A stretch of DNA of 44,116 bases from Frankia nepalensis. GTDB taxonomy: Bacteria; Actinomycetota; Actinomycetes; Frankiales; Frankiaceae. The position numbers and the translations under genes are program-made. Below the pieces are notes generated by a model, which searched no databases, was not told the DNA's origin, and saw only the letters and a program-made list of their open reading frames with translations. Below are positions 1 through 44,116 of the stretch, one piece after another. Each line of letters starts with the position of its first letter. Position 1 is the stretch's first letter. The stretch spans positions 1 to 44,116 of the forward strand of contig NZ_JADWYU010000148.1 in the NCBI RefSeq assembly GCF_016786325.1, given 5' to 3'.

Positions 1-63
1 TCCTGGAGGAGCCGGGACGGGGCCCAGTTCGTCGGCCAGTCGGTCGGCCGCGTCGGCCGTCGC

Positions 64-1548
64 CTAGCGGGCGCGCACCGTGATCCGGGTCCACGCGCCC
101 AGGTAGACGCGGTCGCCGTCCTGGAGCGGGACCGGGCCGTGCGGCTCGATCGGGTCCGGCTCGTCGTTGAGCCGGGTGCCGTTGGTCGAACCGGGGTCGA
201 GCAGCGCGTAGCCGCCGTCCGGCGTCCGCTCGAAGATCGCGTGCGCGCGCGAGATGCCCGGGTCCTCCGGAGCGCCCGACAGGTCGATCTCCGGGTGGAT
301 CCCCCGGGACTCGCTACGCCGCCCGACGAGCAGCCGCGGGCCGCTCAGCGGGAAGACCCGCCGCGGGTAGAACGACGGGAACGGCACCCGATGGTCGTCG
401 CCGCTGTCGTAGTAGTCCCGCTCGGCCTCGACGACCGCTTCCCAGGTGGTGCCGGCGGCGGCGGCGCCCCCGCCGCCGTTCCAGTTGGCCGCCGAGCCGG
501 TGATGACCGGCTCGCCGTAGCCGGCGTCCGCCGGCGGGTTGGTCGGGCGCCGCCCGCCCTGGCCGCCGCCGGGGATGTGGCCGGTGGTGAAGTCCAGGCC
601 GCAGTTGTCGCAGAACCGGGCGCCGGTCTCGTGGAACGCCCGGCAGTTGGGGCACTGCGGGTAGCGGCCACTGGAACGGTCGCCCCGCGCGCCGCCGCGC
701 TCCCGGTCGGGGCCGGGGGTGGCGCCGCGGTCCCGCTCGCCCATGCCGAGGGGGTCGGGCTCGTAGCCGTACCCGCCGCGGCCAGGCTCCGCGCCTTCCC
801 GGCCAGCCCGGGGGGCGCCGCCGTACCCGTCCCCCCGGTCGTACCCGTCCCGGTCGCGGTCGTCGCGGCCGCCACGGGCCGGGTAGCCGCCCGGATCGGT
901 GCCTTCCCTGGCGTACGGCTCGCGGCCGAAGTCGTCCCGGCCGCCGCGCGACGGCGCGTAGCCCGCGTCGGCGCCGTCGCGCCCGCGCCCGGCATACGGG
1001 GCCGCCTCGCGGGCGTCGAAGCCGTCCCGGCCTTCGCGACCGCCACCGCGGGGCGCGTAGCCGCCGTCGTCCGGGCTCTCCCGGGCGTCGCGCCCGCGGG
1101 CCGCGTACGGGCCCGAGTCCCGGCCGTCGAAGCCGTCCCGGCCTTCGCGATCGCCCCGACCCTCCCGGCCGCCACGCGGCGCGTAACCGCCCTGGTCGTA
1201 GGAGTCGGCCCCGTAGGACGGCCGCTGCTGACGGTCGTCGTAGCCGCCGGAGCCGTACCCGGCGTCGGAGCCATACCCGCCGGCGTACTGGTCCCCGCCG
1301 TACGGGTCACCGCCGCGGGACGGCGCGCGACCACCTGGGTCGCTGCCCCGGCGGATGCCAAGGGGGTCGTACCCTCCGTCGCCACCGCCGCCACCACGGC
1401 CCGAGCCGCCTCCATAGGAGCCGACTGACGCGCCGCGGTCGTCCGACCGGTAGCCGTAACTGTCCTGACCACTCGTGATGCGGATGCCGCACTGATCGCA
1501 GTAGTCGGGATCCTGGGACAGGTGCCCCTCCGGGCAGCGTGCGCTCAC
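64..1548 (-). CDS. Zinc-ribbon / FHA domain protein with long Gly-Arg-Asp-Tyr-rich linker
   Basis: The 494-residue protein starts with a GTG at 1548 that is preceded by an AGGTGA-type ribosome site. It begins with a zinc ribbon (Cys5, Cys17, Cys20) and continues with about 260 residues of low-complexity sequence dominated by GYAPRGG and GRDG-like units. A second four-cysteine ribbon follows (CPNC...CDNC, near residues 300-320). The protein ends in an FHA domain from about residue 397, with the conserved GR (409-410), SRAH (433-436) and STNGT (454-458). FHA domains bind phosphothreonine peptides, so this is probably an adaptor for a Ser/Thr kinase. The PP2C phosphatase gene lies upstream on the same strand and also has an N-terminal zinc ribbon and Gly-Tyr repeats, so the two probably act together. 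No kinase is encoded inside this window. The FHA call is secure; partner and target are inferred. Confidence 0.9.
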   Translation of the reverse strand: MSARCPEGHLSQDPDYCDQCGIRITSGQDSYGYRSDDRGASVGSYGGGSGRGGGGGDGGYDPLGIRRGSDPGGRAPSRGGDPYGGDQYAGGYGSDAGYGSGGYDDRQQRPSYGADSYDQGGYAPRGGREGRGDREGRDGFDGRDSGPYAARGRDARESPDDGGYAPRGGGREGRDGFDAREAAPYAGRGRDGADAGYAPSRGGRDDFGREPYAREGTDPGGYPARGGRDDRDRDGYDRGDGYGGAPRAGREGAEPGRGGYGYEPDPLGMGERDRGATPGPDRERGGARGDRSSGRYPQCPNCRAFHETGARFCDNCGLDFTTGHIPGGGQGGRRPTNPPADAGYGEPVITGSAANWNGGGGAAAAGTTWEAVVEAERDYYDSGDDHRVPFPSFYPRRVFPLSGPRLLVGRRSESRGIHPEIDLSGAPEDPGISRAHAIFERTPDGGYALLDPGSTNGTRLNDEPDPIEPHGPVPLQDGDRVYLGAWTRITVRAR

Positions 1549-1837
1549 CTGATCACCTTCACCCGGACGGTCCTGGTCGGCTGGGTGCCGGAAGACCCCC
1601 CGTCACGCTGGCCGACCTCGCTTCCACTGACGAACCGTACTCGTTGTTGGATTGTCGATCTGAACCGGCTTCCGTAGGAGCCGGCGGGTTGCCTCGTTGC
1701 CGGCCTTGCCGCCCTGGGCGCCGTCGAGATCGCCGTAGGCAACACTTCCAGTGTCGCAGTTGTCATCCGGCACCCCACACTGACCCATCCATGCTCACTC
1801 GCGCGACCGGACGGGTGACGGCCGGGTAACCGGCGGG
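1549..1837 (-). other. Gap between the PP2C and FHA genes with a weak 98-codon ORF
   Basis: These 289 bases separate two co-directional signalling genes. A 98-codon open frame (1545-1841, minus) spans the gap, and its TGA overlaps the GTG start of the FHA gene. Its composition is less biased than the neighbours and it shows no domain. It could be a small gene, leader sequence or the degraded end of a lost gene. I do not call it as a gene. Confidence 0.4.
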
Positions 1838-3055
1838 TCAACGGTCCACGCGCGCGGCGACCACGGTGATGTTGTCGTGTCCACCCTGGTCAACCGCGAA
1901 GTCGACGAGATGACGGGCGACCTCGACCGCCTCGGCCTCCGGCGGCAGCTGGTTGACGATGGCGGCCATCACGTCCGGGCGGGAGGCGTAGTTCCACAGC
2001 CCGTCACTACAGACGAGCACCGTGGCCGGGCCCTCGATCGGGAACACCGCCGTGTGTGGGGAGACGTCCTCGGCGTCGCCGCCGAGCCAGCGGGTCAGCG
2101 TGTGCGCGCGCCGGTGCGTCTCGGCCTCCGACGCGGGAATGAGCCCCGCCCTGGCGGCCTCGGCCGCCCAGGTGTCGTCGGCGGTCAGCCGTTCCGACCA
2201 GCGGGGCCCCAGGAGGTAGACCCTGCTGTCGCCGACCCAGCCGACGGTCACCATGCTCGGTCCGTCGACCGTCGGCGGCGAGATGATCGCCGCGGCGATC
2301 GTGCACGACGGCGCCATCCGGCCCTCGGCGGCGCTGAGCTGAGCGATCGTCTCCTGCGCCGCGTGCACCGCGTGGTGCAGCGCGAGCTCGGCGTCCTCCG
2401 GGCCGAACCCGCCGACCAGCGCGCTCGGGACGGTGACGGCTTCGTCGTCGTACTCGTCGGTGGGCTCGAGGATGTCGAGCATGTCGTCGCTGGGGCTGCG
2501 CCCGCCACGGCCGCGCCCGACCGGGACGGGACGCCCGGGCCCGTGCGCGCGGATCGCGTCGGCGAGGACGGCGGTCGCGGTCGCCGCCGCGGCGGCGGAT
2601 GCCTGCCCCGAGCCCGGCGTCGTCGACACACCGTCGCAGACGACGGCGATCATCGTGCCGTACACCACCGCGACGCCCATCGCGTCCTCGTTCGTGGTGT
2701 GTCGCACGCCACGGTCGCAGACGCCGGCGACCGCGGCGAGATCCTTCTCCCGGTGGTTGTAGTCACCGGAGGTGACCGGTTCGCCCAACGGGAAGCCACA
2801 CGCCTGGCAGTACCGGTCGTCGTCGTAGAGGACGGCGACGCAGCGAGGGCAGCGGCGGGAGCGCTCGTCGATCAGAGACCGTCCTCTCTCCGGCACGCCG
2901 CGCTCGGGTGGGTCGTATCCCGACCCACCGCTGTAGCCCGACCGGCCGTCATACCCTGACCCACCGCGATGGCCGGAACCGTCGTACCCGGAACCGCCGC
3001 CATAGCTGGATCTGCCGACGTCATAGCCGTCAGCGGCGTCGTGCTCCACGGTCAT
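1838..3055 (-). CDS. PP2C-family Ser/Thr protein phosphatase with N-terminal zinc ribbon
   Basis: The 405-residue protein starts at ATG 3055 with GGAG nine bases upstream. Residues 1-50 are a GGSGYDG-type tandem repeat, followed by a zinc ribbon (Cys69, Cys72, Cys83, Cys86). The PP2C domain covers about 105-405. It retains the metal and active-site motifs: CDRG with NEDA (113-125), CDGV (140-143), GDSR (275-278), SDGLW (350-354) and HDNIT (393-397). PP2C enzymes use two Mn/Mg ions to dephosphorylate Ser/Thr residues, here presumably in the cytoplasm because no membrane segment is visible. An acidic low-complexity insert lies near residues 175-215. The FHA/zinc-ribbon gene lies downstream on the same strand. 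The intact catalytic set argues for an active enzyme. Confidence 0.95.
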   Translation of the reverse strand: MTVEHDAADGYDVGRSSYGGGSGYDGSGHRGGSGYDGRSGYSGGSGYDPPERGVPERGRSLIDERSRRCPRCVAVLYDDDRYCQACGFPLGEPVTSGDYNHREKDLAAVAGVCDRGVRHTTNEDAMGVAVVYGTMIAVVCDGVSTTPGSGQASAAAAATATAVLADAIRAHGPGRPVPVGRGRGGRSPSDDMLDILEPTDEYDDEAVTVPSALVGGFGPEDAELALHHAVHAAQETIAQLSAAEGRMAPSCTIAAAIISPPTVDGPSMVTVGWVGDSRVYLLGPRWSERLTADDTWAAEAARAGLIPASEAETHRRAHTLTRWLGGDAEDVSPHTAVFPIEGPATVLVCSDGLWNYASRPDVMAAIVNQLPPEAEAVEVARHLVDFAVDQGGHDNITVVAARVDR

Positions 3056-3907
3056 CCCGTTCTCCGGCGTCCCATAAATCGGCGTTCTCCGCGTCGCGTG
3101 CTGGGGCGCGGGGGTACCGGTGGCCGGACCCCGCCGCGTCCCGACGGCGTTCGCGCCCCCATTGTCGTGCCTCCCGGCCGTCGCGGTTGATCCGGCATGT
3201 CCCCGACCCGCTCGGACACCCGGGGCCGGTCAGGGGAGAATCTTCGCAGCTTAGGCCCGGATCCGTCGATGCCCGCGATCAGACGGCGGGGCGCGGTCGA
3301 AGAACTCGTCAACCGGCCTTGCCAACGGCTGTGCTCAGGGGCGGACGGGTGGGCCTGCGGCCGCGCTGACATGCGCCAATGATTACTGATCGTGGCTGAC
3401 GTAGGCAATTTTCTCTGGTATGACCGCGTCGTCACTTCGCGGACAGGTCCCGTTACTGACGGAGTCCGTGGCGTCCGCCCGCCGCGCCCGGGGCGGTGGC
3501 GACGACCGGCCGTGGCCACGACCGGCGGTGGCGACGACCAGCCGTCACCACGGCCGGTCGTGGTGACGACCGACCGTGGTGACACCCACCCCATGGCGGG
3601 GACCAGGCATGGCGGGGATCGGGCATGGCGAGGGCCGGCATGGCGAGGAACGCGGCGGACCGGCCGTGGCGGACCGCCGTATACCGTGGTGATTTCGAGC
3701 CGTCCAGTGGCCGCCGGCCCGGCGGCCCGGCGCGCCGGGTGTCCCCTGACCGATCTCGTCAGACGACCGATCTCGTCGGATGACGCCACGGCGGGGGCCG
3801 TGTGACCGGGCGCGCCGCGCGACCGGCGACCAACGGGTACGGACGACGACAGAGCTGGCTCGCGGACGGAGGTCCGGCGAGGCCGATGACAAAGGGGTGG
3901 CCCGACG
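3056..3907. other. Gap of about 850 bases with short repeats and no credible gene
   Basis: Divergent genes (PP2C leftward, rRNA methyltransferase rightward) flank this region, so it should contain both promoters. Open frames here lack domains and overlap one another. A less GC-rich patch lies around 3380-3425, with GCTGAC near 3397 and TATGAC near 3420 as a possible rightward promoter; this is weak. The stretch 3484-3575 is dense with direct and inverted copies of GTGGYGACGACC-like words. Confidence 0.5.
3592..3652. repeat. Tandem repeat, 14-16-bp units, four copies
   Basis: Four consecutive units begin with CATGGCG at 3592, 3608, 3624 and 3639. The first two are 16 bp and differ at few positions; the last two are 15 and 14 bp. 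They lie in the gap upstream of the rRNA methyltransferase gene, next to the inverted GTGGTGACGACC-like words. No function is evident. Confidence 0.75.
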
Positions 3908-4981
3908 ATGGCGACGGGACGGCACGGCGGGGGAGGTGTGGCGCGCGGCGGTCAGGGCGGGCGGGCCGGGAAGGCTGGTTCGCACCGCAAGGGCGCGGCG
4001 GCCGGCAGCGGCGGCCAGGGGCGTAAGGCCCTGCGCGGCAAGGGCGCGACGCCTCCAGCCGAGATGCGCAAGGGCCACCCGGCGCAGCGCCGCGCGGCCG
4101 GGGCCGCGCGGGCCGAGGTGAGCGGCGGCCCGAGGGCGGGCACCGCCGCGGCCCGTGCCGGCCGGGACGGCGGCCGAGCGCCCTCCGCGGCGCGGGACAC
4201 GGGTGCGGCCAGCCGCGCGGGCGGCCGGCGCGGGGGCGAGACGGATGAGCTCGTCGTCGGCCGCAACGCCGTCGTCGAGGCGCTGCGCGCCGGCGTGCCC
4301 GCGTCGACGCTGTACGTAGCCGGCGGCCTGGAGTTCGACGAGCGGCTGGCGGAGGCGCGCAAGCTCGCCGGCCGGGCGGGGATGCCCGTCGTCGACGTCG
4401 GCCGGCTGGAGCTGGACCGGATGTGCGGCGTGGCGCCCCACCAGGGGCTCGCGCTGGTCGTCCCACCCTTCCGTTACGCGCACCCCGACGACCTGCTGGA
4501 GCGGGCCCAGGCGGCCAGCGCGGGGCTGCTCGTCGCGCTCGACGGCGTGACCGACCCGCGCAACCTGGGGGCCGTGGTCCGGTCGGCCGCGGCGTTCGGC
4601 GCCCATGGCGTCGTCGTGCCGGAGCGGCGCGCCGCGGGAATGACGGCGGCCGCCTGGAAGACGTCGGCGGGCGCGGCGGCCCGGCTGCCGGTCGCCCGTG
4701 CCACCAACCTGAACCGGGCGCTGCGGGGGTTCGCCGACGGCGGGCTGACCATCGTCGGGCTCGCCGCCGACGCGGACATCAGCCTCGACGACCTCGAGGC
4801 GGCCACCGACCCGCTCGTGCTCGTCGTCGGCTCGGAGGGCCGCGGCCTGTCCCGGCTGGTAGGCGAGAACTGCGACCTGCTGGTCCGGATCCCGATGGCG
4901 GGCGAGGTCGAGTCGCTCAACGCGGGGGTCGCCGCCGGCGTCGCCCTCGCCGAGATCGCCCGCCGGCGGCGCGCGTCGTAG
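3908..4981 (+). CDS. rlmB: 23S rRNA 2'-O-methyltransferase, RlmB/TrmH family (SPOUT)
   Basis: The 357-residue protein has a basic Gly/Arg/Ala-rich tail (residues 1-112), a small substrate-binding domain (about 114-190, starting [11 protein letters not shown]) and a SPOUT methyltransferase domain. The three SPOUT motifs are clear: [12 protein letters not shown] (217-228), [13 protein letters not shown] (306-318) and [13 protein letters not shown] (328-340), which build the SAM-binding knot. Family members methylate a 2'-hydroxyl, classically G2251 of 23S rRNA (E. coli numbering), in the ribosomal P loop. The basic N-terminal extension is usual in actinobacterial members. A GGGG-containing ribosome site precedes ATG 3908. 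The gene converges on an acVLRF1 gene. The exact rRNA position is assumed from the family. Confidence 0.93.
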
Positions 4982-5015
4982 CCGCGCGCGAGATCCGCGA
5001 GAGGCGCCGTAGCGG

Positions 5016-5046
5016 GCCCTGACCCGCTCGCTGGGTGGGTCAGGGC
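5016..5046. terminator. Bidirectional hairpin terminator between convergent genes
   Basis: A perfect 10-bp stem (GCCCTGACCC at 5016-5025 with GGGTCAGGGC at 5037-5046) encloses an 11-base loop. It lies 35 bases past the methyltransferase stop and overlaps the acVLRF1 stop codon (5040-5042). There is no U-tract, which is common in high-GC actinobacteria. Confidence 0.7.
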
Positions 5047-5747
5047 GTGGGCGGGCCGGGTTCCACGACGCGGATGCGCACGGCGCGGAACTGGGCCGGC
5101 GAGTCGTCCAGGACACGGCGGCGCGGGTCAGGGACCGTCAGGAACGGCTCCGTGACGAGCGGGCGCAGCGGCGCGAGCCGCGGGTCGTCGAGGACCTGGC
5201 CGGCCGCGCGCCGTTCGCCCCCGAGGATCACGGCGTCCAGCCCGGTCGCCGGCAGGAGGACGCCCGCCGCCGCGTCGGCGGCCGCGGCGAGCGCGACCCG
5301 GACCTGGCCGTCGCGGCGGCGCGCGAACCGCTGCTGCGACCAGCCGCCGGCCGCGCTGCGCCCGTGCACCTGCCGCGCGCCGACCTTCGAGCCGACCAGC
5401 CGGGGACCGTCGAACACCCCGGCCGCGTACCCGCCCAGCCGGACCAGCAGCACGCCCACCCGCCGCTCCATCAGGGCGTGCGCGACGAGCAGCCTGTCCA
5501 GGCCGAGATCCAGGCCCTGATCCGGGGCTGGGCCGGAGACGGCCGGCGCCGGCGCGAGCGGGGGGAAGGGAACCTGGTACTCGGCGATGGCGCCGTCCTC
5601 GGCCGAGGCGACGACCGCCGTCGGCGAGACCGACCAGGCCAGCCGGCCGTGGCGGTCGCCGAACCGGCCCTGCCAGCCGGCCAGCCGTTCCGGAGCGACG
5701 CTTACCCAGTGGCCCCCACCGGCGGCCGGATGCGCTGGACTCACCAC
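5040..5747 (-). CDS. acVLRF1-family peptidyl-tRNA hydrolase (Vms1-like release factor)
   Basis: The 235-residue protein starts with GTG at 5747. The diagnostic segment is residues 119-145: GSKVGARQVHGR followed by GGWSQQRFARRR, the actinobacterial version of the VLRF1 catalytic loop. Its glutamine (Gln138/139) corresponds to the one that positions water to cleave peptidyl-tRNA in Vms1/ANKZF1 and eRF1. The family is thought to release nascent chains from stalled ribosomes or free peptidyl-tRNA in ribosome quality control. The protein is soluble with no signal peptide. Its neighbour, convergent across a shared terminator, is a 23S rRNA methyltransferase. The family assignment rests on motif recall; the biochemical role is known for relatives only. 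Confidence 0.82.
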   Translation of the reverse strand: MVSPAHPAAGGGHWVSVAPERLAGWQGRFGDRHGRLAWSVSPTAVVASAEDGAIAEYQVPFPPLAPAPAVSGPAPDQGLDLGLDRLLVAHALMERRVGVLLVRLGGYAAGVFDGPRLVGSKVGARQVHGRSAAGGWSQQRFARRRDGQVRVALAAAADAAAGVLLPATGLDAVILGGERRAAGQVLDDPRLAPLRPLVTEPFLTVPDPRRRVLDDSPAQFRAVRIRVVEPGPPTP

Positions 5748-5789
5748 CCCATTCTGGCGGCCGGGCGCGCCGATCCCGCCCGCGCTAGA

Positions 5790-7052
5790 TCATTGGTGGC
5801 TGGCGGAGCGGGTCACGGCACGCAGGCGCTGGCCCCACTCGGACCGCAGCCGCGGGGCGAGGCTCCCCGTCAGGCCGACCCGCCGCTCGGCGGCCCGGCG
5901 CCGGGCCTCGGCCTGGAGCAGGGCGAGGCGTTGGCGCCGCAGGGCCTGCTCGGCCGGGTCGAAGGGTGCGGACGAGCCGCGGGGCCGCGCCGGCTCCAGC
6001 GGCAGGGCGAGCGGGGAGGGCTGGTTGGCCGCGGCCGCCGCGGCCGCGGCCGCCACCGCCGCCGCGGCGACGGCCTGGTCGTCGCGGGCGGCCTCGACAT
6101 GGGCGGTGGTGATGTCGGGATAGTGGCCGTGGAACTTGATCTCGATGCGCTGCCGGCGAGGCGTGCCCCCGGCCGGGTCCTGGGTCCAGCCCAGGAAGTA
6201 CAGCGCGCTGGTGCCGCCGTACTCGGCGCCGTCGTGCGGGTTGTAGCCGCCGCCGTCCCAGCCGAAGCCGGCGTGCTCGCGCAGCACCCAGCGCAGGCCC
6301 TGGATGACGATCGGGTCCGGCTCGACCAGGCGGAGCGCGACATGCCGTTCCAGCTCCAGCCCGCGCTCACGGGCGACGATGCCCGCCGGAAGGTCCGGTG
6401 AGCGGCGCAGCATGAACATCTCGATGGTCGGCCGGGGCTCTCCCGGCACGTCGGTCGCGCCGGCCAGCGTCGCGTGGGTGATCCGTACGTCCAGACTGTC
6501 GGCCGGTACGCGGTAGCGCTCGGCGAGCCGGGCCTTGACGATCACGCTGGGGACGACCGGGCCGGGCAGGGCGCCGAGCTCGGGCAGGACGCGCAGCGCG
6601 TGGTCGAAGTCGTCCGGGAAGATCAGTAGTGCGCAGTGGTCGAGGACACAGTGCCGCGAGATCGAGTCGACAAGCGCCGGGGCGGCGTCGACGTCGGCGA
6701 AGACCTGGCCCAACAAGCTCTCCAGCGAGGAGGAGCGCAGCGACGCGCACACTCCCCGGACCCGGGCGCGGTCGAGGTCGTCCAGCCCGGTGGCCGCGCC
6801 CGCGTCGCCCGCGTCACTCACAGCGGCCGTCTGGGGCGTGGGGGCCGTCTGGGGCGCGGGGACCGCGGGAGGCGCGGGGACTGCCGGAGGCGCGGGGATT
6901 GCGGGAGGCGCGGGGATTGCGGGAGGCGCGGCGGCCGTGAGGGCCGCGGCGCCGGTCCGCGCCGAGGACGGGCTTTCCAGCGCGCCCGCTGGCGGAGCCG
7001 TGAGCGCGGATGTGAAGGGAGTCGTGTCGGTGTCCGTGCTCGACCCGTCCAT
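5790..7052 (-). CDS. Uncharacterised protein with Pro/Ala repeat N-terminus
   Basis: I do not recognise the family. The 420-residue protein has three visible parts. Residues 1-88 are disordered, with tandem PPAIPA/PPAVPA units encoded by 15-bp repeats (about 6840-6940). Residues 90-320 are a folded domain, with hydrophobic stretches such as HCALLIFPDDF and a conserved-looking block (GFGWDGGGYNPHDG to RIEIKFHGHYPDIT). Residues 320-420 carry a run of about 15 alanines and valines followed by a basic helix rich in Arg and Ala. There is no signal peptide or membrane segment. Codon bias is typical of a real gene on this strand. The region upstream (7053-7300) is AT-rich by local standards and probably holds its promoter. 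Its function is unknown. Confidence 0.75.
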   Translation of the reverse strand: MDGSSTDTDTTPFTSALTAPPAGALESPSSARTGAAALTAAAPPAIPAPPAIPAPPAVPAPPAVPAPQTAPTPQTAAVSDAGDAGAATGLDDLDRARVRGVCASLRSSSLESLLGQVFADVDAAPALVDSISRHCVLDHCALLIFPDDFDHALRVLPELGALPGPVVPSVIVKARLAERYRVPADSLDVRITHATLAGATDVPGEPRPTIEMFMLRRSPDLPAGIVARERGLELERHVALRLVEPDPIVIQGLRWVLREHAGFGWDGGGYNPHDGAEYGGTSALYFLGWTQDPAGGTPRRQRIEIKFHGHYPDITTAHVEAARDDQAVAAAAVAAAAAAAAANQPSPLALPLEPARPRGSSAPFDPAEQALRRQRLALLQAEARRRAAERRVGLTGSLAPRLRSEWGQRLRAVTRSASHQ

Positions 7053-8014
7053 ACGCTTCGCGCCCCCACAGTGAACTCATGCGACGGTCGGTGGCCGGCT
7101 CGTCGACCGTTTACACATCCTTCACGAATGACGCCGACGCGGTGGCCGATGTCACAGTTGGATATGCCTTATTTGTGCCGCTGACATTACGGCACCGATG
7201 GGCCGGTATCACCCCATGCCCGCTGTTCACAGCACTGATGGGCGTCTGGCCAGGGGTTATAGGCCGTCCGTGGTGATTTTTTTCCACGGAGAAGGGAGCG
7301 GTCGCGAAAAACGGTCGGCCTGGCGGGCGGTCGTTCATCTGGCGAACGGACGGCTTTGGGCGGGCCTCGCCCCTGGCTGGCACTTTCGAATCACGGCCAC
7401 GGCTGCGTGTGCGGCCTGCGCAGGAGTATTCGGCAGGCGGACGCGTCGTTGATACGCGGAGTACGCGGAAAAATTCGTGACGCGGACGCGAGGTTCGCGC
7501 GTGTCCGGCGGGATCGTCGCCGGGCGGCCGCCCCGGGGACGGGCCCGCCTCCAGCCGGGCCGCCGGGGCGAGGCGGACTGTCGTGCGGGGTGGACTGTCG
7601 TGGTCGGGCCGGGCTGCCGGGAGGGTGCCCGATCTCGGGCGACGAGCGGGCACGCTGGGCCTGTCCGGTCCGTTGCGCGGTCGTCGCGGTCGTCGCGGTC
7701 GTCGCGGTCGTCGCGGTCGTCGCGGTCGTCGCGGTCGGCGTGGCGTCGTGGTCGGCGGGCTGAGGTGCCCGCGTGCCCGGGGGAGCCCGGCCGGCGCGAC
7801 TGGAGGTGATTGGCGTCGAAGGGTCCTCCTGTCTACCGAAGGTAGTAAATTGTTTTCTCTTTGGGTGGATAGGGACACTCTGTCCGTACCGTGTTGGCTG
7901 GAATCGCCACCGGATCAAGGGCGTCGGACGTCGGGGGGCCGTCCCGCTGGTCGTGCGGACGGCCCGGGGCCGAGGTGGCCACTCGCGCGACCGCGGCGCC
8001 CGGGGCGGGGATGC
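7053..8014. other. Gap of about 960 bases between divergent genes, with AT-richer patches
   Basis: I find no convincing gene here. An open frame on the plus strand runs from 7583 into the next gene, but its first 144 codons consist of repeat-derived Arg-Gly units and lack a ribosome site. Two patches are markedly less GC-rich: 7100-7300 (candidate promoter for the leftward gene) and 7835-7900 (candidate promoter for the rightward gene). A 7-bp stem (TCCGTGG 7267-7273 with CCACGGA 7284-7290) holds a T-rich loop. Confidence 0.5.
7677..7739. repeat. 9-bp microsatellite (GCGGTCGTC), seven copies
   Basis: Six perfect 9-bp copies of GCGGTCGTC are followed by one variant copy. They sit upstream of the probable start (8015) of the membrane protein gene. 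Depending on frame they would read as Arg-Gly-Arg or Thr-Thr-Ala repeats. Copy number could vary by slippage. Confidence 0.9.
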
Positions 8015-9325
8015 ATGGGGCACGGGTATGGCCGGCCGTCGTGGGATGACGGCGCGAGCCGCGCCGGCGCGCGCCATGGCGCGCGGAGTTCCACTGAGGC
8101 CGGGCGGCGGGCGTCCTCCCAGTTCGGCGCGGGTGACCCGCCTGGATCCGCCGCGCACGACCAGGACGGCGAGGTCTGGGAAGCGGAGCTCGTCGACGAG
8201 CAGTGGGATCCGGTTGACGCCCTGAGCGCCGACGACGTCGAGATCGTGGACAGCGCCACCCTCGACGCCATCGCCAGTCGGCTGCGCGCCAGCGCGGCCC
8301 AGGAGTCCGCCACGTCATCGGCCAGGGCCGCCGCGGGAGTGCCCCCGCACCAATCTGGTTCCGCGGGGCCGGCCGCCGCGGCCGGGATGGCGGGCATGGG
8401 CCCGTCGACCCACGCGGGCCCGTCGACCCACGCGGGCCCGTCGACCCACGCGGCCCCGTTGAGCCACGCGACTCCGTTGACCGATGTGACCCCGTTGACC
8501 GATGTGACCGCGCCCCCGGCCGGGCCGGCGGATCCGGAGGCCTCGGCCAGGCCGACCGGCGCGGCCGGCCGGGTGAGTTGGTTCGAGCAGGCGCCACGCC
8601 GTTCGAGGGCTGCCGCGGCCAGCCGCCCCACGCGAGCCACGGTTGCCGCTGGTGCCGACCGCGCCGCGGAGGCGGGCCGGCGGGTGCCGGAGCACCGCCG
8701 GCGGCCGACGCGGCTGCTCGCGGGCCGGCTGGCGGGCGGCCAGCGGATCTACCAGCGTCAGCTGGATCGCCTGATGAGTCGAAGGATGGGGCGCGTGCCG
8801 CTGGTCGCGGTCGCGGGTGTGGTCGTGCTCGCGCTGCTCGTCGGCGGTCTGGCGGTCGCGCTGTCCGGCGGCGGGTCCGACTCGGCGGGGGGAGCCGGCG
8901 ACCAGACCGCCGCGCGCCAGATCCCGGTGGACCCGGGCGGAGACACCGGTGGGCTGAACGATGGCGACACCGGTGGACGGGAGGATGACGACACCGGCGC
9001 GTCGGGAGCCGGGGCGAGTGGACCGAGCCCGTCCGTGGGCGTCGCGCCACCCGGCGGGCTCGGGGGAGCAGGCAGCGCGCAGCTTGACACCGGTGTGATG
9101 GTGATGCCGAGCGTCGGATCAGTGGAGCCCGTGGCGTCGGAGCCGGCGTCCGTGCCGGAGCAGCCTCGCACGACCGGCGCGCCGTCCACGGGCGGCGGCG
9201 TCGCGACCGCCGAGCCGCGTCCGGCACCGACCGCCACCCCGGCCACCGCGACGACGCAGTCCTGCCCACCGATGACGCCCTTCCGGTACTTCCTGCTTCG
9301 TTTGTGGGGCCTCAACCCGTGCTGA
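8015..9325 (+). CDS. Single-pass membrane protein with disordered flanks
   Basis: I do not recognise the family. I chose ATG 8015 because a GGGGCGGGG tract precedes it and because upstream codons are repeat-derived; the frame stays open back to 7583. The 436-residue product has an acidic patch (about 65-85), a disordered stretch with GPSTHA and TPLTDV tandem units, a basic region rich in Arg (about 200-255), and one transmembrane helix near residues 260-286 (VPLVAVAGVVVLALLVGGLA). An extracellular Gly/Asp/Pro/Thr-rich tail follows, with DTGG repeats. It ends in a short hydrophobic segment containing FRYFLLRLWGLNPC. The basic inside and acidic outside suggest an N-in, C-out orientation. Its function is unknown. 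Confidence 0.65.
   Translation: MGHGYGRPSWDDGASRAGARHGARSSTEAGRRASSQFGAGDPPGSAAHDQDGEVWEAELVDEQWDPVDALSADDVEIVDSATLDAIASRLRASAAQESATSSARAAAGVPPHQSGSAGPAAAAGMAGMGPSTHAGPSTHAGPSTHAAPLSHATPLTDVTPLTDVTAPPAGPADPEASARPTGAAGRVSWFEQAPRRSRAAAASRPTRATVAAGADRAAEAGRRVPEHRRRPTRLLAGRLAGGQRIYQRQLDRLMSRRMGRVPLVAVAGVVVLALLVGGLAVALSGGGSDSAGGAGDQTAARQIPVDPGGDTGGLNDGDTGGREDDDTGASGAGASGPSPSVGVAPPGGLGGAGSAQLDTGVMVMPSVGSVEPVASEPASVPEQPRTTGAPSTGGGVATAEPRPAPTATPATATTQSCPPMTPFRYFLLRLWGLNPC
8401..8516 (+). repeat. In-frame 18-bp minisatellite
   Basis: Three near-identical 18-bp units code for GPSTHA and are followed by diverged 18-bp units coding for APLSHA, TPLTDV and TPLTDV. The whole array lies inside the coding region of the membrane protein and lengthens its cytoplasmic linker. 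Confidence 0.8.
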
Positions 9326-9499
9326 GCCGGGCCGCCTCCTGAACGCCGCGTCCTGACCGCGCGCACGGCCCGACTCCCGCCTGTCCTGGCCCCTGCCTGT
9401 CCTGTTCCAGGGCCCGCGCATACGAGATCCGGCGGTGCCGCATGGCCGTCATGCCCCAGAGCCGCGGCGGGTGGCGGCTGGTGGCGGGCCGCGGAAAGG

Positions 9500-10507
9500 T
9501 CAGGGTGTCGGGATCTGGGCCGCCAGTTCGCGGAGATGGCGGTGCATGCCGTCGTAGGCCGCGGCCGGTGGCAGGTAGGCCTTGGAGACCTTGGCAAGGG
9601 CGCTGAAGTTGACGTCCACGACGTTGGCCAGCGGAGCCTCGCTGATCTGGCTCAGGAGCTGATAGCTGTCGAGCGTCTCCAGGCCGTACAGCTCGGACAG
9701 CCAGTTCACCATCTCCACCTGGCCGATTCGCCAGGCGTCCTCCAACGGGCGGCTCGACCCGACGGTGATCAGGTGGGTGTCGCTTTCGAGGCGCGGCCAG
9801 GCCGGCGACCCGCCCTTGATCAGCTCGACGAGCAGTGTCACGTCCATCGCGCCTTCGACCGCCGTCCCGCAGGCCTCGCCCTCGCCCTGGCGGTAGTGCC
9901 CGTCGCCGACGGAGAACAGCGCGCCCTCCACGTTGACGCCGAGATAGCACGTCACGCCGGCGCGCATCTCCGGGGTATCCATGTTGCCGCCGAACCGGTC
10001 CGGCACCAGCGCCGAACGGGCCTCGAAAGCGGCCGGCGCGACGCCGACCGTGCCGAGCATTGGTGACATCGGCAAGGGGATCTGGTGCTCGCTGGACAGT
10101 GCCGTGAAGATGACCGTGCCGGCCGCGCGGTCGACTTCGTAGATCCAGGTCCGCTCGGGTAGCGGCGGCTGCAGCGTCGCGGTGCGATCCGTGCCGGTCA
10201 GGCCCCCGAAGAACGGGATCGTCGTCGACGCTCCCCAGCCCCGGGCCGGAACAAGGTCGACAAGGTGCAACACGAGCGTGTCACCCGGCTCCGCGCCCTC
10301 GACGTAGAACGGACCCGTCTGCGGGTTGACGAACGGCATCGTCAGTGCACTGCTCGGCAGGTCGGCGGTGGTCCGCAACCGGCCGCAGAACGCGTCCTCC
10401 GTCCACAGCCGCAGCACGGAGCCCGGCCGGATCTTCCGGATCGGCGCGACCCCGCCGAACGTCCACGCGAACTGCTCGGGCTCCGGCCGGAACTCGACGA
10501 TCTCCAC
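9500..10507 (-). CDS. Acetamidase/formamidase family protein
   Basis: The frame is open up to 10972, but homology-like sequence begins only at VEIVEFRPEPEQ. I place the start at GTG 10507, with GGAGG seven bases upstream; GTG 10513 is an alternative. The 335-residue product matches the FmdA/AmdA fold. It has an N-terminal beta region (FTWTFGG-like AWTFGGVAPI, GPFYVEGAEPGDTLVLHLVDL) and the hallmark block FGGNMDTPEMRAG, then GVNVEGALFSVGDGHYRQGEGE, here split for brevity, which contributes metal and substrate ligands. The family hydrolyses short amides such as formamide or acetamide to ammonia and the acid, using a metal ion. No transporter or regulator gene is adjacent, so the physiological substrate is open. 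Confidence 0.88.
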   Translation of the reverse strand: MEIVEFRPEPEQFAWTFGGVAPIRKIRPGSVLRLWTEDAFCGRLRTTADLPSSALTMPFVNPQTGPFYVEGAEPGDTLVLHLVDLVPARGWGASTTIPFFGGLTGTDRTATLQPPLPERTWIYEVDRAAGTVIFTALSSEHQIPLPMSPMLGTVGVAPAAFEARSALVPDRFGGNMDTPEMRAGVTCYLGVNVEGALFSVGDGHYRQGEGEACGTAVEGAMDVTLLVELIKGGSPAWPRLESDTHLITVGSSRPLEDAWRIGQVEMVNWLSELYGLETLDSYQLLSQISEAPLANVVDVNFSALAKVSKAYLPPAAAYDGMHRHLRELAAQIPTP

Positions 10508-11326
10508 CCGCACCGCCTCCTCGCACCGGTCGCCGCACCTGTCGCCACGGGCGTCGTGGCCGAACAGCCGCGGGTGCCGTGGTGGAACCGCGACGCCGCG
10601 GCCGGTTCGATCTCCGACACGGTGAATCGCTCTGGCCCGTGCGCGGCCGAATCTACGACCATCCGGTTTCGCCCCCGCTACGCGCACGTCATCGCCAGGT
10701 CGGGCCAGTGCCACCTCACCGAACGTTCGCCCCGCAGGCCGCGCCCGGGGAACCAAGAGCAGTCGGGCGGGGCGCGCCGACGGTGACATGGAACGTCTGC
10801 CTGATCTCTCGACTGCCGTCCTGGTAAGGGCGAACGTCGCTGGATGCGGCACCAGAGGGAACCCCGTGACCGGTGAGCGGGCGGTCCCGACGAGCGGCTG
10901 GCGATGACCTGTGGGGCGTTCGACCATGATCCCAGACGCCATGGTGCCGAGAACCTCCTCGTCAGGCATCACAGCCCCTGGACCGATCCCAGGACCGGCC
11001 AGCCACCAGCGAGCTGTGAGTGTCGCCCCACGTGGCCGGCCAACACCGGACCTTGGAGCTCATGGCGGCATCCTGTCGCCAACCTGGGACGGCCGGCAGG
11101 GCGCTCGGCGTTCCGTCGGACAGGCGGGGCGCGAGACGACGCCGGCTGGCTCGCTGACGGCTGACGAACTCCCCACCTTGTCACGTCGGGCAGGGCGCGC
11201 CGGCCGTACAGGCGTCGGCCACGTTGCCGGGCAGGGCGCTGGTCGGATTCGGTCACAGCCGACGATCAAGAGTGGCGGAGGGAGGGGGCGGGCAGCGGAG
11301 TTGTCGGAGGTGCGCGGGATGCTCGG
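10508..11326. other. Gap of about 820 bases without a supported gene
   Basis: The open frames here, including the N-terminal extension of the amidase frame and short frames on the plus strand, have no domain, no ribosome site and mixed codon bias. The region lies between divergent genes and must hold the amidase promoter. I see no strong hairpin, repeat or RNA gene. Confidence 0.45.
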
Positions 11327-12613
11327 GTGGTGGCTACTTCCCGCCAAGCAGGCCGTGGGGACAAGTCGGTCTCGCCGACGGTCGCGATGTGTCGGCTGAC
11401 CGCGCAGCTCCTGGTGGATCCGCTACCGACCCCGTCGACCGCGGCGGGCCGGGTTTCGACGGTGGTCGAGGCGGTCGGCCGGGTGCTCGCGGTCCAGGCG
11501 CAGGACTCGCGGGGGCTGCGGCTCGCGGTGCGGTCACGCACTCGGGGCCTGGCGGCCGCCGATGTCGATCGCGCGTTCGCCGAGCGGGCGATCGTGGTGA
11601 CCTGGCTGAACCGGGGCACGCTGCACCTCGCCCGCTCGGAGGACTATCCCTGGCTGCATGCGCTCACCGCGCCCAGGCAGGAGACGCTCCTGCGCCGTCG
11701 GCTGGCTGAGGAGGGAGTCTCGCCCGCCGAGGCCGAACGCGGCGTTGACCTGGTGGAACGCGCGCTGGTCGACCAGGGCCCGCTGACCCGGACCCAGCTG
11801 CGCGATCTGCTGGACGCCGCGGGTATCCCGACCGCGCGGCAGGCGCTCATCATGATCCTCGGCTACGCGAGCCAGCGCGGCGTCCTGGTCCGCGGCCCGA
11901 TGGCCGGCGCCGAGCACGCCTACGTGCTCACCCGCGACTGGCTGGGTGATCTCGCCCCGAACGCGGGGGCAGGCGTCGATCGGGACGCGGCGCTGGCGGA
12001 ACTCGCCGTGCGTTACCTGGCCGGCCACGGCCCGGCGGACGACCGCGACCTCGCCGCCTGGTCGGGCCTGACGCTTGGCGACGCCCGCCGAGGTCTGATG
12101 TTGGCATCCGACCGCGTCGAGGCCTTGGACGATGGACGAGCGGACCTACGCCGCCGCGCCCGCGGGGCCCGCGGGGTGAGCGTCACGGCAGTCCTGGGCA
12201 TCGACGGTGGCGGAAGCCGCCTCGGCGAGCCGGGCGATACCGGCGACCCGGATGAGGACGCAGGCAGCGGCGACGGCCGGGATACCGGCGAAAAGGCCGA
12301 GACGGACCTGGAAGCCATCCCTACCCGGCTGCTGGGACCGTTCGACCCAATCCTCCACGGTTGGGCCGCCCGAGACTGGGTGACCGGCCCTCATCGCGGG
12401 ATCGTCACCGTCAACGGCATCTTCCGTTCGATCGCCCTGGTCGCTGGTCAGGCGGCAGGTACCTGGACGATGCCCGACGGCCACGTCGCCCTGTCGCCGT
12501 TCGCCCCACTCCCGCCCCACATCGACGCCGCGCTCCGCGCCGAGGCCGCCGACGTGCACCGTTTCTTCGCGACGCCACCTGATCCGACCCCGGCCACGTC
12601 AGCCGAGGGATAG
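11327..12613 (+). CDS. AlkZ-like winged-helix (HTH_42) protein, probable DNA glycosylase family
   Basis: The 428-residue protein belongs to the HTH_42 (YcaQ/AlkZ) superfamily of tandem winged helices. Residues 54-60 read LAVQAQD, matching the QxQ catalytic motif (Gln57, Gln59) of AlkZ, the Streptomyces enzyme that removes azinomycin-type interstrand crosslinks and alkylated bases. Other family features include TWLNRGTLHLARSEDYPWL (about 90-108), a winged-helix stretch around 150-240, and LLGPFDPILHG near the C-terminus. A 45-residue acidic Gly/Asp-rich insert (about 285-330) precedes that motif and looks like a disordered loop. The start is uncertain: GTG 11327 has no well-placed ribosome site, and ATG 11387 is possible. 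Many such proteins are annotated only as winged-helix DNA-binding; the repair role is inferred from the motif. Confidence 0.85.
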   Translation: MVATSRQAGRGDKSVSPTVAMCRLTAQLLVDPLPTPSTAAGRVSTVVEAVGRVLAVQAQDSRGLRLAVRSRTRGLAAADVDRAFAERAIVVTWLNRGTLHLARSEDYPWLHALTAPRQETLLRRRLAEEGVSPAEAERGVDLVERALVDQGPLTRTQLRDLLDAAGIPTARQALIMILGYASQRGVLVRGPMAGAEHAYVLTRDWLGDLAPNAGAGVDRDAALAELAVRYLAGHGPADDRDLAAWSGLTLGDARRGLMLASDRVEALDDGRADLRRRARGARGVSVTAVLGIDGGGSRLGEPGDTGDPDEDAGSGDGRDTGEKAETDLEAIPTRLLGPFDPILHGWAARDWVTGPHRGIVTVNGIFRSIALVAGQAAGTWTMPDGHVALSPFAPLPPHIDAALRAEAADVHRFFATPPDPTPATSAEG

Positions 12614-12628
12614 GTAGTCCTCCGATGA

Positions 12629-12646
12629 GGACGGGCCGCCCCGTCC
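12629..12646. terminator. Hairpin downstream of the AlkZ-like gene
   Basis: A perfect 7-bp stem (GGACGGG 12629-12635, CCCGTCC 12640-12646) with a 4-base CCGC loop lies 16 bases past the stop codon. It lacks a T-tract. Confidence 0.5.
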
Positions 12647-12725
12647 ACCGGCGCCCGCCCCGGCCACGCCCGCCCGCCCCGCCGGGCGCGCGACCTCGGC
12701 ACGGTCGGGTATCGTAGAAATCCAC

Positions 12726-12801
12726 GCCGGCGTGGCGCAATTGGTAGCGCACCCGACTTGTAATCGGGCGGTTAGGGGTTCGAGTCCCCTCGTCGGCTCC
12801 A
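12726..12801 (+). tRNA. tRNA-Thr (anticodon TGT)
   Basis: A full cloverleaf can be folded. The acceptor stem is GCCGGCG (12726-12732) with CGTCGGC (12791-12797), containing one G-T pair. The D arm has a GCGC stem and a TTGGTA loop. The anticodon stem is CCCGA/TCGGG around the loop CTTGTAA, giving anticodon TGT (reads ACA). The T arm is GGGG-TTCGAGT-CCCC. The discriminator base is T, and CCA is encoded at 12799-12801. Confidence 0.97.
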
Positions 12802-12960
12802 CTCCCACCAGCACTGGAACGTTCTGTGCCGGTCATCTGAGACCGTCTGTGAAGCCTATGTACAGCCAACGTCCTCGTGTTTCGTCTCCGAGGTCTTCGT
12901 CGCCGCCTTGGCCCTCCTCGCTGCCCTCGTCCTCACACTTCCGGTGCCAGAACGGGCGGA

Positions 12961-12966
12961 TATGCT
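12961..12966 (+). promoter_or_regulatory. Possible -10 box (TATGCT) upstream of the DUF6928-like gene
   Basis: TATGCT lies in an AT-richer patch about 36 bases before the TTG start at 13002. No good -35 hexamer stands 16-18 bases upstream, so this is only a candidate. Confidence 0.25.
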
Positions 12967-13001
12967 ACGGCGACCACTGAGTCATCGTGCAGGGAGACGC
13001 G

Positions 13002-13790
13002 TTGGGAGCAAAGACCGGTTTTCTGGTGTATGCCGACGGTGATGCGCGGGATCTGCTGCGACAGGTAGGCGCGGCGGATCTGGAGCGGACGTCCGCAATG
13101 ATGCGCCGTTTCTATCCGGGCTGGGAGATTGAGGAGACCGAGGGCTCGGACCTCGGGGATGGTGTGTACCCCCCGGAGGGGACGGTCCATGCGGCGAGCT
13201 GGCCTGGGGTGGAGGTTGTCTGCGACCAGGGTGTGATGCTCGACTTTCCGTCGCGGCTTCCGGAGCACCTCGTCGCGGCGAGTGCGGGCCGGCGACTGGT
13301 CCTTCATGCCATGCACAGTGTGGTCGACTGGCTTGCGTTTGCCGTGTGGGAGGACGGGCGTCTCGTTCGTTCCCTGAGCCTGTCGCCGGACAGCGGGATT
13401 ATCGAGAACATCGGGGAGCCGCTTCCCTTTGAGCTTTCCTACTGGGCCGGCGACCACCCGGCAGATGTCATTCCCTGGCCGGGTGATGAGGACACTCCTT
13501 ATCCGCTGGCCTTTCACCCCCTCGAACTTGGCGAAGACGCGCTGCGCGCGCTCTTCGGGTTCGTTCTGGAAGGTCGTCCCGAGCCCGGCGACCTCGCCAA
13601 ACACGAAATTCACCTCCATGGCTTCCGTGTGCGGGACCCGAACGGCCCGGATCCCGCGGAGAAGGAAGAGGAGCTAAGGAGGGCCATGGAATCCATGGGT
13701 CCACCGCGCTTTTTCAGGATGGGGCCGGACGGTACTCTGATCGAGGTCGACGACCTTGTCGTGGACCGTCTGCTTTATGAGCAGGAGTGA
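13002..13790 (+). CDS. DUF6928-like protein
   Basis: I start the protein at TTG 13002 because AGGGAG lies five bases upstream and because the family, as I recall it, begins MGAKT; a GTG at 12987 is in frame. The 262-residue product resembles the actinobacterial DUF6928 family. Recognisable blocks are GAKTGFLVYADGD at the N-terminus, MMRRFYPGW, YPPEGTVHAASWPG, DFPSRLPEHL, then LHAMHSVVDWLAFAVWEDG and SLSLSPDSGIIENIGEPLPFE (given here in part). No catalytic motif is evident and the function is unknown. No signal peptide or membrane helix is seen. GC content is clearly lower than in neighbouring genes, with many T-ending codons. Together with the tRNA gene directly upstream, this hints at acquisition, although no att repeat was found. 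Confidence 0.8.
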   Translation: MGAKTGFLVYADGDARDLLRQVGAADLERTSAMMRRFYPGWEIEETEGSDLGDGVYPPEGTVHAASWPGVEVVCDQGVMLDFPSRLPEHLVAASAGRRLVLHAMHSVVDWLAFAVWEDGRLVRSLSLSPDSGIIENIGEPLPFELSYWAGDHPADVIPWPGDEDTPYPLAFHPLELGEDALRALFGFVLEGRPEPGDLAKHEIHLHGFRVRDPNGPDPAEKEEELRRAMESMGPPRFFRMGPDGTLIEVDDLVVDRLLYEQE

Positions 13791-13994
13791 TCACGATCTG
13801 ACCCCCCATCATTTATTGATGGAGAGTTCTGGTGCCTGACCCGGGTGTGGCCGTGGCGGTTTCCTCGCGCGTATCCCACGCAAATGTCCGCGGCCAGGCG
13901 CTCGTCCGGGATCGGCGCCGGCTCGATGCTGGCGGCAGCGCGGCTGGACCATCCCGGCGCGCGATGCCGGCGGGGCGTCGGCGATGCTGTGGGC

Positions 13995-14834
13995 GTGGAG
14001 TACGTGTCCAGAGTGCCGCGACCGCCGCTGGACGGGCTGATCGATGACCTCTACTACTTGGAGGGGACGCCGCCGTACGCCCGGCTGACGCTGCCGCCGG
14101 CACCGGCGGCGCTGCTCATCGTCAACCTCGGAGCGCCGTTCCGCATCCGCGCCGGCACCGACATCGAGACGGCCGAGTACGCCGACGGCTGCGTGGTCGC
14201 CACGCCCACCCGCGCGTGGGAGTTCGGCTACCCACTCTGGACCAAGTCCGTCGGCGCGCACGTCAAGCCGTGGGGCCTGGCGCCGTTCCTGCCGATGCCG
14301 GCGGCCGAGCTGTGCGACCGGCCAGTGACGATAGAGCAGGTCTGGGGCCGGCCCGCCGTTGCCGAGCTGCGAGACCGGCTGGCCACGGCGGACGGACCGC
14401 ACGAGATGCTGACGCTGCTCGAGGAGGAGCTGATGCGACGGCTGCGTGAGACCGCCGGCCTGGGCCTGGTTCGCGATATGAGCAGTGTCATCGTGGCGAA
14501 CAGTGGGGCGGTGGCGATCGGCGATCTGAGCGTGGCGGCCGGTGTCAGCAGCACTCATCTGGCACGGCGGTTCAAGGAGCTCATCGGTGTCACACCGAAG
14601 CGGCTGGCCCGCTCCCAACGCTTTGCCGCGACCGTGCTTGCGATCGACCCCGCCGAACCGATCGACTGGGGCGACGTCGCCGCTGGCGCAGGCTACTTCG
14701 ACCAGGCTCACTTCGGCCACGAGTTCCGGGAGTTCACCGGGCTCACTCCAACCCAGTACATCGAAGTACGGCGGCGCTTCCTGCGCGAGCATCCCGGCAG
14801 CGTGCTGGACGGCTGGTCGCTGCCGGCCGATTGA
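13995..14834 (+). CDS. AraC-family transcriptional regulator
   Basis: The frame is open from 13845, but the first 50 codons do not look like protein; I prefer GTG 13995 (279 residues), with GTG 13989 as an alternative. The N-terminal half (LIDDLYYLEG, ALLIVNLGAPFRI) is the DUF6597-type sensor seen in many AraC regulators. The C-terminal 100 residues hold two helix-turn-helix motifs. The first is IGDLSVAAGVSSTHLARRFKE and the second is WGDVAAGAGYFDQAHFGHEF, followed by the classic GLTPTQY. The dihydrofolate-reductase-like gene starts 65 bases downstream on the same strand, so this regulator may control it. The ligand is unknown. Confidence 0.9.
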   Translation: MEYVSRVPRPPLDGLIDDLYYLEGTPPYARLTLPPAPAALLIVNLGAPFRIRAGTDIETAEYADGCVVATPTRAWEFGYPLWTKSVGAHVKPWGLAPFLPMPAAELCDRPVTIEQVWGRPAVAELRDRLATADGPHEMLTLLEEELMRRLRETAGLGLVRDMSSVIVANSGAVAIGDLSVAAGVSSTHLARRFKELIGVTPKRLARSQRFAATVLAIDPAEPIDWGDVAAGAGYFDQAHFGHEFREFTGLTPTQYIEVRRRFLREHPGSVLDGWSLPAD

Positions 14835-14899
14835 TTTCTTACAAGACCGACAGCTCACGACTCGCTAGTTTGGGGGCACCCCGAGCAGAGGAGAGTCCC

Positions 14900-15481
14900 A
14901 TGGGCAAGGTGGTCATGTACGCCTCGGTGTCGGTCGACGGCTTCATCGCGGACAAGAACGACCAGCCCGGACCGCTGTTCGACTGGTTGACCAGCGGTGA
15001 CGTGCCGTTGGACGAGAGCGGCGTCTTGAAGGTGTCGCAGACGTCCTACGACCACACTCGGCCCTACTGGGACCAGATCGGGGCGACAATCGCAGGTCGC
15101 CACGTATTCGACATGACGGACGGCTGGGACGGAACGCCGCCGAGCGGGATCGACCACGTTGTCGTCGTGACCCACCGGGGCAGGCCCGAGGGCTGGCATC
15201 CCGAGGCGCCGTTCTACTTTGTCGACGGCATTGAGGCTGCAGTGGCGAAGGCGCAGGAGCTTGCGGGTGATCGCGTGGTCGAGGTCGCCGCTGGCGACGT
15301 CGGCGGCCAGGCGCTTGCCGCGGGCCTGGTCGACGAGGTGCGCATGGACGTCGTACCCGTCGTGTTCGGGTCCGGCAAGTGCTACTTCGGGTCGGTCCAC
15401 GCGCAGCACCTGTTGGAGGATCCTGACGTGATGATTCAGGGCAACCGGGTGCTTCACCTGCGCTATCGGGTGCGCCGTTGA
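14900..15481 (+). CDS. Dihydrofolate reductase family (RibD C-terminal-like) protein
   Basis: The 193-residue protein starts at ATG 14900 with GAGGAGAG a few bases upstream. It begins MGKVVMYASVSVDGFIAD, the signature strand and loop of the RibD-C/DHFR-like fold. Later it has IAGRHVFDMTDGWDG, a VVVTHRGR strand and DVGGQALAAGLVDEVRMDVVP, matching the NADPH-binding half of the family. Members reduce pteridine or pyrimidine-type substrates, but most stand-alone copies like this one have no known substrate and are probably not the essential folate enzyme. The gene follows the AraC regulator by 65 bases and may be its target. Confidence 0.92.
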   Translation: MGKVVMYASVSVDGFIADKNDQPGPLFDWLTSGDVPLDESGVLKVSQTSYDHTRPYWDQIGATIAGRHVFDMTDGWDGTPPSGIDHVVVVTHRGRPEGWHPEAPFYFVDGIEAAVAKAQELAGDRVVEVAAGDVGGQALAAGLVDEVRMDVVPVVFGSGKCYFGSVHAQHLLEDPDVMIQGNRVLHLRYRVRR

Positions 15482-15922
15482 CCGATCTGAGCGGGTACGC
15501 GGAGAAGTCCACCGCGAACGGTGACACAAGATCGGGCCTCCGGCCGCGTTTGCGCATCGCTGTCCCTGGTCGGGCAGCCGACGCCGATCCGCCCCAGCAC
15601 CTCACCCGCGGCAAGTTCAACTCAAGATCACTGGTTGCCGGTTTCCGTCGTATCTTTGGCCGACCCCCAGGAAGAGCGGCTCGTCGTGCTCCCGGATCGC
15701 GTCCAGGGGTGGCGTCGATCCATGGCGGTGGATTGTCCGTTGGTGACGGCCGTGACAGCATGACGGCCCCGCCGACCGTACCGGGCGGGTCGTGGCCTGC
15801 TTGCCTTCGCGATGATCGCGCGCATGCCCGCCGGACTGCGCGACCGCCTCGTCACCGCGGCTGTCGGGCTGACCCGGAAGCCGGCAGCCCAGCCACGACC
15901 AGCCGTGAGTGAGGTCCTCCGG
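15482..15922. other. Gap of about 440 bases between convergent genes
   Basis: No open frame here has a domain or a ribosome site. The region should contain the 3' ends of the DHFR-like and HxlR transcripts. A weak stem (GGCCGT...ACGGCC, near 15748-15768) is the only structure noticed. Confidence 0.4.
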
Positions 15923-16249
15923 TCAAGCCGTGGCCCACGTGGCGATCGTGTCGAGGATGTCGCCGAGTTCGTGACCACGCGGAGTGAGGGCGTACTCCAC
16001 CCGCGGCGGCTTGTCGGGGTAGACGGTCCTGGTGACCAGCCCACGCTCTTCCAGGGATTGAAGCCGCTCGGCCAGCGTCTTCGGGCTGATGCCCGGCATC
16101 GCCCGTTGCAGTTCGCCGTACCGCCTCGCGCCGAGATGCAGCTGGAAGATCACTAGCGGCGTCCACTTGCTTCCCACGAACGCCAGAGTCTGTGTCACGG
16201 GGCAGACATCTGGCGTCAGGGGTGGCAGCGTGACCTGCGTACTTTCCAT
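15923..16249 (-). CDS. HxlR-family transcriptional regulator
   Basis: I place the start at ATG 16249, giving 108 residues, the usual HxlR length. ATG 16315 is in frame, but it would leave only 30 bases to the divergent gene. The sequence is a textbook HxlR/MarR-like winged helix: CPVTQTLAFVGSKWTPLVIF, LHLGARRYGELQRAMPGIS, KTLAERLQSLEERGLVTR, then YPDKPPRVEYALTPRGHEL. The single conserved cysteine near the N-terminus is where redox or aldehyde-sensing members react. It is divergent from a glycosyltransferase gene across 96 bases, which suggests that it controls that gene and itself. Confidence 0.92.
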   Translation of the reverse strand: MESTQVTLPPLTPDVCPVTQTLAFVGSKWTPLVIFQLHLGARRYGELQRAMPGISPKTLAERLQSLEERGLVTRTVYPDKPPRVEYALTPRGHELGDILDTIATWATA

Positions 16250-16345
16250 TTCTGAAGTTACTACAGCATGAGAGTGCCCTTCACAAGATGAAGAAGGCTT
16301 CCTAGCTTCGGACATGCCCACGTCACCCGTGATGAGAAGCAGCCG
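16250..16345. promoter_or_regulatory. Divergent promoter region, HxlR regulator and glycosyltransferase
   Basis: This 96-base interval is distinctly AT-richer than its flanks (for example AAGTTACTACAGCATGAGAG near 16255). It separates the two divergent genes and must hold both promoters. HxlR operators are usually short palindromes here; I could not single one out. Confidence 0.5.
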
Positions 16346-17464
16346 ATGCGAATCCTGTTCACTGCCTGCCCGTTCTTCGGCCACGTCAACACCGTGCTTC
16401 CGCTCGCGCTGGCGGCGCGGCGCGCCGGGCACGAGGTCGTCGTCGCCACCGGCGCCGACTTCGCCGAGCACGTCGCGCGTCGCGGCCTGACGGCGTGGCC
16501 GATCGGGCCCACGTCCGCCGAGGCGGGAACACCGCACTCACTGGCCCATTTCTGGCACACCGCCGCCCAGCGCTGCGTCGACCTGCTCCCCCTGGCCACT
16601 GCCTGGGGCCCGGATCTCCTTGTGTCCGAAGAGATGGAGCTCGCCGGGGCCATCGCTGCCGCCCGCGGCGAGACCCGCCACGTCATACATGGGCTGGGCA
16701 TCGCCGCGCTCGGCGACTGGGAGGCGCTCGCCGCGGACATCGACGAGCTCGGCCTGCGCTGGGACGTGCCCGACCTCGCCGACGCATACCGCGGCGCGGT
16801 CTACCTGTCCATCTGCCCGCCCACCCTGCAACTGCCGAGCAGGTCGGAGCGCATGGTGCAGCCGCTGCGCCCCGGTCTCGGCGAGCCCGCGCCGGGCGAG
16901 CGGCTACCCGAGGCACTCTTGGCGCTGCCGTACGAGCGCACCGTGCACCTCACCCTCGGCACGGTGTTCCACCAGCGCCGACCCGGCGCGCTGGACGCCG
17001 CCATCGCCGGGCTGCGCGAGCTGCCAGCGAATCTCGTCGTCACCGTCGGCCCCGACGTGGACCCCGACCGCTTCGGCCCGCAACCGCCGCACGTCCTGGT
17101 CGAGCGTTACCTCCCCCACGCGCTGCTGCTGCCCCGCTGCGACCTCGTCGTCTCCCAGGGCGGCGCCGGGATCCTGCTCGGCGCGCTAGCGCACGGCCTG
17201 CCCCAACTCGTGCTGCCCCAGGGCGCTGACCAATTCACCAACGGCGCCGCCGCACAGCGAGCTGGCGTCGGGCTCGTGCTCGACGGACCCGCGGCCACCG
17301 CGCCGGCGATCGCCGGCGCGGTGGGCCGGCTGCTCGGCGAACCGCGGTACGCGGCAGCGGCGCGCGCCGTGCAGAAGGAAATCGACACGATGCCAAGCGC
17401 GGACGACGTGCTCGCGTCGCTGATCGCGGACCCCGCGCCGAAGCCACCAGCGCGAGCCCGATGA
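16346..17464 (+). CDS. Glycosyltransferase, MGT/GT1 family
   Basis: The 372-residue protein starts at ATG 16346 with a weak GAGAAG site. The N-terminal Rossmann domain opens MRILFTACPFFGHVNTVLPLA, typical of macrolide/flavonol-type GT1 enzymes, with the His before the first long helix as the likely catalytic base. The C-terminal domain has LTLGTVFHQRR, VERYLPHALLLPRCDLVVS and QGGAGILLGALAHGLPQLVLPQGADQF (quoted in part), the nucleotide-sugar binding motif. Such enzymes add sugars to small molecules, often inactivating antibiotics or finishing natural products. No biosynthetic genes are adjacent. The divergent HxlR regulator suggests inducible expression, consistent with detoxification. Acceptor and donor are unknown. 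Confidence 0.9.
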   Translation: MRILFTACPFFGHVNTVLPLALAARRAGHEVVVATGADFAEHVARRGLTAWPIGPTSAEAGTPHSLAHFWHTAAQRCVDLLPLATAWGPDLLVSEEMELAGAIAAARGETRHVIHGLGIAALGDWEALAADIDELGLRWDVPDLADAYRGAVYLSICPPTLQLPSRSERMVQPLRPGLGEPAPGERLPEALLALPYERTVHLTLGTVFHQRRPGALDAAIAGLRELPANLVVTVGPDVDPDRFGPQPPHVLVERYLPHALLLPRCDLVVSQGGAGILLGALAHGLPQLVLPQGADQFTNGAAAQRAGVGLVLDGPAATAPAIAGAVGRLLGEPRYAAAARAVQKEIDTMPSADDVLASLIADPAPKPPARAR

Positions 17465-17572
17465 AGGGCGACAGGCACAGCCTGGCCAGCGTCAGGGTGT
17501 CGTTCGTGAGGAAGTCGCGAGCCTGCACGGCCTCGGGCCGGGATACGCAGGAAACGAGGCGAGCTTGGCCTA

Positions 17573-17595
17573 GCCTCGCGGCTTTCCCGCGAGGC
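17573..17595. terminator. Bidirectional hairpin between convergent genes
   Basis: A perfect 9-bp stem (GCCTCGCGG 17573-17581 with CCGCGAGGC 17587-17595) with a CTTTC loop lies between the convergent glycosyltransferase and methyltransferase genes. Nothing else is seen in 17465-17693. Confidence 0.7.
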
Positions 17596-17693
17596 CGGGC
17601 ACAGGGCTACGGCTGCTCGCACTTGGGCACGGCGAGCGGCGCGGCCGGGGCCTGGACGGCGCCGTCGCCGCCGCGCGGCAGGCACGGCCGGGG

Positions 17694-18506
17694 TCAGTCG
17701 GCGCGCTGTCCGAGACGCAGAACGCTCATATAGCGACGTGATGCGCGATTGCCCAGGCGCGTGCGGACGCGTTCGGCGATTGCGTCGAGCAGGGGCTCCC
17801 GGACGTCGCGATGGAGCCGTCGGTACGGCGACGTCGATCGGAGGAGGTCGGCGAAGCCGTTCCCGTCGAACCACTGAACTGTCGGGCACCAGCGCACGAT
17901 CGTCGGCCCGAACAGGGCACCGGGACCGGGAACCGTGCCCCAGCCCTCGCCGGTCGCGCGCACGTCGTCCTCGAAGGGTGGATGGCCCCAGTCGGGGTTG
18001 CCCGGGGAGAACCGTTCGTGCAGGTCAGCGGTCTCGGCGTACACCTCCGGCTCGCCGGGCCGGCGGACGACGACATGGCCAAGCAGCGCGATCCATCCTC
18101 CGCGACGTAGCAGGTCGTGGGCTCGCCGCCAGCCGATCGAGGGGTCGACCCAGTGCCATGCCGACGCCGCCACCAGGACGTCGAAGCGCCGCCCGCGGTC
18201 GTCCCATTCCTCGAACGTCGACGTCTCGATCGTGATGTCGCGGAAGGCCGCGAGCCGGCGACGAGCCAGCGCGGCCAGTTCCGTGCCGGGCTCGACGGCG
18301 GTCACCGCGCAGCCGAGCGCCGCCAGCGAACGTGTCGCCTGCCCCGTACCGCACCCCACCTCGAGCACCGACGACCGTTCGTCCAGGCCCGTGAGCGTGC
18401 CGAGGTCCGCGAACAACTCGTCGGGATAACCCGGCCGTGCCCGGTCGTACAGTTCCGCCACCTCGTTGAACACTGCCCCGAGGTAACCCCGATGGGCGCC
18501 AGCCAT
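17694..18506 (-). CDS. Class I SAM-dependent methyltransferase
   Basis: The 270-residue protein starts at ATG 18506 with AAAGGA eight bases upstream. The SAM-binding motif I is VLEVGCGTGQATRSL (about 47-61). It is followed by the acidic strand end AVTAVEPG, motif II-like FDVLVAASAWHWVD and motif III LLRRGGWIALLG. The N-terminal FNEVAELYDRARPGYPDEL is characteristic of a common actinobacterial small-molecule methyltransferase group. The C-terminal part varies with acceptor and gives no substrate. The preceding gene on the same strand (DNA-binding-like protein) ends 67 bases upstream of this start, so co-transcription is possible. Confidence 0.93.
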   Translation of the reverse strand: MAGAHRGYLGAVFNEVAELYDRARPGYPDELFADLGTLTGLDERSSVLEVGCGTGQATRSLAALGCAVTAVEPGTELAALARRRLAAFRDITIETSTFEEWDDRGRRFDVLVAASAWHWVDPSIGWRRAHDLLRRGGWIALLGHVVVRRPGEPEVYAETADLHERFSPGNPDWGHPPFEDDVRATGEGWGTVPGPGALFGPTIVRWCPTVQWFDGNGFADLLRSTSPYRRLHRDVREPLLDAIAERVRTRLGNRASRRYMSVLRLGQRAD

Positions 18507-18573
18507 CGCGTCATCCTTTCGGACTAACCGTCGTGACGAACTGTTGCGCAGCGCGCCTCAGGGACTCAGGGTC

Positions 18574-19629
18574 TCAGCCGTTCTTGCGGCGGCGGCGCTT
18601 TTCGCGCCCGACCAGGATGTCCAGGCCGGAGTCGTCGGCGGGCGGGTCGGATGCGGGGGCGCGGCGCGGGGATGCCGACGCCGAGCGGTCGCGGGCGAAG
18701 ACCGTCACCGGCGGCGAGGTGGCCAGCGCTGACGAAGGAGCTGGCGCCGGCGAAGGAACTGGCGCCGGGAAGGTGGCCAGCGCCGACGGGGAGGGCGGCG
18801 CGGCCGCGGGGCTGGCCGGCGCGCGGCCGCTGAGCGGGAAGGCGTCGGCCAGGGCCGACCTGGTCGAGCCGGGGCGGCGCCGCTGCCCGGCACGGTAGCT
18901 CTGGAGCCGGACGATCGGCGTGGTGGCCGGGTCGACGGGCTGGGAGGGGTCGGTGTCGGAACGAGGGGCGGGCTCCCGGCGACCCGCCCTCGGCGTGGAA
19001 CTCGCCGCGGACGCGCCGGCGGCCCGCCTGCCGATGCGCGGGCCGGAGCCGGTTTCGGCGGCCTCGGCCGCGGTGTCGCCCGCGCGGGGAACCGGGCTGA
19101 ACCAGTCGAAGGCCGAGCCGCGGCCGCGCAGCGCCGTGTTCTCCGCCTGCACGATCACGAGCAGCGCCGTGGCGAAGGCCGCACGGGTCCTGGCCTCCTC
19201 CAGCTGGCGTTCCAGCTCGGCGACGTGGGCCGGGTCGACCAGGGCCGCCGGGGCGGCCGTGGGTTCCGGAGAGGGGGTGCCGTCGGGGTTGACGGTCGTC
19301 CCGAACGCCTGCGTGTGCAACTCGCGCAGGTACGCGAGCTCGGCCGCCGGCGCCGGGTCGGCCGCGGTGAAGAGCAGGTTGACGTAGATCTCGACGACCC
19401 GCCATTCGATGGCCTTCTCGCCGCGGAACTGGCGGCTCAGGTCCCGCGTCCGGGAGCGCTTGATCTTTGCTGTTCCCTGGTCCGACCAGAACTGTCGGGA
19501 AACCATTTCGTAGCTGACCCTGTATGGATTGTTGAGCTCGTTCAGCCGGGTCAGGAGGATTTTCTGCGGTCCGTCCTCCAGATCTGGGCGCGGACCTTTG
19601 GGGCGGGCTCCCGCGAGGTTCACCCACAC
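18574..19629 (-). CDS. Putative XRE-like DNA-binding protein with coiled coil and disordered tail
   Basis: The frame is open to 19980, but credible protein begins near GTG 19629, giving 351 residues. Residues 20-80 resemble the HTH module of actinobacterial XRE-like proteins. LLTRLNELNNPYRVSYEMVS is followed by RSRTRDLSRQFRG and IEWRVVEIYVNLLF, which parallels the usual 'lr-lR...SyreLar...S.stl.r...G...P.w..v..fv.ac' layout. A stretch of AT-richer codons covers this part. A coiled coil follows (VAELERQLEEARTRAAFATALL, in part) and then about 170 residues of Pro/Ala/Ser-rich disorder. It ends in a basic KRRRRKN tail. The HTH assignment is by pattern only. No membrane segment or enzyme domain is seen. 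Confidence 0.6.
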   Translation of the reverse strand: MWVNLAGARPKGPRPDLEDGPQKILLTRLNELNNPYRVSYEMVSRQFWSDQGTAKIKRSRTRDLSRQFRGEKAIEWRVVEIYVNLLFTAADPAPAAELAYLRELHTQAFGTTVNPDGTPSPEPTAAPAALVDPAHVAELERQLEEARTRAAFATALLVIVQAENTALRGRGSAFDWFSPVPRAGDTAAEAAETGSGPRIGRRAAGASAASSTPRAGRREPAPRSDTDPSQPVDPATTPIVRLQSYRAGQRRRPGSTRSALADAFPLSGRAPASPAAAPPSPSALATFPAPVPSPAPAPSSALATSPPVTVFARDRSASASPRRAPASDPPADDSGLDILVGREKRRRRKNG

Positions 19630-20429
19630 ACCGTCCGGGCAGGCACCGGGAAGCTTGCGGAAGGATGGGCTAGCGGCACTGCGCAGATCCTTTCTTCGGT
19701 CCCCTGGCGTGCGCCCCGCGGGCGCGTCGGGCAGGGGGGTGGGCCTACCAGCGGATTCCCCGGCGGCCCGCCCGGGTAGCCGCGAATGAAACTGCCGCGC
19801 CGCCATGGACGTGGGGATGCCGGGCATCCGGCCGCCGGCTTCGTCGCGCCGGCAACGATCAAAGACCGTGGTGGTACCGCTCGGTGTACCCGGACCGTCC
19901 GGTCCAGGTCGGGTCGGTCCACCCCGGCCGATGTGGGCCGGGTCTCGCAAGCCCATAGCTCCGCGCACGCTCCTCGTCATCCTTCCGCTTTACCGACCTG
20001 CCTGGCGCCGCCGCGAACGACCGCGGAAAGCCACATCGCCAGGAAACTCGGCGGCCTGATGCGCAGCAAGGTCGCACGACAGGGAATTTGGGACAATATT
20101 TTGGCGACCTCCGCGCAGGCTCCCCGGGGTCGCGGTCGCAAGGAGCCGTCGCAACAAGCTCCAATATCAAACCGTTTGGCGGAATTCGGTCGTCGCGGGT
20201 CGAAATGGTTTCTCGAATCCGACTTCAGGAGACGCGGGTGTGGCGGCCCGCGGCGGGGAGCCACCCGTGCGGCCCCGGCGGCGCGCAATGGGACGCCGGA
20301 GGGGCACGCATGATCGCGCGCATGAGGTGCATGGGATGCGTGGAGGCGCAAAGGGGCGCGCACCGCGCGATCGCGCGGGTTCGCCAGCTGCCGGCGGGCC
20401 GTCGGCCGGAACCCGCGCGACGCGGCGGC

Positions 20430-20479
20430 CGTGGCACCTTGGACGCCGCGGCACCTTGGACGCCGCGGCACCTGGACAG
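20430..20479. repeat. 17-bp tandem repeat, three copies
   Basis: The unit CGYGGCACCTTGGACGC occurs at 20430-20446 and 20447-20463. A third, slightly shorter copy occupies 20464-20479. It lies in an intergenic region. Confidence 0.85.
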
Positions 20480-20502
20480 AGCCTGCTCACCGTGGCCCGC
20501 CC

Positions 20503-20529
20503 GGTCACCGGTGACGGTGACCGGTGACC
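20503..20529. repeat. Compound palindrome built on GGTGACC
   Basis: GGTCACCG at the left and CGGTGACC at the right form an 8-bp inverted repeat with an 11-base interior. The left part also contains the perfect 12-bp palindrome GTCACCGGTGAC. It could be an operator or a hairpin; no gene starts nearby. Confidence 0.7.
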
Positions 20530-20982
20530 CCGCCCTAGATGCCCGTCGGACGCGGCGGCCCGCTTCTCCAACGACCCGTGCCGCCTGTCTCATCCATCTG
20601 TCTCATCTCGCTCCGCTACCTGGGTCGCGGGCCCTGTCCCGACTCGGTCGTGGATTCGTGCTGGTCACGGGGCGGTCGGCGTGATCACGCCGGAGGTGCG
20701 CGCCAACCGAAGTTTCGCCAGTCTCGTTCCAGAGGTGTCGGGGTGGGCCGGTGACCTGGCCGGTCACGAGAGACGCGGAGAAGCTGGCCAGCGTTGACCA
20801 GCACGGCGCGGACGAGCGCGCGACGACGGGATGCGTCCGGCCCTCCCACTCGACCGAAGACGCGGAGTGTGCGGGCTGACCGCCCTCGCGGGTCCGCGGG
20901 CGCGAAGGACGCCAGCCCGATCAGGCCAGCAGGCAGCCGGGGCCACTTGCCCGGCGAGGCTATGCCCCCGGCGGGCGACCCC

Positions 20983-22275
20983 TCAGGGCTGCTGGATCAG
21001 GGTGTTCATCCGTTCGGGACTGATCTCGACGCCGCATTCGGCCTGGGGGTTCGCCTCGAACGCGTCACCGCCCTGGCTGACCCGGATGACGCCGTAGCAG
21101 ACCGAGACGTTCTTGTAGTTCGTCGACAGGCTGATGCTGTCCTCCGGGGTCATTCCCGCGCTGTCGTAGTCCTTCACGGCGCGCAGGCCGGAGATGAACG
21201 ACTCCCTGGTCGGGCATTGCCCGGCCTCCTCGAGGCCGCGGATGAACAGGTCGGCCGCGAGCCAGCCGTCGACCGCGCTGTCCTGCGTCGGCGGCTGGGT
21301 CTCCGGGGAGTAGAGGTTCATAGCCTGCCTGAACTTCTGCTGCCCCGGGGTGTTGACCTCGAAGGGCTTGATGGTGGTGAAGATCGAGACGCCGGCCAGC
21401 GACTGGCCGTACTTCGTCAGGTTGCTGCTGTCGTAACCCAGGGGCATCAGCACGACCTTGAGCTTGCCGCCCAGGGCCAGGCCGACCTTGCGAAGCTCCG
21501 GCAGCAGGTTGGCGGCCACCTCCGGGAGCAGGATGCCGCCGAGCGTGTCGATGTTCGCCGCCTTGATCTGCTGCGCGAGTATCCGGTAGTTGGTGACCGC
21601 GCTGGTGGTATGGAATTCCTGGACGACCTCGACGTCGCGTGCCTTCAGGCTCGCGGCGAACTGCTGCGTGAAGTCCTCGCTGGTGGCGCTCCCGTCGATC
21701 GCGAAGACGGCCGCGCGGCTTCCGCCCTGCGCGCGGATGTACTTGCCCCAGGCCGTGCTGGAGCCGTTGCCCAGGTAGAACCACGAGAACATGTTGTTCT
21801 TGCCCTGCCAGCCGGGGTTGCTGGCCAGGCCGGTGACCGGGATGTTGCGCTCCTGCAGCAGTTCGACCGAGTCCTTACCGCCGCCGGACCCGTAGATGAA
21901 TCCGAAGATGTTCTCCTGGTCGATGAGCTCCTGGACCATGGTCACGTTGAGTTTCGGGTCGGCCTGGTCGTCTCGCCAGGCATAGGTGATCTTGCGTCCG
22001 AAGACGCCGTCCTCTTCGTCGTTGACGACGTGGAGACGGGCGTCGACGCCGGCCCGGAAGGCGGTCATGGTGCTCGCGGACGGGCCGCTGTCGCTCCAGG
22101 TCATGCCGAGCTTGACCTCGGTGGGCGTGATGCCCGGCGTGGTGGTCCCACAGGGCGTGCCGTCGGCCGAGTCCTCGCTCAGGCCGCCGCACGCGACCAG
22201 GCCGACCGCCAGGGTGCTGGCGCTGACCGTCAACGCGGCGGCCCTGAATGCTCGCCGACGAGATGGTGGCGACAT
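20983..22275 (-). CDS. ABC-type solute-binding lipoprotein (branched-chain amino acid type)
   Basis: I start at ATG 22275 because GAGGAG lies about ten bases upstream; the frame is open to 22314. The 430-residue product has a basic N-region (SRRRAFR), a hydrophobic core and a lipobox LVAC with the lipidated Cys29, so it is anchored on the outer face of the membrane. The mature part matches the Peripla_BP_6/LivJ fold: VKLGMTWSDSGPSAST, DDQADPKLNVTMVQELID, VFGFIYGSGGG-like IFGFIYGSGGGKD, and TTIKPFEVNTPGQQKF near the hinge. These proteins bind amino acids, amides, aromatic acids or other small polar ligands for an ABC importer. No permease or ATPase gene of that type is adjacent, so it is an orphan that either borrows a distant transporter or acts as a sensor. 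Confidence 0.9.
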   Translation of the reverse strand: MSPPSRRRAFRAAALTVSASTLAVGLVACGGLSEDSADGTPCGTTTPGITPTEVKLGMTWSDSGPSASTMTAFRAGVDARLHVVNDEEDGVFGRKITYAWRDDQADPKLNVTMVQELIDQENIFGFIYGSGGGKDSVELLQERNIPVTGLASNPGWQGKNNMFSWFYLGNGSSTAWGKYIRAQGGSRAAVFAIDGSATSEDFTQQFAASLKARDVEVVQEFHTTSAVTNYRILAQQIKAANIDTLGGILLPEVAANLLPELRKVGLALGGKLKVVLMPLGYDSSNLTKYGQSLAGVSIFTTIKPFEVNTPGQQKFRQAMNLYSPETQPPTQDSAVDGWLAADLFIRGLEEAGQCPTRESFISGLRAVKDYDSAGMTPEDSISLSTNYKNVSVCYGVIRVSQGGDAFEANPQAECGVEISPERMNTLIQQP

Positions 22276-22953
22276 TGCGAGCGGGCTCCTCTGAGCGAAA
22301 ACGGCGGCGGTCACCCGGCTTTGTGAACCTCGCGCCCGCCGCCTCGGAGGACCCAGTGCAAAATGTGTCCCACGTCACGGTCGGCCGGCGTGGCGCAGTC
22401 TGCCGCGGCTCGGGTTCTACCTATTTGGCGTCGATTTCAATGGCGATGCTAGCGACCACCCGCCTGGCAACGGAAAGATGCGCCCGGCGAACTCCCGGTA
22501 AACATTTGGGTGATTGTAGATCTTGTGGCGCGCGGTCTGCCCCTTCGGGCGCGCCCGTGCTGTCGGGCAGGTCACGTCCACTGGAAGTCAAAGTCCGGGC
22601 TGGCCTGGATACGCGGTCGGATGACGGCTCGCTGGTGCCCGCGTCCGTTGCCTCGGTCTCCGGGTTCACCCGGTGCCGCCCGAGAATGACGGAGGACTTC
22701 CGTCGTGTCCCGCCGCGGGCCCCGCGCGCGACGAGCGGGCCCGCGGCCGTGGCGCGAGGGTCGAGGCCGGATATCCCGTGGGCCAGGCCCCTCGGGCCGC
22801 CGCGCCCTCGTGGGATCGCGTCGAAATCGTCGGATCGGTCGGGCCGTGCCCGATCGAACGAGGGCGGATGATTTCAGCCTGGTTTCGTTTCCAGTGACCG
22901 CGTCGTGTCGGGTGACTCGCGCCCGCGGGCGGCCGGCCGCGGCGACTTCGAGG
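22276..22953. other. Gap of about 680 bases upstream of the lipoprotein gene
   Basis: No supported gene. On the minus strand a TTGAAA (22435-22440) and a TAGAAC (22414-22419) are separated by 15 bases and could be a weak promoter for the lipoprotein gene. A TACAAT hexamer lies at 22513-22518 without a good -35. Both are in locally AT-rich patches. Confidence 0.4.
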
Positions 22954-25900
22954 TCAGCGCCGCCGGCGGCCGCGGGTGCTGGAGTGGGCGCGGGCGCGCC
23001 GGGCGCTGTGGGCGCTCTGGGGGTCGAGGCGGCGCAGCAGCCGGGCGGCGACGATCGCGCACACGAGGCCGATGACGGCGATGACGGCGAGGTCGGTGAG
23101 ATAGGTCGTCGTCGTGTGTTTCCACAGCGGGTCGACCGGAATTCCCGGGGCGAACCGCTCGTCGCCGATCCGCTGGACCGTGATGAGGTCGATCACCGAG
23201 GCCGTCGCGCCATATCCCCAGCGGGCTGGGAAGAGCCAGGAGAGCTGTTCCAGGCCGACCTTCCCCATCAGCGGCATCATCGCGCCCATGAATACCAGTT
23301 GCGCCATCGCGAGCACGACCAGCGGTGGCAGGGTCTTGTCGGCGTTGTCGACCAGCGCGGACACCACCAGACCCATCATCGCCGAGGCGATCGCGGTCGC
23401 CGCCACCGCGATCATGACTTCCAGCAGGGGCATGCCGAGGAGGACGCCGTCTCCCGAGATCCGCACGCCCGCCAGGCCGACCAGGGTGAGCACGACGCTC
23501 TGCGCCGTAGTGATCATTCCGAGTACCGCGACCTTGGACCCGACGTAGGCCGCGGTGGACAGGCCGATGCCGCGTTCTCGGCGATAGATCTCGCGTTCCT
23601 TGACGAGTTCCCGGATCGAGTTCGACATTCCCATGAAGCAGGCCATGAGGATGAGGATCAGCAGAATATTGGGCGCGGCGGTGTTCGATTCGTCGGGGGC
23701 GGGCGACACGGCCAGGCCATAGGCCGACGGTAACGTCCGAGGTATCAGGCCGAGCACGATCGGATACGCGATCAGTAGCCGTAGGTAGGACGGGTCCGAG
23801 GCGATCACCCGCACATATCGGCGGCTCAGCGTCAGCGCCTGCGAGAGCACCGACTGTTGGCGGATGTTCTCCAACGGCGCCGGCCGCGGCTTGGGCACGC
23901 TCGCCGAGCCGCGGATGAAGTACTTCGAGTTCCGGTACCGGTGGGCGAGCTTGACCGCGCTCTTCGGGTTCTTGAGTAGCTGGAAGGCGTCCGACCAACT
24001 GTCGCGGCCGAAGAACTCGAGAGCGTGCTCGGGGGGACCGAAGTAGGCGACATGGCCGCCCTTGGCGAGCACGAGCAGGTAGTCGCACAGCTCGAGGTTG
24101 GCGACGCTGTGCGTGACGACGACGACGGTCCGGCCGCCGTCGGCGAGCCGGCGCAGCGACCCCATGACCTCCTTGTCGAGGCCAGGGTCCAGGCCCGACG
24201 TGGGTTCGTCGAGGTAGAGCAGGGTCGGCTGGGTCAGCAGCTCCAACGCGACACTGGTCCGCTTGCGCTGCCCGCCGGAGAGCTTCGAGACCTTCAGCCC
24301 GGGCAGGTCGACGCCCCTGGGCGCCTCGCCGTCGAGACCGTCGAGACCGCTCAGGCCGTCGAGACCCTCCTCCAGGCCGTGGAGACCGACGAAATCGTCG
24401 GGGCCGTCTAGGTCGCCGCCGACGAAGCCCTCGGCGTCGCCCGGACGACGCCGACGACCGGCGGTCCCGGAATCCCGGCCGGAGTGCCGAGCCGGCGCCT
24501 CCCCCGGCTGGTCGGCGCCATCCGGCTGGTCGTTCCCGTCTGGCTGGTTGGTGAGGCCCAGTTCGACGAGGACCTCGTCGATGCGCCTGGCGCGTTCCTC
24601 CCGGGTGGTCTCGGCGGGGAAGCGCAGCTGAGCGCCGTACTCGAGGGCCTGGCGGACGGTGAGCGCGGTGTGCAGGATGTCGTCCTGCGGGACGTAGCCG
24701 ATCCGGCGGCGCAGCTCGTCGTACTCGGCGTAGAGGTCGCGGCCGGAATAGCGGACGGATCCGATCGTGGCCGGGGAAAAGCCGGTCAGCGCGCCCAGCA
24801 GCGTCGACTTCCCGGCGCCGCTGGGGCCGATCACGCCCAGCAAAGCCCGTCCGGGCAGGCGGAACGTGACGTCGTGCAGCAACCGGGTCTCGCCGACGTC
24901 GACGCACAGCCCGTCCACCTGGAAGGTGACGTCGCCACGGTCGAGGTACTCGACCAGGCGGGTCGGCGCCGCGTCCTGGGCCGCGGCGGCGCCGGTGTGG
25001 AAGACGTGGTGCCCGATCGAGAAGAAGTCACCGGCCCGCAGCCGTGCCCGGTCGACCCGGTGCCCGTTGACGTACGTGCCGTTCGCCGAGTCGAGGTCGA
25101 CGATCTCGACACCGTCGGCGTCGACGAACAGCGCCGCGTGCTCCCGCGACGTCAGCAGGTCCCCGACGACGATGTCGCTCGACAGCGCCCGCCCGATCAC
25201 GGTCCGGCCGGGCCGCAGCGTGTGGACCCGGCCAAGGCCCGCGCCGCCGTCCGGCGGGTCGCCCTCGGCCGGGGGCATCCGAGGCCCCGACCCGGAGCGC
25301 GCCTTCCTGGGCAGCAGTGTCGGACGCTCGTGATGACGCTTGACCGTGAGGGGGACGGCGGCGCGCGGCTGTGCCGGTTCGCTCCGCCTGCCCGCGCGGC
25401 GCGTGGAGGAAGCGCCGACCGGTTCGTCGCCGTGTCTCTCGTCCGGCGTCGCGACGGGTTCGTCCGCGCGGCGGGCGGCGGGGCGCGGAGCCTGGGCGGG
25501 CCGTGGAGCCGGACCGGGCTGTGGGGCCGGGGCGAGTCGTGGGGTCGGGTACGCCGTGCGCGGCGCGGACCTCACCGGGGGCGGCGACGCGGTCCGGTCC
25601 TCGACGGGCCACTCGGAGGGGGCCGCCGCCCCGCCGGCGACGGGTCGCCGGGCGGGCGGCGAGACCGATGGCAGGCCCGGTGGCCTGGCCGGGTCGGCGA
25701 CCGGCGGTGCCACCGGGTCGGCCACCGGGTCGGCGAAGCCGCCCCGCGACCGCCCGGCGCTCTCCGGTACCAGGCCGCCGAGATCCGACCGGTCGATGAC
25801 GAGGGTTCCCTGCGGGTCCCAGGGGTTGGCGGCCGTCGGCCCAGACGGCCGCGGGTCCCCCGGCTCGGCGGGGGACGCCTCGGGCTGTGGCCGCCAGGAC

Positions 25901-26754
25901 CGGGTGGGGACGGCATCGGCCCGCGGGTCCCAGGGGCCGATCGGGACGGACGGGGCCCATGAGCCCGACGGGACCTGCCCGGCCTGGGAAGCGGCGGGGG
26001 GAGCAACGGACTGGGGGTCCCAGGGCCCGGCGGGGCGCGAGGTCGCGAGCGGGTTCCAGGACTCGGTGCGGGCAGGGGGCCCGGGTGTGTCCTGGGGTTG
26101 GTGGGCTGGGGGCGGCGGCTGGGAGTCCCAGGGGCTGGCGGGGGGCGAGCCGCCGAGGGGGCTCCAGGATTGTGGGTCCTGGGGCTCGGGTTGGGCTGGG
26201 GCCGGCTGGGGGTCCCAGTGCTCGGCGAGGGGCGACGCGACGAAGGGGTCCCCGAAGGGCACGGGCATGGGCCCGGCGGGCTGCTCCCAGGCCGAGGCGG
26301 CGTTCCAGTGCTCGTCCCGGCGTTCGGCGCGCTCGGCGGGACGTCCCCACGCGTCGGCCGGCCGCGACGCGTCGGCCCAGGGCCGGTCGTCGGCGGGCTC
26401 GTCGACCGATGTGACGGACACCGCCAACGTCGGCGGATGCGCGGCCGCCGGAGCCGCCGGCGGGTGCGGCACCAGCGTGAGCATCGGGCCTTCCGGGGAG
26501 CCAAGCCGCAGGTACGACTCGTCGTGGATCAGCACCCGCCCGACCCGGCCGCCGTTCTGCCAGGTGCCGAACGTGCTGATGTCCACCGCGGCCCAGCCTT
26601 CGGTGGTCGGCTCGATGAGCAGGTGGCGCCGGGAGACCCGGTCGTCCGCCAGCAGGGGGTCACCGCCGGCCGTCCGACCGATCACGCACGACTGGCCCTC
26701 CGGAATGACGGCCAGGATCTCGTGCCCGCTGCGTATGGTCAGCCCGGCTGACAT
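22954..26754 (-). CDS. Double-FHA ABC transporter (Rv1747-like), ATPase fused to ABC2 permease
   Basis: The 1266-residue protein starts at ATG 26754. FHA domain 1 covers about 5-95 (CVIGRTAGGD, VSRRHLLIE). Then come about 400 disordered residues rich in Pro/Ala with regularly spaced Trp (PWDPQ, SWNPL). FHA domain 2 covers about 505-590 (TVIGRALSSDIVV, SREHA, SANGTYVNG). The ABC ATPase follows, with Walker A GPSGAGKST (643-651), Q-loop YVPQDD (about 687), signature LSGGQ (825-829), Walker B LLYLDEPTSGLD and H-loop VVVTHS. Six hydrophobic segments of an ABC2 permease (about 985-1250) end the protein. This is the architecture of mycobacterial Rv1747, an exporter controlled by Ser/Thr kinase PknF through its FHA domains. 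An 85-residue Gly/Asp/Leu-rich insert (about 735-820) between Q-loop and signature is unusual. The substrate is unknown. Confidence 0.95.
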   Translation of the reverse strand: MSAGLTIRSGHEILAVIPEGQSCVIGRTAGGDPLLADDRVSRRHLLIEPTTEGWAAVDISTFGTWQNGGRVGRVLIHDESYLRLGSPEGPMLTLVPHPPAAPAAAHPPTLAVSVTSVDEPADDRPWADASRPADAWGRPAERAERRDEHWNAASAWEQPAGPMPVPFGDPFVASPLAEHWDPQPAPAQPEPQDPQSWSPLGGSPPASPWDSQPPPPAHQPQDTPGPPARTESWNPLATSRPAGPWDPQSVAPPAASQAGQVPSGSWAPSVPIGPWDPRADAVPTRSWRPQPEASPAEPGDPRPSGPTAANPWDPQGTLVIDRSDLGGLVPESAGRSRGGFADPVADPVAPPVADPARPPGLPSVSPPARRPVAGGAAAPSEWPVEDRTASPPPVRSAPRTAYPTPRLAPAPQPGPAPRPAQAPRPAARRADEPVATPDERHGDEPVGASSTRRAGRRSEPAQPRAAVPLTVKRHHERPTLLPRKARSGSGPRMPPAEGDPPDGGAGLGRVHTLRPGRTVIGRALSSDIVVGDLLTSREHAALFVDADGVEIVDLDSANGTYVNGHRVDRARLRAGDFFSIGHHVFHTGAAAAQDAAPTRLVEYLDRGDVTFQVDGLCVDVGETRLLHDVTFRLPGRALLGVIGPSGAGKSTLLGALTGFSPATIGSVRYSGRDLYAEYDELRRRIGYVPQDDILHTALTVRQALEYGAQLRFPAETTREERARRIDEVLVELGLTNQPDGNDQPDGADQPGEAPARHSGRDSGTAGRRRRPGDAEGFVGGDLDGPDDFVGLHGLEEGLDGLSGLDGLDGEAPRGVDLPGLKVSKLSGGQRKRTSVALELLTQPTLLYLDEPTSGLDPGLDKEVMGSLRRLADGGRTVVVVTHSVANLELCDYLLVLAKGGHVAYFGPPEHALEFFGRDSWSDAFQLLKNPKSAVKLAHRYRNSKYFIRGSASVPKPRPAPLENIRQQSVLSQALTLSRRYVRVIASDPSYLRLLIAYPIVLGLIPRTLPSAYGLAVSPAPDESNTAAPNILLILILMACFMGMSNSIRELVKEREIYRRERGIGLSTAAYVGSKVAVLGMITTAQSVVLTLVGLAGVRISGDGVLLGMPLLEVMIAVAATAIASAMMGLVVSALVDNADKTLPPLVVLAMAQLVFMGAMMPLMGKVGLEQLSWLFPARWGYGATASVIDLITVQRIGDERFAPGIPVDPLWKHTTTTYLTDLAVIAVIGLVCAIVAARLLRRLDPQSAHSARRARAHSSTRGRRRR

Positions 26755-27260
26755 CGTCGCCCCGCTTCCATGACCCCCCAGTGAGATGTCTTCCAGAGCG
26801 GCGGAGCGCGCATCGCGTGAAGGCCGTCCGCCTGGGAACTGGTGAACGGCCGGTAATCAGCTGGTGCCGCGCGGCGCCGGGGCAGCCGTGGCCCGCATGC
26901 CCGTGACCTGAGGGTTCGGGCGTACCGCCGGCCTCAGCCGCCGTTCAACAACCGGCGGACCGCGCGGGCGGCACCCGTTGGGAGAACGGCACTTCCAGCG
27001 GGACGATGATTGATTTGAGCCAGCCCGGGGTGGTGCGCACGAGGGCGAGCATAACTCGGCATATAGGTGCCCCGAACCGACGGTGGGACGACGCGGGAGG
27101 GGTTCACCAGACCGATGCGTTGCGCACCCGGAATGGTTGTGTCCGTGACCGGCGGGTCGCGTTCGTCAGTACACGCGCGGCGCGGCGTGTCCCGGAAATC
27201 CCCGGACCGCGGCCCGCCGCGTGAGCGGCGGGGGGCGGCGGGGGGCGACGGGGCTCCGGT
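26755..27260. other. Gap of about 500 bases upstream of the FHA-ABC transporter gene
   Basis: No supported gene. It lies between the acyl-CoA ligase stop and the transporter start, both leftward, and should contain the transporter promoter. A relatively AT-rich patch at 27005-27075 (ATAACTCGGCATATAGG near 27050) is the only distinctive stretch. Confidence 0.4.
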
Positions 27261-28859
27261 TCAGCCGACCTGGCGGGCCGCGCCGGTCCAGTAGCGGGCC
27301 CGCAGGGCCTTCTTGTCTGGCTTGCCCACGGCGGTGAGCGGGAGGGCGTCGACGAACTCGACGCTCTTGGGAGCGTGGTGGGGGCCCTTGCGCTCCTTGA
27401 CCAGCGCCGTCAGTTCCGCCGCCAGCTGTTCGGGGGACGCGGGCGTGCCGGCGCGGAGCACGACGACGGCCTTGACGGCCTCCCCCCACTTCTCGTCGGG
27501 CACGCCGACGGCCGCGGCCGCGGCGACCGCGGGGTGGGCGGAGAGCGCGTCCTCGATCTCGCGGGGGAAGACGTTGAAGCCACCGCTGACGATCATGTCC
27601 TTCTTGCGGTCGACGATCGTGTAGAAGCCGTGCTCGTCCTGGCGGGCGATGTCGCCGGTGTGCAGCCAGCCGCCGGCCAGCGCCTCGGCGGTCTGCTCGG
27701 GTTTGTTCCAGTAGCCCTTCATGACCAGCGGGCCGCGCACGCAGATCTCCCCGGGCTCGCCGGGTGGTACCTGGCGTCCCTGGTCGTCGAGCAGCGCGAC
27801 CTTCAGCCACGGCACCGGCCGTCCGCAGGAGGCCAGCCGGGCGGGGTCGTCCGGGTCGTGTTCCTCCTTGCGCAGCACGAGCACCGTCTGCGGGGCCTCG
27901 GTCTGCCCGTAGAACTGGAAGAAGACCGGCCCGATCCGCCGGATGGCGTCGCGCAGCCGGGTGGGCGACATCGCGGAGGCCCCGTAGAAGACCGTCTCGA
28001 GGCTGGACAGGTCGGTCTGGTCGAACCGGGGATGGTCGAGGATCGCGTAGATCATCGCGGGGACCAGGAAGATCGAGGTGATCCGGTGGCGTTCGATCGC
28101 GTCGAGGACCTGGCCGGCGTCGAACTTGGGGAGCACGACCACGGATCCGCCCTGGAGCAGGACCGGGACGATGAAGGGCGCGCCCGCGTGGCTCAGGGGT
28201 GTGCAGACGAGGTGGCGCAGGTCGGTCGGCCACTGCCATTCGGTGAGCAGGATCTGGGTCATCGTGGCGCTGCCGCGGTAGGTGGCCATGACGCCCTTGG
28301 GCTGACCGGTGGTCCCGCCGGTGTAGGCGACCGCGGCGATCCCCTCCGCGTCGAGCCGGGGGGCGACCAGCGGCCGCGGCTCGTAGCCCTCGGCGAGCGC
28401 GGCCAGATCCTCGCCGACCTCGCAGGGCCCGAACGACAGCAGCCGCTTGAGAGTGGGCACCCGCTCGGCGAGCTGGGCGGCGCGCTCGGCGAAGGACGGG
28501 TCGAACACGAGCGTCTCGATCTCGGCGTCGGCGAGGACGTAGGCGTGGTCGTCGAGCGAGCCCAGCGGGTGCAGCGAGGTGTTGCGGGCGCCGGCGACCA
28601 TGTAGGCGCCCATCGCGTACAGCACCTCGGGGCGGTTCGTGGAGAGCATGGCCACGCCGCTGCCCGGCCGGACGCCGCTGGCGGTGTAGACCTGCGCGTA
28701 CCTGCTGATCCGCGCGGACAGCTGGGCGCCGGTCAGCGTCCCGCCGTCGAGGTGGATCGCGGGCCGGTCGGGGTGCCGGCGTAGCGCCGCGATCAGCAGG
28801 TCGGGAAGGAACGCGCCGCGGTACAGGTCCGCCGCCTCGTCGGGCGATACGCCGCTCAT
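27261..28859 (-). CDS. Acyl-CoA ligase (FadD-like AMP-binding enzyme)
   Basis: I place the start at ATG 28859, with GGAGG nine bases upstream; the frame is open to 29138. The 532-residue enzyme has all the ANL-family signatures. The P-loop is YTGGTTGQPKGV (179-190), then FYGQTEAPQTV (A5 motif), GWLHTGDIARQDEHGFYTIV with DRKKDMIVSGGFNVFPREIE (A7-A8), and the C-terminal catalytic lysine in LPLTAVGKPDKKALR. It converts a carboxylic acid, ATP and CoA to the acyl-CoA through an acyl-adenylate. It is the third gene of a leftward operon after an NTF2-like protein and an SDR. The neighbourhood suggests activation of a fatty, steroid-side-chain or terpenoid acid. The chain length cannot be read from sequence. 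Confidence 0.93.
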   Translation of the reverse strand: MSGVSPDEAADLYRGAFLPDLLIAALRRHPDRPAIHLDGGTLTGAQLSARISRYAQVYTASGVRPGSGVAMLSTNRPEVLYAMGAYMVAGARNTSLHPLGSLDDHAYVLADAEIETLVFDPSFAERAAQLAERVPTLKRLLSFGPCEVGEDLAALAEGYEPRPLVAPRLDAEGIAAVAYTGGTTGQPKGVMATYRGSATMTQILLTEWQWPTDLRHLVCTPLSHAGAPFIVPVLLQGGSVVVLPKFDAGQVLDAIERHRITSIFLVPAMIYAILDHPRFDQTDLSSLETVFYGASAMSPTRLRDAIRRIGPVFFQFYGQTEAPQTVLVLRKEEHDPDDPARLASCGRPVPWLKVALLDDQGRQVPPGEPGEICVRGPLVMKGYWNKPEQTAEALAGGWLHTGDIARQDEHGFYTIVDRKKDMIVSGGFNVFPREIEDALSAHPAVAAAAAVGVPDEKWGEAVKAVVVLRAGTPASPEQLAAELTALVKERKGPHHAPKSVEFVDALPLTAVGKPDKKALRARYWTGAARQVG

Positions 28860-28927
28860 GGTGCTGTGCCTCCGGTCTCCGGGCGGGTCACATGGCCTAC
28901 TTGGCGGCGACCGCCGCCTGGTTGGCG

Positions 28928-29698
28928 TTACTTGGCGGGGAACCGCTGCGCGGCGTCGAGCCGGATGTTCTCGCCGTTGAGATAGGGATTGCGGATGATC
29001 GCCTCGACCAGGAGGGCGAATTCCGCGGGGCGCCCCATGCGGTGCGGGAAGACGATGGTGGCGACCAGCTTGTCCTTGAGTTGCTGGGAGGCACTGAGCA
29101 TGAGGTCGGTGCCGATGGTGCCCGGCGCGATGCCGCACACCCGGATGCCCAACGGTGCCAGGTCGCGGGCGAGGGGCAGCGTCATGCCCAGGATGGCCGC
29201 CTTCGCCGCCGCATAGGCGACCTGGCCGGCCTGTCCCTCCAACCCGGCCAGCGACCCGGTGTTGACGACGACGCCGCGCTGACCGTCCTCATCCGGCGTG
29301 TTCGCGGCCATCGCGGCGGCCGCCAGCCGGGTCACGTTGAAGGTCCCGACCGTGTTCTTGGCCAGCGTGCCGACGAACGTCGCCAGGTCGTGCGGCGCGC
29401 CATCCCGGCCGACCGTGCGGGCCGGCCGGGTGCCGCCGCCGGCCACGTTGGCCACGATCGACAGGGTGCCGAGCTCCCGGGCGGCGTCGATCGCGGACGC
29501 GACGTCGGCGTCGACGGTGACATCGCCGGAGACCGCCGTGGTCGTGGGCCCGAGCTCGGCGGCGAGGCTCTTCGCGCGCTCGCCGTCCAGGTCGAATATC
29601 ACCACGCCGACGCCGAGCCCGACGAGATGCCGGACGGTGGCCGCGCCGAGCCCGCCGGCGCCGCCCGTCACGATCGCCGACGCGGCCGTGAGGTTCAT
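28928..29698 (-). CDS. SDR-family oxidoreductase (3-hydroxyacyl-CoA dehydrogenase type 2-like)
   Basis: The 256-residue protein starts at ATG 29698, which overlaps the stop of the preceding gene by ATGA; the ribosome site AAAGGTGA lies inside that gene. It is a classical short-chain dehydrogenase. The cofactor loop is TGGAGGLGAAT (11-21) with Asp-Leu-Asp at the end of the second strand, predicting NAD preference. It also has NVAGG, a serine near VVNTGSLAG, and the catalytic YAAAK (Tyr162, Lys166). The blocks GVVVNTGSLAGLEGQ and RDLAPLGIRVCGIAPG resemble human HSD10-type 3-hydroxyacyl-CoA dehydrogenases. In the operon with an acyl-CoA ligase, a role in oxidising a hydroxyacyl-CoA or hydroxysteroid is plausible but inferred. 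Confidence 0.93.
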   Translation of the reverse strand: MNLTAASAIVTGGAGGLGAATVRHLVGLGVGVVIFDLDGERAKSLAAELGPTTTAVSGDVTVDADVASAIDAARELGTLSIVANVAGGGTRPARTVGRDGAPHDLATFVGTLAKNTVGTFNVTRLAAAAMAANTPDEDGQRGVVVNTGSLAGLEGQAGQVAYAAAKAAILGMTLPLARDLAPLGIRVCGIAPGTIGTDLMLSASQQLKDKLVATIVFPHRMGRPAEFALLVEAIIRNPYLNGENIRLDAAQRFPAK

Positions 29699-30456
29699 GA
29701 GTCACCTTTCGTGGCGCGGCCCGCCGCCGGACCCGCGGCCGGGCTGGCGGTGTCGCGATCGGTGTCGCCATCGGTGTCGCGATCGGTGTCGCCGTCGATG
29801 AGTCGGAGGCAGCGGTGCGGGTCGGGCCCGGAACCGTTGCGCAGGACCGTCCGCTTGCTCGCGGCGGCGTCCAGGTAGAGGACTTCGGACACCATGAGGC
29901 CGCCGGCGAACCGCAGGAAGAACGCGATCGGGATGGTGGTGAGGCACCGGTCCGCCGGTTCGACGTCCCGCCATCCCTGCCGCGCGGCGAGCGGGGCGGC
30001 CAGCAGCGTGCGCAGTACGCCCTGCCCGGCGATGACATCCCGGTCAACGACCAGATCCGCGAGGCGCAGCCAGGTCATCGCCGCGCCCTTCGCCTGGCCC
30101 TGGCGGCGGACGGTCTCGACGAGGGCGGCCCGGCCGGTCGTCGTGCTGGTTCCGCCCGCGTGCGTCACGAGGGTGAACGCCGGGTCCAGCGTCCTGCCCA
30201 GGCGGTCGGCGTCACCGATCAGCTCGCTGGCGAGCCGGTCGCGCAGCAGCCGCGGCGTGCCAAGCGCGGGCGCCTCGGCGAGTCGCCGGTCGATGAGACG
30301 GAATGCCCGCAGGACGTCGCCGTCGCCCAGGAGATCGGTGTCGTTCAGGACGCCGTCGTCCCCCAGGACGCCGTCGTCCCCCAGGACGCCGTTGCCGTCC
30401 AGGTGGTCGCCATCGTCCGGGTCATCGGTGTCGTCCGGTCCGGTGTTGGTCGTCAC
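29695..30456 (-). CDS. NTF2/SnoaL-like protein with repeat-built acidic tails
   Basis: The 253-residue protein starts at GTG 30456 and is the first gene of the leftward operon. Residues 1-45 are an acidic leader with GVLGDD repeats, encoded by 18-bp units around 30349-30400. Residues 48-210 look like an NTF2-like alpha+beta fold of the SnoaL kind: DRLGRTLDPAFTLVTHAGG, TGRAALVETVRRQ and FAGGLMVSEVLYLD. Such proteins are small enzymes or binding proteins, often hydratases or isomerases of steroid-like molecules, but no catalytic residues can be assigned here. The C-terminus has DGDTDRDT repeats from a 12-bp minisatellite (29750-29797). The stop overlaps the SDR start. Confidence 0.7.
   Translation of the reverse strand: MTTNTGPDDTDDPDDGDHLDGNGVLGDDGVLGDDGVLNDTDLLGDGDVLRAFRLIDRRLAEAPALGTPRLLRDRLASELIGDADRLGRTLDPAFTLVTHAGGTSTTTGRAALVETVRRQGQAKGAAMTWLRLADLVVDRDVIAGQGVLRTLLAAPLAARQGWRDVEPADRCLTTIPIAFFLRFAGGLMVSEVLYLDAAASKRTVLRNGSGPDPHRCLRLIDGDTDRDTDGDTDRDTASPAAGPAAGRATKGDS
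29750..29797 (-). repeat. In-frame 12-bp minisatellite, four copies
   Basis: GTGTCGCSATCG-type units occur at 29750, 29762, 29774 and 29786. They code for the DTDG/DTDR tail of the NTF2-like protein. Confidence 0.85.
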
Positions 30457-30659
30457 GCGTGCTCTCCAGCCACTCGGCCGCGGGACCTCGTCGCGGCGCT
30501 CCCGCCGCGACAGAACTTACTAACTGTCTCGTCCTGGGTCGATTGGTTGGTACTGTCTCATCGCGTGGTCGCCGTGGGCTGACACCCGCGGCCGCCCGCA
30601 CCGTGGTCGGTGACCGGCGGACCCCGTCCGCCCTGCCACGCCGAGAGGTGACGAGACAG
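30457..30659. promoter_or_regulatory. Divergent promoter region with repeated CTGTCTCRTC motifs
   Basis: This 203-base interval separates two operons transcribed in opposite directions. CTGTCTCGTC occurs at 30524-30533 and its exact reverse complement, GACGAGACAG, at 30650-30659, touching the ATG at 30660. A third related copy, CTGTCTCATC, lies at 30553-30562. The first copy is also half of the imperfect palindrome GACAG-N10-CTGTC (30509-30528). The stretch 30510-30565 is AT-richer than its flanks, as expected for promoters. These are candidate operators for a regulator, perhaps the TetR protein encoded at 35356-36072. Confidence 0.6.
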
Positions 30660-31826
30660 ATGGCACCCAACGACATCGGCGCGTTACGAGGCGCTGACGA
30701 GACCCTCAACCATCAGCTGGTGGACACGTTCGCCACCGTGGCCGAGTCCGACCTGGCCTGGACCGAGAAGATCTGGGGTTCGCTGGCCAGCACCGACGGC
30801 TCCCTGCAGGTCGACTTCGGGCTGGGGAAGTACCACAACCGGGGCGTCATGGACGGCTTCGCCGGTGTCTCCCGCGGACGTGAGCAGTGGACGGTCCGGG
30901 GCAGCCGGGAGCTGCGTACCAGCCCGGAGGAGACGGCCGTCGGCCCGATCCACTACGAGGTCGTCGAGGCGCTGAACCAGGTCCGGTTCCGGCTGGAGCA
31001 GAACGACGTGCAGCCGATCTCGTTCGATCTCGTCCTGTCCGGGGTGACTCCGCCCTTCTTCGAGGACCGCAATCTCGTCCGGAACCGCCGCACGGGCCGG
31101 GTGGACGTCAACGTCATTCGTTACCACCAGGGCGGCTGGGTGTCGGGCACCGTCACGGTCGGCGGCGAGACACACGACGTCCGCCCCGAGGCGTGGTTCG
31201 GGTTCCGCGACCATTCCTGGGGCGTGCGGCAGGCCGTCGGAACACCGCCCACCGACCTGATCCGGGGCAAGGTCCCAGGGCTGGCCGGGCAGGGTAAGGG
31301 CGGCATGAAGTGGACGCCGGCCTTCCTGCGCCGCCCCGACGGCTCGTACTACGAGACCGCGATCTTCATCGCCGAAGGCGCCTGGGGGTACACGTCGGCG
31401 TACCTGAACGAGGCCGACGGCAGGCAGTCGAAGATCCGCGCGGCCGAGCCGCGGATCAGCTACGACACCCGCACTCGGTTCGTGAAGGGCGGGGAGCTGC
31501 ACCTGACCATGGAGTCGGGCGAACAGCGGGTCATCGAGGTGGAGGCGCTCGGCGAGGCCGGCTTCTTCCTGAAAACCGGAGGATACGGCTCCTGGAACGG
31601 GCACATCCATGGCTCGTGGCTGGGGAAGCTGCACCTGGATGGCGAGTACCTCAAGGACTGCTGGAGCGACGAGAACCTGCGCGTCCTCGGCCAGCTGCGT
31701 GACACGCCTGTCCGGGTCCGGGAGGGCGACGCGGTCGGGTACGGAATCATGGAGAGCCTCATCCACGGCGAGTGGCCGGAACTCGGCCTGACCGCCGATT
31801 CCGACTTCCTGGTGTCGTTCGCGTGA
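30660..31826 (+). CDS. DUF7064/CrtC-AttH-like beta-barrel protein
   Basis: The 388-residue protein starts at ATG 30660; GAGAGGTGA lies upstream, and the frame is open back to 30303. It is rich in beta strands and carries FGFRDHSWGVRQ (about residues 180-191), a motif I associate with the DUF7064/DUF7065 group related to CrtC/AttH lipocalin-like hydratases and carotenoid 1,2-hydratase. It also has PISFDLVLSGVTPPFFEDRN and a Gly/Trp/His-rich segment, YGSWNGHIHGSWLG, in the second half. No signal peptide is seen. It is the first gene of the rightward operon, and its stop overlaps the P450 start by GTGA. A role in binding or modifying a large hydrophobic ligand is inferred, not shown. Confidence 0.72.
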   Translation: MAPNDIGALRGADETLNHQLVDTFATVAESDLAWTEKIWGSLASTDGSLQVDFGLGKYHNRGVMDGFAGVSRGREQWTVRGSRELRTSPEETAVGPIHYEVVEALNQVRFRLEQNDVQPISFDLVLSGVTPPFFEDRNLVRNRRTGRVDVNVIRYHQGGWVSGTVTVGGETHDVRPEAWFGFRDHSWGVRQAVGTPPTDLIRGKVPGLAGQGKGGMKWTPAFLRRPDGSYYETAIFIAEGAWGYTSAYLNEADGRQSKIRAAEPRISYDTRTRFVKGGELHLTMESGEQRVIEVEALGEAGFFLKTGGYGSWNGHIHGSWLGKLHLDGEYLKDCWSDENLRVLGQLRDTPVRVREGDAVGYGIMESLIHGEWPELGLTADSDFLVSFA

Positions 31827-33022
31827 CGACCGCGCCGGCCGCCGAGCGGCGGATCAACGTTCTCGACCCGGATTTCTACGTGGACCCGTGGGACTCCTAC
31901 CGCTGGCTGCGCGACGAGGCCCCGGTCTTCTGGGACCCGGCGCAGAAGCTGTGGGTCGTCTCCCGCTTCTCCGACGTCCTCGCGGTGGAGAAGGACGGCG
32001 CGCTGTACTCGTCGTTCTACGGCTCCCGGCCGCACATCGACCTGCGCGAGGACCTGTCCATGATCAATCTGGACGATCCCGACCACCAGACCCAGCGCAA
32101 CGTGGTGGCGCGGCGGTTCACCCCCCGAGCCATCCGCGGCCACGAACAGCACGTCCGCGGCGTCGTCACGGAGATCCTCGACGCCGTGACGCCGCTCGGC
32201 GAGTGCGAGGCGATCGAGGCCATCGCCTCGCGGCTTCCCGCGATCGTGATCGGTGACCTGCTCGGCTACCCCCGGGAGCTCTGGGAGCGGGTCCGGTACT
32301 GGTCGGAGCAGATCATGCTGCTGTCCGGCAAGACGTCGCCGGACGGGCCGCCGCACGTCACCCACCCCGGGCTCATCCCGGTGATCACCGACTTCCTCGA
32401 GACCACCGCGCAGATCATCAAGATCCGCCGGGCGGAGCCGCGCGACGACCTCATCTCGTTGTGGGCGACCACGCCCGGGTGGAGCACCAAGCGCGTCCTC
32501 GACGAGACCATCCTGGTCCTCGACGGCGGGGCGGAGACCACCCGGACCGTGATCGGCACGATGACCCGTGACCTCGCGCTGCACCCCGAGCAGCGGCGAC
32601 TGCTGCGCGACCAGCCCGAGCTGCTCGCCCACAGCGCGGTCGAGGAGTTCATCCGCTGGGTGTCGCCCGTCCTCAACATGAGGCGCACGGCGACCCGGGA
32701 CCACGAGCTGCACGGGCAGCACATCCGCGAGGGCGACCAGATCCTGCTGCTCTACCCCGCCGCGAACCGTGACCCGCGGGCCTTCACGGATCCCGACACC
32801 CTCGACGTGACGAGGGCGTCCGAACGGCACGTCGCCTTCGGCTTCGGCACCCACGTGTGCCTCGGCGCCCATCTCGCGCGCCTCGAGATCCGCGTGATGT
32901 TCGAGGAGATGCTGCGCAGGATGCCGGACTGGGAACTCGTCGACCCGGACGAGCCCAAGATCCTGCCGGCCACCTTCGCGCGGGCCTACGACCAGATCCG
33001 CATCCGCTTCACGGCGAGCTGA
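31823..33022 (+). CDS. Cytochrome P450
   Basis: The GTG at 31823 overlaps the previous stop (GTGA), indicating translational coupling, and gives 399 residues. The I-helix oxygen-activation motif is GGAETT (235-240). The ExxR motif is in VEEFIRW. The haem loop is FGFGTHVCLG, with Cys346 as axial ligand. There is no membrane anchor, as expected for a soluble bacterial P450 that needs a ferredoxin and reductase; neither is encoded nearby. It probably hydroxylates the pathway substrate at an unactivated carbon. The overall style resembles mycobacterial-type P450s acting on steroids or fatty acids, but subfamily assignment would need alignment. Confidence 0.96.
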   Translation: MTTAPAAERRINVLDPDFYVDPWDSYRWLRDEAPVFWDPAQKLWVVSRFSDVLAVEKDGALYSSFYGSRPHIDLREDLSMINLDDPDHQTQRNVVARRFTPRAIRGHEQHVRGVVTEILDAVTPLGECEAIEAIASRLPAIVIGDLLGYPRELWERVRYWSEQIMLLSGKTSPDGPPHVTHPGLIPVITDFLETTAQIIKIRRAEPRDDLISLWATTPGWSTKRVLDETILVLDGGAETTRTVIGTMTRDLALHPEQRRLLRDQPELLAHSAVEEFIRWVSPVLNMRRTATRDHELHGQHIREGDQILLLYPAANRDPRAFTDPDTLDVTRASERHVAFGFGTHVCLGAHLARLEIRVMFEEMLRRMPDWELVDPDEPKILPATFARAYDQIRIRFTAS

Positions 33023-33064
33023 GCACGGGCCGCGACCACCCGGAGCAGGCAGACGGAGCAGGCA

Positions 33065-34165
33065 ATGAGTAACGACGACGCTCTCGAACGGCTGACCTCC
33101 TGGTTCCAGGAGCGGCTTCCGTCCGCGACCGACCTGCGGGTCGAGAACTCCAGCCGCGTCGCGTTCGGCCACTCGGCCGAGATGACGACGCTGACGCTCG
33201 CCTGGCGCGACGGCACCGAGGAACGCCGCGAGGATCTCGTGCTGCGGCTTCGCCCGCCCTTTCCCGGCCTGCTGGAGCCCTATGACATGGCCCGGCAGTT
33301 CACGATCCTGCGGGCGCTGGAACGGACCGGAGTCCGCGGCCCGGCCGTGCTGTGGCTCGACGCGACGGGCGAGGCGCTGGGACGGCCGTTCTACGTGATG
33401 GCGCGGGTGGACGGGGACGTCTACGAGACCGAGATACCCGCGGAGCTCGACGCGCGCCCCGCGACGATCCGCCGGATGACGCGGGCGCTCGTCGAACAGC
33501 TCGCCGCGATCCACCTCGTGGACCTGCCCGCCACCGGCCTCGCGGCCCTCGGCGACGGCCGGTCGTATCTCGACGACCAGCTCGACCACTGGACCGCCGA
33601 GATGCGCCGCGTCCAGCGGGGCGAGCTGCCGGCGCTGGAGCGGCTGCTCGGCGAGCTGCGGGAACGCCAGCCCGCGCCGTCCGAGCGGGTCACCCTGGTC
33701 CATGGCGACCCCAAGCCCGGCAACTTCGCCTTCGTCGACGGCGAGGTGACCGGAGTCTTCGACTGGGAGATGGCCGGGATCGGCGACCCCCTCGCCGACG
33801 TCGGCTACCTCGACCTTCTCTGGAAGACGCCCGGCTTCTTCACGAGCCGCCCGGCGGCGCTGACCGCCGACGAGGCGTTCGCGTACTACGAGGAGCTGAC
33901 CGGCATACCGGTTCGGCACCGGGAGTGGTACCGGGCTTTCCAGTCGTTCAAGACCTGCGTGATCCTCCTCGTCGGCGCCGCCCTGTTCGAGGCCGGGCAC
34001 TCGGACGACCCGAGGTTCGGCTTCATGGCGCTGGGCATTCGCCCCTATGCCCGGCGCGCCCTGCGTGCCCTCGGCGTCGACGAGGACCTGCCCACCGGGC
34101 CCGTCGAGCCGCGGCCCGAGCGTTTCGACGAGGCACGCGCCAGGTCCGCTGACCTGGCGCGCTGA
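33065..34165 (+). CDS. Phosphotransferase family protein (APH / ACAD10-kinase-like)
   Basis: The 366-residue protein starts at ATG 33065, 42 bases after the P450 gene, with GGAGCAGGCA upstream. It has the aminoglycoside-phosphotransferase kinase fold. VLRLRPP contains the ATP-contacting beta-strand residue near 60. The catalytic loop is HGDPKPGNF (His213, Asp215, Asn220), and the metal site is DWEMAGIGDP (Asp233). In catabolic operons this subfamily usually acts on acyl-CoA metabolism rather than antibiotics; relatives in ACAD10/11 and LvaA phosphorylate 4-hydroxyacyl-CoAs. That role would fit the P450, SDR and ligase genes around it but is inferred. The 3' end lies inside a short direct repeat that continues past the stop codon. 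Confidence 0.92.
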   Translation: MSNDDALERLTSWFQERLPSATDLRVENSSRVAFGHSAEMTTLTLAWRDGTEERREDLVLRLRPPFPGLLEPYDMARQFTILRALERTGVRGPAVLWLDATGEALGRPFYVMARVDGDVYETEIPAELDARPATIRRMTRALVEQLAAIHLVDLPATGLAALGDGRSYLDDQLDHWTAEMRRVQRGELPALERLLGELRERQPAPSERVTLVHGDPKPGNFAFVDGEVTGVFDWEMAGIGDPLADVGYLDLLWKTPGFFTSRPAALTADEAFAYYEELTGIPVRHREWYRAFQSFKTCVILLVGAALFEAGHSDDPRFGFMALGIRPYARRALRALGVDEDLPTGPVEPRPERFDEARARSADLAR

Positions 34166-34210
34166 TCTGACGCACTGACCTGGCGCGCTGACCGTTGTCT
34201 GGCGCACTGA
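34149..34210 (+). repeat. Direct repeat spanning the phosphotransferase stop codon
   Basis: CTGACCTGGCGCGCTGA occurs exactly at 34149-34165, where the final TGA is the stop, and again at 34175-34191. A partial copy (CTGGCGCACTGA) lies at 34199-34210. Confidence 0.85.
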
Positions 34211-34259
34211 GCGTTCCGCCCGCCGGGCGGGCGCGCCCGTGACCAAAGAGGGACAGAAC

Positions 34260-35114
34260 ATGACGAACGAGGTTGACGGGCTGTCGGTGCTGGTCTCCGG
34301 CGGCGGTACCGGCATCGGCGCGGGTATCGCGCGACGGCTGGCGAGCGACGGCGCCTGGGTGACGATCTTCGGCCGCACGGCGGCCACCCTCCAGACCACG
34401 GCGGAGTCGATCAATGCCGAGCTCGGCCGCGAGGCGGTCCGGTACCACGTCGCTGATGTCACCAGCGAGCCGGACGTCGCGCGGGTCGTCGAGCTCGCGG
34501 CGCAGTGGCGCGACGGCCTCGACGGCGTGGTCGCGAACGCGGGCGGCGGCGGCGCCCTGGCTCCGCTGCACGCCCAGAAACTCGAGGAGTTCACCCGCGT
34601 CCTCACGCTGAACGTCGTCGGCACGCTGCTGCTGGTCAAGCACTCGGTCCCGCTGTTCGCCCGCGCGGGCACGGGCTCGGTCGTCGCCATCTCGTCCATC
34701 GCCGGGCATGTGACGCATCCCTACTTCGGGGCCTACCCGGTGGCGAAGGCGGCCGTGGAGGAGCTCATCCGCAACGCCGCCGACGAGTACGGGGCGGCGG
34801 GCATCCGGTTCAACGCCGTCCGCCCGGGGCTCACGTCGACGGAGATCATGAGCTGGGCGGCGCCGGGCACGCCGGTCTACGAGAGCTACGACGAGAACAC
34901 GCCACTCGGGGGCGCCTCCGACGTCGACGACGTCGCGCAGCTCGTCAGCTTCCTGTTGTCGCCGAGAGCCAGCCGGGTGACCGGGCAGGTGATGAACGTG
35001 GACGGCGGGCTCTGCCTGCGCCGTGGCCCGGACTACTCGGCGCTGGTCGCGCCCCGGTTCGGGGGAACGGACGCCCTGCTGGGAAGGGCGGAGCCGGCGC
35101 GCACCACGTCATGA
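34260..35114 (+). CDS. SDR-family oxidoreductase
   Basis: I start at ATG 34260 because GAGGGA lies a few bases upstream; an in-frame start at 34239 exists. The 284-residue enzyme is a classical short-chain dehydrogenase. It has the cofactor motif SGGGTGIGAGIA (about 14-25), NAGGGG, ISSIAGH containing the catalytic serine, and YPVAK (Tyr159, Lys163). FGRT after strand two has Arg rather than Asp, which points to NADP preference, in contrast to the NAD-type SDR of the leftward operon. It is the last gene of the rightward operon. A matching oxidation or reduction of the P450 product is a reasonable guess. About 25 extra residues at the C-terminus are not typical of the family. Confidence 0.94.
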   Translation: MTNEVDGLSVLVSGGGTGIGAGIARRLASDGAWVTIFGRTAATLQTTAESINAELGREAVRYHVADVTSEPDVARVVELAAQWRDGLDGVVANAGGGGALAPLHAQKLEEFTRVLTLNVVGTLLLVKHSVPLFARAGTGSVVAISSIAGHVTHPYFGAYPVAKAAVEELIRNAADEYGAAGIRFNAVRPGLTSTEIMSWAAPGTPVYESYDENTPLGGASDVDDVAQLVSFLLSPRASRVTGQVMNVDGGLCLRRGPDYSALVAPRFGGTDALLGRAEPARTTS

Positions 35115-35355
35115 TCCCGACGACGGCCGGCCGGTGGGCGCCGGCTCCGGCTCCCGCTCGGCCGTTGCAGCCGCTTCCGCCGCGCGGCGGACCAGCGAGG
35201 CCCGGTGGACGACCACGATCCGGCGGACCCGCTGGTCGTGGCGGCGCGCGTGGCGGCCCGCTCGTGCCCCGGTGCCTCGCGCCGGCGGGCTCGTCGGTCG
35301 TCCGGCCCCACGTCGCGGGGCCGGCCGGGCGCCGCGCCGCCTCTACCATGGCCCC

Positions 35356-36072
35356 ATGACGGTGGTCGCCGGCCAGGACGGCGCGGGGCAGCGCACACCG
35401 GGATGGTGGGGCAACGACAGCGCGCTCCTCGACGACGAGGAGGCGCGCCGCCGCCTCGTCGCGGCGACGGGCCGTTGCCTCGCGCGGCGGGGGACCAGCC
35501 GGATCCGTATCGAGGAGGTGGCCGTCGAGGCCGGCGTCTCCCGTTCCACGGTCTACCGGTATTTCAAGAACCGCAACGAACTCATCCTCGCCGTGCTGCT
35601 GAGCAGGGTCGATGTCGCCATGACGGGCGTCATCAGTTCCCTTCCGCGGCCCGAGGACGCGGCGGCCTCGATCTGCGACGTGTTCCTGAAGTGCACGGAC
35701 CTGATCAACGGTGACGCCGTCAACGAGGCGCTCTTCACCGCCGGCAGCCGATCCCTCGCGGAGACGCTGGAACTGACCGCGGAACCCATCGTGGACGCCG
35801 TGTACCGCCATCTCGGGCCGCTTCTGCGGCGGTGGCGGGATGGCGGACAACTCGCCGCCGACCTGGATCTCCGGGAAACCGTCCGGTGGATGATGGCCGC
35901 GGGCGTCATCATCATGAGCCCGCCCTGGTCCGGCTGGTCGCCGGCCCGGAAGCGGGCGTTCGTGGACAGATACATCACGCGAGCCCTTGTCGGCCCGGCC
36001 TTGAGCCCCCCGGGCAACGCGGGTCCGACCGGGCCGCTTTCGGTTCCAGATAACCGGGCTGAGCAGAAATAG
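35356..36072 (+). CDS. TetR-family transcriptional regulator
   Basis: I place the start at ATG 35356, giving 238 residues; the frame is open back to 35023 but that stretch overlaps the SDR gene end and lacks protein character. No clear ribosome site is seen, so a leaderless start is possible. The N-terminal DNA-binding domain (about 30-80) is typical: LVAATGRCLARRGTSRIRIE, EVAVEAGVSRSTVYRYFKNRNEL (quoted in part). The C-terminal part should form the ligand and dimer domain and carries no recognisable ligand signature. Its position just after the P450/SDR operon suggests that it controls this cluster. The motifs in the divergent region (30509-30659) are candidate sites; I did not find the same motif directly before this gene. 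The 241-base gap before it holds no other gene. Confidence 0.93.
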   Translation: MTVVAGQDGAGQRTPGWWGNDSALLDDEEARRRLVAATGRCLARRGTSRIRIEEVAVEAGVSRSTVYRYFKNRNELILAVLLSRVDVAMTGVISSLPRPEDAAASICDVFLKCTDLINGDAVNEALFTAGSRSLAETLELTAEPIVDAVYRHLGPLLRRWRDGGQLAADLDLRETVRWMMAAGVIIMSPPWSGWSPARKRAFVDRYITRALVGPALSPPGNAGPTGPLSVPDNRAEQK

Positions 36073-36114
36073 GCGACATGTCGCCGAGCGGCCGCGTGGC
36101 GTCCGCGGCTCGGC
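36072..36114. terminator. Palindrome and hairpin after the TetR gene
   Basis: The perfect 14-bp palindrome GGCGACATGTCGCC (36072-36085) overlaps the last base of the TetR stop. It is followed by a stem made of GCCGAGC (36083-36089) and GCTCGGC (36108-36114), with additional internal pairing. The second is terminator-like; the first could also be an operator. Confidence 0.5.
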
Positions 36115-36334
36115 GTCAGGGCGCCGGGGCGCCGGTCGCCCGCCCGCATGAGTCGGCGGATCTGCCGCCCCATTGGTCCGAACAGCCTCGAACACGAACA
36201 CGGGCCACATCGGGACCCGCGTTTGGCGCCGTCGCGCTCGGGTAGCTCGGACTGCGCGGGCTGTCCGCGCCCGTGACCCGACGGCGCGCCGACGGCCGCC
36301 GTCGCCGACGGGCTGTGGCCGCGTGGCCGGGCGC

Positions 36335-36408
36335 GGCATTTCGGACGGACATCTAGCCACGGCATCTCGGACGGAACGGTATCTCGGACAGCACGGCATT
36401 TCGGACAG
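36335..36408 (+). repeat. Iteron-like direct repeats upstream of the catalase gene
   Basis: GGYATYTCGGACRG occurs four times, at 36335, 36361, 36378 and 36395. The last three are spaced exactly 17 bp apart, and the first is 26 bp before the second. The array ends 27 bases before the catalase start. Even spacing suggests regulator binding or a recently expanded repeat. No known catalase regulator box (CatR, FurA) is obvious. Confidence 0.85.
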
Positions 36409-36435
36409 TGAGGTCCCGACATAAGGAGCCCGCAC

Positions 36436-37899
36436 GTGGCCACTCAGGAACGTCGTCCGACGACGACCGACGCCGGCATCCCGGTCGCCAGTGACGAGCA
36501 CTCGCTGTCGGTCGGGCCGGACGGTCCCCTGCTGCTGCAGGATCACTACCTGATCGAGCAGATGGCGAACTTCAACCGGGAGCGCATCCCGGAGCGTCAG
36601 CCGCATGCCAAGGGCGGCGGCGCGTTCGGCGCCTTCGAGGTCACCAGGGACCTGAGCGCCTACACCCGGGCGGCGGTGTTCCAGCCCGGCGCGCGGACCG
36701 ACGCCATCGTGCGGTTCTCCACGGTGGCCGGCGAACGCGGCAGCCCCGACACCTGGCGCGACCCGCGCGGCTTCGCGGTGAAGCTCTACACGAGCGAGGG
36801 CAACCTTGACATCGTCGGCAACAACACGCCGGTGTTCTTCGTGCGCGATCCGATGAAGTTCCAGCACTTCATCCGCTCGCAGAAGCGGCGGGCCGACACC
36901 AACATGCGCGACAACGACATGCAGTGGGACTTCTGGACGCTGTCTCCCGAGTCCGCCCACCAGGTCACCTGGCTGATGGGCGACCGCGGCATCCCGAAGA
37001 CCTGGCGGAACATGAACGGCTACTCCAGCCACACGTACATGTGGATCAATGCCGCTGGCGAGCGGTTCTGGGTGAAGTACCACTTCAAGACCGACCAGGG
37101 GATCGACTTCCTCACCCAGGAGGACGCCGACCGCCTCGCCGGCCAGGACGGCGACTACCACCAGCGTGACCTGTACACGGCGATCAGGGACGGGAACTTC
37201 CCGAGCTGGACGCTGAAGATGCAGATCATGCCGTTCGAGGAGGCCAAGACCTACCGGTTCAACCCCTTCGACCTGACCAAGGTCTGGCCGCACGGCGACT
37301 ACCCGCTGCACGAGGTCGGCCGCCTCACGCTCGACCGCAACGTCACCGACTACCACACCGAGATCGAGCAGCTCGCGTTCGAGCCGAACAACACCGTCTC
37401 CGGCACGGGCCTCTCGCCCGACAAGATGCTGCTCGCCCGGGGGTTCAGCTACGCCGACGCCCACCGGGCCCGCCTCGGCGTCAACTACAAGCAGATCCCG
37501 GTGAACGCGCCGAAGGTGCCCGTCCACAGCTACACCAAGGACGGGGCGATGCGCGTCCAGAACGTCTCCGACCCGGTCTACGCGCCGAACTCCTACGGCG
37601 GCCCGGCGGCCGAACCGGCGCTGACCGACGACGGTGGCCACTGGTACGCCGACGGCGAGATGGTGCGCACCGCGTACACGCTGCGCAGGGACGACGACGA
37701 CTGGGGCCAGCCCGGCACGCTGGTGCGCGACGTCCTGGACGACGCGGCCCGGGCCCGCCTGGTCAGCAACATCGTCGGCCACCTGCTCAAGGGCGTGAGC
37801 GAACCGGTGCTCCTGCGCGCCTTCGAGTACTGGCGCAACGTCGACAAGGACCTCGGCGAGGCCGTCGAGACCGGCGTCCGCGCGGCCCAGGCGCAATAG
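36436..37899 (+). CDS. katA: Monofunctional haem catalase
   Basis: The 487-residue protein starts at GTG 36436 with AAGGAG nine bases upstream. It is a clade-3-size (small subunit) catalase. Active-site residues are present: His57 in [13 protein letters not shown], Asn129/130 in VGNNTPVFF, and the proximal haem ligand Tyr339 in [14 protein letters not shown]. It degrades hydrogen peroxide to water and oxygen in the cytoplasm. The length and block order agree with the family, without gaps. It stands alone, preceded by an array of direct repeats and followed by a repeat across the stop codon and a 38-bp palindrome. The gene symbol is by family; the locus may be annotated katA or kat. Confidence 0.96.
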
Positions 37900-37924
37900 C
37901 GCGGCACAGGCGCCATAGCGCGGG
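37888..37924 (+). repeat. 19-bp tandem repeat spanning the catalase stop codon
   Basis: CAGGCGCAATAGCGCGGCA (37888-37906, including the TAG stop) is followed directly by CAGGCGCCATAGCGCGGG (37907-37924). A more diverged third copy may follow. Confidence 0.8.
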
Positions 37925-38002
37925 CAGGGGCAGCAGCGCGCGGGCCGGAGTAACAGACGGTCCATCCGGGCGCCGCCCCGCCGGCGCGCGCTCCGGGCTC
38001 AT

Positions 38003-38040
38003 CCTCGGCCTGGCCACCCAGCTGGGTGGCCAGGCCGAGG
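38003..38040. terminator. 38-bp perfect palindrome between the catalase and MscS genes
   Basis: Bases 38003-38021 and 38022-38040 are exact reverse complements: CCTCGGCCTGGCCACCCAG, then its complement, with no spacer. As RNA this would make a very stable hairpin and is a likely terminator for the catalase gene, although there is no T-tract. As DNA it could extrude as a cruciform or bind a dimer. Confidence 0.65.
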
Positions 38041-38207
38041 CCGTCGCGACGCCCGGGCGCGGCTGAACCCGGCCGGTCGGCCGCCGCCGGGCGAGGGGTG
38101 TGGGCGCCGTCACTTGTTGACCCGGAGCAGACCGGGGCAGAGGTGAGTAGTCGTGCAAGTCGACAGGACGCGCCTTTCAGGCAGCAACAGTCCCGGGAGC
38201 AGCCCTC

Positions 38208-39542
38208 GTGAGCAGCCCATCCGCGATGTCCCTGCCCGCGGCCGATTCGACGCCCGCGGTACTCGTCATCCTCGCCGCTTCCGCGGCCGCCGGCTTCTTG
38301 CTGGCGTTCGTCCTCGACTGGTTCGTGCGCCGTGCCGGGCGGCGCTGGGAGATCGCGGCGGACATGTCCCGGCGCGGCCGGCGGCCACTGCGGATGACCG
38401 GCATCTTGCTGGGTCTGCTCGTCGCGGCGAACGCGGCGCCGCGCCAGGACTGGATCCCGCCGCTCGTCCGGATCCTGGGACTCGCGCTGATCGCGGGGTT
38501 CGCCTGGCTCACCGCGGTCGCCGCGTTCGTCCTCGAGGATCTCGCGCTCGCCCGTTACCGGACCGACGTGGCCGACAACCGGCACGCTCGCCGGATCCGG
38601 ACCCAGGTCACCCTGGTGCGCAGGATCACCACCGCCGTCATCACGATCATCGCGGTCGCGGCGATGCTGATGACCTTTCCGAGTGTCCGGGTCGCTGGAG
38701 CGAGCATCTTCGCGTCCGCCGGCGTGGTGGGCATCGTCGCGGGCCTTGCCGCGCAGACCTCGCTGGCCAACGTCTTCGCCGGCATGCAGCTGGCCTTCAC
38801 CGACGCCATCCGGGTCGACGACGTCGTCGTCGTCGAGGACGAGTGGGGACGCATCGAGGAGATCACGCTGACCTACGTCGTCGTTCACATCTGGGATGAC
38901 CGGCGGATGATCCTGCCGTCGACCTACTTCACGACGACACCGTTCCAGAACTGGACGAGGCGGGAATCCGCCGTCCTCGGCGCCGTCGAGCTCGACCTCG
39001 ACTGGACCGTGCCGACGGACGAACTGCGTACCCAGCTGCACGCGATCCTGGCCGAGACGGACCTGTGGGACGGCCGGGTCGCGGTCCTGCAGGTGACCGA
39101 CGCGGTCGCCGGCTACGTGCGGATCCGCGTCCTGGTCAGCGGGAAGGACGGGCCGACGGTCTTCGACCTGCGCTGCCTGGTGCGCGAGGCACTGGTGCGC
39201 TGGCTGCGGGAGAACACCCCGGCGGCGCTGCCACGGACCCGGATCGAGTCGCCCCACCCGGACCTGCTGCGCCAGCCAGACCCGCTCCGCGAGCCGGACT
39301 GGCTCCGCAAGCGGGGCCGCACGGACCCACGGGCCGCCGACGACACCGCGAACGGACGGGAGAACGGCCAGCGGGTGGCCGTTCCCCCGGCCCGCGACCA
39401 GGCCGACGACCGCGGCGGTGAGCAGCCCCGCCGCCCGGACGTGCCCGACAACGACGACGCCCGGCTGTTCGGCGGCAACCCGGAGGCGGACCGGCGGTCG
39501 CGAGCGTTCAGCGAGACGGGCGACCACCCGGTTCCGCGCTGA
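38208..39542 (+). CDS. MscS-family mechanosensitive ion channel
   Basis: The 444-residue protein starts at GTG 38208 with GGGAG upstream. Transmembrane helices lie near residues 17-40, 62-80, 88-112 and 140-160. The pore helix region VAGASIFASAGVVGIVAGLA follows, and then the conserved beta domain start FAGMQLAFTDAIRVDDVVVV and EDEWGRIEEITLTYV. These match the MscS superfamily, which opens under membrane tension to release solutes during osmotic downshock. A disordered charged tail of about 90 residues (from 355) with Arg/Asp/Pro-rich sequence is an addition. The gene stands between catalase and DUF1206 genes, all rightward but with separate upstream regions. Confidence 0.94.
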   Translation: MSSPSAMSLPAADSTPAVLVILAASAAAGFLLAFVLDWFVRRAGRRWEIAADMSRRGRRPLRMTGILLGLLVAANAAPRQDWIPPLVRILGLALIAGFAWLTAVAAFVLEDLALARYRTDVADNRHARRIRTQVTLVRRITTAVITIIAVAAMLMTFPSVRVAGASIFASAGVVGIVAGLAAQTSLANVFAGMQLAFTDAIRVDDVVVVEDEWGRIEEITLTYVVVHIWDDRRMILPSTYFTTTPFQNWTRRESAVLGAVELDLDWTVPTDELRTQLHAILAETDLWDGRVAVLQVTDAVAGYVRIRVLVSGKDGPTVFDLRCLVREALVRWLRENTPAALPRTRIESPHPDLLRQPDPLREPDWLRKRGRTDPRAADDTANGRENGQRVAVPPARDQADDRGGEQPRRPDVPDNDDARLFGGNPEADRRSRAFSETGDHPVPR

Positions 39543-39613
39543 GACAGGCGGGGGGCCGATCCGGCCCGGCCGGGTCGCCGGCGCGCGCGTACGCCCTGGC
39601 GTCGCGGCGCCCC

Positions 39614-39661
39614 CTGCGTCTCAATGTCGGCCTGCGTCTCAATGCCCCCCGCGTCCCAATG
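39614..39661 (+). repeat. 18-bp iterons upstream of the DUF1206 gene
   Basis: CTGCGTCTCAATG occurs at 39614-39626 and 39632-39644. A third copy, CGCGTCCCAATG, lies at 39650-39661. The spacing is 18 bp throughout. The array ends about 115 bases before the GTG start at 39778. The rest of the gap 39543-39777 shows no gene. Confidence 0.8.
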
Positions 39662-39777
39662 CCGGCCGGCCGGCGACAGATGCGCGGTTTGTCCGCCGTC
39701 GAACGGGCAGCGTCTGGACAGCTCACCCGATCACTCGTCCGGCGGGGTCACCCGGCGGCTCATCCAACGGAGGAACG

Positions 39778-40626
39778 GTGTCGGTGAACAGCACCTCGGG
39801 GCCCGGCGCCGCCGTGGCCAGCGGCCGCGGACATGCCCAGCGGGCCAGGCGCAGCACGGCGGTGACCGCGACGGCCCGGCTGGGACTGGCCTCCCGCGGG
39901 CTGGTCTACCTGCTGATCGGCATGCTCGCCATCCAGGTCGCCGCGGGCCGCAGCCAGGAGTCGACGAACCGCGAGGGCGCGCTGCGCCAGATCGCCGACA
40001 AGCCCTTCGGCACCGCCGTCCTGGTGCTCCTGGTCATCGGCTTCATCGGCTATGCGCTGTGGCGCCTGCTCAACGCGGCCACCGGTGAGACAGAAGAGAG
40101 CGATGGCAAGAAACGCGCCGCCAAGCGGGCCTCGTCCGCCGTGCGCGGCGTGATCTATCTCGTCATCGCGGGCAGCACGATCAAGTTCCTCACCTCGGGG
40201 AGCGGTGGTTCCGGCGAGCCGGCCCCCTACACCGCACGGGTGATGGACAACACCGGTGGGCGCTGGCTCGTCGGGGTGGTCGGCGTCGTGGTGATCGGGG
40301 TCGGCCTGGCCATGATCTGGCGCGGCGTGACGACCAAGTTCGAGGAGAAGCTGCGGACTGGGGAGATGGGGCCGAAGGTCCGGACTGCGACCGTCCGCAC
40401 CGGGCAGGTCGGCTATGTCGCCAGGGGCACCGTGTTCGGCCTCGCCGGATACTTCGTGACGAAGGCCGCGGTGGACTTCGACCCGTCCGAGGCCAAGGGG
40501 CTGGACGGCACCCTGAAGACGATCGCCCAGGCGTCCTACGGCCCATGGCTGCTGGGGATCTGCGCGGTCGGGCTGGTGCTCTTCGGCGCGTACTCGTTCC
40601 TCGAGGCCCGCTACCGGAAGCTGTGA
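39778..40626 (+). CDS. DUF1206 membrane protein
   Basis: I place the start at GTG 39778, with GGAGG five bases upstream. The 282-residue protein has about six transmembrane helices arranged as three repeats of a two-helix unit. Each unit opens with a similar motif: RGLVYLLIG (first), VRGVIYLVIAG (second) and ARGTVFGLAGY (third). This is the DUF1206 layout. The family is common in actinobacteria and other soil bacteria, and its function is unknown. Charged Lys/Arg/Glu loops separate the units. It has no visible operon partner. It converges with a flavoprotein gene 28 bases away. Confidence 0.93.
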   Translation: MSVNSTSGPGAAVASGRGHAQRARRSTAVTATARLGLASRGLVYLLIGMLAIQVAAGRSQESTNREGALRQIADKPFGTAVLVLLVIGFIGYALWRLLNAATGETEESDGKKRAAKRASSAVRGVIYLVIAGSTIKFLTSGSGGSGEPAPYTARVMDNTGGRWLVGVVGVVVIGVGLAMIWRGVTTKFEEKLRTGEMGPKVRTATVRTGQVGYVARGTVFGLAGYFVTKAAVDFDPSEAKGLDGTLKTIAQASYGPWLLGICAVGLVLFGAYSFLEARYRKL

Positions 40627-40646
40627 CCGCCGCCGCGCGCCGGCGG
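40627..40646. terminator. Short hairpin between convergent genes
   Basis: CCGCCG (40627-40632) can pair with CGGCGG (40641-40646) over an 8-base loop in the 28-base gap between the DUF1206 and flavoprotein genes. It is weak but placed as expected. Confidence 0.4.
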
Positions 40647-40654
40647 CCATGGCC

Positions 40655-41938
40655 TCATGACCGCCGGTTCGCGGCCAGGTAGCCCGCGAGGTGGCCGGTC
40701 ACCTCGCGGGCGTCGTCCTCGATGCCGTGGATGAAGGTGGACCGCCGCCGCAGCAGCACGGGCAGCCCCAGCGCGTACAGCCCCGGGCCGTCCACCACGC
40801 CGCCTTCGTGGCGCAACCGGCCCTTCGCGTCGACGACGGGCACGTCGAGCCACCCGTAGTCGGGCCGGAACCCCGTCGCCCACACGATGGCGCGGATCTC
40901 GCCGCCTCGCAGGTCGAGCCGCAGCCGCGGCGAGGAGGGCTCGGGCGTCGGCGCGAAGCGCTCGGGCGGGCCGACCTCGGCGCCGCGGGCGCGGGCCCAC
41001 TCGTCGAACGTGTCCAGCAGGCGTTCCAGCTTGAGGTCCGCGAGCGCGAACAGGTTGCGCAGGCCGCCGGAGAACAGCGCCTCGCCGTCGCGCACGGCCG
41101 CGAGGCGGCCGACCAGCTCGACGCCCAGCGCGGCGAGCGTGCCCAGGTCGAGCGTGTGGCGTTCGGGAGTCCCGACGAGCTGCGGCGAGGGCAGCCGCCG
41201 GGCCCGCTCGAGGTCGTCGACCTCGTCGTACCGCTGGTCCCACACACCCGACGCGTCCATCCACCACAGCACGTCGCGGCCCCGGTAGAGGCGCGGCAGG
41301 CGCACGTGCTCACCCACCGAGAGCGTCACCGGCCGGCCCGACCGGGCCAGCTCGGCCGCCAGCTGCACGCCGGTCGCCGACGCTCCGACGACGAGGACAC
41401 CGCCGTCGGGGAGCTGCGCGGGGCCGCGGTAGTCGAAGGGCGTCAGCTGCTCGACGGCCGCCGGCACGGCCTGGGCGAACGGCGGCACCGTGGGCCGGTT
41501 GCAGGCGCCGCTCGCGATGACGACCGCGCGGCAGCGGATCTCGCCATGATCCGTCGTGACGCGGTACTCGGCGTGGTTCCCGGTGTCGGCGCGGCGCACC
41601 GACAGCACGTTCGTGCCGGTCCGGACGGGCGCCCCCGAGACCTTGGCGAACCGCTCGATGAACGCGGTCACCTCGCCCATGGTCATGTAGCCGTCGGGGT
41701 CCTGGCCCTCGTAGCGCTGGCCCGGCAGGCGGCTCTGCCAGTTGGGAGTGAGCAGCCGCAGGGAGTCCCAGCGTTCGCGCCGCCAGGAGTTCGCCACCTC
41801 GCCCCGCTCGAGCACGACGTGGTCGATCGACCGTTCGCGCAGGAAGTGGCTCGCGGCGAGGCCCGCGTGCCCCGCGCCGATGACGACCACGGTGGTGCGC
41901 TCGATGGCTCGGCCCCCCTTGTGTCGGATCCCGGTCAA
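40655..41938 (-). CDS. FAD/NAD(P)-dependent flavoprotein monooxygenase (FMO-like)
   Basis: The 427-residue protein starts at TTG 41938; the true start is uncertain because coding character begins at about IERTTVVVIGAG and no other ATG/GTG lies nearby. The FAD-binding motif is GAGHAGLAASHFL (about 21-33), and the second Rossmann motif for NADPH is VVGASATGVQLAAELA. IVWATGFRPDYGWL is the conserved ATG segment linking the two domains. The pattern NSWRRERWDSLRLLTPN is typical of group B flavin monooxygenases, which hydroxylate N or S atoms or do Baeyer-Villiger reactions. The gene is divergent from the OsmC gene across 84 bases. No partner gives the substrate. Confidence 0.9.
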   Translation of the reverse strand: MTGIRHKGGRAIERTTVVVIGAGHAGLAASHFLRERSIDHVVLERGEVANSWRRERWDSLRLLTPNWQSRLPGQRYEGQDPDGYMTMGEVTAFIERFAKVSGAPVRTGTNVLSVRRADTGNHAEYRVTTDHGEIRCRAVVIASGACNRPTVPPFAQAVPAAVEQLTPFDYRGPAQLPDGGVLVVGASATGVQLAAELARSGRPVTLSVGEHVRLPRLYRGRDVLWWMDASGVWDQRYDEVDDLERARRLPSPQLVGTPERHTLDLGTLAALGVELVGRLAAVRDGEALFSGGLRNLFALADLKLERLLDTFDEWARARGAEVGPPERFAPTPEPSSPRLRLDLRGGEIRAIVWATGFRPDYGWLDVPVVDAKGRLRHEGGVVDGPGLYALGLPVLLRRRSTFIHGIEDDAREVTGHLAGYLAANRRS

Positions 41939-42022
41939 TCCTGGTCCGGGCCCATCCGGCCAGTGTATTGTCGAGAATCCCCACGGAGAATCTGGGGAAT
42001 TGGGGCGAGAGGGGCGTCACGC
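41939..42022. promoter_or_regulatory. Divergent promoter region, flavoprotein and OsmC genes
   Basis: This 84-base interval contains an AT-rich patch (GTGTATTGTCGAGAATCCCC near 41962) and a small CCCC...GGGG inverted repeat. It should carry both promoters. I could not assign -35/-10 boxes with confidence. Confidence 0.45.
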
Positions 42023-42571
42023 ATGACCACGGTCGACAACGGAGTCAACGTCCAGGCACTGCTCGACGCGCGCGAGGTGTTGAAGGGCGCGCCCGAGGCC
42101 GCGCAGTTCACCTGGAAGGCGTCGTCCACGTGGCAGAACGGCGTCCACAGCACCACGAGGATCCAGGGCTTCCACGGTCTCGGCGCCGAGCAGAGCCACA
42201 AGACCGAAACCGTGTTCGACGCGGACCACCCTGAGATCTTCGCGGCGGAGGACAACGGCATCACGCCGATCGAGTACCTGCTCGTCGGCCTGGCGAGCTG
42301 CCTGACGGCCGGCGTGGCCTCCGTCGCGCAGAACCGCGGCATCCAGCTGCGCTCGGTCGAGGCGTCGCTCGAGGGCAAGCACGACATCCGCGGGATCCTC
42401 GGCATCGACGGCGACGTCCGCAACGGCTTCAATGACATCAAGGTGACGTTCACGATTGACGCGGACGCCTCGGAGAAGGACATCGCGGCGCTGGTCGCCC
42501 AGTCCCAGAAGCGTTCCGCCGTGTTCGACGCGCTCACGAACCCGACGAACGTCACGGTCGAGGTCGCCTGA
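42023..42571 (+). CDS. OsmC-family protein with a single cysteine
   Basis: The 182-residue protein starts at ATG 42023 with GAGAGGGG upstream. It is an OsmC/Ohr-superfamily member: ITPIEYLLVGLASCLTAGVA contains the conserved Cys93. The segment FNDIKVTFTIDADASEKDIA and the C-terminal FDALTNPTNVTVEV fit the OsmC fold. OsmC and Ohr reduce organic hydroperoxides using two cysteines. Here the second position is occupied by Ser165 (KRSAVFDAL) and there is no other cysteine in the protein. This places it in the YhfA-like or one-Cys group, whose activity is less clear. The divergent flavoprotein and the nearby catalase suggest an oxidative-stress context. Confidence 0.93.
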   Translation: MTTVDNGVNVQALLDAREVLKGAPEAAQFTWKASSTWQNGVHSTTRIQGFHGLGAEQSHKTETVFDADHPEIFAAEDNGITPIEYLLVGLASCLTAGVASVAQNRGIQLRSVEASLEGKHDIRGILGIDGDVRNGFNDIKVTFTIDADASEKDIAALVAQSQKRSAVFDALTNPTNVTVEVA

Positions 42572-42606
42572 GCGACAAAGCGAAGCAGAGCCGCGCGGCG
42601 GAGGCA

Positions 42607-43830
42607 TTGACTGCGCTCATGTCGTCCGCGGCGAGGCTCGAGCCCGGCTCGGTCGGCAGCGTCGAGACGCGGTACCTCGACCTGCCGACGCCGGTGCGGC
42701 TCGACTGCGGACGGGAGCTGTACCCGGTCCGGGTGGCGTACGAGACGTACGGCACGCTCGCGCCCGGGCGCGACAACGTCATCCTGGTGTGCCACGCGCT
42801 GAGCGGCGACGCCCACGCGGCCGGCTACTCGAAGACGCCCCTCCAGGAAGGCACCCGTGACGGGTTCGGGGCGGCCGACCGCGACGGCGCGGCCGGCCGG
42901 GGCCTCGGCTGGTGGGACGGGATGATCGGCCCAGGCAAGGCCTTCGACACCGACCGGTTCTTCGTCGTCGCCACGAACCTGCTCGGCGGCTGCCGCGGGA
43001 CGACGGGGCCGTCGTCGACCGACCCGGCGACGGGCCGGCCCTACGGGTCGGACTTCCCCGTCGTGACCGTCGCCGACATGGTCCGGACCGAGCGCGCGTT
43101 CCTGGACGCGCTCGGCATCGAGCGGCTCGCGGCGGTGGCCGGCGGCTCGCTCGGCGGGATGCAGGCGCTCGAGTGGGCGACCCTGTTCCCCGACCAGGTC
43201 GACGCCGTCGTGGCGATCGCGAGCACGCACGCGCTGCATCCGCAGGGCGTCGCCTGGAACGCGATCGCCCGCGACGCGATCATGCGCGACCCGGCCTGGC
43301 GCGGCGGCCACTACTACGGCACCGGGCTGGCGCCGGACGCCGGCATGGGCGTGGCCCGGATGGTCGGGCACGTCACGTACCTGTCGGCGCCGGCTCTGGA
43401 CGAGAAGTTCGGCCGGCGCCTGCAGTTCTCCGACGACATCCGGTACACGATCACCGAACCGGAGTTCGAGGTCGAGAGCTACCTGCGCCACCAGGCCGAC
43501 TCGTTCGTCCGGCGCTTCGACGCCAACACCTACCTCTACACGTCGCGCGCCCTGACGTACTTCGACCTCGCGCGGCAGCACGGCGGCGGCTCGCTCACCC
43601 GAGCGCTCGCGGGCGTCTCGGCGCGGACGCTGCTGATCGCGTTCAGCTCCGACTGGCTGTACCCACCGGCCGCGTCGGCGGAGATCGCCGACGCGCTGCG
43701 TACCCTCGGCAAGCCGGTCGAGCTCCACGTGATCGACGCGCCGTATGGTCACGACTGCTTCCTGCTGGAGGAAGCGCGGCAGACGCCGATCATCCGCCGC
43801 TTCCTGGCCCATGCCGGGACCAGCGGGTGA
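42607..43830 (+). CDS. metX: Homoserine O-acetyltransferase
   Basis: The protein is 407 residues from TTG 42607; ATG 42619 gives 403 residues and is an equally possible start, since GGAGG at 42600-42604 is badly spaced for both. It is an alpha/beta-hydrolase of the MetX group. It has ILVCHALSGDAHAAGY near the oxyanion hole and GGSLGGMQALEW with nucleophile Ser181. It also has SSDWLYPP with Asp349 and GHDCFL with His382. FFVVATNLLGGCRGTTGP and the helical lid region are characteristic. It transfers acetyl from acetyl-CoA to homoserine, the first step of direct-sulfhydrylation methionine synthesis. The partner metY is not within the window; upstream is the OsmC gene, 35 bases away, so co-transcription is possible. 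Confidence 0.95.
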   Translation: MTALMSSAARLEPGSVGSVETRYLDLPTPVRLDCGRELYPVRVAYETYGTLAPGRDNVILVCHALSGDAHAAGYSKTPLQEGTRDGFGAADRDGAAGRGLGWWDGMIGPGKAFDTDRFFVVATNLLGGCRGTTGPSSTDPATGRPYGSDFPVVTVADMVRTERAFLDALGIERLAAVAGGSLGGMQALEWATLFPDQVDAVVAIASTHALHPQGVAWNAIARDAIMRDPAWRGGHYYGTGLAPDAGMGVARMVGHVTYLSAPALDEKFGRRLQFSDDIRYTITEPEFEVESYLRHQADSFVRRFDANTYLYTSRALTYFDLARQHGGGSLTRALAGVSARTLLIAFSSDWLYPPAASAEIADALRTLGKPVELHVIDAPYGHDCFLLEEARQTPIIRRFLAHAGTSG

Positions 43831-43849
43831 CATCAGGAAAAGAAGACAT

Positions 43850-44023
43850 GCAGACTTCGGCCACCACGCCCGGACGGAGCGAACCAGCAAACACAGTCGC
43901 TGGGACCCGGCCACACGGCGCGGAGGCGCGCCTACGGCAGACTTTGGCCACCACGCCCGGGCGGAGTGAACCAGCGAACACAGTCGCTGGGACCCGGCCA
44001 CACGGCGCGGAGGCGCGCCTCCG
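43850..44023. repeat. 87-bp tandem duplication downstream of metX
   Basis: Bases 43850-43936 and 43937-44023 are two adjacent copies of an 87-bp unit with few differences. Each contains CAGTCGCTGGGACCCGG and ends in a GGAGGCGCGCCT palindrome. In one plus-strand frame both copies read through without a stop, but no gene start or domain supports translation. The element looks like a dispersed intergenic repeat. Confidence 0.9.
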
Positions 44024-44025
44024 CG
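44006..44025. terminator. 20-bp perfect palindrome in the second repeat copy
   Basis: CGCGGAGGCGCGCCTCCGCG is its own reverse complement. It closes the second 87-bp repeat copy and could form a hairpin ending the metX transcript; without a loop or T-tract this is uncertain. A further stem (GCCCGCC/GGCGGGC) follows near 44029-44058. Confidence 0.5.
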
Positions 44026-44116
44026 GAGGCCCGCCCCGAGCGCAGCGAAGTGGCGGGCCGCAGCGGAGGTCGCCGGAGCGCACGTGAGCGGAGGAGGTCG
44101 CGGCGCGGAGGTCCCG

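Follow-up and report, generated by a model that had tools for sequence, protein, structure and literature searches.

Rv3167c of M. tuberculosis recognises a palindrome in the intergenic region, autoregulates and represses Rv3168-Rv3169, as established by gel shift and ITC in the sections of the report drawn on here (PMC5340868). ACAD10 and ACAD11, according to the excerpt of PMC11342911 used here, phosphorylate 4-hydroxyacyl-CoAs via their kinase domain. The locus analysed in this work lies in a 44,116-nucleotide stretch of Frankia nepalensis DNA (the window) and, when likened by gene content and not by operator letters, appears to have its nearest studied parallel in Rv3167c-Rv3168-Rv3169. 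In both cases a TetR-type regulator gene stands beside APH-type and Rv3169-family genes (PMC5340868, same sections). The Frankia locus differs in carrying an extra P450, SDRs and a divergent ligase operon, and in the position of tetR, which is the last gene of the operon here, whereas it is divergent in the Rv3167c system.

The intergenic region at 30457–30659 separates a minus arm (NTF2-like, SDR, acyl-CoA ligase) from a plus arm (Rv3169-family, P450, APH-fold kinase, SDR, TetR). The first gene of the minus arm (29695–30456, minus strand) has a GTG start and homologues in relatives; its product was judged NTF2-like by eye, and a Pfam/NCBIfam search with it returned no match. It is followed on the same strand by an SDR gene (28928–29698; PF00106) and by an acyl-CoA ligase gene (27261–28865, start approximate), the best NCBIfam match of which, FadD8, falls below the model cut-off. 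The plus arm, all on the plus strand, opens with the Rv3169-family gene (30660–31826; NF053593, above cut-off), followed by genes for a cytochrome P450 (31772–33022; PF00067), an APH-fold kinase (33065–34165; PF01636) that is related in sequence to ACAD11 chains and to PDB 3ats, which we take to be Rv3168, and an SDR (34239–35114; PF13561). Last comes the gene for the TetR-family regulator (35356–36072), which has an N-terminal helix-turn-helix (PF00440, E 1.4e-11), whose orthologues elsewhere carry the candidate operator upstream, and which we propose as its reader. Further along the window, at 36331–36406, four copies of a 16-nt repeat like GCGCGGCATTTCGGAC, spaced by 26, 17 and 17, lie just upstream of a catalase gene (36436) and are perhaps candidate sites of another regulator.

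The repeated 10-mer and the proposed operator unit

Within this intergenic region, the first-pass annotation had picked out three copies of a 10-mer, namely CTGTCTCGTC at 30524–30533 (plus strand), CTGTCTCATC at 30553–30562 (plus strand) and CTGTCTCGTC at 30650–30659 (minus strand), abutting the ATG at 30660; all three were confirmed in letters and coordinates, and the GACAG-N10-CTGTC palindrome that it had described at 30509–30528 is indeed present. The 10-mer itself is not a specific mark, because the 10,728,764 bases of the genome hold 31 exact copies (compared with 9 for a reversed control pattern) and because the window count with one change allowed does not stand clearly above shuffled sequence: it is 11, against an average of 6.82 in the shuffles, 12 of 100 of which reach 11. 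The bare 10-mer was dropped as a regulon marker on account of its genome copies, the flanks of 30 of which were inspected. Exact copies in the window number five, two of them (20585–20594 and 20598–20607) beyond those reported earlier.

Aligned with related promoters, the region suggests a larger arrangement, and the predicted working unit is a 24-bp dyad, GNGACA-N12-TGTNNC, with a third half-site, rather than the 10-mer. In the window, the dyad that we regard as the core operator, O1, is GCGACAGAACTTACTAACTGTCTC (GNGACA-N12-TGTCNC; 30507–30530), conserved in seven other promoters of the type called M below and recovered by the R1 profile. The third half-site, GAGACA on the minus strand (30554–30559), stands at 29 bp from that of O1, and the arm that would pair with it is degenerate here (CGACCC). 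A proposed −10 hexamer of the minus-strand promoter (TAAGTT, 30514–30519, minus strand) falls inside O1, with a proposed −35 hexamer (TCGACC, 30537–30542, minus strand) at 17 bp from it. Both hexamers are inferred from patterns drawn up by eye after the sites were known, of which the −10 pattern was located in eight of eight M modules; a scan of 30430–30680 for consensus promoters and terminators found none.

Taken as a composite, GNGACA-N12-TGTCNC plus a third half-site 29 bp away is found at one place in the window and in none of 300 first-order Markov windows, a count that is weak taken alone, the pattern having been fixed after the site was seen; a profile that leaves this genome out, described below, is the stronger test. 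The looser dyad GNGACA-N12-TGTCNCG proved useless by itself as a genome marker, with 5 matches in the window's own genome against 10 for the reversed control. Elsewhere in the window, at 20585–20607, two exact copies of CTGTCTCATC stand in tandem, 13 bp apart, between two minus-strand genes. This pair was considered as a second operator and rejected, having no N12 partner, no 29-bp neighbour and no R1 profile match.

Distribution of the unit among relatives

A protein search with the Rv3169-family product matched 25 of 58 genomes at E ≤ 0.001, and the 17 best-scoring loci of the match list were used for promoter comparison; these were the window's own and 16 others, two of which are poor relatives (44 and 52% identical) and one a paralogue in the same genome (L058). 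Named genomes, scanned separately, yielded eight loci, those of Pseudofrankia sp. BMG5.36, Pseudofrankia asymbiotica, Frankia sp. AgB1.9, AgB32 and R82, Parafrankia sp. EUN1f, an Acidimicrobiales MAG and a Novosphingobium MAG.

The unit occurs in two promoter types in the relatives, designated here by genome numbers. The M type is found at the window's minus promoter, in the equivalent place in G004, G005 and G006, and upstream of tetR in G001, G003, G008 and G023; in G003 and G008, the two tested by Pfam, an aldehyde dehydrogenase gene lies across the operator from tetR. Its third half-site, GAGACA (GAGACG in G001 and G003), is 29 bp upstream of the left arm when read in the direction of the minus-arm or dehydrogenase gene, a spacing kept in all eight M modules, window included. 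The P type stands before the Rv3169-family gene in G004, G005, G006, G031 and G032 and before the second copies of G001 and G003, and also upstream of tetR in G031 and G032; here the third half-site is 29 bp downstream of the left arm. The variants GAGACA and GCGACA swap sides between genomes, as expected of a dyad. The dyad overlaps the proposed promoter in both types, lying over the proposed −10 with its centre 2 bp away in eight of eight M modules (window included) and 4 bp away in seven of nine P modules, the hexamer pattern having no match in the other two (G001, G003). In G031, the remnant of a broken P450 C-terminus lies between operator and tetR (L149:584–720).

Among the 16 other Rv3169-family loci, the P unit was found in strict form in seven and in a weak form in two (G008, G023). 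The remaining seven, searched over 14.7–20 kb each, lack a strict P-type operator; they include the main copies of G001 and G003, which are 84–86% identical. These main copies have instead a different palindrome, GATCGGAC...GTCCGATC, upstream of the Rv3169-family gene (L064 and L065, near 9407 and 9437), possibly the operator of a related TetR.

Sequence-only profiles were then built without the window's genome, R1 from seven M modules and R2 from nine P modules; the weaker Rv3169-family promoters of G008 and G023, in which the third half-site departs from the pattern, were left out of R2. Over the 58 genomes, R1 returned 20 rows at E ≤ 1, nine of them at E ≤ 1e-3, made up of the seven training sites, the window site and one on contig C143 of G033; the other 11 had E values of 0.036–0.92. 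The window site (30507–30530 region) scored E 6e-12, with the next match in its own 10.7-Mb genome at 0.92. These searches score part of the first-look candidates, and when the own-genome search was repeated with more of them scored (150 of 431), R1 again gave the window site and one row at 0.92. That the motif is common in the genome, named in the first-pass annotation as a refuting result, thus holds for the bare 10-mer and does not hold for the full operator, which has one strong match.

In the case of R2, 28 rows were obtained at E ≤ 1 over the 58 genomes, twelve of them at E ≤ 1e-3: the nine training sites and sites on G033 C147, G032 C277 and G033 C330. The 16 weaker rows (E 0.013–0.78) have G008 C8 as the lowest (0.013) and include one before the G023 Rv3169-family gene (0.04). 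All five non-training matches of the two profiles at E ≤ 1e-3 (R1 two, R2 three) precede genes of the set: the window's minus arm, an aldehyde dehydrogenase gene (PF00171, G033), a tetR gene (about 60% identical, G033) and, twice, an NTF2-like/SDR operon (G032, G033), in which the ligase gene is present in G032 and the contig ends after the SDR gene in G033. In these last two genomes (L147 and L146, respectively), the minus-arm operon is divergent, across the operator, from a gene like those of acyl-CoA thioesterases, the thioesterase domain having been tested in G032. Among 393 genomes drawn from the class, the eight with an R2 match at E ≤ 1e-3 all belong to the family of the window. A longer P-type pattern, allowed up to two changes in 12 genomes, gave eight matches in seven genomes and none in the window's own. 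Taken together, these comparisons lend good support to a regulatory site of an ordinary kind, with a conserved 29-bp layout.

The TetR protein as likely reader

The Rv3169-side P pattern also matched contig C321 of G032, and that genome's closest TetR gene was then found about 240 bp downstream; since the match preceded knowledge of a tetR gene there, it was counted for the TetR protein as reader. When the strict dyad was looked for in up to 600 bp before each of 22 tetR genes, it was present in seven cases, as would be required for autoregulation: those of G001 and G003 (69% TetR in both), G008, G023, G031, G032 and G033 (C147). The 15 upstream regions without it belong to G000 (the window's genome), G004, G005 and G006 and to eleven distant copies (48–58% identical). 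In the window and in G004, G005 and G006, tetR is the last gene after the SDR gene, inside the plus arm in the window, and is not directly preceded by an operator. With one change allowed, a looser scan of 500 bp before 19 of these tetR genes contributed nothing beyond chance-like rows upstream of the G037 gene; in that genome, of the same class, a 48% identical TetR gene is divergent from the Rv3169 gene, and the 20-kb locus holds neither P nor M unit.

The TetR tree divides with a support of 0.996, all seven operator-bearing members being on one side and ten members, none with an operator, on the other. The recognition region GVSRSTVY is identical in 11 of 11 close orthologues, that of the window among them. 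None of the ten members on the other side has it: nine read AVVRSTVY, AVARSTVY or GVVRSTVY and the tenth GVSRMTLY. The last of the eleven distant copies, a second TetR of G033 (C59, 58% identical), is an exception: it has the GVSRSTVY recognition region, yet no operator was found for it. In G008, G023, G031 and G032, the operator-bearing tetR and the Rv3169-family operon are on separate contigs, and the Rv3169-family search found no close relative in G033; all five are draft assemblies, in which contig separation does not give true distances. The operator is tied to the TetR protein because these five genomes carry tetR and operator apart from, or without, a found Rv3169 operon.

It appears likely, with a probability that we put at roughly 0.8, that the TetR repressor encoded in the cluster itself (35356–36072) has this unit as its operator. 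Weighing against it are the tetR genes with no operator directly before them in the window, G004, G005 and G006, the G033 C59 copy, and the seven Rv3169-family loci that lack a strict P unit. A TetR dimer on O1 would cover the proposed −10 and exclude RNA polymerase from the minus promoter (NTF2-like, SDR, acyl-CoA ligase), perhaps with a second dimer at the 29-bp half-site beside the proposed −35, and a pathway intermediate would release TetR from the operator. In relatives, copies of the operator could let one repressor hold the Rv3169-P450-kinase-SDR operon, the aldehyde dehydrogenase gene and tetR.

A different regulator travelling with the same genes might read what would still be a real operator. 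The assignment to TetR comes from sequence and takes in part of the regulators near the sites. Against a different reader, the operator stands before a tetR orthologue in seven loci, in five cases at a place separate from the Rv3169 operon, and the scan found none before any of the ten more distantly related TetR genes; we consider such a reader improbable. That GAYGAGACA is no operator at all and instead a promoter element of an alternative sigma factor would fit its place in both promoter types, where it is flanked by hexamers resembling a −35 and a −10. However, the O1 centre stands at −2 bp from the proposed −10 in one type and −4 bp in the other, whereas the N12 inverted arm and the 29-bp half-site stay fixed in both, which makes the sigma-factor interpretation highly unlikely.

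The start-codon repeat, the plus arm and known systems

The first-pass annotation had proposed that one repressor uses three sites, one of which blocks the translation start of the plus gene, and so directly controls both arms. In its favour, the start-codon copy is the exact reverse complement of the copy beside O1, relatives keep a purine-rich ...GACAG-ATG leader (a match to GAYGAGACAG within one change directly before the start in 3 of the 16 other loci, L032, L037 and L039, with a further near-match 4 bp further up in L034), and M modules have a gene close beyond the third half-site, as if they may act both ways. However, GAYGAGACAG is exact at that place in none of the 16 other loci, and the start-codon copy, GACGAGACAG (30650–30659, plus strand), has no inverted partner at N12 and no half-site at 29 bp. 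In the aligned leaders it forms the spacer between the Shine-Dalgarno sequence (about 30645–30651) and the ATG, GTCGTGAGGGGACGGGACAG-ATG in G006 corresponding to GCCGAGAGGTGACGAGACAG-ATG in the window, and is probably part of the ribosome-binding leader. On this alignment and the missing partner arms, a start-codon operator was rejected, and we hold the three-site arrangement to be unlikely. What stands of the repressor proposed for the divergent promoter is a candidate operator on the palindrome noticed earlier, to which the two upstream copies also pointed, with TetR as its likely reader; the translation-blocking site falls away. A short repeat at a start codon can thus mimic an operator while being a ribosome-binding leader.

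With regard to the plus arm, a P-type operator-promoter precedes the plus gene by about 90 bp in G004, G005 and G006; aligned with the first two of these, the window shows a gap at that place. This operator-promoter was not found in the window's own genome by R2, which gave no match at E ≤ 5 with 150 of 713 candidates scored. The G006 region also has an alcohol dehydrogenase gene, situated between its M module and its P promoter. No plus-arm promoter was identified in the shared region, and control of both arms is unproven because the promoter that the operator overlaps is that of the minus strand, and an operator-promoter of the plus arm's own is missing here. Nevertheless, since genes start close beyond the M module in relatives (57 bp past the third half-site in G001 and G003, 47 bp in G008 and G023, 63 bp in G006, against 100 bp in the window), the shared region may drive the plus arm too in this genome.

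Gene content allows a guess at a pathway for a hydroxylated acid. In a wider and tentative reading, which we regard as possible though doubtful, a single TetR would govern a scattered regulon for hydroxylated-acid catabolism by way of half-sites with a 29-bp phase, which lie on one side of O1 in the M type and on the other in the P type, the plus-arm operator having been lost here and the plus arm left on the shared operator. The catabolic steps would fall to the P450, the CoA ligase, the APH-fold kinase phosphorylating a hydroxyacyl-CoA, the SDRs and the aldehyde dehydrogenase, which connects the Rv3169 family with an acyl-CoA pathway that includes a P450 and an APH-fold kinase. For a so far uncharacterised Frankiaceae TetR, this provides a testable candidate operator and a target list, and the proposed code, GNGACA-N12-TGTNNC with a 29-bp half-site, can be tested on short DNA. 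The operator is named in no paper title among the matches listed, which does not establish its absence from print.

The consensus operators of KstR and KstR2 are not known to resemble GNGACA-N12-TGTNNC. The likeness to these systems lies in the spread of TetR operators over several catabolic operons, as set out in the parts of the KstR and KstR2 reports considered here (PMC3068626, PMC1995591), although the regulon is small in the present case. Mce3R, in the sections of PMC11667970 cited here, is likewise a TetR-type repressor with two sites of about 25 bp in one upstream region, found via orthologous intergenic regions; unlike that double TetR protein, whose sites are non-palindromic and 53 bp apart, the proposed Frankia system would pair a TetR of ordinary length with a dyad and a 29-bp step.
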